A DNA stretch of 39,361 bases from Deltaproteobacteria bacterium (GTDB lineage Bacteria; Desulfobacterota; Syntrophia; Syntrophales; Smithellaceae): assembly GCA_026388535.1 (NCBI GenBank), contig JAPLJP010000131.1, forward strand, positions 1 to 39,361, given 5' to 3'. Within the stretch, counting starts at the first letter, position 1; each line of letters opens with the position of its first letter. Both the position numbers and the translations under genes were made by a program. Below are positions 1 through 39,361 of this stretch, piece by piece. The notes under the pieces are model-generated. The model ran no database searches. It was not told the DNA's origin and was given only the letters and a program-made list of their open reading frames with translations.

Positions 1-784
1 AGGATAACAAAAGAAGAATAAAAGCGGCGCCGGAAAATACGGCCATCCGGTAACCCTTCCAGCTTATGGCCAGACGCTGATGCAGAAGGAATCCGTAAAT
101 AATCCAGCCGGCAAACGTCCAGATAATTTTAGGATCAGTCATCCAGCCGGACTGCCAGCTTAATTCCGCAAAAACAGCCCCGGCAATAATACCCATACTC
201 AAAACCGGGAAACCCCACAGCAGACAGATGTGATTAATCCTATCCAGATCATTAAGCGACGGCAAAAGCCTGCTCATCTTGCTTAATTTTTGATGCTTCA
301 GCATTCTGTTTTGTATTAAGAACATTAGTCCGGCACAAGACGCTATTATAAACAAAGCTTCTCCCATGATGACACAAAACAAATGCACGGCGGTCAGCCA
401 GCTTTGCAGATTCTGAGGCAGAAGAGATTTGCCTGAAGCCTCTCCGGCGGCGGCAATCATGAACAACAGGATAAAAGGAGAAATGAAGGATCCCAGTATT
501 CTGGTTTTGGTTTTAAATTGCAGGGCCAGATAAACCGCGCTTACCGACCAGGCACAAAGGGAAAGAAAATCTCTGGAGCCGGGATTAATAAGCACTTCTG
601 AATTGATGACAGCTAACAGTAAATTAACAGTCAGAAAACCGAAGGCGACGGCCAGAATCCAGGTGGAAATTTTGGCCAGCTTTACTTTTTTAATCAGGAG
701 AGAAAACAAATAACCAACTGTGCTTACGGCGCAGAGAATGAGAGCAATTTTAAACGAAATCAGTTCCAGATCAATTAAACTCAA
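1..784 (-). CDS. CcsA/HemX-like cytochrome c assembly membrane protein (3' part cut by window edge)
   Basis: Reading the minus strand from a TTG at 784-782 gives about 261 codons with no stop before the window edge. A GGAGGAGG Shine-Dalgarno lies six bases upstream of that TTG, inside the end of the upstream siroheme gene, so the two genes overlap by 14 bp and are probably translationally coupled. The protein is strongly hydrophobic with about seven candidate membrane helices. It contains a stretch starting HLFCVIMGEALFIIASCAG and, later, LLWGFPVLSMGIIAGAVFAE followed by a tryptophan-rich segment, which resembles the CcsA/CcmC/HemX haem-handling family. In related deltaproteobacteria this gene usually sits between the siroheme synthase gene and hemA, and the same order is expected past the edge. 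The role is inferred: haem delivery for c-type cytochromes, or regulation of glutamyl-tRNA reductase as for HemX. The tryptophan-rich core at the C-terminus is near the truncation. Confidence 0.75.
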   Translation of the reverse strand, partial: MSLIDLELISFKIALILCAVSTVGYLFSLLIKKVKLAKISTWILAVAFGFLTVNLLLAVINSEVLINPGSRDFLSLCAWSVSAVYLALQFKTKTRILGSFISPFILLFMIAAAGEASGKSLLPQNLQSWLTAVHLFCVIMGEALFIIASCAGLMFLIQNRMLKHQKLSKMSRLLPSLNDLDRINHICLLWGFPVLSMGIIAGAVFAELSWQSGWMTDPKIIWTFAGWIIYGFLLHQRLAISWKGYRMAVFSGAAFILLLLS

Positions 785-1412
785 TTTCGACCTCCTCCCC
801 GGTAATTTTTTTTACAATCTCCTTCACCTTTTTTATGTCTTTATCTTTAATGGAATCCAGGATACCCGCCGCCAGCAATGTTTTAAACCAATCCTTGCCG
901 ACCCCTGTGTTTTTTCCCATCCGTAGGCGCAAGTTTCCTAAGATATTCAGTAATGTTTCATATTCCTTGCCGTATTTTGATTCCAGCTCTTTCCGCAGAT
1001 GGCGGGCAAGAGCAGGGCTTTTGCCGCCCGTGCCTATCGTAATTGCCAGATCGCCTCTTTGCACAAGCGAGGGCAGAATAAAATCGCACTTTTGCGGATC
1101 GTCAACAATATTTACGGGAATTCCTTTGCCGCGCGCATCAATCGATATTTGGGCGTTGGTTTTTTCATCATCAGTCGCCCCGATAATCAGGGCGGCCCCA
1201 TCTATCAAGTCGCCCGAATATTGGGCGACAATGTGAGCAATTCCTTTTTTTTCTTTCAGTTCGGCGAGTTCCGGCGAAAGTTTCGGGCTGATTACTGAAA
1301 CTTTAGCGCCGCAATCCAGGAGCCGTTCGGCCTTTCTCGCGGCAACTTCGCCACCGCCGACGATGACACATTTTTTGTCCCGAATGTCCAAAAAAACCGG
1401 ATAATATTTCAA
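771..1412 (-). CDS. Precorrin-2 dehydrogenase / sirohydrochlorin ferrochelatase
   Basis: A 213-residue protein matching the Met8p / CysG N-terminal family. This enzyme oxidises precorrin-2 with NAD+ to sirohydrochlorin and can insert iron to make siroheme in the cytoplasm. Visible motifs are the Rossmann glycine run with GGGEVAARKAE at residues 19-29, NIVDDPQKCDF at 101-111 holding the conserved catalytic Asp, and IGTGGKSPALAR at 126-137. The length fits a stand-alone enzyme without the CobA methyltransferase half. The start is a TTG at 1412-1410 behind a purine-rich GGGAAGGG; no better in-frame ATG lies upstream. The CcsA/HemX-like gene begins inside its last codons, which implies one operon for tetrapyrrole supply and cytochrome maturation. 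The family assignment is firm; whether it chelates iron, cobalt or neither is not shown by the sequence. Confidence 0.9.
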   Translation of the reverse strand: MKYYPVFLDIRDKKCVIVGGGEVAARKAERLLDCGAKVSVISPKLSPELAELKEKKGIAHIVAQYSGDLIDGAALIIGATDDEKTNAQISIDARGKGIPVNIVDDPQKCDFILPSLVQRGDLAITIGTGGKSPALARHLRKELESKYGKEYETLLNILGNLRLRMGKNTGVGKDWFKTLLAAGILDSIKDKDIKKVKEIVKKITGEEVEIEFN

Positions 1413-1763
1413 GCTTTCCCTTCCCGTAACAATATAATTTTTTACTCAAGATTTAATATTACGCCATTCCTAAATCAAAGATGATATCGAGGCGGCAGTG
1501 AAACTCGAATTACAGTCACGCAGCGAACTGTAATTCGTTAGTTGAACTGTCCCGCTTCAGCGGGACTAGGCCCCATGTTTCGCATACGTTGAGGAAGCCG
1601 ACAACGACGTCAACAAAGATAGCGCTTTGATTTATATATGGCGTTAGAAAGCTATCACGAAGGTGGGCATTTTTCAAGAAAGGTTATTGCCATCAATAAT
1701 CACGAGAGCAACTGATTTAAGGAAGAAAAAGCGCTTTGGTGTCCTTGAAAAACTATGTCTGTG
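1413..1763. other. Intergenic region with two perfect hairpins, no gene
   Basis: No convincing coding sequence is visible. An 11-bp perfect inverted repeat (CGAATTACAGT at 1506-1516 and its complement at 1527-1537, 10-base loop) is followed by a 7-bp GC-rich hairpin (GTCCCGC at 1549-1555, TTCA loop, complement at 1560-1566). Neither has a U-tract on either strand, so neither is a normal intrinsic terminator. They lie upstream of the siroheme gene and downstream of the diguanylate cyclase gene, both read on the minus strand. Confidence 0.6.
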
Positions 1764-1884
1764 GGCTGTTCAAAAATGTTTAGATGCAAGGCGCGCAAAA
1801 AACTGAACCGCGAGGCGTATATAAAAAATACGTTGAGCGGTGCGGTTTTGCCGCGCAACACAGCAGATGAACGTTTTGTAAAGC
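1764..1884. repeat. Imperfect palindromic intergenic repeat (about 120 bp)
   Basis: The outer ends form an imperfect inverted repeat: the left end begins TTCAAAAATG and reaches GGCGCGC, while the right end runs GCGCAAC to ATGAACGTTTTG. Inside, AACCGC at about 1806 pairs with GCGGTT-like sequence near 1840-1855, and CGTAT / ATACG arms enclose an A-rich centre near 1816-1832. The layout looks like a foldable REP/MITE-like element. My recollection is that very similar elements are scattered through deltaproteobacterial genomes; that is memory, not a search. No transposase is present. Only one copy is seen in this window. Confidence 0.55.
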
Positions 1885-1965
1885 CTTCGGCTTTTTCCGG
1901 CAAGGAATGTGTCAATTCACAGTTGCGCCTCCCTGCGGGAATGCGCTCCCGGTCAACAGCCCCAC

Positions 1966-3141
1966 TTATTCGGAGAATTCCACTCTGTTGCGCCCACCAT
2001 TTTTGGCTCTGTATAAAGCTTCATCGGCACGCGAAATAGTTTTATCAATATCTTCTTTCATTCGATGCTGGGCCAGACCAATGGAAACCGTAACTCTGAA
2101 ATCATGGCCCAAGTCCGGAAATAAGCTATCTTCAACGCAGGCGCGGATACGTTCAGCAAAAACTTTCGCGGCCTCAATATCTGTCTGGGTAAGCACAATT
2201 AAAAATTCCTCTCCGCCATATCGTCCGCAAAAGTCAGTTTTGCGCAAAACACTGCGAATAATGGCAGAAAATGTCATCAGCACATTATCACCGGCCTGAT
2301 GCCCGAACGTGTCGTTAACATTTTTAAATTTATCAATATCCATCATGACCAGAGAAAAAACAGCGCCGGTTCGCGTCGAGCGATTATCCTCGAATTCAAT
2401 GAGCTCCATCAGATGGCGGCGATTATAAAATCCTGTCAGATCATCGTGGATCGCCATTTCCCGAATCTTTGTCAAGGATGATTGAAGCTTTTTCCGGCTG
2501 CTGCTCAAATCCTGGCGGAGTGAGCTTACGTTGGCTCCTATAAAAGAAACGGAAGCCAGCACGACAGCCAATCCGAACCACTGGAAAATTTCAATCTTAA
2601 GTATGATGTCCTGAGGACGAAAAACTTCCAGCAGAAAAATATCAATCCCATATGTCAGAAGAATAAAAGCGCTGACTAATAAAAACTTTCGGAAAAAAAG
2701 GCGAAAAGTGCCAAACAAAATCACAAGAATATACAACGCGAAAAAGATTGCTCTGGCTTCATAGACAAAAAATATTCCATACATTACAACAAGACTGGCT
2801 AAGCATATTTGGAGAGCAGTGAGACTTGGATCGGACATTCGCAGATTGAGACCGCTACGAATTAACATATATAAAAAAACATTGATCAACAGAATTATAA
2901 TCCATCCTCCGTAAATCACCGACAATTCCACAAAGCCCACTAGATAAGCGAAAGAAGAAAGAGATAGAATGAATAGATACACGGATAACGATATAAAGAA
3001 ACGGCGAAGGCGCAGAGCCTGCCTGGGATCATCTTTTGGTATGATGGAAAAATCTTCGGCCAATATTGAAAGATCTAAGGCCATTTTAGATATCTTTTTT
3101 TTAATTCCGTTGATATTCAAAGATAGGCTTTTATGAACCAT
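1966..3141 (-). CDS. Membrane-bound GGDEF diguanylate cyclase
   Basis: A 391-residue protein with about six hydrophobic helices between residues 45 and 205 and a C-terminal GGDEF domain. It would make cyclic di-GMP from two GTP at the inner face of the membrane. The domain starts near DDLTGFYNRR (residues 233-242) and carries the active-site signature GGEEF at 309-313, a functional variant of GGDEF. RKTD at 300-303 lies exactly five residues before it, matching the RxxD product-inhibition I-site. The membrane part resembles no sensor I can name; it may be a MASE-like input domain. The start is uncertain: no clear ribosome-binding site precedes the ATG at 3141, and a second ATG at 3084 (residue 20) is possible. 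It stands alone, with repeat-rich intergenic DNA on both sides. Confidence 0.9.
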   Translation of the reverse strand: MVHKSLSLNINGIKKKISKMALDLSILAEDFSIIPKDDPRQALRLRRFFISLSVYLFILSLSSFAYLVGFVELSVIYGGWIIILLINVFLYMLIRSGLNLRMSDPSLTALQICLASLVVMYGIFFVYEARAIFFALYILVILFGTFRLFFRKFLLVSAFILLTYGIDIFLLEVFRPQDIILKIEIFQWFGLAVVLASVSFIGANVSSLRQDLSSSRKKLQSSLTKIREMAIHDDLTGFYNRRHLMELIEFEDNRSTRTGAVFSLVMMDIDKFKNVNDTFGHQAGDNVLMTFSAIIRSVLRKTDFCGRYGGEEFLIVLTQTDIEAAKVFAERIRACVEDSLFPDLGHDFRVTVSIGLAQHRMKEDIDKTISRADEALYRAKNGGRNRVEFSE

Positions 3142-3358
3142 ATATTTTTTGAAAAAATTCGTTTTAATAAATTACAGTTAGTGAAAAATTTCCTATATTT
3201 AAATGTAATCACAAAAGCATGTATAATACCATATTAAACTTGGGACTCATTATCAGTGCGTGTCAAATCCCGCTCCGTCGCAAATGCCCCCAAGGTGACC
3301 TTTAGGTTATTCAGGGTACTACGCTTCGGGCCTCTAAAAGGTGATCACTATCCTACGT

Positions 3359-3493
3359 CGCTTCGCTCCTGGGGTAATTCCACTTACGCTGCGAATCCCA
3401 CGTCGCTTCGCTCCTGGGATAATTTGACTTACGCTTCGAATCCCGCTCCGCTTCGCTCCGGGGATAGTTCCACTAACGCTTCGAGCATCGCTT
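3359..3493. repeat. Three tandem 45-bp repeat units
   Basis: Units at 3359-3403, 3404-3448 and 3449-3493 each begin CGCTTCGCTCC and continue with GGG(G/A)TA(A/G)TT..., diverging by several bases. The array is flanked on the right by a small hairpin (CACTC / GAGTG at 3498-3512) and a tail, TCAGCGAGTGTCA at 3503-3515. Because 45 is a multiple of three, spurious open frames with a repeating 15-residue pattern appear on both strands; I do not regard them as genes. The same 13-base tail and a related GGGATAATTT core recur at 13149-13290. Confidence 0.8.
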
Positions 3494-3502
3494 CGCTCAC
3501 TC

Positions 3503-4618
3503 TCAGCGAGTGTCACTAAATATAGTCCTTCGGCCATTGTATCTTTCGGTATCATAATATTTTTCTACATCAACCAGTTTTAATTTATTGATAATTCCCT
3601 CCATCGGAGCAGTGGCAATTTCTCCTTGTTCCAGACTGACCATGCATCCAAAATCTCCCCTGACAATCATGTTGACGGCGGCAATGCCGAACCACCTGGC
3701 CATCAGGCGGTCATAGGCCGAAGGAGTTCCGCCCCGCTGAAGATGGCTCAAGGTAATATGACGCGTTTCAAAGCCCGTCTTTTTTTCAATCTCACCGGCA
3801 ACATAATTGGCAATACCTCCTACCGAGACATGTCCGAAATCATCAATATGGCTGTCTTTCAGGAATTCCTGCCTTCCTGCAGGTTTGGCTCCTTCAGCAA
3901 CAACAAGGATGGAATAGTTTATTTCCCGGCCTCGCCGTTCGTGAAGAAGTTCAAAGACCTTTTCCATATCAAAAGGATGTTCCGGTATCAGAATTATGTA
4001 AGCCCCGCTGCATTCACCGCCGCGAAGAGCAAGCCAGCCGGCGTTACGCCCCATGGTCTCAACCACAAAAATACGGCTGTGCGAACCGGCGGTCGTTCTC
4101 AGGCGGTCAATTTCTTCCATGATAATATTAACCGCCGTGTCGAAACCCAGTGAATATTCGGTCCCGGTGAGATCATTGTCTATTGTTTTGGGAATGCCTA
4201 CCGTTTTGATGCCCAGCTTGTGCAATTTATAAGCGACACCCAGGGTGTCTTCCCCGCCGATGGCGACGATAGCGTCAATGCCGAGCTTTTTGATATTATC
4301 GAGCAACTTTTCTGAACGGTCATTTTTCGGATTAAAGGGATTTGTTCGCGATGTTCCCAGATTTGTGCCGCCATAACGATCCCATGCCCGAACGATCTCT
4401 TCGTCTAAGGGTTTGATGTACCGGGCACAGCTTTTCGTATCTGCGGGATCAACTTCGATGATACCCTTCCAGCCTTCAACAAGACCAACAACTTCAAATG
4501 ACACGGAACGGTTCGCCGCTATCCGCGGATCAAGCGCACTTTTTGTGATCCATTTGATAGCTCCGTTCAGACCGGGACAATCTCCTCCGCCTGTCAATAC
4601 AGCTATTTTCATTTTCAT
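3503..4618 (-). CDS. pfkA: 6-phosphofructokinase, pyrophosphate-type motifs
   Basis: A 371-residue phosphofructokinase that phosphorylates fructose 6-phosphate in glycolysis. Visible motifs are GGGDCPGLN (residues 10-18), GGEDT (121-125), PKTIDND (143-149) and ETMGRNAGW (187-195). In this family an acidic residue after the GG pair together with PKTIDND is typical of pyrophosphate-dependent enzymes, where ATP enzymes usually have GGDGS and GTIDND; a PPi donor and a reversible reaction are therefore inferred. The ATG at 4618 follows GGAG by seven bases. A near-consensus promoter lies at 4698-4726. The last codons (S-D-T-R-stop) coincide with the tail of the downstream repeat, so the repeat supplies the present C-terminus. 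It is transcribed away from prmA and is not in an operon with the other glycolytic genes at 25-28 kb. Confidence 0.92.
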   Translation of the reverse strand: MKMKIAVLTGGGDCPGLNGAIKWITKSALDPRIAANRSVSFEVVGLVEGWKGIIEVDPADTKSCARYIKPLDEEIVRAWDRYGGTNLGTSRTNPFNPKNDRSEKLLDNIKKLGIDAIVAIGGEDTLGVAYKLHKLGIKTVGIPKTIDNDLTGTEYSLGFDTAVNIIMEEIDRLRTTAGSHSRIFVVETMGRNAGWLALRGGECSGAYIILIPEHPFDMEKVFELLHERRGREINYSILVVAEGAKPAGRQEFLKDSHIDDFGHVSVGGIANYVAGEIEKKTGFETRHITLSHLQRGGTPSAYDRLMARWFGIAAVNMIVRGDFGCMVSLEQGEIATAPMEGIINKLKLVDVEKYYDTERYNGRRTIFSDTR

Positions 4619-4697
4619 ATTTTTTCTCCGGAATATTGAAAATTAATAAGTTTTAACCAGGTTTGTCAGGGCATTATCAAAGGCATCTCGCTGGTTT

Positions 4698-4726
4698 TTT
4701 ATAAGAAAAACTTCCCCCCATGTCAA
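4698..4726 (-). promoter_or_regulatory. Sigma-70 promoter for pfkA
   Basis: On the minus strand TTGACA (4726-4721) and TATAAA (4703-4698) are separated by 17 bases. The start of pfkA is about 80 bases downstream. Confidence 0.7.
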
Positions 4727-4781
4727 CAACATATTACACGGAAATTTCCTCCTGTTTTTATTATAAGTTTGTTCAGGGTGC

Positions 4782-4810
4782 TTGAAATATTACGCAAAAG
4801 AATATATACG
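4782..4810 (+). promoter_or_regulatory. Sigma-70 promoter for prmA operon
   Basis: TTGAAA at 4782-4787 and TATACG at 4805-4810 with a 17-base spacer, 28 bases upstream of the prmA ATG. It lies back to back with the pfkA promoter in the same 220-bp divergent region. Confidence 0.55.
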
Positions 4811-4838
4811 TATTTAAAACATAAGAACAGGATTATTC

Positions 4839-5792
4839 ATGACGGAAAAAGACCCGGAAAAATGGATAAAGATCGATATGTCGGCTCCTCAGGAGCTCAT
4901 GGACGCGATGGGGAATTTTCTTACTGAAAACGGCGCGCAGGGCGTGTTTCAGGAATCATTGACTCCTCAAAACACTGCCGCGGACTTTCCGGAACCGGTA
5001 ATTGAAGAAATACTCAAGGCCTATTTCCCGCAGGACAACCGCAGTGAAAAACGGCTGGCCGCCCTGCAAAAATATATCGACAGTCTTTACGAAATATTTC
5101 CTGCCTTGGAAAAACCATCTTTTACAACCGAAATCATCTGCGACCCCGACTGGGGAGAGCAGTGGAAAAAATTTTTCCAGCCCATAAGGGTCAGCAACAA
5201 CATAATCGTCAAACCAACTTGGGAAAGATACACGCCGGCCAGCCGTGACATTGTGATTGAAATTGATCCAGGCATGGCCTTCGGCACCGGCCAGCACGCC
5301 TCTACCAGAATGTGCATCGAAGCGATTGAAGATATAATAATGAAAGACCGCTCGATCAAAGAATGGAAGGTTTTGGACGTTGGTTGCGGCACTGGCATAC
5401 TGGGCATCACCGCCGCCAAGATGGGCGCTCAGGACGTTATCTGTGTGGATATTGATAAAAAGGCTGTAGAAATTGCCGGTGAAAACGCGGCTATTAATAA
5501 TGTAAAACCATTCTTGCGCGTTCTGAATAAAAATGCCGCCACAATTGACAAACCGCGCAACTTGATTATCGCCAATCTTACTTCCAATTTGCTTTTAACC
5601 CTTCGCCCGCACCTGATTCAATTGCTCTTGCCGGAAGGATATATGATTATTTCGGGCATAATCGAGCAGGATGCTAAAAATATCGAGGAACAATTTTCCG
5701 CCGATCCTCTGACACTCCATAGAATGATAACGGAAAAAGAATGGGTCTGTTACGTGCTCAAAAAAAATCCGCGAATATTTAGCCCCGTCTGA
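4839..5792 (+). CDS. prmA: Ribosomal protein L11 methyltransferase
   Basis: A 317-residue SAM-dependent methyltransferase that methylates lysines and the N-terminus of ribosomal protein L11. The C-terminal Rossmann domain shows the PrmA signature PGMAFGTGQHAST (residues 144-156) and motif I DVGCGTGILG (180-189), followed by a conserved IIANLTSNLLL where small methyltransferases have the catalytic N-P-P-Y-like motif. The N-terminal part fits the L11-recognition domain, and the length is usual for the family. The ATG at 4839 follows an AGGA nine bases upstream. The rsmE gene begins 33 bp downstream and a third gene overlaps that, so this is the first gene of a three-gene operon of translation-related functions, driven by the promoter at 4782-4810. 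Confidence 0.94.
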   Translation: MTEKDPEKWIKIDMSAPQELMDAMGNFLTENGAQGVFQESLTPQNTAADFPEPVIEEILKAYFPQDNRSEKRLAALQKYIDSLYEIFPALEKPSFTTEIICDPDWGEQWKKFFQPIRVSNNIIVKPTWERYTPASRDIVIEIDPGMAFGTGQHASTRMCIEAIEDIIMKDRSIKEWKVLDVGCGTGILGITAAKMGAQDVICVDIDKKAVEIAGENAAINNVKPFLRVLNKNAATIDKPRNLIIANLTSNLLLTLRPHLIQLLLPEGYMIISGIIEQDAKNIEEQFSADPLTLHRMITEKEWVCYVLKKNPRIFSPV

Positions 5793-5825
5793 GTCTGAAA
5801 CAAAATTTTATTAGGATTATGAATC

Positions 5826-6608
5826 TTGACCATCCCCCGAATATACAGCCCTGATGCATTGGAAAATAAGAAAACCTGTGAACTGGGAGCGGACAATTTA
5901 AAATATTTGAAACAGGTGATGCGCCTGAAAAATGGTGACAGAATTAATATTTTTGACGGTTTCGGCCGTGAGTTTGAAGCCGTCATTAAAAGCTATTCCA
6001 CAAAAACAGTTTTGATAGAACTGGGAAAAATAATTACGGCGGCAGACAAGGGAATCCGCATCACACTGGCGCAGGCCATTCCCAAGGCAAGAAAGATGGA
6101 TACCATTGTAAAAAGTGCCGCTGAACTGGGCGCGGATGCGATTATTCCTTTTGATGCCGAACGCTCGGTCGGTCATATTGTCGAGGAAAAAAGTTCTTCA
6201 AAAGCAGCCCGTTGGCAAAAGATAGCCGCGGAAGCGGCGCGCTGTTCACACAGCAGTCATATAACGAAAGTCTCTCCAGTTTCATCTTTTACGGATATGA
6301 TCTCTTCAGCATCAAGTGATGCCCTCCGATTAATTTTCTGGGAGGAAGAATCTCAAAAAACTATTAAAGATATTTTGAATGATGAAGCCATCGCCGCCAT
6401 AAAAGATTTTTTTATTGTCGTCGGACCGGAAGGCGGTTTTTCCAAAGAAGAAGTAATGATGACAAAAGAAGCCGGATTTCTTTCGGTCAGCCTGGGCAGG
6501 CAAATCTTAAAAGTGGAAACGGCGGCGGCGGCGATAATATCCATCATCCAATATGAAAAAGGCATCTTCGGCCAGAGATCACAGGAGGTAAAAAATGACC
6601 ATTTATAA
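5826..6608 (+). CDS. rsmE: 16S rRNA m3U1498 methyltransferase
   Basis: A 260-residue SPOUT-family enzyme that methylates U1498 of 16S rRNA at N3. An N-terminal PUA-like segment with IFDGFGREFEAVI is followed by a SPOUT domain with ITLAQAIPKARKMD, then FFIVVGPEGGFSKEEV and ILKVETAAAAIISII near the end; the last two form the knotted SAM-binding site. The start is a TTG at 5826 preceded by AGGA at 5813-5816. An ATG seven bases earlier is out of frame. Length and motif order are standard for RsmE. Its last 14 bases overlap the start of the RDD gene, and prmA lies 33 bp upstream, so the gene is almost certainly cotranscribed with both. Confidence 0.93.
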   Translation: MTIPRIYSPDALENKKTCELGADNLKYLKQVMRLKNGDRINIFDGFGREFEAVIKSYSTKTVLIELGKIITAADKGIRITLAQAIPKARKMDTIVKSAAELGADAIIPFDAERSVGHIVEEKSSSKAARWQKIAAEAARCSHSSHITKVSPVSSFTDMISSASSDALRLIFWEEESQKTIKDILNDEAIAAIKDFFIVVGPEGGFSKEEVMMTKEAGFLSVSLGRQILKVETAAAAIISIIQYEKGIFGQRSQEVKNDHL

Positions 6609-7197
6609 ATACGCCGGGTTCTGGCGGCGTCTGGGAGCTTACACCGTTGACAACACAATAATCATTTTTATCTTTATTATTCTGGCTGCAATCGCGGCGG
6701 CAGCATTTTTCTTCGGCGCTATTTCCGGAAATAGTAAAGACTTTATTGCCGATTTGATCAATCCTGAACGTTATTCTCCAATTATAATTTTTACATGGTT
6801 ATTTTTTATTTTCCTCAACATTGCCTATTTTACTTATTTCCACGGCGCGACAGGCCGGACTCCGGGTAAAATGCTTTTTGGTTTGCAGGTTGTTTCCACA
6901 GAGGGCGCGCCAATTTCTTTCGGAATAGCTTTTTTAAGAGCGGTAGGTTATTTTGTCTCGGGGATATTTAACATTGGTTTTATCTGGGTTGCCTTTGACA
7001 AAAGAAAACAAGGCTGGCACGATAAAATAGCCGGTACGGTCGTTATTATCAGAGAGCCGCAAAATGAAACCGCAGGCATATCCATTTCCGATAATACCCC
7101 TGTTTTACCAACTTCACGATATGAAGAAAAACAAGATGAAGCCTCAAATGAATCAACGGCTCAACCACTCAAACCATCGGAAAATAATAATAATTAG
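6595..7197 (+). CDS. RDD-family membrane protein
   Basis: A 200-residue membrane protein of the RDD family, of unknown or transport-related role. The N-terminus WRRLGAYTVDNTIII has the Arg...Asp pattern that names the family (one Asp replaced by Asn), followed by three to four hydrophobic helices (about residues 20-45, 60-85 and 105-130). TGRTPGKMLFGLQVV and FDKRKQGWHDKIAGTVVI are also characteristic RDD motifs. The last 45 residues are polar, rich in Glu, Asn, Ser and Pro, and probably a disordered cytoplasmic tail. AGGAGGT lies six bases before the ATG, inside rsmE, which indicates translational coupling. The gene ends the prmA-rsmE operon; no link between RDD and rRNA or ribosome methylation is implied beyond position. 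Confidence 0.85.
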   Translation: MTIYKYAGFWRRLGAYTVDNTIIIFIFIILAAIAAAAFFFGAISGNSKDFIADLINPERYSPIIIFTWLFFIFLNIAYFTYFHGATGRTPGKMLFGLQVVSTEGAPISFGIAFLRAVGYFVSGIFNIGFIWVAFDKRKQGWHDKIAGTVVIIREPQNETAGISISDNTPVLPTSRYEEKQDEASNESTAQPLKPSENNNN

Positions 7198-7233
7198 ACG
7201 GAGAGAAGCAAGGAAAAACGACTAAAAAAGACC

Positions 7234-7260
7234 TTGACAAAAGAAACCTTATTCTATAGA
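7234..7260 (+). promoter_or_regulatory. Candidate promoter for tRNA-Phe
   Basis: TTGACA at 7234-7239 and TATAGA at 7255-7260, spaced by only 15 bases, end 36 bases before the mature tRNA. The hexamers are good and the spacer short. Confidence 0.5.
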
Positions 7261-7296
7261 CGGTTGCATTACTTTCAAGGATTAAATTAATCCGGT

Positions 7297-7372
7297 GGGC
7301 CGGTAGCTCAGTCGGTAGAGCATCGGACTGAAAATCCGAGTGTCGACAGTTCAATTCTGTCCTGGCCCACCA
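7297..7372 (+). tRNA. tRNA-Phe (GAA)
   Basis: A complete 76-base cloverleaf. The acceptor stem GGGCCGG (7297-7303) pairs with CTGGCCC (7362-7368) with one G-U, followed by discriminator A and an encoded CCA (7370-7372). The D-loop holds GTCGGTAGAG. The anticodon stem TCGGA/TCCGA encloses CTGAAAA with anticodon GAA at 7330-7332. The T-arm is GACAG-TTCAATT-CTGTC. It is transcribed alone, with its own promoter and terminator. Confidence 0.97.
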
Positions 7373-7383
7373 TAAAACAATAT

Positions 7384-7409
7384 GCCCTCCCTAAAAAGAG
7401 GGCTTTTTT
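7384..7409 (+). terminator. Intrinsic terminator of tRNA-Phe
   Basis: GCCCTC (7384-7389) pairs with GAGGGC (7398-7403) and is followed by a run of T residues, 11 bases after the tRNA CCA end. Confidence 0.85.
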
Positions 7410-7439
7410 AATCTATCATCTCTCTAGGCGATTGAGCTG

Positions 7440-8059
7440 ATGTCTATGACGAAACAAAAAATGAAAATTATGCTGATCAATCCTCCCAACTGCGGACGAA
7501 GCATTCCCGAGGAGGAATACGGCATCACATCGCTCAAACAAATCTTCAAGGGAGAACCTTTCCATCTGGAAGTTCTCTCCGGACAGATGGAAACATGCAT
7601 GTACGCAGGCGCGGTAAAAAAGATGACGGCACACTGGTCGGCTGGCGTCAGCTTGCTTCTCTGGAAGAAGCTCTGGCCAACAACTATTTTGCCCTTAAAC
7701 AGGACACCGAAATTCTCAACAAGGAAGTCGTCAAAGTCTGCGTTGATCTGGGGCTGGCACGCGCAATTGAAAAAAGAAAGATTAAAGCGGAAGAGATAGA
7801 TTGGTTCCTGCCCCATTATTCATCGGATTTTTTCCGTGGCAGAATTTATCAAGCCATGGAAGGAATTGGTTTTAAAATACCTTACGAAAAATGGTTTACT
7901 AATCTGGCTTACAAGGGTAATACCGGATCCGCTTCCATTTACGTGATTATGGAAGAACTTTTTCATTCGGACAAATTAAAGGAAGACCAAAAGATTCTCT
8001 GTTTCATACCGGAGAGCGGCCGGTTCTCCGTCGCTTACATGCTATTGACGGTTGTTTGA
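7440..8059 (+). pseudogene. Composite, frameshifted remnant: radical-SAM-like N-terminus joined to ketoacyl-ACP synthase III-like C-terminus
   Basis: Two overlapping frames (7440-7799 and 7595-8059) together encode one protein-like sequence if the frame shifts by -1 near 7622. Residues 1-48 (INPPNCGRSIPEEEYGI... followed by LEVLSG) resemble the first strand of a B12-binding radical SAM protein. From about residue 49 (ETCMYAGAVKK...DGTLVGWRQL) the match is to the C-terminal half of the KAS III/DarB-like family, keeping the His region (LPHYSSDFF) and the GNTGSASIY Asn motif but lacking the catalytic Cys half. So two gene pieces appear fused by a deletion near 7580-7586. The frame change falls on A AAA AAG (7616-7622): one extra A there would restore the frame, and it is also a classic -1 slippage heptamer. 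I favour a decaying pseudogene; recoding is the alternative. Confidence 0.7.
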
Positions 8060-8148
8060 ACTTACCGTCAGCTTCACAATATCTTCGAAGAAACAATTAT
8101 TTAATAAATCCCACAAGTAGCATAGCTTAATAACATTTATTATTTAAC

Positions 8149-8177
8149 TTGACAGGTAAGGTTTTTTATTCTGTACT
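8149..8177 (+). promoter_or_regulatory. Promoter for the acyl-CoA synthetase gene
   Basis: TTGACA at 8149-8154 and TGTACT at 8172-8177, 17-base spacer, 45 bases before the chosen ATG. Confidence 0.6.
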
Positions 8178-8222
8178 GCCGGTCATAATTCTATTGAACT
8201 TAACAATTTGGAGAGATTGATA

Positions 8223-10382
8223 ATGATTGAAAATCCCCTGCATTTACTTATGAATCCACAATCCATCGCAGTTGTCGGAGCAAACAATATCCCGACAAAA
8301 ATGGGCACTGTACAGGCGCTGAGTATTTTAAAAGACGGCTATAAGGGCAAGTTTTTCCCTATTCATCCCAAAGAGAAAAAAGTTTTAGGATCTAAGGCTT
8401 ACGCCTCAGCGGAAGATTTGCCCGAAGTTCCTGATCTGGCAATGCTGATAGTTCCCGTAAAATCAGTTCTTCCTATTATCGAAAGTTTCGGCAAAATCGG
8501 CACGAAAAGAGCAATCATTGTAACTGCCGGTTTTAAAGAAACAGGAGCGGCCGGGCAGAAAATGGAGAATGAGCTCAACGAAGTGGCGCGACGCTATGGA
8601 ATGCGTTTTGTAGGACCAAACTGTTTGGGCATAATCAATTCTCAGATTTCCTTAAACACAACCGTTTTCACTATGGATAAAGAGCCCGGCCTGCTTGGCT
8701 TTGCCTCCCAGAGCGGCACCTATGTTACTCAAGCACTTCCTGCTCTTAGAAAAAGAGGAATTCGCTTCAGCAAAGCCATTAGTTTAGGCAACGAAGCCAA
8801 TATTAATATTGTTGATGCCCTGGAATATCTGGGAGAAGACGTACAAACAAAAGCTATTATTCTTTACATTGAAGGAATCCGCGATGGACGGAAATTCATA
8901 GAAGTTGCCCGTAAAATCACGCCGCATAAACCTGTGCTGGCCCAATACGTAGGCGGCTCCGTATCCGGAGCCCGCGCAGGTCTAAGCCACACCGGCGCCA
9001 TGGCCGGGCCCGATTTTCTTTACAACGGCATTTTTAAACAAGCCGGTATAATCCGTGTGGATTCCGTTGAAGACCTCTACGCCAACGGTTGGACTATGGC
9101 CACCCAGCCGCCACTGAAGGGTAACCGTGTCGGCGTTATGACCAATTCCGGCGGTCCCTCAACAACCATTTCTTATATCTGCGATTCGGTCGGTTTGGAA
9201 GTCCCGCGTTTTTCCGAAGGCCTGCAAAAAGAAATTAGAAAACACATTGAGCCGCACGCTTCCGCGGCCAATCCCGTGGATTTAACATTTGACGTGGGCA
9301 TTCAGAAACTCGCTATAACTATACCGGAAATCATGATGAAGAGCGGCGAGGTGGACGCGATGGTTCTTCACGGCGTAATGATGACCGGTTATATGCGCGA
9401 AATCTATCCCCACCTTAAGGAAATGACCGGAAACATTTCACTGGAAGAATTTTTAAAATTTTCCCAGCCGGTTGTAAAAGAGGCTTTCGAACTGCCTCGT
9501 AAATACAACATGCCGTTTCTGATATCTTCTTTTTTTGATGAGGATGACTGTTACACTAAAGGATATCAGGACAGCAACATTCCTGTTTTCCGGTTTCCGG
9601 AAAAGACAGCTATCGCGCTGGGCTGTCTTTATCGCTATAAACAAATCAAGGAACGCGCCCTTCATAAAGAAATTATCCTGCCTGAGATTAATCAGTTGGC
9701 GGTAGATATTATCCGAAAAGCGAAACAAAACAAACAAAAGGCTTTGAACGAGCACGCAGCCAAAAAATTGCTTTCCTGCTACGGCGTGCCGGTAACAAAA
9801 GAAGAGCTGGCTTCAACTGAAAAAGAAGCTCTTGCCGCCGCCGCAAAAATCGGTTACCCGGTGGCACTGAAAGCCTGCAGTTGGGAAATCATGCACAAAA
9901 GCGGCAAGGGGCTTATCGCTTTGAATGTGGAAGACGAAATCATGCTTAAAAAAGAATTTCAGAATATTCAAAAAAACGCTGGAAAAGCTGTGCCGGTGCT
10001 GGTGCAGGAAATGCTGAAAGGAAATCGTGAATTTCTGGCCGGTATGACGCGTTTTGCCGGATTCGGAGCGTGCGTGGTTTTCGGTTTAGGCGGAATATTT
10101 ACGGAAATTTATAAAGACACAACGCTTCGCACGGCGCCGCTTGCCGACGCAGACGCACGGGAGATGTTCGCCGATATCCGTGCCCGAAAATTACTGGATG
10201 GATTCCGAGGAATGCCGGAGGTTAAAAAGGAAAAGCTCTCTCAAATAATTCAAGCGGTGGGAAATGTTTCTTTACTGCATCCTGAAATAGCCGAGATTGA
10301 TCTCAATCCCATTATCATCAATGGTGCCAAGCCCGTTGTCGCTGACGCGTTGATTGTTCTGGAGAGCAATCCGAAAACTTAA
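8223..10382 (+). CDS. ADP-forming acetyl/acyl-CoA synthetase, fused alpha-beta form
   Basis: A 719-residue enzyme interconverting acyl-CoA + ADP + Pi with acid + CoA + ATP, giving substrate-level phosphorylation when run towards ATP. The N-terminal CoA-binding Rossmann domain starts PQSIAVVGANNIPTKMG. Succinyl-CoA-synthetase-like domains follow with VGPNCLGIIN and FASQSGTYV. The phospho-histidine site is LSHTGAMAG (His about 256). The C-terminal third is the ATP-grasp beta domain with GYPVALKACSWEIMHKS, VLVQEMLKGNREFLAG and EIDLNPIIING. The ATG at 8223 is chosen because GGAGAG lies eight bases before it; an in-frame TTG at 8208 would place the ribosome site inside the gene. The domain order CoA-binding / ligase / ATP-grasp matches the fused bacterial and archaeal ACD family. 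Substrate (acetate or a longer acid) is not determined. Its end overlaps the convergent S1-protein gene by 4 bp. Confidence 0.9.
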   Translation: MIENPLHLLMNPQSIAVVGANNIPTKMGTVQALSILKDGYKGKFFPIHPKEKKVLGSKAYASAEDLPEVPDLAMLIVPVKSVLPIIESFGKIGTKRAIIVTAGFKETGAAGQKMENELNEVARRYGMRFVGPNCLGIINSQISLNTTVFTMDKEPGLLGFASQSGTYVTQALPALRKRGIRFSKAISLGNEANINIVDALEYLGEDVQTKAIILYIEGIRDGRKFIEVARKITPHKPVLAQYVGGSVSGARAGLSHTGAMAGPDFLYNGIFKQAGIIRVDSVEDLYANGWTMATQPPLKGNRVGVMTNSGGPSTTISYICDSVGLEVPRFSEGLQKEIRKHIEPHASAANPVDLTFDVGIQKLAITIPEIMMKSGEVDAMVLHGVMMTGYMREIYPHLKEMTGNISLEEFLKFSQPVVKEAFELPRKYNMPFLISSFFDEDDCYTKGYQDSNIPVFRFPEKTAIALGCLYRYKQIKERALHKEIILPEINQLAVDIIRKAKQNKQKALNEHAAKKLLSCYGVPVTKEELASTEKEALAAAAKIGYPVALKACSWEIMHKSGKGLIALNVEDEIMLKKEFQNIQKNAGKAVPVLVQEMLKGNREFLAGMTRFAGFGACVVFGLGGIFTEIYKDTTLRTAPLADADAREMFADIRARKLLDGFRGMPEVKKEKLSQIIQAVGNVSLLHPEIAEIDLNPIIINGAKPVVADALIVLESNPKT

Positions 10383-11557
10383 ATCTTCTTGCCGGATTTA
10401 CCGGCTTTTTTGAACATATCTCCCAAAGTTCCCATCGCGTTTGGCGATTTGGCGATGTAATTGCGGAAGTCGTCTTCATCGCCCGCGGCGGAAGTATCCT
10501 TATCGTTTCCGGCCAGGTCCAGTGAAATTTTTCTGTTTTCGCGGTCAATCTTTTCAATCTTCACTTCTATTTCTTCGCCGGTTTTAATAACATCACCGGA
10601 GTGTTTAATCTTTTTGCCGCGCGCGAGTTTGGAAATATGCAAAAGCCCCTCCACTCCATCTTCCAGCACAATAAAAGCTCCGAAATTAGTCAGGTTTGAT
10701 ACCTTGCCCTTCAGCAAACTCCCTTCATTATACTTTCTCACAAAACCATCCCACGGATTAGGTAAGGTTGCTTTGGCGGACAAAGTGATGCGATTATTTT
10801 CCCAATCAAGATTTATTATGACAGCCTCAACCTTGTCACCCGGAGAATAGAGCACCTTGGGATCGTCAACTTTTCCCCAGCCCATCTCCGAAACAGGCAT
10901 AAGAGCTTGGATACCGCCAATATCAACAAACGCGCCGAATTTCTGCACGCTGGCCACAACACCGCTTATGGTCATTCCCTTTTGCAGAGAATTTTTAAGC
11001 ACGGCGACTTTTTCCTGTTCCATTTTTTCGAGAAGAGGACGGCGGGAAAGAATAATATTGCGCCCGTTTTCTGAATATTCAGCAACGACAAATTCAAATT
11101 TTTTGCCGATGTAGGAAGCGGCATCATCTATTTTCCGGACATCCATCTGAGAATAAGGACAAAAGCCGCTGACATTCGCGTTCACCCTTACTGAAAAACC
11201 GCCCTTGATTTCCTTCTCTACCGTTGCTTCCACGGGAATCTGAGTTTCGTAGGCTTTAAATAGAAAATCATCAACGCTCTTGCTTGTCAGTAACTTGGTT
11301 GTAAAAAGCTTTTCCCCGTGGCGTGAAGAAAGAAAATAAGCCGTGATGGGATCGCCTTCTTTTACAGTGAGGTTTCCGTTTTCATCCAGAAGTTCCTTCT
11401 TATCAAGATAACCTTCGCTCTTCGCCCCCAGATCCAGAAATACCCAGTCCGATGTAATTTTTACGATAATTGTATCAAGTCGTTCCCCCGCGGAAAAAAG
11501 CCGGGGAGTAAGATTTGTTTCATTAAGTAATTCCGAAAAGCTCTTTGTATCTTCCAT
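10379..11557 (-). CDS. S1-domain RNA-binding protein (ribosomal protein S1-like)
   Basis: A 392-residue protein with four S1/OB repeats, roughly at residues 22-90, 105-175, 192-265 and 280-350. Repeats three and four are best conserved, with GVVASVQKFGAFVDIGG...LMPVSEM and GKVSNLTNFGAFIVLEDG...GLLHISK. It should bind single-stranded RNA. It is shorter than canonical six-domain S1 and its N-terminus differs, so an accessory S1-like translation or RNA-turnover factor is more likely than the main ribosomal S1. The C-terminal 45 residues are polar and end in a basic GKSGKKI tail. The ATG at 11557 follows GAGGAA. The gene is monocistronic, divergent from the aminotransferase gene, and its stop overlaps that of the acyl-CoA synthetase tail to tail. 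Confidence 0.87.
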   Translation of the reverse strand: MEDTKSFSELLNETNLTPRLFSAGERLDTIIVKITSDWVFLDLGAKSEGYLDKKELLDENGNLTVKEGDPITAYFLSSRHGEKLFTTKLLTSKSVDDFLFKAYETQIPVEATVEKEIKGGFSVRVNANVSGFCPYSQMDVRKIDDAASYIGKKFEFVVAEYSENGRNIILSRRPLLEKMEQEKVAVLKNSLQKGMTISGVVASVQKFGAFVDIGGIQALMPVSEMGWGKVDDPKVLYSPGDKVEAVIINLDWENNRITLSAKATLPNPWDGFVRKYNEGSLLKGKVSNLTNFGAFIVLEDGVEGLLHISKLARGKKIKHSGDVIKTGEEIEVKIEKIDRENRKISLDLAGNDKDTSAAGDEDDFRNYIAKSPNAMGTLGDMFKKAGKSGKKI

Positions 11558-11686
11558 AGATATTCCTCTTTCTTAAATGCTGCGCTTGGGGCGCACGATT
11601 TGGTGCTCCGATAACATAAAAAGCTGGAAATTTAAATAAATATGTACTATAAAATAAAACTTAATATCTAAGGGGTTAAAATACTT

Positions 11687-13021
11687 ATGCGTTTTGAAAT
11701 TTCCCGCGGCGGCAGCGGGCTGACTTATGAAATCCGCAATATCGTTCTTATCGCCAACAAACTTAAAGATTTGGGCGTTAATATAATTTGGGAGAACATC
11801 GGTGACCCGGTGCAGAAGGGAGAAAAAATTCCCGGCTGGATGAAGCAAGTTCTCACTGAGATAATCAAAGACGATGCTTCTTTCGCTTACTCGCCGACAA
11901 AAGGCGTGGACTCCACAAGACAATTTCTTGCCGACCGCCTCAACAAACGCGGGAAGGTGCAGATTACACCCGAAGATATAATTTTCTTCAACGGTTTGGG
12001 CGATGCCATAGCGCGCGCGTACAGCTCCATTCAGGTTGACGCCCGCATGATTATGCCGGAGCCGACCTATTCCACGCATTTCATGGCGGAGGTTTTGCAC
12101 GCGTCTTTCCCGCCCAACACCTATCGCCTCAACCCATACAACGGCTGGCATCCGGATATGCGTGAACTGGAACAAAAAGTAAGAAGCCACAAGGCGATTG
12201 TCGGAATTCTGGTTATCAATCCAGATAACCCCACCGGTTTTGTTTATCCTGAAGAGACGCTCAGGCAAATCGTGCGGATTGCCAAAGAAAACGATCTTTT
12301 CCTTGTCTTTGACGAAACCTACATTAATATTGTTTTCAACGGCAAAAAGACCGTGCCGCTTTCCGATATAGTCGGCGATGTTCCGGCAATCAGTATGAAG
12401 GGAATTTCCAAGGAACTGCCCTGGCCCGGCTCGCGCTGCGGCTGGATGGAAGTATACAATTCCGGCAAGGACCCTATTTTCGACCGTTTCATTAACACCA
12501 TACTGAATCAGAAAATGTCGGAGGTTTGTTCCACAACTCTTCCGCAACTGGCGATTCCCAAGATAATGACACACCCCGAATATCAAAATTATCTGGATGA
12601 GCGCAAAAAGCATTATGAGAAACTTTCGCATATCGCTTACAACATTTTAAAGGACGTCCCCTGCCTGATGGTCAACAAAAGCGACGGTGCGTTTTATATG
12701 ACAATTGTTTTCAATGAATCCGGCCTCAACAGCAATCAGAAACTTCATATTAAAAACCGGGAAATAAGAGAATTCGTGGAAAACCTGGTCAAGGAACCCA
12801 TAGAACATGATAAGAGATTTGTTTATTATCTTCTGGCGGCAACAGGTATCTGCGTTGTTCCGCTGACATCATTCTTCACATCATTACTCGGCTTCCGTAT
12901 GACATTACTGGATAAGGACGAAGCGGAATTTGAATATGTCGTAAAAACCATCGCCGAAAAAATTACCGAATACATTAATTCGTCAAACAAGAGCATACAG
13001 ACAGCTATCAATTTATCTTAA
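11687..13021 (+). CDS. PLP-dependent class I/II aminotransferase
   Basis: A 444-residue fold-type I aminotransferase. Seen motifs are NPDNPTG (residues 178-184), FDETY (208-212) with the PLP-ring Asp, and GISKELPWPGSRCGW with the Schiff-base Lys at about 242 and a conserved Arg in GSRCGW. It is longer than the usual 390-400 residues, with an extra stretch around residues 345-375 (polar, containing HIKNREIREFVENLVKEP). Amino donor and acceptor cannot be assigned; it resembles the alanine/aspartate aminotransferase-like group. The start ATG at 11687 is preceded by AGGGG at a long 11-base spacing. A strong terminator follows at 13081-13116. It is monocistronic, and the long open frame antisense to it is a codon-bias shadow. 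Confidence 0.85.
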   Translation: MRFEISRGGSGLTYEIRNIVLIANKLKDLGVNIIWENIGDPVQKGEKIPGWMKQVLTEIIKDDASFAYSPTKGVDSTRQFLADRLNKRGKVQITPEDIIFFNGLGDAIARAYSSIQVDARMIMPEPTYSTHFMAEVLHASFPPNTYRLNPYNGWHPDMRELEQKVRSHKAIVGILVINPDNPTGFVYPEETLRQIVRIAKENDLFLVFDETYINIVFNGKKTVPLSDIVGDVPAISMKGISKELPWPGSRCGWMEVYNSGKDPIFDRFINTILNQKMSEVCSTTLPQLAIPKIMTHPEYQNYLDERKKHYEKLSHIAYNILKDVPCLMVNKSDGAFYMTIVFNESGLNSNQKLHIKNREIREFVENLVKEPIEHDKRFVYYLLAATGICVVPLTSFFTSLLGFRMTLLDKDEAEFEYVVKTIAEKITEYINSSNKSIQTAINLS

Positions 13022-13080
13022 GCAAACGCCTTATTCGTTTCGACGTACAGAATTTGCTTAGTTGTGTTGTTAAAACAAAA

Positions 13081-13116
13081 AGAGCAGAAGGTTTGTGTTG
13101 CACAGCCTTCTGCTCT
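13081..13116. terminator. Intrinsic terminator after the aminotransferase gene
   Basis: An 11-bp perfect stem, AGAGCAGAAGG (13081-13091) with CCTTCTGCTCT (13106-13116), followed by TTATTT on the plus strand. AAAACAAAA before it gives a U-rich tail on the minus strand too, so it may work in both directions. Confidence 0.85.
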
Positions 13117-13148
13117 TTATTTAGATTAATGTTATTTTTTAATCATTA

Positions 13149-13290
13149 TCCCGCAGCGCTACGCGCCTGGGATAATTTCCAATAGCCTTTGGCTATTGGA
13201 TAATTCGTCTTACAAATTTCACTACACTACGCTTGTGAAATTTGAGTCTCATTACCACTGACGCTTCCTATAGTCAGCGAGTGTCATTAA
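13149..13290. repeat. Structured repeat related to the 3.4-kb locus
   Basis: The segment holds consecutive perfect hairpins: CCAATAGCC / GGCTATTGG (13179-13187, 13191-13199) and CAAATTTCAC / GTGAAATTTG (13213-13222, 13235-13244). A GGGATAATTT core lies at the left, and at the right is the tail TCAGCGAGTGTCA at 13274-13286, identical over 13 bases to the tail at 3503-3515. Both loci lie at the 3' end of a minus-strand gene. It is noncoding and would be transcribed as the 3' region of the RRM-protein mRNA. Confidence 0.7.
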
Positions 13291-13668
13291 CTAATAACGG
13301 CCACCACCGCCGCCGCCACGGTTTCCACCGCCGCCGCCGCTTCTCGGGCCTCTGTTGAATCCGCCACCGCCGCCGGGACGTCCGCCGCCACGATTTCCGC
13401 CGCCGCCTGCGCCGAATTCTTTCTTCGGTCTTGCTTCGTTGACAGTGATTGCTTTTCCGTCAAGCATGCCGCCATTGAATTTCTTGATTGCTTCCGCCGC
13501 GCCTTCTTCCGTTTTCATTTCGACAAAGCCGAAACCTTTGGATTGGCCAGTAAACTTGTCTTTAATGATTGACGCGGTTGCAACTTCTCCTGCTTCGGAA
13601 AAGTTAGATTTAAGATCATCATCCGTGACCTTATAAGATAGATTGCCGACATACAAATTTTTGTTCAT
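13291..13668 (-). CDS. RRM-domain RNA-binding protein with Gly/Arg-rich tail
   Basis: A 125-residue protein with one RNA-recognition motif followed by a low-complexity glycine-rich tail. RNP2 is LYVGNL (residues 5-10) and RNP1 is KGFGFVEM (44-51), both with the aromatic residues that stack on RNA bases. The tail from about residue 86 is nearly all Gly with RGG-like steps, ending GGGRY. This architecture is like cyanobacterial cold-induced Rbp proteins and plant GRPs. In bacteria such proteins are often cold- or stress-induced and act on mRNA stability or localisation, which is inference here. The ATG at 13668 follows AAGGGG with a good spacing. The 327-bp upstream region carries hairpins that could be a regulated leader. 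A repeat follows the stop immediately. Confidence 0.92.
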   Translation of the reverse strand: MNKNLYVGNLSYKVTDDDLKSNFSEAGEVATASIIKDKFTGQSKGFGFVEMKTEEGAAEAIKKFNGGMLDGKAITVNEARPKKEFGAGGGGNRGGGRPGGGGGFNRGPRSGGGGGNRGGGGGGRY

Positions 13669-13839
13669 TTTAATCCCCTTTCTTGTTAGTTACTTCTTTT
13701 TTACCTTCATTCCCCGATGGGGCCCCACAAAGCATCAAAATCACCCCCATCCGTCTCCCGGTTGAGAAGGAAGGAAAAAGTGAGGGGCTTGTATGCCTTA
13801 CTTCTGGAGCTTTAAAAAAGCTCGTTGCCGCTGAAAGCG

Positions 13840-13872
13840 AAAAACCACCAACACTCCGGAGAGCATGGTGGT
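13840..13872 (-). terminator. Hairpin with U-tract between the ABC operon and the RRM gene
   Basis: ACCACCA (13844-13850) pairs with TGGTGGT (13866-13872), with CTCCGGAG inside the loop. On the minus strand it is followed by TTTTT, so it can terminate the ABC-transporter transcript about 125 bases after its stop. It could alternatively be an attenuator in the leader of the RRM gene, which starts about 170 bases further on. Otherwise the 13669-13995 region shows only another short palindrome (GAGCTTT/AAAGCTC near 13807-13823). Confidence 0.65.
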
Positions 13873-13995
13873 TGTGTCTTATCTATTAAGAAAGACTTAA
13901 CATTCTATAATATAAACACACTTAATTTTGCTCGTGTTTTTACTTGGTCACACTGCCGTTTAATAGTCAAGAAAAATTTTTTGCGGCATAAAACA

Positions 13996-14775
13996 TCATT
14001 TAATCAACCTGCGGCGCATTTTGAAAATAGCGAGGGGAAACATAACGAGGCAGAAAACAATCAAGTAGCTTAAACTTATCAATAATTCTGAATTAAATAA
14101 GCCGAAACTCAAAGCCCGGACAAGGTTGACCAGATGAGTAAGCGGCAGAACAAGAGCAAAATATTGCGCCCAGACAGGCAACCCGGTTATGGGAAAAAAG
14201 GTGCCGCTGAAAAGAAACATCGGAGTAATGAATAAAAATACCGGCAGATTAAACAACTCTATTTTGCTGACCATACCGGTAAAGAACATGGCTACGGAGC
14301 CAAAGGCAATACCGCCCAGAAAGGCTACAAATACAATTAATATTCCCGCCGGATAGCTCACTAATCCGAAGAAACTTATCACTGTCAGCATTATAATCGT
14401 GCCGATTACCGCTTTTGTCGCTCCCCAGACTATTTCGCCGGTTATAATTTCTTCGGCGTTGAGCGGAGTGGCCATCATGGCGTCAAATGTTTTCTGGTAA
14501 TACATCCGCACAAAAGAACCGTAAGTGTTTTCAAAAAACGCGTTGTTCATAATATTTATCGCCACAAGTGCCGGCGCGATAAAAAGCACATAAGACACTT
14601 CTTTTGAGGCGTAACTGACTCTGCCAATCATGCCGCTGAAACCGATTCCGAAAGCCAGAAGATAGAAAAACGGCTCCAATAACGGCGGCAGAAAGTTGAT
14701 CTTCCAGCTTTCGCGGTAGACCGTAAGGTTGCGCTGCCAGATACGGATAAAACGTATGGAGATATTGAAGTTCAT
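13996..14775 (-). CDS. ABC-2 type transporter permease
   Basis: A 259-residue integral membrane protein with six predicted helices, of the ABC-2 exporter class (NodJ/DrrB-like). It would form the channel through which the neighbouring ATPase drives export of a lipid, polysaccharide or drug-like compound. Characteristic features are the amphipathic N-terminus, SWKINFLPPLLEPFFYLLAFG, then MNNAFFENTYGSFVRM and TPLNAEEIITGEIVWGATK, and a late FLFSGTFFPITGLPVWAQ stretch. It starts four bases inside the end of the ATPase gene (ATGA overlap), so the two are translationally coupled. Substrate is unknown; there are no biosynthetic neighbours to suggest one. Confidence 0.9.
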   Translation of the reverse strand: MNFNISIRFIRIWQRNLTVYRESWKINFLPPLLEPFFYLLAFGIGFSGMIGRVSYASKEVSYVLFIAPALVAINIMNNAFFENTYGSFVRMYYQKTFDAMMATPLNAEEIITGEIVWGATKAVIGTIIMLTVISFFGLVSYPAGILIVFVAFLGGIAFGSVAMFFTGMVSKIELFNLPVFLFITPMFLFSGTFFPITGLPVWAQYFALVLPLTHLVNLVRALSFGLFNSELLISLSYLIVFCLVMFPLAIFKMRRRLIK

Positions 14776-15701
14776 TCCCTCAGTTCCCTTCCGGTTAATT
14801 TCAGAAACACATCTTCAAGAGTCGCTGAGCGCAATATGCATGTTTTATGGCTAAAGCGGCCGCAGATTTCCCGGTATAGTTCGTGTCCGTCTTTGGCATA
14901 AATAATCAGGCGATGCCCCAAGTCCTCCTGTCTTTCTCCGCTCGCCCGGGAAAACGCGCGCAAATCATCTTCCGGTTCCGCGACTTCAATAATATCGTTT
15001 CCCGTATATTCGCTAATCAGGGATTGAGGCGATCCCTGCGCCAGGATTCTGCCCTCATCCATAATTACAAGCTGATCGCAGAGGCGCGACGCTTCTTCCA
15101 TATAGTGAGTGGTAAGCAAAATTGTGATGCCTTTCTTTTTCAGGCTTTCCAGCTTCTCCCACACCTGATGGCGAGACTGAGGATCAAGCCCTGTTGTCGG
15201 TTCATCCAAAATCAAAAGTTCGGGCTGGTTAATCAGGGCGCGGGCGATAACTAGTCTGCGCACCATTCCTCCGGAAAGTTCCGTGGCGCGCGCGTTTTGG
15301 CGCTGTTCCAAAGCGAAAAATTTTAATAACGACAACGCCCTTTCACGGGCGTTTTTTTTATCAAGGTCAAAATAACGGGCGAAAACTTCAAAATTCTGCA
15401 TCACGGTCAGATCAGGATCAAGAGTGTTCTCCTGCTGGCAGACGCCGATACGCGCTTTAATAATTCTGGATTGTGTTTTTATATCCAGTCCGAAAACAAA
15501 AAGATCGCCCACGGTAATCGGAGAAAAGCCGTAAATCATTCTGATGGTGGACGTTTTTCCGGCGCCGTTCGGGCCGAGAATGCCAAAGCATATGCCTTTA
15601 TCAACGCTAAAAGAAATATCATTTACCGCGACAAAATCGCCAAAGGATTTTTTTAAATTACGGACAGCCACAATTGGCTGAGTGTTATTAATTTCGGACA
15701 T
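14772..15701 (-). CDS. ABC transporter ATP-binding protein (NodI/DrrA-like)
   Basis: A 309-residue ABC ATPase. Walker A GPNGAGKT is at residues 43-50, signature LSGGMVRR at 142-149 and Walker B with D-loop LLILDEPTTGLDP at 162-174; the switch region LLTTHYMEEA follows. The C-terminal 80 residues form the extension typical of ABC-2 exporter ATPases. It energises the permease encoded downstream, with which it overlaps by 4 bp. The ATG at 15701 is preceded by AAGGCGAG. A possible promoter (minus-strand TTGACA near 15755) sits among palindromes, including ACATAAGGTTATGT at 15723-15736, that could be an operator. Confidence 0.92.
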   Translation of the reverse strand: MSEINNTQPIVAVRNLKKSFGDFVAVNDISFSVDKGICFGILGPNGAGKTSTIRMIYGFSPITVGDLFVFGLDIKTQSRIIKARIGVCQQENTLDPDLTVMQNFEVFARYFDLDKKNARERALSLLKFFALEQRQNARATELSGGMVRRLVIARALINQPELLILDEPTTGLDPQSRHQVWEKLESLKKKGITILLTTHYMEEASRLCDQLVIMDEGRILAQGSPQSLISEYTGNDIIEVAEPEDDLRAFSRASGERQEDLGHRLIIYAKDGHELYREICGRFSHKTCILRSATLEDVFLKLTGRELRE

Positions 15702-15722
15702 GAGTTTCTCGCCTTACAATTC

Positions 15723-15736
15723 ACATAAGGTTATGT
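15723..15736. promoter_or_regulatory. Palindrome, candidate operator of the ABC operon
   Basis: ACATAAGGTTATGT is a 6-bp perfect palindrome with a 2-base centre, about 25 bp before the ABC ATPase start. A second inverted pair, TGTTA/TAACA, lies just upstream at 15733-15749. Both fall where a transcription start is expected, downstream of a minus-strand TTGACA. No regulator gene is adjacent. Confidence 0.4.
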
Positions 15737-15783
15737 TAATCATTGTAACATTGTCAACAAAAACAAACTGCACATTTTTATGT

Positions 15784-15812
15784 TTGACGAAATACATTCC
15801 TTTTATTATATT
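15784..15812 (+). promoter_or_regulatory. Sigma-70 promoter upstream of the lysine-rich protein
   Basis: TTGACG (15784-15789), 17-base spacer, TATATT (15807-15812); each hexamer matches consensus at five of six positions. Expected start near 15819, leaving a leader of about 74 bases before the small gene. Confidence 0.7.
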
Positions 15813-15892
15813 TACGTGGAGAATGAGCAAATATTCTGTTATGCTTTTAACAAAATCTAATTTATCTTATCCTTAAAAGGGAGGGTTAAACT

Positions 15893-16003
15893 ATGGGTAA
15901 ATCAAAAGACGTGAAAAAAGATTCAAAGAAAAAACCTGTAAAGTCCGCCAAAGAAAAGAAAGAGGCCAAGAAATTAAAGAAGGCGGCTAAAGCCGGCATG
16001 TAA
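15893..16003 (+). CDS. 36-residue lysine-rich small protein
   Basis: An ATG at 15893 follows a strong AAGGGAGGG by seven bases and opens a 36-codon frame ending TAA at 16001-16003. The product starts MGKSKDVKKDSKKKPVK and ends KLKKAAKAGM; 16 of 36 residues are Lys, with Ala, Glu and Ser and no aromatic residues or Cys. It would be a highly basic, probably disordered or helical peptide, possibly binding nucleic acid or ribosomes; that is inference from charge alone. Short Lys-rich proteins of this look are common in deltaproteobacteria but I do not know a function. A near-consensus promoter lies upstream and the beta-CASP nuclease gene starts 163 bases downstream, possibly in the same transcript. 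Confidence 0.7.
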   Translation: MGKSKDVKKDSKKKPVKSAKEKKEAKKLKKAAKAGM

Positions 16004-16166
16004 TTGGCAGAAAAGATAGCAGAAAAACTGTTTCACCGGAGACTGGTTAAGAAAATTGTTCTTTAATCCTCAATCAACAAGGATAAAGGGTGGTGTTTTT
16101 TCAGTTATGTGGACATTTGACCGCAACTGATATCTGCTAATTTAAATTTGTTAAAAAGGATTTCTA

Positions 16167-17777
16167 ATGAAAATTAAATTTATCGGAGCGGCAAAAGAGG
16201 TTACAGGTTCCTGTTTCGTTATAGAAACAGACAAAGCAAGGTTTGCGGTTGATTGCGGCATGCATCAGGGCGGCGCGGAAATAGAAAAACGCAATTGGGA
16301 CGTTGATGTATATAACCCGGCAAAGATTGATTTCTTTCTTATCACTCATGCTCATATAGATCATTCGGGATTGCTCCCCCGCATGGTGCAGAATGGTTTC
16401 CGCGGTCCTGTTTACGCGACCGAGCCGACAGGAGAATTAATCAAGATATTACTCCTGGACAGCGCCCATATTCAGGAAACAGAAGCAAACTGGAAAATGA
16501 AAAAAATGCAGCGCTACGGCAAACTGGAAAAGATTCTGCCGCTTTATTCAACAAAAGACGCCGAAGCTGTCGGCCCTTTAATTAAAACTAAAACCTATAA
16601 TGAAACATTCAGCCCCGCAAACGGAATAAAAGCTAACTTTCAGGATGCCGGCCACATTTTGGGCGCGGCCATACTGGAATTATTCATCGAAGAAAACGGA
16701 ACATCCACAAAGTTAATTTTCTCCGGCGATATCGGCCGCCGTCATCAATTGCTGATGAAAGATCCCATTACTCTAAATGAAGCGGATTATCTTTTTATGG
16801 AATCGACTTACGGCGATCGCAATCATAAAGGCGAAGCCGACAGTTTAAATGAAATGGCCGAGGCGATTAAGTACAGTTATTCCAGAGGAGAAAAAGTAAT
16901 CATTCCCGCTTTCGCCGTGGAAAGAACTCAGGAAATGCTTTATTCGCTTTATCTTCTTAACCGTGACGGAAAACTGCCCAAGGACATGCCTGTACTTCTT
17001 GACAGTCCGCTGGCCATTAAAGCGACGGAAATATTCCGTCGTTACCGTTCCTATCTGGACGGGGAAACACAGAGTCTTCTGAAAAAAGGCGAAGATCCTC
17101 TGGATTTGCCGCAACTTCAGTTTTCTTCATCAACCGAACAATCCATGCAAATCAATGACATGAAAGGTTCGGCAATTGTCATTTCCGCAAGCGGCATGGC
17201 CAACGCCGGGAGAATCAAACACCACTTGCGGCATAATCTATGGCGTCCGGGAGCAAGCATAGTTTTTGTCGGTTTTCAGGCGGAAGGCACCCCCGGCCGT
17301 AAGATTGTGGACGGCGCAAAGACAATTAGAATTTTCAATGAAGACATCGCCATAAAAGCCAAAATTTGGACCATTAACGGTTTTTCCGCTCACGCCGGAC
17401 AGAGCCAGCTTCTGGAATGGCTGGGTAATTTTCAAAACAAAAAAATGCCTGTATTTTTAGTTCATGGCGAGCTTGCCGCGCAAGAACAGCTGGCTTCCAT
17501 GATCAGACAAAAACTGGGCTTTGATGTGACGATTCCCGAATATTTGGAAGAAATCAGGATTAAAGCCGGCACTCAGCCGGAAGAATTAAAACAGCCGCAG
17601 GCCGTAAAACAGCCGGTTAGCCTGTCTCCGTTGCTGGCCGATTTGAAAGCGAAAATTGATTACATCAACGATCAAATGGGAAAGATTCAATCTCTGCCCG
17701 AGTCCAGGCAAGCCGAAGTTCTTGATCTGCTCAGGAAGGCAAACCTGAACATTGATGAAATAAAACCTCGTTTGTAA
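16167..17777 (+). CDS. Beta-CASP metallo-beta-lactamase RNase (CPSF73-like)
   Basis: A 536-residue protein with a metallo-beta-lactamase fold and beta-CASP insertion, the architecture of RNA-processing nucleases such as CPSF73/Ysh1 and bacterial homologues. Zinc ligands are visible in HAHIDHSG (residues 61-68), the later DAGHILGAA and SGDIGRR. The beta-CASP region has FMESTYGDRNH, IPAFAVERTQEML, LDSPLAIKATEIFR and ISASGMANAGRIKHHL, and the final metal site lies at NGFSAHAGQ. An extra C-terminal tail of about 60 residues with a predicted coiled coil (LLADLKAKIDYINDQMGKIQ) is not part of the core fold. The family cleaves RNA endo- or exonucleolytically; the target here is unknown. A modest AAAAGGA precedes the ATG. 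No KH domain is present, unlike archaeal relatives. Confidence 0.9.
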   Translation: MKIKFIGAAKEVTGSCFVIETDKARFAVDCGMHQGGAEIEKRNWDVDVYNPAKIDFFLITHAHIDHSGLLPRMVQNGFRGPVYATEPTGELIKILLLDSAHIQETEANWKMKKMQRYGKLEKILPLYSTKDAEAVGPLIKTKTYNETFSPANGIKANFQDAGHILGAAILELFIEENGTSTKLIFSGDIGRRHQLLMKDPITLNEADYLFMESTYGDRNHKGEADSLNEMAEAIKYSYSRGEKVIIPAFAVERTQEMLYSLYLLNRDGKLPKDMPVLLDSPLAIKATEIFRRYRSYLDGETQSLLKKGEDPLDLPQLQFSSSTEQSMQINDMKGSAIVISASGMANAGRIKHHLRHNLWRPGASIVFVGFQAEGTPGRKIVDGAKTIRIFNEDIAIKAKIWTINGFSAHAGQSQLLEWLGNFQNKKMPVFLVHGELAAQEQLASMIRQKLGFDVTIPEYLEEIRIKAGTQPEELKQPQAVKQPVSLSPLLADLKAKIDYINDQMGKIQSLPESRQAEVLDLLRKANLNIDEIKPRL

Positions 17778-17810
17778 TTTGCGCGGCTTGTGAATCAAGA
17801 GCTACGGACT

Positions 17811-18734
17811 TTATTTTTTCCGTCCGGGAATTTTTATATCCGGATGGAAAATCAACGCCATTATTTCGATGGCGTCAAAAACGCGCGGCGACGCCCGGCT
17901 GATCAGGTCAGTCTTTATTGGAAAAATTTTATTGTTCTTTACCGCCGGTATCTCTCCGAACTCTTTCCAGAATTTTTTTACTGCCGCAAATTCTTTATCG
18001 TTGGCCATGGGCGCGAAAAGAATTATATCCGGAGCTCCCGCCATTATACCCTCGGCGCTGTAACGGGGATAACGCGCGGCATCAAGACCAGCGATGTTAA
18101 CGCCGCCGGCCCGACCGATTACTTCATTGATTAACGTTCCCCTGCCCGCTGTAATCACCGGTTCCAGACCAATCTGAAAAAAAACGCGCGGCTTGCTTTT
18201 GTGCTGTATTTGAGCGGTGATATTGTTCAATCTCTTTTGAAGGCTTTCAACGAGTTTTACGGCTTCCTTTTCCCGATTTGTAATTTCACCGATATGTGAA
18301 ATGCTTTTCAGGATGCCGTTGGTATCAGAAGGATTTGTCACATATACAGGTAAGCCGATTCTTTCCAACTGCCGCACGGTGTCCTTCCTGTTACCGTCAG
18401 CGGTGGCAATGATTAAATCCGGTTTCAGGGAAACAATCTTTTCTATGGAGGGATTGGTAAAACCGCCTATTCGCGTTTTGGCGCGTGCCGCCGCCGGCCA
18501 ATCGCAGAAAGTGGTTACGCCTACGATTTTTTCATCCAGACCAAGCGCGTAAAGTGTTTCCGTGATACCGGGAGCGAGAGAAACAATTCTCTTAGGCGTT
18601 GCAGAAATATTCACACTGCGGCCTATTTCATCGGTCACCGTGCGAGCGCAGGATATTTCCTGACAAAAAATCGTAAGAATAACAATCAGAAAAAATCTTA
18701 AGAAATTATTAGAGCTGATTAATTTTTTGCGCAT
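17811..18734 (-). CDS. Periplasmic binding protein of the BtuF/FepB type
   Basis: A 307-residue secreted protein with a hydrophobic signal segment (residues 12-27) and Cys residues at its end that could be a lipid site or not. The mature part matches the class III (helical-backbone) periplasmic binding proteins for vitamin B12 and iron chelates: SVNISATPKRIVSLAPGITE, LGLDEKIVGVTTFCDWP, IGGFTNPSIEKIVSLKPDLI and RVFDAIEIMALIFHP. CDWP is typical of the cobalamin-binding BtuF group, so B12 or another corrinoid is the best guess. The gene follows the TonB-like gene after 44 bp and is probably cotranscribed. No permease, ATPase or outer-membrane receptor is in the window, and no cobalamin riboswitch is recognisable upstream. 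Confidence 0.85.
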   Translation of the reverse strand: MRKKLISSNNFLRFFLIVILTIFCQEISCARTVTDEIGRSVNISATPKRIVSLAPGITETLYALGLDEKIVGVTTFCDWPAAARAKTRIGGFTNPSIEKIVSLKPDLIIATADGNRKDTVRQLERIGLPVYVTNPSDTNGILKSISHIGEITNREKEAVKLVESLQKRLNNITAQIQHKSKPRVFFQIGLEPVITAGRGTLINEVIGRAGGVNIAGLDAARYPRYSAEGIMAGAPDIILFAPMANDKEFAAVKKFWKEFGEIPAVKNNKIFPIKTDLISRASPRVFDAIEIMALIFHPDIKIPGRKK

Positions 18735-18778
18735 ATTTTCCGAGCGCGCCTCCCTCCAATCGGCTATAAAAATAAATT

Positions 18779-19354
18779 CTAATCCATGATCTTGTAATGA
18801 AAAGAAGCTATTATATTCAAGCGTGACAGATTATAAATTTCCGGTAATGGTTCGAACGGCGCAGCAGCACGAACAACACTTACAGCGCCGTCATCAAGTT
18901 GTGCGTATCCCGACGAAGATATGAGGGTTGCCCCGGCAAGATTGCCGTCGGCATCAACGGACATTTTTACTACAACATTGCCCTCTTCATTTCTTTCGTA
19001 AGCTTTCTGGGGATATTTCCAAATATGGATAATCTTGTTTTTTATCTTTGCCAAATAAGAAACATATTTGATATCGAGACTGCCCAGATCAATTGTCTCT
19101 TCGCGCCAGTCATCATCGTTAACGCTGACTCCCTTTTCTTTGCTGGGTTGAGCCAGTTTTATTTTTTCCTTTGTTTTGATTTCTTTCTTCGGCGCGGGCT
19201 TTTCTTCCGGTTCGGGTTCTTTGATGCTTACTGAAAATATTTCCACCGGCTTGATATTATCTCGCAAATCAATCATACCTGTTACCGCGAGCAGCGTCAC
19301 ATGGATAAAAATTGATGCTATTACAGGCCATAATATGGCTTTTTTTGAGTCCAT
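18779..19354 (-). CDS. TonB-family energy-transducing protein
   Basis: A 191-residue protein with an N-terminal membrane anchor (about residues 9-27), a charged Pro/Glu/Lys spacer (48-75, containing EPEPEEKPAPKKEIK), and a C-terminal TonB domain. In that domain IWKYPQKAYERNEEGNVVVK and the later VRAAAPFEPLP are the recognisable TonB motifs. It would couple the proton gradient, through ExbB/ExbD, to an outer-membrane receptor. Being followed by a BtuF-like binding protein points to corrinoid or metal-chelate uptake. ExbB, ExbD and the receptor are not in this window. There is no strong ribosome-binding site before the ATG at 19354; a GGGG 11 bases upstream is the only candidate. Confidence 0.85.
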   Translation of the reverse strand: MDSKKAILWPVIASIFIHVTLLAVTGMIDLRDNIKPVEIFSVSIKEPEPEEKPAPKKEIKTKEKIKLAQPSKEKGVSVNDDDWREETIDLGSLDIKYVSYLAKIKNKIIHIWKYPQKAYERNEEGNVVVKMSVDADGNLAGATLISSSGYAQLDDGAVSVVRAAAPFEPLPEIYNLSRLNIIASFHYKIMD

Positions 19355-19491
19355 GTTTTGTTTTCCCCGAATTAAACCGGGATACTTTCAGTGATTTAGC
19401 GCCGTAATCATATACAGCATTTACCACAAAATCAACAAATTGAATTCGGTTAAAGACGGGAGCATCAGAAATAATACTTTTGAAAAAAAAT

Positions 19492-19523
19492 AAAACAGGC
19501 AGGATGTAAAACCTGCCTGTTTT
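19492..19523 (-). terminator. Intrinsic terminator of the SWIB gene
   Basis: A 12-bp perfect stem, AAAACAGGCAGG (19492-19503) with CCTGCCTGTTTT (19512-19523), loop of eight bases. On the minus strand it is followed by TATTTTTTTT, 24 bases after the SWIB stop. Confidence 0.9.
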
Positions 19524-19546
19524 GAAAAAATCTAATGTTTTTTTGT

Positions 19547-19873
19547 TTATTCGATATTGGCGCTGACAACAGAGGCAATCTGCATCATGTCAATGGTCTG
19601 GCCTTCTTTCAATTTCGTGAAGTCAACAACCTTTCCGCTCGAGGTTTTAACTTTGGTGTTATTAAATATTTTGATTAATTTGGCATCAGCCACAATGTTC
19701 TTTCCCGCGTTTTCCGGCTTGCCGTTGACTGTTTTGGTCTGCAATTTGTTTTTCTTGATGTAATCCCACAGTTTCTTTGTTATCTCCGTACGGGGAAGAG
19801 CTTTCGCTCCCAGCAACTCCGCCAAATCCGCCTTTAACTTTACTGGCTTACTCAATCCTTTTGCTTCTGACAT
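19547..19873 (-). CDS. SWIB/MDM2-domain protein
   Basis: A 108-residue protein. The first 70 residues form a SWIB domain (KADLAELLGAKALPRTEITK, LWDYIKKNKLQ, IVADAKLIKIF), a fold better known from eukaryotic SWI/SNF complexes and from Chlamydia. In bacteria such proteins are small DNA- or topology-associated proteins of uncertain role. The last 35 residues (TSSGKVVDFTKLKEGQTIDMMQIASVV) extend past the domain. The ATG at 19873 follows GGAGG, and a near-consensus promoter lies at 19935-19964. The gene is monocistronic, with its own terminator, and divergent from malic enzyme. A strong promoter and tidy terminator suggest an abundant product, as for nucleoid proteins; that is inference. Confidence 0.88.
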   Translation of the reverse strand: MSEAKGLSKPVKLKADLAELLGAKALPRTEITKKLWDYIKKNKLQTKTVNGKPENAGKNIVADAKLIKIFNNTKVKTSSGKVVDFTKLKEGQTIDMMQIASVVSANIE

Positions 19874-19934
19874 AATCCTTGCCTCCGTTCTTTAAAATTT
19901 TGTTGGTATTTTTTGATCAGATATTACGGGATGA

Positions 19935-19964
19935 AGTATAAGAACTTTCTGTTTTGTATGTCAA
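19935..19964 (-). promoter_or_regulatory. Sigma-70 promoter of the SWIB gene
   Basis: On the minus strand TTGACA (19964-19959) and TATACT (19940-19935) are 18 bases apart, 61 bases before the SWIB ATG. Confidence 0.75.
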
Positions 19965-20043
19965 GGAAATATTAAAAAATAATTTGATTATTGAAAAACT
20001 CTCTTTTGTGTTAATTTACAAACAAAAAGGTAGTATTATTTTA

Positions 20044-20070
20044 TTGACACAATGCTCTTCTTCTTATACT
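20044..20070 (+). promoter_or_regulatory. Candidate promoter of malic enzyme gene
   Basis: TTGACA (20044-20049) and TATACT (20065-20070) with a short 15-base spacer, 54 bases before the ATG at 20125. The -10 element and its flanks (TTCTTATACTTCA) match those of the SWIB promoter. Confidence 0.5.
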
Positions 20071-20124
20071 TCAACATCACAAAGCAGAACGTTAACAGGT
20101 GCCATGAGTTTAAGGAGAAAGATC

Positions 20125-21780
20125 ATGTCAAATCAGGGTATTAAAGACCATGCAGCGAAACTTCCCAGAGGAAAAGCGCTGCTTCATGACCCCTCTCTGA
20201 ATAAGGGAACCGTCTTTAACGCGACCGAACGAGAAGTTCTTGGTTTGCAAGGATTGCTTCCGCCGCGTATTTTTTCTCCGGCGGAGAGGGCGCGGCATGT
20301 AATCAATAATGTCCGGCGAAAATCAAACGATCTGGAAAAATATTTCTACCTCACAGGATTACAAAACCGCAATGAAAGTCTGTTCTATCGAGTCCTGATT
20401 GACAACATGCAGGAACTGACCCCCATTATATATACCCCGACCGTCGGACTGGCCTGTCAGGAATTCAGCACGATTTTCAGCGAACCACGCGGCATATTCA
20501 TCACAAAGTACGATCGCGGCCGCGTAAAAAAGGTGCTGAAAAACTGGCCGCGTAAAAATATTCGCGTCATTGTGGTCACCGATGGCGAACGTATTCTTGG
20601 GCTTGGCGATCTCGGCTCAAACGGAATGGGAATTCCTATCGGCAAATTGTCGCTTTATACTGCTTGCGCGGGCATTGACCCTAATGCCTGTCTGCCGGTT
20701 ATGATAGATGTTGGAACCAATAACCAGGAACTGTTAAACGTCCCTGATTACATCGGCCTGCCTGAACCGCGTTTGCGAGGAAAGGAATACGACTCGCTTA
20801 TAGATGAATTTATGACCGCGGCTACGAAACGATTCCCAAATGTCATGATTCAATTTGAAGATTTCGGCAATCTGAACGCCTTTCGTCTACTGGAAAAGTA
20901 TCAAAACAAATACTGCATGTTTAATGATGATATGCAGGGAACCGCCGCTGTCGCGCTGGCGGGGTTGTATTCCTCGCTTAGAATTACCGGCGGCAAACTT
21001 TCCGGACAGCGTCTTTTGTTTTTAGGCGCGGGCGAGGCCGCCATCGGTATCGGCAATCTCGTTTCTTCGGCAATGGTTAAAGAAGGTCTATCGTCAGAGG
21101 AGGCGCGCCGTAACTGCTGGTTTGTGGATTCCAAGGGCCTCGTCGTCAGCAGTCGTAATGATCTTCCGGAACATAAGCGCCCCTATGCCCATGACTATCC
21201 TTTTCACAAAGACTTCATCTCCGCGGTCGAGGCCGTTAAGCCAACCGCGATAATCGGCGTATCAGGTCAACCCAATACCTTCACGCCTGCGGTGCTTACG
21301 GCAATGAGCAAGATAAATGAACGGCCGATTGTCTTCGCGCTTTCCAATCCGACATCTAAGGCTGAATGCACCGCCGAAGAAGCTTATCGCCATACAGACA
21401 AGCGAGCCATTTTCGCCAGCGGCAGTCCCTTCCCTGATGTCAATATTGACGGCCAGACTTTTGTTCCGGGACAATCAAACAACGCATATATTTTCCCCGG
21501 TGTCGGATTAGGAGTGCTCGCCTCGGAGGCGTTTCGTGTTACGGATGAAATGTTTACAGCCGCCGCCAAGTCGCTGGATGAACAGGTTACCGCGGATGAT
21601 TTGAAAATAGGACGCATTTATCCATCGCTTTCGCGTATTCGCGACGTATCGGCCAATATCGCGCTGGCCGTGGCAAAAGTCGTTTTCGCGCGGGGACTTA
21701 CCGCGATGCCGGAACCCGCTGATCTGCTCGGCCATATAAAATCAACCATGTACGAACCGACCTTTCAGGAATACGTTTAA
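20125..21780 (+). CDS. NAD-type malic enzyme (malate dehydrogenase, decarboxylating)
   Basis: A 551-residue malic enzyme of the large (MaeA/eukaryotic-like) class that converts malate to pyruvate and CO2 with reduction of NAD(P)+. Motifs include YTPTVGLACQ (from residue 103), VTDGERILGLGDLG (151-164), a metal/substrate stretch QFEDFGNLNAF, FNDDMQGTAAVAL, and the dinucleotide fold LFLGAGEAAIGIG. LSNPTSKAECTAEEA and GQSNNAYIFPGVGLG complete the C-terminal domain. Coding potential extends 57 codons further upstream, but AAGGAG lies seven bases before the ATG at 20125 and the upstream residues look unlike the family, so that start is chosen. NAD preference is inferred from the family and not proven. 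The gene is monocistronic and may link C4 acids to pyruvate in this anaerobe. Confidence 0.92.
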   Translation: MSNQGIKDHAAKLPRGKALLHDPSLNKGTVFNATEREVLGLQGLLPPRIFSPAERARHVINNVRRKSNDLEKYFYLTGLQNRNESLFYRVLIDNMQELTPIIYTPTVGLACQEFSTIFSEPRGIFITKYDRGRVKKVLKNWPRKNIRVIVVTDGERILGLGDLGSNGMGIPIGKLSLYTACAGIDPNACLPVMIDVGTNNQELLNVPDYIGLPEPRLRGKEYDSLIDEFMTAATKRFPNVMIQFEDFGNLNAFRLLEKYQNKYCMFNDDMQGTAAVALAGLYSSLRITGGKLSGQRLLFLGAGEAAIGIGNLVSSAMVKEGLSSEEARRNCWFVDSKGLVVSSRNDLPEHKRPYAHDYPFHKDFISAVEAVKPTAIIGVSGQPNTFTPAVLTAMSKINERPIVFALSNPTSKAECTAEEAYRHTDKRAIFASGSPFPDVNIDGQTFVPGQSNNAYIFPGVGLGVLASEAFRVTDEMFTAAAKSLDEQVTADDLKIGRIYPSLSRIRDVSANIALAVAKVVFARGLTAMPEPADLLGHIKSTMYEPTFQEYV

Positions 21781-21862
21781 ACGCGGCTTTGATTTTTCCG
21801 CTAGATTTACCATCGGAAACAACTATAAATTCCATTCCTTCAATTTTGTAATCAATATTTAA

Positions 21863-21891
21863 TTGACATACAAAATTGTTCTTCCTATAGT
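21863..21891 (+). promoter_or_regulatory. Sigma-70 promoter of the UPF0371 gene
   Basis: TTGACA (21863-21868), 17-base spacer, TATAGT (21886-21891); start codon 51 bases downstream. Confidence 0.75.
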
Positions 21892-21941
21892 TCAAAAATG
21901 AACAGCTAACAAAAAATAATTTCGTCGAGGAGAGAGACTAA

Positions 21942-23471
21942 ATGATCCAGCAACCGGGTTTTGACAATGAAAAATACATCAAGGAACAGACAACCGAAAT
22001 TCTCAAGAGAGTTGATCGCTTTAACAACAAACTGTATCTCGAATTCGGCGGCAAACTTTTATATGACTACCACGCCGCCCGCGTTCTTCCCGGTTATGAT
22101 CCGAATGTAAAGATGCGCCTCATCAGAGAATTGAAAGACAACGCTGATATCATCCTCTGTATCTACGCCGGCGATATTGAAAGGAAAAAAATCCGCGCCG
22201 ATTTCGGAATCACCTACGACGCGGACGCGTTAAAACTAATAGATAATCTCAGGACATGGGGAATCAATGTATTAGGGGTCGTCATCACACGTTTTGATGA
22301 GCAACCCGCCGCCATAATCTTCAAGAACAAGCTGGAAAGACGCGATATCCCCGTTTATACACACCGGTTCACCAAGGGTTACCCGACAGACGTGGACATG
22401 ATTGTCAGCGATGAAGGTTACGGCGCCAACGCCTTTATTGAAACAAAAAAGCCTCTGGTTATCGTGACCGGGCCGGGACCCGGAAGCGGAAAAATGGCAA
22501 CCTGCCTTTCTCAGTTGTACCATGACTACAAAAGAGGAACTAAATCCGGTTACGCCAAATTTGAAACCTTCCCTATCTGGAATATTCCGTTGAAACATCC
22601 GGTAAATGTGGCTTACGAAGCGGCTACCGCGGATATAAGGGATTTCAATCTTATCGACCCCTTTCATCTTGACGCCTATGGAGAAAAATCTGTTAATTAC
22701 AATCGCGATGTGGAAGTCTTTCCTGTTCTGCGGAGAATTCTGGAAAAAATTACGGGAGAACCATCATTTTACAAATCTCCTACGGATATGGGAGTTAACC
22801 GGGCTGGTTTCGCTATTACAAACGATGAAGTCACGAAAAAAGCGGCAAAAATGGAAATAATCCGTCGTTACTTCCGCTACAGATGTGAATATGCGATGGG
22901 ATTTTCCGATAAGGAAACTGTGCAACGCGTTGAACTTTTCCTCAAGGATTTTAATCTTCTGCCGGAAGAGCGCTCTGTTGTCACACCGGCAAGGGAAGCC
23001 GCCGGAGTGGCTCCCAAGGAAGCGCGGGATTACGAAAGAGGCAATGAAGGCATATTTTGCGGCGGCGCACTGGAATTGAAAGACGGAACAATAATAACAG
23101 GGAGCAATTCTTCCCTGATGCACGCCGCAACCAGCATGGTTCTCCACGCTATAAAACATCTGGCGGGAATTCCCGACAAGATAAAACTATTGCCGCCTCA
23201 TATCACCGATTCGGTAAAAAATCTAAAAACTGAAATCCTTGATGAAAAATCGTTGAGTCTTGATCTTGAAGAGGCTCTCATAGCCATCAGCATCAGCGCG
23301 ACAAATAATCCGGCAGCCCAGCTGGCGCTGGAAAAGCTAAGAGAACTCAGAGATTGTGAAGCACATATGACCCACATTCCTACCCCGGGCGATGAAGCGG
23401 GACTCCGAAGGCTGGGCATTAATCTGACAACAGACCCGAACTTCTCAACCAATGATTTATTTATTACTTAG
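21942..23471 (+). CDS. UPF0371 / DUF1846 family protein
   Basis: A 509-residue protein matching UPF0371 (DUF1846), a conserved anaerobe- and Firmicutes-rich family without a firmly known function. Conserved stretches are LYLEFGGKLLYDYHAARVLP near the start, ADIILCIYAGDIERKKIRAD, GYGANAFIETKKPLVIVTGP with GPGSGKMATCLSQLYHD (a P-loop-like glycine-rich turn, residues about 180-195), and the C-terminal GALELKDGTIITGSNSSLMH. The glycine-rich turn and following Lys suggest nucleotide binding, but this is inference. GAGGAGAGA precedes the ATG. The gene is monocistronic, with its own promoter and a terminator 180 bp downstream. Confidence 0.9.
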   Translation: MIQQPGFDNEKYIKEQTTEILKRVDRFNNKLYLEFGGKLLYDYHAARVLPGYDPNVKMRLIRELKDNADIILCIYAGDIERKKIRADFGITYDADALKLIDNLRTWGINVLGVVITRFDEQPAAIIFKNKLERRDIPVYTHRFTKGYPTDVDMIVSDEGYGANAFIETKKPLVIVTGPGPGSGKMATCLSQLYHDYKRGTKSGYAKFETFPIWNIPLKHPVNVAYEAATADIRDFNLIDPFHLDAYGEKSVNYNRDVEVFPVLRRILEKITGEPSFYKSPTDMGVNRAGFAITNDEVTKKAAKMEIIRRYFRYRCEYAMGFSDKETVQRVELFLKDFNLLPEERSVVTPAREAAGVAPKEARDYERGNEGIFCGGALELKDGTIITGSNSSLMHAATSMVLHAIKHLAGIPDKIKLLPPHITDSVKNLKTEILDEKSLSLDLEEALIAISISATNNPAAQLALEKLRELRDCEAHMTHIPTPGDEAGLRRLGINLTTDPNFSTNDLFIT

Positions 23472-23646
23472 AAAAATTTGAAGCTCTTCGCGGCAAAAAT
23501 AATCTTCGATTAATAAGTAATAATATCATTCAGTGCTGGATCGCTTGCGCCGCAGCAAGTTATGGAGAATGTGTTTGCCACCGAATTCATATCCGACGAC
23601 AAACATCTTTAATAACTATTAAGTCATATAAAATACTCAAAAAAGG

Positions 23647-23670
23647 TTAAGGGGGCTGTTGCCCCCTTAA
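23647..23670. terminator. Bidirectional intrinsic terminator
   Basis: TTAAGGGGGC (23647-23656), TGTT loop, GCCCCCTTAA (23661-23670). TCACTTTTT follows on the plus strand, and CCTTTTTT follows on the minus strand. It serves both the UPF0371 gene and the convergent lipoprotein gene. The rest of 23472-23700 shows nothing I can assign. Confidence 0.9.
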
Positions 23671-23700
23671 TCACTTTTTAAATTATTAAACAGATAAATG

Positions 23701-25112
23701 CTAAAAAGCGCGGACAGGCCGAACTGGAAGAACATAGCCCTTTAATGTGCCCGTCTGGGCGCCATTGGAGAAGTCTTGGGACCAAACATCCCAAGTATCG
23801 TATTCAGACGAGCTCCAATATCTCATATCAGTGAACTCGCCCCACCTCGTCGCATCTCTTTGTGCATATAATTGAGCTAATTCATCTTTTGAAGGTAGAA
23901 ACCAGTCATCCAAGTTGCCTCCACGATAATCTCTGCATAACTTAGCCGCACTTTTCTGGTGTCCGGTTTGCGCTATAATAAAGTTACTATTCTCATATCC
24001 TGTTCCTATTGCAGTTGAAGTTTTACCATTTAAAGTTGTCTGGGTTACTTGAATTACAGAACCCCATTCGTCCGTTCTAGTATCTCCTTCTATCCACACG
24101 TATGATGGATCTCCAGTTGATGACGGATCTTCACTTAAATACCAATCCGGTGGCGCCATTTCTAAACCATGCGAGCCACTGGTACCGCCACCGTCTATGT
24201 AGAATACCTTGCCAACACAACTCGGACCTGGATCACCTATGGCAAAAGTAGAAGGTGTTGACGGGGGCGCCCAAGTCCATCGGGCATAAACTGTAATATC
24301 GCCCGTAACGGTTGTACTATCAGTAAACGGTGTAACACCATCAGCTTTATACCAACCTGCAAAAGTATAGCATGGTTTTGTAGGATTGGCTGGCCAATTA
24401 ACAACACCTACTGTGCCGGGCACCGGGATAACATATTTCTGGTCTACAGCGGTTCCGCCTTGACTATTAAATGTTACTGTCTTTCCGGGAGTAGCAGTCC
24501 ATTGGGCATAAACTGTAAGAGATTTAGTAGTTGGGTCTGCTAGACTTGTTACATTTGTGACGGCAGTGAACGCAATACCGCTGCCGTTTAACGCTGTGTT
24601 CCAACCGGTAAGCCGTTTAACGCTGTGTTCCAACCGGCAAAGGTATATCCACCGGTATTGGTCGGTGGTGCCGGGAATGATGAAACAGTATTTGCGGGTA
24701 GGGTTATTCCTCTGCTGGCATATACTGTTGAGGCATCTTTGTTGAAAATTACCCGATAATTATACCAATAGGCATAAACTGTTATATCCTCATTAACTTT
24801 TGTATCGGCTGTAAATGATGAACCATTGCCGCCTCTTTCTGTCCACCATCCGCCAAATTTATATCCGGACATTTCTGGATCGGACGGTAACGCGTCAACG
24901 GTGGTCGCCGGGGCTGTTACCGTTTTGCCGGTTGGATTTGGCATTTTCGTTTCGCTCTGGTTATTATTGAACTGACTATTAAAGGTTACTGTGTAAGTTT
25001 CTGCTGGAGTACTAATGGAACCTCCGGATGGTGATTTGTCGGCGCAGGCAATAATAGCAACGGTGGCGGTTAAAAGCATTAAAACAGAAATAATCTTTAC
25101 GGGAATTTTCAT
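23701..25112 (-). pseudogene. Lipoprotein with InlB B-repeats and DUF1566 domain, frame broken by a 29-bp tandem duplication
   Basis: Two minus-strand frames (ending at 24588 and starting before 24633) make one protein when a duplicated 29-bp unit is removed. The N-terminus is a lipoprotein signal: MKIPVKIISVLMLLTATVAI followed by I-A-C, with Cys as the predicted lipidated residue. Then come at least four Listeria-Bacteroides (Flg_new/InlB B) repeats, each ending like GYKFGGWW or YTFAGWN and ITVYAYW. The C-terminal 150 residues match DUF1566 (Lcl C-terminal type): WFLPSKDELAQLYAQRD, YWSSSEYD and LPVRPVRAF. It would be a surface or secreted adhesin-like protein. GGAGG lies five bases before the ATG at 25112. 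As assembled, translation stops at 24588 after about 174 residues. Whether the duplication is real, reversible or an assembly fault cannot be told here. Confidence 0.8.
24583..24640. repeat. 29-bp tandem duplication
   Basis: Units 24583-24611 and 24612-24640 differ at one base (T versus C near the end). 29 is not a multiple of three, so the copy number sets the reading frame of the lipoprotein gene. With one copy the frame runs YTFAGWNTALNG-SGIAF without a break. Confidence 0.95.
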
Positions 25113-25307
25113 ATTTCCTCCAAAGAACATGCGGTTTATTAAATGTATTATATGCTATTTGTCAATAATTTTATTCCTATTACTTAATCCGTGAATGTTT
25201 AATAATATTAATTTTATTGTTATATTTTTGACGTATTTTTAGGAATCTGCTTTTAAAATGAACAGGTTTTTGTTAGAACCACCAGCCTCTTCATGCGACA
25301 AAACAGA

Positions 25308-25336
25308 TTGACAAAAAAAACCTTTTAATTAATAAT
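25308..25336 (+). promoter_or_regulatory. Sigma-70 promoter of gap-pgk-tpiA
   Basis: TTGACA (25308-25313), 17-base spacer, AATAAT (25331-25336); the gap ATG is 27 bases downstream. Confidence 0.75.
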
Positions 25337-25362
25337 TTTCCTCCTAAATTAAGGAGGATAAT

Positions 25363-26361
25363 ATGTCCGTAAAAATTGCCATTAACGGCTTTGGAAGAAT
25401 TGGCCGGCTTGTGTTCAGGGCCGGATACAAGAATAATGATGTAGAATTCGTGGCCGTGAATGATCTCGCCGACACCAAAACTCTGGCTCATTTGCTTAAA
25501 TACGATTCAACTCACGGAATACTGGATGCCGAAGTTAAGGCCGGAAATAATTCAATAATTGTTGATGGAAAAGAGATAAAAACATTTTCCATCAGAGAGC
25601 CGGAATCACTGCCATGGAAAGACCTGGGCGTTGACGTTGTTCTGGAAAGCACCGGTAAATATACAGATAAAGCCGGCGCTGGAAAACATATCGAAGCAGG
25701 CGCTAAAAAAGTCGTCATTTCTGCCCCGGCAAAAAATCCGGACGTGACCTTTGTTCTCGGCGTCAACCAGGAAGTTTACGACAAAAACAAGCATAATATT
25801 ATCTCCATGGGATCATGCACCACAAATTGTCTCGCGCCGATTGTCAAGATATTACATCAGGAATTCGGCATTGAATACGGTCTGATGACAACAATCCATT
25901 CCTACACCAATGATCAGGTTGTCCAGGATGAACCGCACAAGGATTTAAGGAGGGCCCGCGCGGCCGCTCTTTCCATGATACCTACCACTACCGGCGCGGC
26001 CAGAGCGATCGCAGAAGTAATCCCGGAAATGAAGGGAAAGCTTGATGGATTGGCTATCCGTGTGCCGACACCGAATGTTTCTTTAGTTGATTTTGTGGTA
26101 ACACTTTCTAAAAATACTGACAAGAATGAAATCAACGATAAGTTCAGGGAATACGCAAAAGGAGCCATGAAAGGCATCCTTATGTGCTCAGAAGAGGAAC
26201 TGGTTTCCCGCGATTTCAACGGTAACAAACACTCTTCTATAGTGGATATGCCAAATACAACTGTCATCGGCGGCAATATGGTGAAGATTCTCTCTTGGTA
26301 TGACAATGAATGGGGCTTTTCCAACAGAATGCTGGAACTGCTTTCTTTTATTATGAAATAG
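25363..26361 (+). CDS. gap: Glyceraldehyde-3-phosphate dehydrogenase
   Basis: A 332-residue phosphorylating GAPDH of glycolysis/gluconeogenesis. INGFGRIGR (residues 7-15) begins the Rossmann fold, Asp34 in VNDLAD favours NAD+ over NADP+, and the catalytic Cys152 lies in SCTTNC (151-156). TTIHSYTNDQ, RRARAAALSMIPTTTGAA and SWYDNEWGFSNR are all present. Length is normal for the family. AAGGAGG stands seven bases before the ATG. pgk follows after 18 bp and tpiA after a further 20 bp, so the three form one glycolytic operon under the promoter at 25308-25336. Confidence 0.97.
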   Translation: MSVKIAINGFGRIGRLVFRAGYKNNDVEFVAVNDLADTKTLAHLLKYDSTHGILDAEVKAGNNSIIVDGKEIKTFSIREPESLPWKDLGVDVVLESTGKYTDKAGAGKHIEAGAKKVVISAPAKNPDVTFVLGVNQEVYDKNKHNIISMGSCTTNCLAPIVKILHQEFGIEYGLMTTIHSYTNDQVVQDEPHKDLRRARAAALSMIPTTTGAARAIAEVIPEMKGKLDGLAIRVPTPNVSLVDFVVTLSKNTDKNEINDKFREYAKGAMKGILMCSEEELVSRDFNGNKHSSIVDMPNTTVIGGNMVKILSWYDNEWGFSNRMLELLSFIMK

Positions 26362-26379
26362 AAAAGGCAAAGAAGAAAT

Positions 26380-27558
26380 ATGAAGTACATAGATCAAATA
26401 GAAATGAAGGGCAAAAAAGTTTTTTTACGGGTTGATTTTAATGTTCCCATGGACAAGGCGGGAAATGTTACCAGTGACACCCGCGTGCGGGCGCATATCC
26501 CGACGATAAATTACGCTCTGGAAAAAGGAGCTAAATTAATTATCGCCTCTCATCTGGGCAGACCGAAAGGCAAAAGGGTTGACGAAATGTCGCTCAAGCC
26601 GGTGGTGAAAATACTTTCCGGGCTTCTGCAAAGGCAAGTCAGTTTTATAGATGATTGCGTGGGGGAGAAAGCCGAGCAAGCCGCGGCTAATATGAAGGAA
26701 GGCGATATAATCCTCTTGGAGAATCTACGTTTTAATCCGGGAGAAGATAAAAACGACTTGGAATTCGCCAAACAACTGGCCGCGCTTTGCGATATATACA
26801 TAGATGACGCTTTCGCCGTTTCACACCGTGCCGCAGCTTCCAATTCTGCTATTACAGTATTCGTTAATATCTGCGCCGCCGGTTTTCTGCTAAAAAACGA
26901 AATCGAATATTTCAACAAGGCGATGGTCAATCCTGCTAGACCGCTAGCCGCGATTATCGGCGGAGCGAAGGTCTCCGATAAAATCGGACTTTTGGAAAAT
27001 CTAATCGAAAAAGTGGATAAAATCATTATCGGCGGCGGCATGGCCTTCACCTTTTTAAAAGCGGCCGGTTACGAAATAGGCAAGTCGCTTTGCGAGGAAG
27101 ACATGCTGGAGCTGGCCAGAAAAATTGCCAATAAAGCCAAACAAAAGAACGTGCAATTCTTATTGCCGGTAGATGCTGTTATTGCCAAAAGAGCAACGGC
27201 GGATGCCGAAGTAAAAGTCTGCGTCGTAAAAGAAATTCCGCAGGACTGGATAGGGCTGGATATTGGCCCGGCCACAATTTCTCTGTTTAGTGAGGCCTTG
27301 CAGGGTGTAAAAACAATTATCTGGAACGGCCCTCTGGGGATGTTCGAGCTTCCACCATTCAGCACAGGAACTTTCGCAATAGCAAGCACTGTGGCAAATT
27401 CCGGAGCGCTCTCCATAATCGGAGGCGGCGATACGGATACGGCAATCAGAAAAACAGGCCAGAGCGCTAAGATGTCTTATATCTCCACAGGCGGCGGCGC
27501 TTTTCTGGAATTGCTGGAAGGAAAAACTTTGCCCGGCATTGCCGCGCTGGAAAAATGA
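26380..27558 (+). CDS. pgk: Phosphoglycerate kinase
   Basis: A 392-residue phosphoglycerate kinase that makes ATP from 1,3-bisphosphoglycerate. N-domain motifs are FLRVDFNVPMD, RVRAHIPTI, IASHLGRPKGK and LENLRFNPGEDKND. The nucleotide domain has GGAKVSDKIGLLENLI, IIWNGPLGMFE and the ATP loop IIGGGDTDTAIRK, then STGGGAFLELLEGKTLPG at the end. The usual DAFGTAHR segment reads DAFAVSHRAAAS here, a moderate variation. It is the middle gene of gap-pgk-tpiA; AAGAAG lies just before its ATG. Confidence 0.97.
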   Translation: MKYIDQIEMKGKKVFLRVDFNVPMDKAGNVTSDTRVRAHIPTINYALEKGAKLIIASHLGRPKGKRVDEMSLKPVVKILSGLLQRQVSFIDDCVGEKAEQAAANMKEGDIILLENLRFNPGEDKNDLEFAKQLAALCDIYIDDAFAVSHRAAASNSAITVFVNICAAGFLLKNEIEYFNKAMVNPARPLAAIIGGAKVSDKIGLLENLIEKVDKIIIGGGMAFTFLKAAGYEIGKSLCEEDMLELARKIANKAKQKNVQFLLPVDAVIAKRATADAEVKVCVVKEIPQDWIGLDIGPATISLFSEALQGVKTIIWNGPLGMFELPPFSTGTFAIASTVANSGALSIIGGGDTDTAIRKTGQSAKMSYISTGGGAFLELLEGKTLPGIAALEK

Positions 27559-27578
27559 GGAATAAAAGGAAATAAAAG

Positions 27579-28334
27579 ATGAGAAAATGGATTGTCGCCG
27601 GTAACTGGAAAATGCACAACAATATTGCCGAATCAATCGCTCTGGCAAAAGCCATTAAAGAAGGAGCATCCGATTTCAAAGGCGGAACAATCGTTTTAGC
27701 TCCGCCTTTTACCGCACTCTTCAGTGTCAGCGAAGCAATTAAGGGATCAAACGTACTTCTGGCCGCGCAAAACATGTATTACGAAGACAAGGGCGCATTC
27801 ACGGGAGAGATATCGCCGGTCATGCTAAAAGACATCGGCTGTTCCTATGTGATTATCGGTCATTCCGAACGCCGGAAATATTTTCATGAACAGGACAATG
27901 ATGTTAATCTGAAAGTTAAAAAGGCACTTACCGTAGGATTAACACCTATTATGTGCGTTGGGGAAACCGACGAGGAAAGAGAAAAAGGCGTAACGCAAGA
28001 CGTCGTCGACAAACAAGTGAGACAGGGACTTAGCAGTGTAGATAAAATTGATGATGTTGTCATCGCTTACGAACCGGTCTGGGCGATAGGAACCGGAAAA
28101 GTAGCCACACCCGCGCAGGCGCAGGATGTGCACGCCTTCATCCGCGGTATTTTAAAAGATTTGTATGGCAGTACGGCTAACGACATTCGCATTCTTTATG
28201 GCGGCAGCGTAACCAAAGATAATATTGGCGACTTAATCGCAATGGAAGATATTGACGGCGCGCTTGTCGGCGGAGCATCCTTAAAAGCGGATGGATTTCT
28301 GGGCATAATTGAAAACATTTCCGGGAAGAAATAA
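27579..28334 (+). CDS. tpiA: Triosephosphate isomerase
   Basis: A 251-residue TIM-barrel enzyme interconverting dihydroxyacetone phosphate and glyceraldehyde 3-phosphate. The catalytic residues are in place: Lys11 in GNWKMH, His95 in IGHSERR and Glu165 in AYEPVWAIGTGK. The phosphate loop LYGGSV and GGASLK are also present. It is the last gene of the gap-pgk-tpiA operon, 20 bp after pgk. In many bacteria secG follows tpiA; here there is instead 551 bp of apparently noncoding DNA and then the regulator of the acyl-CoA cluster. I see no clear terminator directly after it. Confidence 0.97.
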   Translation: MRKWIVAGNWKMHNNIAESIALAKAIKEGASDFKGGTIVLAPPFTALFSVSEAIKGSNVLLAAQNMYYEDKGAFTGEISPVMLKDIGCSYVIIGHSERRKYFHEQDNDVNLKVKKALTVGLTPIMCVGETDEEREKGVTQDVVDKQVRQGLSSVDKIDDVVIAYEPVWAIGTGKVATPAQAQDVHAFIRGILKDLYGSTANDIRILYGGSVTKDNIGDLIAMEDIDGALVGGASLKADGFLGIIENISGKK

Positions 28335-28885
28335 TTTCAGCCAACTTCGTTTTTAAATGGTACAGAGAAAGACAGATTGTAAATATTACTTCCTTTAGCC
28401 CGTTATATGGCGATTTTAATTTATCTACCCCTTACACATGTAAGTCAATGACGATCACTTTTATCGTGACCCCGAATATATGTTGGATTACTATATCCCG
28501 AGATAAAGCTTTGCAGGTTGAAGCGCGATGGTAAGTTTGTCAGAATAAGCGCCAAAGATCCATCACGGCGGGTAAAAATGATAAAAAAATATTTTCTGCC
28601 AAAACTTTCCAGTGCCGGAGTAGCGTTATCAAATCCTCTTATTGTTCCTTGACAGCCTCCCATAAGATTGATATAATTACATTTCTGGCATATATGCAAG
28701 ATGCTAATCGGATATAGTTAGGCGCAATTAGAATTTAAGATTGCGACCGTAGTGAAGTTGAATCTCTACTGAACTAAAGCGAACTTTTATCGATTATGCC
28801 AAGGCTTCACAATCAAAGAGCTAAATATTTTTGTTCTATGACCGGGACAACATATAGGGGCGCATTTTAGAAGGAGGTGTGGCAG
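28335..28885. other. Intergenic stretch of 551 bp with no recognised gene
   Basis: It separates tpiA from the TetR gene. Open frames inside it lack ribosome-binding sites and do not resemble any family I know. The last part presumably contains the regulator's promoter; TATGACCGGGACAACATA near 28838 is a weak candidate for an autoregulatory site. No RNA gene or strong hairpin was seen. Confidence 0.5.
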
Positions 28886-29524
28886 ATGGGGCTTTCGGAG
28901 CGAAAAGAAAGGGAAAAACAAGCCAGGAAGGAATCTATCTTTGAAGCTGCCCGTCGTGTTTTTCAGGAAAAAGGATATCAGTTAACTAGCATGAGTAAGA
29001 TCGCTGAAGAAGCTGAACTAAGCAAGGCGACAATATATCTTTATTTTAAAAATAAGGATGATCTTTTTCTTTCCATGACAACAGAACCCCTTAAAAAGTT
29101 AAAAAAAGAATTCGAAAAGATTGCTAAGACAGACAAAAGTCCGGAAGAAAAAATTTTCATGTTATCTCGCGCCTTCGTAAAACACTGGGAAAAAAATCGA
29201 GTGGACTACCAGTTGGGAGATACATTCATTACAACGTATAATAGGCAATCTGAAACTAACAGATCCTTGTTTAATAAAATCAACGAACCCTTGGAAGAAA
29301 TTTTGAACATTGGAATCCGAATATTAAAAGATGGTATAAAAACAGGCTCATTTAAAAATGAAATAGATCCCGAGAAAGTGATGCTAATAGGGTGGAGAGC
29401 ATTTGTTGGCCTTCTGCAAATTGTTAATTTTGTAGATATCTCTAAAAAAGAAGGGGCTTTCACCAATGAAATACTTGACCTGGCAATAATGATCATTTTT
29501 GATGGAATCAAAAAAAGGGCATAG
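28886..29524 (+). CDS. TetR/AcrR-family transcriptional regulator
   Basis: A 212-residue regulator. The N-terminal helix-turn-helix runs from residue 15 to 55: IFEAARRVFQEKGYQLTSMS, KIAEEAELSKATIYLYFKNK. It binds DNA as a dimer and usually represses, released by a small ligand. The C-terminal two thirds, IDPEKVMLIGWRAFVGLLQI among them, form the ligand-binding dimer domain and suggest an acyl-CoA-like ligand only through context. The ATG at 28886 is chosen because AAGGAGGT lies eight bases upstream; a GTG at 28877 is inside that window. It points toward the 3' end of the convergent eight-gene acyl-CoA operon and is the only regulator nearby. Confidence 0.9.
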   Translation: MGLSERKEREKQARKESIFEAARRVFQEKGYQLTSMSKIAEEAELSKATIYLYFKNKDDLFLSMTTEPLKKLKKEFEKIAKTDKSPEEKIFMLSRAFVKHWEKNRVDYQLGDTFITTYNRQSETNRSLFNKINEPLEEILNIGIRILKDGIKTGSFKNEIDPEKVMLIGWRAFVGLLQIVNFVDISKKEGAFTNEILDLAIMIIFDGIKKRA

Positions 29525-29610
29525 ATCCAAAGTTTGAAAGATCGCGTTTCTCGAGCGATAAAATTCTGATTAATATGCTAAATTAGCAATAGTCCCAAAT
29601 GGACTAGGTG

Positions 29611-30459
29611 TTATAATTTTCCTTTATTTGCCATTATATCCAGGATGGGCTCAAGCTTCCCCTTTTTATTCAACAAAGTCAATATCCTTATGTACAGGGA
29701 AGAAGCAAGTCGTTTTGTAAACCATACTTGTTTGCCATTGGCCTGCGGAAATATGTAGAACTTTTTTTTCTTGAGTGATTTAAGAACCCTGTGCGCAATT
29801 ATATCAGATGTGATCTTAGTCTTCTGAAATCCTATTTTGGTAGTTTCAAAAAATGGATGACCGTTACTGTTGAATGAGTTGATAAGATTGGATTTGAAAT
29901 ATGTTGCACATATCACGGAAACACCAATATTGAATGGCGCAAGTTCCACTTTCAGAGTTTCGGAAAGAGATATTACTCCTGCCTTGCAGACGTTGTAGGC
30001 ACTCATGCTCGGTAATGATGCTACTCCTGCCGCGGATGCGGTATTGACAATATATCCATAGCCTTGTTTTTTCATTCTAGGTATGACGGCATGGCATCCG
30101 TGTATTACTCCAAACAGGTCAATACCGATCAAGCGTCTCCATTCAGTTATAGGCATGGTTCCTACATCCCCAATTGTGGCTACACCTGCGTTGTTTACCA
30201 TCAGATCAATGCTGCCCCAAACAGTAAAAAAATGATCTATCATGGCCTCTACCTGATTAAAGTCTGTCACATCACAGCAATAGATCTCTCCGTCTCCCCC
30301 TTTGCGTCTCACCTCATCAAGGGTAGCATTGGAATCATCATTGTTTATATCCACAATGCCAATTTTCCATCCCTCTTCAGCCAACATCAATGATAATGAT
30401 CTGCCAAGACCGGAAGCTGCCCCGGTAATGATCGCCTTTTTACATGAGCTTTTTTTCAT
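29611..30459 (-). CDS. Short-chain dehydrogenase/reductase (paralog 1)
   Basis: A 282-residue classical SDR. TGAASGLG (residues 12-19) binds the cofactor, Asp37 after the second strand suggests NAD(H), NNAG is at 89-92, and the catalytic Ser142, Tyr155 and Lys159 are in NTAS and YNVCK. It would oxidise or reduce a hydroxy/keto group, for instance a 3-hydroxyacyl-CoA, but the substrate is not evident. The ATG at 30459 follows GAAGGA; the reading frame is open upstream to 30723 but that portion overlaps the preceding gene and lacks family similarity. It lies 32 bp after a close paralog and is the last gene of the operon. The C-terminus ends in a Lys-rich, possibly membrane-touching segment. Confidence 0.9.
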   Translation of the reverse strand: MKKSSCKKAIITGAASGLGRSLSLMLAEEGWKIGIVDINNDDSNATLDEVRRKGGDGEIYCCDVTDFNQVEAMIDHFFTVWGSIDLMVNNAGVATIGDVGTMPITEWRRLIGIDLFGVIHGCHAVIPRMKKQGYGYIVNTASAAGVASLPSMSAYNVCKAGVISLSETLKVELAPFNIGVSVICATYFKSNLINSFNSNGHPFFETTKIGFQKTKITSDIIAHRVLKSLKKKKFYIFPQANGKQVWFTKRLASSLYIRILTLLNKKGKLEPILDIMANKGKL

Positions 30460-30491
30460 AATATGTCCTTCTATTTTTAAGATAGTTGTAA

Positions 30492-31343
30492 TCAAAGCAG
30501 GCCACGGCGGACCACCCACATCATTAACGGCTTGGCATACCCATTTTTGTTTAAAAATGCCAGACCACGCACATAGATGGAGGGAAAGAAGCGTCTTAGT
30601 ATCCATTGAAGTTTGCCCGTAAGCTGAGGCACAACGTATAACTTGTCTTTCTTTATTGCCTTGATCACTGCTTCTGCCACCACATCGGAGTTCATTTTTG
30701 CGTTTCTTATGGCAGCATGACAAGCTTCCTTTTCAAACTCATCAGTATATCTCAAGGAAAGATTGAGATTTGAATTGAAGAATGACGGACATACCACAGT
30801 AACTCCTATATTGTGAGGCGCCAACTCAGACCTTAATGTTTCTGACAGAGAAACAACCGCTGCCTTTGATGTGTTATATGGAGACATCTCAGGCAAGGGA
30901 AGAAAACCGCCGATGGATGCAGTATTGATTATATATCCGTATCCCTGGGCCTTCATGCGGGGAATAAAGCTATGACAGCCATACACGACCCCCCAGAAGT
31001 TTATGCCTATTATCCACTTCCAATCTTCCAACGAGATTTTTCCCACGTGTCCTGCTGCTGCTACGCCTGCATTGTTGAACAGTAGATCCACACCGCCCCA
31101 GATATTGAAGAAGTGTTTTGCCATGGCCTCGACCTGTTCTGGTTTACTAACATCCAGATGATAGATCTCGCCGCTTCCACCTCTTTGCATTACTTGCTTC
31201 AGCGTGAGTTCGGCCTTTTCTGGGTTGATATCTGCAATGCCGATCCTGCACCCCTTAGTGGCAAGCATCAAAGCGATAGATTTTCCCAATCCGGATGCAG
31301 CGCCTGTAATAATCGCTCTTTTGCAACTCAAGTCGCGCATCAT
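30492..31343 (-). CDS. Short-chain dehydrogenase/reductase (paralog 2)
   Basis: A 283-residue classical SDR that is clearly a paralog of the next gene: both begin with (C)K(R/K)AIITGAASGLG and share the order of all motifs. Cofactor loop at residues 13-20, Asp38 for NAD(H), NNAG at 90-93, and catalytic Ser143, Tyr156 and Lys160 (YNTSK). The start may be the ATG at 31343 or the adjacent one at 31340; the second has better spacing from AGAAAGG. It follows the acyl-CoA ligase gene by 15 bp. Tandem duplication suggests two related oxidation steps, or two chain isomers, in the same pathway. Confidence 0.9.
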   Translation of the reverse strand: MMRDLSCKRAIITGAASGLGKSIALMLATKGCRIGIADINPEKAELTLKQVMQRGGSGEIYHLDVSKPEQVEAMAKHFFNIWGGVDLLFNNAGVAAAGHVGKISLEDWKWIIGINFWGVVYGCHSFIPRMKAQGYGYIINTASIGGFLPLPEMSPYNTSKAAVVSLSETLRSELAPHNIGVTVVCPSFFNSNLNLSLRYTDEFEKEACHAAIRNAKMNSDVVAEAVIKAIKKDKLYVVPQLTGKLQWILRRFFPSIYVRGLAFLNKNGYAKPLMMWVVRRGLL

Positions 31344-31358
31344 TTACCTTTCTGTTGT

Positions 31359-32720
31359 TTATTCTTTTTTATAGAGTTTCTCAAAAACTTGTCCCTTATA
31401 TGTAGAACGTTCCAAGTCGCCGGAGTTTACCCAAATTATCTCTGGTACACATTTTGCTCTTGTATGAAAGACCTCTTTCAACTCTCCTTCAAGCGCTGGG
31501 AGTTTTTCGTCCGTAACCCCCTCACCCTTCTCAACTTTTATTTTGAGGGGAGGCACTACCCTTGGAGGTCTTTCTGTGAGAATGATTCTGAATTCCCCGG
31601 TTAGACGCGGAATAAAGGAATTAACCACCGCCTTGATTTGGCTCGGATATATAATAACCCCTTTAACCTTTAACATATCATCGGTACGACCGACTATCTT
31701 GTAACGAAAACCTGTCTGTCCGCACGGACATGTGGACATAAAAACCTGATGAATATCACCGGCACTGTTCCTCAGCATGACCCACCCCTCTGTATCAAAG
31801 GTCGTGATCAATGCTTCCCCTTTAGCCCCGTCTTCCAGAGGTATCGGCTCCTTTGTTTCAGGATCTACCAATTCATAGTATGAAAGGTCATCTCCCAGCC
31901 AGTGCATTCCCTGATATTCCGGATAATCGCATGAACAACCGAAGCCTCCTCCCGCATCAAAGACCTTTGCGTTATAGCTTGATTCCAGCTTTTTCTTCAC
32001 TTCAGGTATACCTGCACCCGGTTCGCCGCCACACATAAGAACTCTAATCCCCAAATCCTTCACTTCTTTGCCCAATACCTGCGGGGTTTTTTCGATCAGA
32101 TATTCTGCCAATGATGGGGTTCCGCAATAGACGGTCCCGCGAAAGAGCGATTGCATGAGTAAGATCCTTTCGGTTCCTGCCTCAGCGCCCACCGGTATGA
32201 CTGTGGCGCCAATTCGGAGAAGCCCCAACATGGTAGGAATCCCTGCAATTACCATGGAAAGGGCAAAACAATAAAGCGCCCGGTCATTCGAACGGATACC
32301 AGCTCGCCAGGCGCCGCGTATCATGCACTCGCCCCAGACTTTGTCGATATCAGTCATAGTTAATGGATATGGCGCAGGGATCCCGGTAGTTCCGGTAGTG
32401 GTAGATATCATTGTCAGATCATCTACCGAAATGGGCATGACCTGGTCGAGAACAGCGAGTATATCTCCCTTTTGTTCCGCGACCAGATCACGCAGCTTTT
32501 GCTTGTCAAACGGAGGGATTAACTTTGCAAAATCCTGAAAACTTTTAATCTTCTCTGGAACAACGCCAAGTTCATCAAACTGGCGTTTGTAGAAGGGTGC
32601 ATTATCATAGAGACGCCTTAAAACAGCCTTTAACCTCGAAAGCTGAAACTCTTTCATCTCTGGAGTATTCAACTTTGTCTCTATCTCCATGTTCCAATAT
32701 GGTCGGTCATTGTTTGACAT
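31359..32720 (-). CDS. Phenylacetate-CoA ligase-like acyl-CoA ligase
   Basis: A 453-residue AMP-forming ligase of the PaaK group, which activates a carboxylic acid to its CoA thioester using ATP. STTTGTTGIPAPYPLT (residues about 107-122) is the ATP-binding loop. The later MCGGEPGAG and DAGGGFGCSCDYPEYQGMHW are specific for PaaK-like enzymes. The hinge and C-terminal domain show VGRTDDMLKVKGVIIYPSQI. Length and motif order fit the family. PaaK-type enzymes usually take aromatic acids, but the group is broad, so aryl or cyclic acid is only a lead. The ATG at 32720 follows AGGAG by seven bases; a GTG two codons earlier is less likely. It sits between the ferredoxin gene and the SDR pair. Confidence 0.9.
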   Translation of the reverse strand: MSNNDRPYWNMEIETKLNTPEMKEFQLSRLKAVLRRLYDNAPFYKRQFDELGVVPEKIKSFQDFAKLIPPFDKQKLRDLVAEQKGDILAVLDQVMPISVDDLTMISTTTGTTGIPAPYPLTMTDIDKVWGECMIRGAWRAGIRSNDRALYCFALSMVIAGIPTMLGLLRIGATVIPVGAEAGTERILLMQSLFRGTVYCGTPSLAEYLIEKTPQVLGKEVKDLGIRVLMCGGEPGAGIPEVKKKLESSYNAKVFDAGGGFGCSCDYPEYQGMHWLGDDLSYYELVDPETKEPIPLEDGAKGEALITTFDTEGWVMLRNSAGDIHQVFMSTCPCGQTGFRYKIVGRTDDMLKVKGVIIYPSQIKAVVNSFIPRLTGEFRIILTERPPRVVPPLKIKVEKGEGVTDEKLPALEGELKEVFHTRAKCVPEIIWVNSGDLERSTYKGQVFEKLYKKE

Positions 32721-32793
32721 ACACACTCCTGTAGCAGATATTTATTCCGAGGAAATCAGCATAGAACGCACCATTGTGTATTACATACAAATA

Positions 32794-33135
32794 CTATCGG
32801 GCATCTTCAAAATTCCTAGGTGTTGTAAGTTTTTCCAGAAGAACCCTTTTATATTTATAAAGGAAATTGTGAATTTTAGCGGCCGATATTGCACCTTGTT
32901 CACAAATAGCCATACAGTCATTGCATGCCACACATGGCGGGTTTCCCTCTACCATATGAGGCCTTCTTTCTTTACCAGTTCCCTGCATTTCAAGCGCTGC
33001 TGCAACGCATACGGATTCGCACATCCCACACCCATTGCATTTTTCATAATCTATTGTTACTTTCGCCATCATACATTGGTCCGGGTTATGGTAGGCCGGA
33101 ATTCTAAGCCTTTCTTTCAAACTCAATAGTGACAT
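32794..33135 (-). CDS. 2x[4Fe-4S] ferredoxin-like protein
   Basis: A 113-residue iron-sulphur protein. Two CxxCxxCxxxC clusters are visible: Cys33, 36, 39 and 43, and Cys68, 71, 74 and 78. The usual Pro after each fourth Cys is missing (Val and Glu instead), and 24 residues separate the clusters, longer than in clostridial ferredoxins. N-terminal (about 24) and C-terminal (about 35) extensions are basic and may bind a partner. It probably passes electrons between an acyl-CoA dehydrogenase or the nitroreductase-like flavoprotein and the respiratory chain. It precedes the CoA ligase gene by 73 bp and lies 20 bp after the flavoprotein gene. GGGAGG stands before the ATG. Confidence 0.9.
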   Translation of the reverse strand: MSLLSLKERLRIPAYHNPDQCMMAKVTIDYEKCNGCGMCESVCVAAALEMQGTGKERRPHMVEGNPPCVACNDCMAICEQGAISAAKIHNFLYKYKRVLLEKLTTPRNFEDAR

Positions 33136-33155
33136 AACGCACCTCCCTTTTATTT

Positions 33156-33890
33156 CTATGCTACAAATTTTTTTATTCCGCCTTCAATCCAGCCAATCTT
33201 ATGAATTTCCCTTGGCACCATTCCATCCGGATGTCCAACCGGATATCCAACAGCGATGGCCTCTGAGATTTCATAAGGATATTCTATGCCAAGCCGTTTT
33301 TTCCAATTCGGCATTTGCCTAATAAGCTCCACAAACCCTACCCAGCATGTGCCCAGCCCCAGACTGTGTGCTGCCAGAACGATATTCTGTCCGCATATGC
33401 CAATATCGATATCAGGCTTGCCCACTCCCCGGCGATCCTTCAAAATTAGGATTACGGTAGGGGCATCGTGAAAGACCTTGAGTTTTCCATCTGCGATCAT
33501 AAATACCGCACCAAATGGTGTGGGATGCATCTTGTTGGGCATCAGTCTCATTGTGATCTGCGCAAAAACCCAAGATACAGGACCCAGAGGGCTAGTCTTC
33601 CAGTCACAGAAGAATTTAACTATCTTGCATAACTTGCGAATAAAGGATTGTATTTCATCAAGAATCTCTTTATCCCTGACTACGATAAAACTCCACGGCT
33701 GGTAATTACCGGCAGAAGGGGCATATCTGCCGGCTTCCAGAATCCTGCGTACCACATTCTCCGGTACTTGCTTGTTTTTGTACTTGCGGACACTGCGCCT
33801 TTCTAAAATAACCTTTTCTACCTCATTCCAACTTTGACACTCCGGCATTTCCAGTCCTTCTGCTGTCCTCTGATCACTTTGAATATCCAT
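33156..33890 (-). CDS. Nitroreductase-family flavoprotein
   Basis: A 244-residue FMN-binding protein of the nitroreductase superfamily. ERRSVRKYKNKQVPENVVRR (residues 30-49) and GRYAPSAGNYQPWSFIVV (54-71) are the FMN-site signatures; IGICGQNIVLAAHSLGLGTCWVG is the second. Such enzymes reduce nitro groups, quinones or flavins, or act as ene-type reductases. Its placement next to a ferredoxin, 20 bp away, makes a ferredoxin-linked redox partner of acyl-CoA dehydrogenases attractive; in other genomes the two domains are often fused in one protein. GGAGGGG precedes the ATG at 33890. The real electron donor and acceptor are unknown. Confidence 0.88.
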   Translation of the reverse strand: MDIQSDQRTAEGLEMPECQSWNEVEKVILERRSVRKYKNKQVPENVVRRILEAGRYAPSAGNYQPWSFIVVRDKEILDEIQSFIRKLCKIVKFFCDWKTSPLGPVSWVFAQITMRLMPNKMHPTPFGAVFMIADGKLKVFHDAPTVILILKDRRGVGKPDIDIGICGQNIVLAAHSLGLGTCWVGFVELIRQMPNWKKRLGIEYPYEISEAIAVGYPVGHPDGMVPREIHKIGWIEGGIKKFVA

Positions 33891-33959
33891 ATTTCACCCC
33901 TCCAAGACACTTATTTCTTATAAAGAAATATTTTATCTCTCTCCAAAGAGCCACAGATG

Positions 33960-35087
33960 TTATCCTTCAATTATTTGTTTTATGTAGGCGAGCTTGCGCA
34001 TAGGCGCCATGCCCATCAAAGCCTGAATTTGCCTCGCATCGCGAAAACCCTTTTCCTGGGTATAGTCATGCATGTAGCCGTTTCCGCCCAACACCTGGAT
34101 TCCGACACTTGTTACATCGCATGCCATCTCGGTTACGAAAAGATCTACCGCCCGGGAAGCGAGCTGCCAACCGGATTCTTGCTCATCTACCATAGAACAG
34201 GCGGAGGAGATGGCCAGATCGGCACACTGTAAATTGACGGCCATTGACGATAACATCATTCTTACTACCGACCAGTTTTTGATCTCTCTTCCTCCCTGAG
34301 TCCTCTGCTTGGAATAATCCAAAGCAACATTGAAAGAACTCCTGACCACTCCGGCCGCCATCGCCGCCGAGGCAACGCTCATTCTATCCGCAGCCGAATT
34401 GAAATATTTCTTTCCGTCTTTCTCCTTGCCCACTAATACCGCTTGTGCATTATGGAAAATCATGTCCACGGCAGGACATGCATGCAATCCAATGCTCACG
34501 ACTGGTTTGCTGCATTTAACCCCTGGCTGATTCGTACTTACCATGAATAACGAGTAATCATCCTGTCCGTCAATAATAACAGGTATCAAAGCCTGTCTGG
34601 CGATACCGCCCAAAGCGACATAATCTGTAGATCCATTAAGTACGTATTTGTTGTCTTTGTTTTTTTTCGCCTTGACCATGATTGATATATCCTCGGAATT
34701 GTCAAAGGACGGGAAGGCGACAAGAATATTTTCAAAGCTGCTTGCCTTGGAAACCAAAGAAGATAGGAGATCAGTTTCTCCCGCATTCGTCATTATCTCT
34801 TGCACCAGGGCATTGGTAAAGATTGTTCCTCCCAGGCTTGCATCAATTTTACAGATATCATTCAACACAATACACAGGGCCTTTATGCTCCTGTTGAACC
34901 CCCCTTGTTCTTCGGACATCATGACGCCAAAAAAACCTGTTTCATAGGCCTTCTTCAAGACGTCGGTATAAAGCGGCTTGAAGGGATACTCGTCATTGTG
35001 TTCCCATTTCGGAGCAAGTTCCTGTAATGCGAAATCTGAAGCCATTTCATGTAATATTTTCAATTCATTGCTAATCAAAGCACTCAT
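33960..35087 (-). CDS. Acyl-CoA dehydrogenase homolog lacking the usual catalytic Glu
   Basis: A 375-residue FAD flavoprotein of the acyl-CoA dehydrogenase fold. The N-terminal helical domain starts ISNELKILHEMASDFALQEL, and the C-terminal domain ends with VTSVGIQVLGGNGYMHDYTQ and FRDARQIQALMGMAPMRKLA. In most family members the latter reads R-D-x-x-I-x-x-I-Y-E-G-T-x-E with the catalytic Glu; here ALMGMAPM has no acidic residue. It may use another base, act as a partner or thioester-binding subunit, or be inactive. The ATG at 35087 follows AGGAGGGG by five bases and the gene starts 18 bp after the larger dehydrogenase gene, suggesting a functional pair. Chain or ring specificity is not readable from sequence. 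Confidence 0.88.
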   Translation of the reverse strand: MSALISNELKILHEMASDFALQELAPKWEHNDEYPFKPLYTDVLKKAYETGFFGVMMSEEQGGFNRSIKALCIVLNDICKIDASLGGTIFTNALVQEIMTNAGETDLLSSLVSKASSFENILVAFPSFDNSEDISIMVKAKKNKDNKYVLNGSTDYVALGGIARQALIPVIIDGQDDYSLFMVSTNQPGVKCSKPVVSIGLHACPAVDMIFHNAQAVLVGKEKDGKKYFNSAADRMSVASAAMAAGVVRSSFNVALDYSKQRTQGGREIKNWSVVRMMLSSMAVNLQCADLAISSACSMVDEQESGWQLASRAVDLFVTEMACDVTSVGIQVLGGNGYMHDYTQEKGFRDARQIQALMGMAPMRKLAYIKQIIEG

Positions 35088-35105
35088 AATTACCCCTCCT
35101 CATTT

Positions 35106-36608
35106 CTAATCTTCATACATGTTGACGCCGCGAACAGACCGGGCGATCAACGCTTCAAAAAGATTGAGTCTGCTCATCTCATTTGTGCCTTCATATATCT
35201 GCAACAATTTAGAGTCTCGCAGATGCTTTTCTACCCGGGCATCATGACGCAAGCCTGTCCGGCCCATCATTTCCATCGCCAGTTGGCAGTTCTTTATACC
35301 CAAATCCGTGGAGGCAATCTTTGGAACCGCGCTCAGTCCCGCGGTGAGTTCTTTGAACTTTTCCGGCCACCAGTCGAAATTTATCTTTCTGAACAGCCAC
35401 GTCATGATAGAAAAATTCAAAAAAGGCGAGACAAACAGATCAAAGAAAATCTGGGGTGTGTACTTTGACACGTAGTATATGGGCTTCATCTGCAAAATCT
35501 TATATGTTCCGTAAAGGCCGCTCGCGTAGTTACCTTCAACATATGCGAGCCTGGCAAGGATGACGTTTTTATACATCTCTCCTAACATAAACTGCGCCCA
35601 CTCATGGTTTATAAGCAATTTACCGGAAATCTCTGTCTCTGATGCAAATTTCAAGGCCTCTTCATATGCGCCTCTGGCCGCTCCGGTACCGAATGATCCT
35701 ACCCCCGGGCGTGAAGCGGCGCTCAAGGTTTCAACCAGTTGCTGGTTACTTTTTTGTATGGGCTGTTTGAGTTTTTTTGCTTGTTCGGGACTGAAACACA
35801 CGTACTCGTCAGGTACAAAACAATCCTCAAAAATAAGTTCACTGGCTACACAGGCCTTCTGTCCCATTTTCCTTTCCATTCTTCCCAGGGAAAAACCCTT
35901 GATTCCTTTTTTAACGGCGAGTACGACAATTGTATCCCCTGCCCTCTTCAGATCTTCATAGGCAAAAACAGCAAACCATGTGGAATGGTGTCCGTTGGAA
36001 ATAAAGTGCTTCATACCGTTCAAAACGTATCCACCCTTGACTCTTTCAGCACGAAACGCGGTATTTGATTTGTTCAGCAACTTTACGTCAAGAACATCCG
36101 AACCGGCATTGGGCTCTGTTATGCCCATGGAAATTATACAAGGCACGCCTGTCTTTTCTCCTTTTGCCGTTTCGCGCAAAAGCTTATTGATAAGACGCAT
36201 ATTCCAGGTACTTATAAGGGTTGCCATGCCCAGGTAATGCACAGCAACCAGATTAGCAATGCCTATGCATACGGATGCCAGTTCCTCGCAAAAGGGAGAA
36301 AACGATGGAAGACACAGGCCTTTGCCCCCAAACAACCTCGGTTCCCACAAGGTGAAAAACCCCCATTTGTTTGCTTCCTCTACCAAGTCCCTTGGCAGAT
36401 AATCAGGGTCTTCCATCAGTTTGAGGTCCAATTCCAAAGAGCGCGGCCTGACTATTTCATCATTGAACTTCCTCGCGAGAGCCACAGCCATGCGAGTCTC
36501 TTTGATTATCGCACGTGGAAGCTTCGGTACGGAAAGGAGACTGCAATTTATGTCATCAAACCTCGGCTCTCTCATCAACAGCTCTTTTTGCCTTTTTACT
36601 TTGATCAT
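35106..36608 (-). CDS. Long acyl-CoA dehydrogenase
   Basis: A 500-residue acyl-CoA dehydrogenase, longer than the usual 380. It would introduce a 2,3-double bond into an acyl-CoA using FAD. The substrate loop ISMGITEPNAGSD, the FAD-site stretch GGYVLNGMKHFISNG, and the late RDSKLLQIYEGTNEM (Glu473) with the catalytic Glu are all visible. The extra length lies at the N-terminus (about 60 residues) and in an insertion around residues 370-415 (hydrophobic, containing PQIFFDLFVSPFLNFSIM). The latter could be a membrane-touching or lid element. GGAGGAAA precedes the ATG at 36608. It directly follows the thiolase gene by 85 bp and precedes the shorter acyl-CoA dehydrogenase by 18 bp. Confidence 0.9.
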   Translation of the reverse strand: MIKVKRQKELLMREPRFDDINCSLLSVPKLPRAIIKETRMAVALARKFNDEIVRPRSLELDLKLMEDPDYLPRDLVEEANKWGFFTLWEPRLFGGKGLCLPSFSPFCEELASVCIGIANLVAVHYLGMATLISTWNMRLINKLLRETAKGEKTGVPCIISMGITEPNAGSDVLDVKLLNKSNTAFRAERVKGGYVLNGMKHFISNGHHSTWFAVFAYEDLKRAGDTIVVLAVKKGIKGFSLGRMERKMGQKACVASELIFEDCFVPDEYVCFSPEQAKKLKQPIQKSNQQLVETLSAASRPGVGSFGTGAARGAYEEALKFASETEISGKLLINHEWAQFMLGEMYKNVILARLAYVEGNYASGLYGTYKILQMKPIYYVSKYTPQIFFDLFVSPFLNFSIMTWLFRKINFDWWPEKFKELTAGLSAVPKIASTDLGIKNCQLAMEMMGRTGLRHDARVEKHLRDSKLLQIYEGTNEMSRLNLFEALIARSVRGVNMYED

Positions 36609-36693
36609 ATATTTCCTCCTTGCTAACTACCTTGCATAACAGCCATCTAATCATACGCAGAAAGATTACGGACCGTTTATGATAAAAGGGTCG

Positions 36694-37935
36694 TTACTTA
36701 CCTAATATATGAATGCACATTGCAGCTTCGCCTGTGCCCATGAATCCGCCTCCGTTTTCCGCGAGCCCGATCTTGGCCCCTTCCACCTGTCTGCGTCCTG
36801 CCTCACCGCGCAGCTGTACAGTAAGCTCATAAATTTGCCCGAGACCGGATGCGCCGATTGGATGTCCTCGTGTCTCTAAGCCTCCGCTGACATTTATAGG
36901 CATTTTCCCGCCGAGTTTTGTGGCGCCAGATTCTGCATAGTGTCCGCCGCCGCCTTCAGGACAAAAGCCAAGTTCTTCGCTCTGCCACAACTCGCCAAAT
37001 GCTGTGGCATCATGCACCTCGGCCAAGTCAATGTCTTCCGGTCCCAAACCTGCAATTTCATATGCCTGATTGCTGAGACGTTTCCCAATGCCCTCAAGGC
37101 CACTATTGGAAAGTGATCCAGAAGCCAAGGTAGAAGCCAGAATGCGCACTGGTCTTGCGTCAGGATATTTCTTCAGCGCCCTTTCTGAACAGATGAGTGC
37201 GGCGGCAGCGCCGTCACCTATAGGAGCACACATGGCTCTGGTAAGGGGATAGGCTATCGCCCTATCCTGTAAAACCTCCTCTACCGTCATATCCTTTTGG
37301 TATTGTGCATAGGGATTGAGGGATCCATGATAATGATTTTTAGACGCTATGACTGCCAATTGCCTCTGTGTTGTGCCGTATTTTTCCATGTGCATGCGTG
37401 CGCCTAATGAATAAAGGTCCATAAAGGCGGAGTGACCTTCTTTTTTATTGTCGCCGGCCGCGCCGGCCGCGGCGGCCTTTTTTATCTCGTCAGCCTGCAT
37501 AGCCATGATCAGTTCAGCTCCAAGATCCACATCCATTCCAGACATGAAAGTTGAAAACATTTTCATTTTGTCCTCAGGTAACCACATCTTATCTACACCA
37601 ATTGCCAGGACAAGATCATAAAGGCCTGCTTTAATGCTCATCCATGCGCCATGAACAGCGGTAGATCCGCTGGCGCATGCGTTTTCCACATTAATTATTG
37701 GTATGCCCTGAATACCCAAAGGGGACAGGGCTACCTGACCTTTTATTGAATGCTGCCCAGTGTACATACCCCAGATAACATTGCTGAACCATGCGGACTG
37801 GATATCCTTTTTATCCACACGCACATCGGTCAGCAATGCACTTATTGCTTCTGCAGTCATTTGCTTGACTGTTTTGTCCGGGTGTTTGGTGAAACGAATC
37901 ATGCCGACTCCAAGTACGTAAACATTTTCACTCAT
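36694..37935 (-). CDS. SCP-x/non-classical thiolase
   Basis: A 413-residue thiolase-fold enzyme. The nucleophile Cys87 lies in NACASGSTAV (85-94), and the C-terminal active site shows NVSGGLETRGHPIGASG. The second usual Cys motif is replaced by GGGFMGTGEAAMC, as in SCP-x type and related lipid-transfer thiolases. It would cleave a 3-ketoacyl-CoA with CoA; such enzymes often act on branched, cyclic or sterol-side-chain substrates, sometimes with a separate DUF35/OB partner that is not seen here. An Ala-rich insertion (AAAAGAAG at about 154-161) is a low-complexity loop. AGGAGA lies before the ATG at 37935, and this is the first gene of the minus-strand operon. Confidence 0.88.
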   Translation of the reverse strand: MSENVYVLGVGMIRFTKHPDKTVKQMTAEAISALLTDVRVDKKDIQSAWFSNVIWGMYTGQHSIKGQVALSPLGIQGIPIINVENACASGSTAVHGAWMSIKAGLYDLVLAIGVDKMWLPEDKMKMFSTFMSGMDVDLGAELIMAMQADEIKKAAAAGAAGDNKKEGHSAFMDLYSLGARMHMEKYGTTQRQLAVIASKNHYHGSLNPYAQYQKDMTVEEVLQDRAIAYPLTRAMCAPIGDGAAAALICSERALKKYPDARPVRILASTLASGSLSNSGLEGIGKRLSNQAYEIAGLGPEDIDLAEVHDATAFGELWQSEELGFCPEGGGGHYAESGATKLGGKMPINVSGGLETRGHPIGASGLGQIYELTVQLRGEAGRRQVEGAKIGLAENGGGFMGTGEAAMCIHILGK

Positions 37936-38035
37936 AAAATATTTTCTCCTCTCATGAGAATGATGTTATTCATGATCATAATAGGTGCGTTAATGTCATA
38001 TCCATCCGCTATAACCCCTTAGCAGCAACCAGCGC

Positions 38036-38099
38036 TTTAAATGACATGACTGTTTTATGCCATCGGTCATTAAATTACTAATGGTCACTTTATGACGAT
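38036..38099. repeat. 64-bp direct repeat, copy A (candidate operator)
   Basis: Starts TTTAAATGAC and matches copy B (38269-38332) at 56 of 64 positions, by my own alignment without gaps. It includes an inverted pair AATGAC (copy positions 5-10) / GTCATT (31-36) and an ATCGGTCATTAAATTA stretch. Confidence 0.8.
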
Positions 38100-38268
38100 C
38101 GATATATAGTGTCAAGTAAAATCTTCTTAGCGAACTATTTCTTATGCACAAAAACAAAACAGCTGAATATAAAACTGATGGCCTACGTGCTTTTCTTATT
38201 TAAATAGTTGTTTTAACATCATATCAATCAGCATAATCCTTTAAATTGAAACAACAGTAAATAGTATA

Positions 38269-38332
38269 TTTAAATGACCTGACTGTTTTATGTAATCGGT
38301 CATTAAATTAATAGTGGTTATTTTATAACGAT
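38269..38332. repeat. 64-bp direct repeat, copy B (candidate operator)
   Basis: Second copy, 233 bp after copy A. The AATGAC / GTCATT arms are perfectly kept, while most differences fall outside them. This is the pattern expected if the arms bind protein, for instance the TetR-type regulator. Confidence 0.8.
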
Positions 38333-38566
38333 TAGTGTATCATATAAATTAAAATCTTTAATAAACTTTTTTAGCGATAACAAGATCAACCAATGTTGCT
38401 ATTCTTCATGATGATAGCTACGGTTGAGAACTTCTCAGTTATAGAAAGCCAGTCCTTTGGTGAAAAATCTTTAAGTATAGAAAGCATTGATAGATAAGTT
38501 CGGCACAATTGGGATAAAAACAGAAAGGCTTTCCGAACATTACATATTCAGTAAAGGAGTACAGAA

Positions 38567-39361
38567 ATGATATGTAGCTTCAACGAATTGATGGAGGCGG
38601 CAACAAAGAGTGATCCCAAATCTATCTCTGTGGCTGTTGCAGATGAGAACGAAACGCTCCATGCGGTTGCGGAAGCATCAAGGATGGGACTCGTAAAGTC
38701 TTCTATTCTCGTTGGCAACCAATCCTGGATTGAGATCATGCTGGAAAAGCTAGGCGTCCATACAAAAACTTTTGAGATCATCCATGAAAAGGATTCCACA
38801 AAGGCTGCCACCCTTGCTGCCAAGATGGTCAAAGATGACAGGGCGGACATCCTAATGAAGGGTGGTGTTGCAACCTCAAAATTCCTGCAGGTAGCTCTCG
38901 GTTCGCAAGGAGGTCTCAAGAGCGGGCTTTTCAGTGATGTGGCAATCTATGAGGACGTGAGATCGGATGCCCGCCTTGTCCTGGTAAGTGATGGAGGGGT
39001 GAACATCTCTCCCGGCATAAGGGAAAAACTTAAAATCATCAGGAATGCCGTATCGGTTGCTCATGGTTTGGGCATCAAAATCCCGAGGGTAGCCCTCCTG
39101 TCAGGATCTGAAAAGGTGCACCCCGATTTCCAGTCTACCATTGATGCGGTCGCATTGGTGAAGATGTGCCAGGATGGTGGTGCGGAGGACTGCGTGGTTG
39201 ACGGTCCGTTCGCCCTGGATAATGCCATCGACATGGATTCCGCCCGTCTGAAAGGTATTGAATCACCTGTAGCAGGCAGTGCAGATATCCTCATTATGCC
39301 AAATCTGGAGGCAGGCAATATCTTCTGCAAAGGCCTCCAATATTATGCCGGAAAAATGCTC
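38567..39361 (+). CDS. Phosphate butyryl/acetyltransferase (3' end cut by window edge)
   Basis: An open frame of 265 codons starts at ATG 38567, seven bases after AGGAG, and continues past the window end. The sequence fits the phosphotransacylase family (Ptb/Pta): near the start VAVADENETLHAVAEASRMG, then GGVATSKFLQVALGS, ISPGIREKLKIIRNAVSVAH and, close to the edge, ADILIMPNLEAGNIFCKGLQ. It converts acyl-CoA and phosphate to acyl phosphate and CoA, normally paired with an acyl kinase gene downstream that would be outside the window. Being divergent from the acyl-CoA operon and sharing its regulatory region suggests that the end product of that pathway is converted to ATP. Length and the C-terminal conserved motif cannot be checked. 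Confidence 0.9.
   Translation, partial: MICSFNELMEAATKSDPKSISVAVADENETLHAVAEASRMGLVKSSILVGNQSWIEIMLEKLGVHTKTFEIIHEKDSTKAATLAAKMVKDDRADILMKGGVATSKFLQVALGSQGGLKSGLFSDVAIYEDVRSDARLVLVSDGGVNISPGIREKLKIIRNAVSVAHGLGIKIPRVALLSGSEKVHPDFQSTIDAVALVKMCQDGGAEDCVVDGPFALDNAIDMDSARLKGIESPVAGSADILIMPNLEAGNIFCKGLQYYAGKML

Follow-up and report, generated by a model that had tools for sequence, protein, structure and literature searches.

In Staphylococcus aureus, the icaC gene contains a 4-nt repeat tract, for which reversals in the laboratory and variants among clinical isolates have been described (PMC4117637). Mycobacterium tuberculosis carries longer tandem repeats whose copy number varies among strains and which were termed phase-variable by the authors; these are recurrent across lineages, and several of them are located in promoters (PMC12817950). 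Here, we describe a 29-bp tandem duplication inside a lipoprotein gene of a Smithella-group bacterium. It is located in a window of 39,361 nucleotides, that is the whole stretch of DNA that was analysed, on contig C91 of a MAG.

Like icaC, this locus has a tandem repeat in the coding sequence that puts a surface-related gene out of frame, which contraction of the repeat can undo. Unlike the 4-nt tract of icaC (PMC4117637), it consists of two imperfect 29-bp copies. With the M. tuberculosis repeats it shares a unit size in the tens of bases, but it concerns one coding locus in one MAG and is absent from relatives (PMC12817950). The encoded protein resembles the lipoproteins of five relatives that combine List_Bact_rpt (PF09479/TIGR02543) and Lcl_C (PF07603, DUF1566) domains: it has the lipobox, the repeats and a C-terminal match to Lcl_C that falls below or above the curated cutoff depending on the scan. 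In contrast to these five intact Smithella-group homologues, it is split by the duplication, possesses one repeat fewer, and is found at a DUF1846/GAPDH locus and not in a YchF neighbourhood.

The duplication and the two halves of the gene

The lipoprotein gene is encoded on the minus strand, from 25130 down to 23701. By sequence comparison, it contains two adjacent 29-bp units that are equal at 28 of 29 positions (Table 1). On the minus strand, the units start with TTGCCGG... and TTACCGG..., respectively, corresponding to a G-to-A difference, and their 26 terminal bases are equal; the array, 58 bp in total, is equivalent to two exact 26-bp copies separated by TTA. No comparable tandem was present in Markov shuffles of the window (n=3). 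The array was missed by Tandem Repeats Finder, even with a minimum score of 30, and was picked up by a separate repeat finder. The initial annotation had reported that a 29-bp tandem duplication at 24583-24640 breaks the gene, and the near-identical units, the two ORFs and their shifted frames bear this out.

Table 1. Coordinates of the duplication, the split lipoprotein gene and neighbouring elements in the window.
Feature	Position	Strand	Remarks
N-half ORF, 180 aa	24588..25130	-	lipobox-bearing signal peptide, then List_Bact repeat 1 and the first half of repeat 2
First 29-bp unit (reading order)	24612..24640	-	TTGCCGGTTGGAACACAGCGTTAAACGGC; N-half frame; reads [F]AGWNTALNG
Second 29-bp unit	24583..24611	-	TTACCGGTTGGAACACAGCGTTAAACGGC; C-half frame; reads [L]TGWNTALNG; one base different
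C-half ORF, 310 aa, stop-free	23701..24633	-	remaining part of the hybrid repeat; final List_Bact repeat; Lcl_C (DUF1566)
11-bp inverted repeat	24573-24583 / 24650-24660		91% complementary; brackets the duplication
Terminator-like stem-loop	23645..23672		T-tailed on both strands; 30-55 bases beyond the end of the lipoprotein gene

The frames of the N and C halves are offset by 29 bases (29 mod 3 = 2), and the downstream frame is open over 310 codons. The N-half ORF ends with seven out-of-frame residues and then a stop within the second unit. Its signal sequence, as read from the sequence (...LLTATVAIIAC), ends in a lipobox-like VAIIAC, whose Cys is aligned in all five relatives. Both halves contain PF09479 (TIGR02543 List_Bact_rpt, InlB B-repeat family), with 60.5 and 52.1 bits (cutoff 27). 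In the C half, PF07603 Lcl_C (formerly DUF1566) scores below the cutoff of 34.9 with the protein scan (32.5 bits) and above it with the genome scan (35.9 bits), and the C part aligns with the intact homologues as far as the final residue. The domain matches and the intact relatives support the earlier proposal that the duplication breaks a lipoprotein gene with InlB-type repeats and a DUF1566 domain.

An independent start of the C half was considered and rejected: the earliest start codon that this frame offers, a TTG within unit 1, is accompanied by neither a signal peptide nor an evident ribosome site. Since no plausible start or signal sequence belongs to the C half itself, a truncated lipoprotein is the likely product. 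In the case of a chance null allele, the split would also caution annotators against calling two genes at this site.

Intact relatives, repeat number and genomic setting

We found an intact homologue of 533-585 codons in five same-genus genomes. These homologues possess four List_Bact repeats followed by Lcl_C, with one GW motif per repeat. None of the five carries the duplication at the equivalent place, where a single motif is present. When the GW-motif 29-mers of different repeats within the gene of one relative are compared, 10-24 of 29 positions are common. The 28/29 identity of the units in the window therefore indicates that they are copies of one motif and not two inherited repeats.

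The window gene contains three List_Bact repeats (24283-24995) as compared to four in all five relatives, and the middle one is a hybrid of repeats 2 and 3. Upstream of the units, the sequence corresponds to repeat 2 (mean score 137 vs 64 for repeat 3, and 57 and 50), and the linker downstream of them is best fitted by repeat 3 (54 vs 43). With repeat 2 before and a repeat 3-like linker after, a repeat joint falls in or near the units.

The whole lipoprotein gene, together with the terminator-like stem-loop, is located between DUF1846 and GAPDH (window 23472-25362), whereas the spacing between these two genes is merely 95-210 bp in four same-genus relatives. In relative G003, the copy is flanked by YchF and a spermine-synthase-family protein, and in the other relatives that carry the gene the adjoining ORFs are similar in size to the neighbours in G003. 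At the MAG's own YchF locus, the lipoprotein gene is absent. To judge from gene order, the lipoprotein gene is accessory and relocated, which fits the tolerance of a null allele. The initial annotation overlooked this differing locus, as well as the missing repeat, whose joint is in the duplicated stretch.

Origin and age of the duplication

We favour, as the probable though by no means certain explanation, a real, recent, out-of-frame and sporadic 29-bp micro-duplication that inactivates a self-contained, accessory lipoprotein gene in a member of the Smithella group. The second unit would have arisen by chance, through a replication or repair error, and would not have evolved as a switch. The added 29-bp unit shifts the frame and leads to the stop within the second unit. 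Just the truncated 180-aa lipoprotein would then be made in the population that was sampled, or at least in the strain that dominates it. Such a product would be devoid of the last repeats and of the Lcl_C domain, and the allele would presumably be one of loss of function. Reversion by slippage would be possible at a low rate. If it is indeed a chance null allele, the locus would represent a small example of how accessory surface genes break in environmental bacteria.

We found no microhomology at the borders of the duplication, which counts against this explanation, since a slippage origin normally has microhomology. The G-to-A difference between the units also counts against it, as it requires either time after the duplication or a co-generated error. 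The 11-bp inverted repeat that brackets the array may or may not have promoted the duplication. Folding of the single units is marginally better than that of shuffles, and a hairpin as the cause of the duplication was rejected, the z values being just -1.6 and -0.8. A donor was likewise rejected, as a search of the genome gave no second copy of the gene or the unit.

The break looks young relative to species divergence. There are no stop codons in the C-half frame, and identity to the relatives amounts to 57-63% in the C-terminal domain, compared to 55-61% in the N part, values like those among the relatives themselves; for the same C-terminal domain, relative G003 is 55-60% identical to the other relatives. 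As the C half is free of stops and has diverged no further than the N half, we infer that the break is recent. This accords with the initial annotation, in which a single unit stood in the gene beforehand and the event was recent. No fixed two-copy state with a decayed downstream half was found: all five relatives have one motif, and the C half is undecayed. Dating by neutral decay from one mismatch was not decisive: given that the mismatch is a later neutral mutation, the C frame would have stayed undamaged with a probability of about 0.1-0.4, and with such values no inference on hidden selection can be drawn.

An alternative is that a single rearrangement produced both peculiarities of the gene. 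The loss of a repeat between repeats 2 and 3 would have abutted two GW motifs, and the units would correspond to the ends of the deletion. This would account for the three repeats found here against four in the five relatives, as well as for the scores of repeat 2 before the joint and of the repeat 3 linker after it; in addition, the base by which unit 2 differs (TTA) is that of repeat 3 in relatives G006 and G013. We nevertheless regard this scenario as unlikely. In the relatives, the repeat 2 and repeat 3 motifs have just 11-20 of 29 positions in common, far below the 28/29 of the units, and homologous exchange between them would give one in-frame copy. Moreover, the joint can be placed no closer than about 120 bp.

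Assembly quality and possible switching

The duplication comes from a MAG of 2.86 Mb with 193 contigs and 5.75% contamination. Overlaps of contig ends that are equal to the maximum k are a signature of de Bruijn assemblers. Five pairs of contig ends overlap by exactly 141 bp, one of them including the window contig's own 5' end, and 141 is the final (maximum) k in a published MEGAHIT k-list (PMC10914622). The 58-bp array and its flanks fit within one k=141 k-mer, so the array was most likely present in the reads. On the strength of this argument the duplication is probably real. We do not base this on the one-base difference between the units, which had been put forward as showing that the array is not purely an assembly echo: strain variants would give the same mismatch.

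Such a mismatch is in fact exactly what would be expected from an artefact in which a single unit exists in the population and the other arose as an echo when slightly differing strain paths or read ends were joined. The number of contigs and the contamination of the MAG are compatible with this, and assembly errors are the source of many frameshifted genes in public assemblies (PMC11017572). The assembly also contains two short N-runs, L091:5680-5687 (8 bases) and L113:17253-17264 (12 bases), which point to a possible degree of scaffolding or masking in an otherwise k=141-like, unscaffolded assembly; their flanks have no common overlap. However, one k-mer spans the array with its flanks, there is no N at the site, and the array is internal to the contig, away from any contig or k-mer boundary. 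A similar echo is also absent from 1.40 Mb of the assembly, and we consider an artefact to be improbable, to about the same degree as the single rearrangement. A recurrent assembly echo was rejected, given the lack of a second case in the 1.40 Mb and of any overlap between the N-run flanks.

In these 1.40 Mb, which represent half of the genome and come from the same assembly, no other tandem of 18-300 bp splits an ORF out of frame. All other clearly ORF-internal tandems in this size range have a period divisible by three. The remaining non-triplet tandems, of 121 bp (C141) and 20 bp (C136), involve no comparable gene split.

The initial annotation had likened the locus to phase-variable adhesins, with slippage between the units toggling the full-length lipoprotein. 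A surface lipoprotein with repeat domains, an out-of-frame unit length and an open downstream frame would suit an evolved switch of this kind, and reversible tandem-repeat switching is known elsewhere for short tracts, as in icaC (PMC4117637), and has been proposed for longer M. tuberculosis repeats (PMC12817950). Against it, there are just two units, which are imperfect (28/29), and no hypermutable tract; the duplication is missing at this place in all five same-genus relatives, and no second comparable locus is present in 1.40 Mb. Phase-variable switching was therefore not borne out, and we consider it very unlikely. Of the proposed reversibility, what stands is that slippage could in principle reverse the event, as for any short tandem duplication, whereas an evolved on/off switch is unsupported.

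Less probable still is that the duplication in a conserved GW motif constitutes a reversible surface-lipoprotein switch in a non-pathogenic syntroph, in which repeat loss and doubling share a hotspot. Smithella is an environmental, syntrophic propionate-degrader group without pathogenic habit, and the presence of both alleles in one population, if true, would extend long-unit slippage switching to this group. A literature search for InlB repeats in Smithella gave no match.

Other repeated sequences were observed in the assembly. In the window, positions 3350-3484 contain three 45-bp repeat units (...AATTCCACTTACGCTTCGA...). A core pattern like that of this repeat has 16 occurrences in 1.40 Mb of the assembly, suggesting that the units belong to a dispersed repeat family. 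Finally, contig L128 (G000:C148, 4782 bp) presents a 129-base overlap between its own ends, and may thus be a small circular element.
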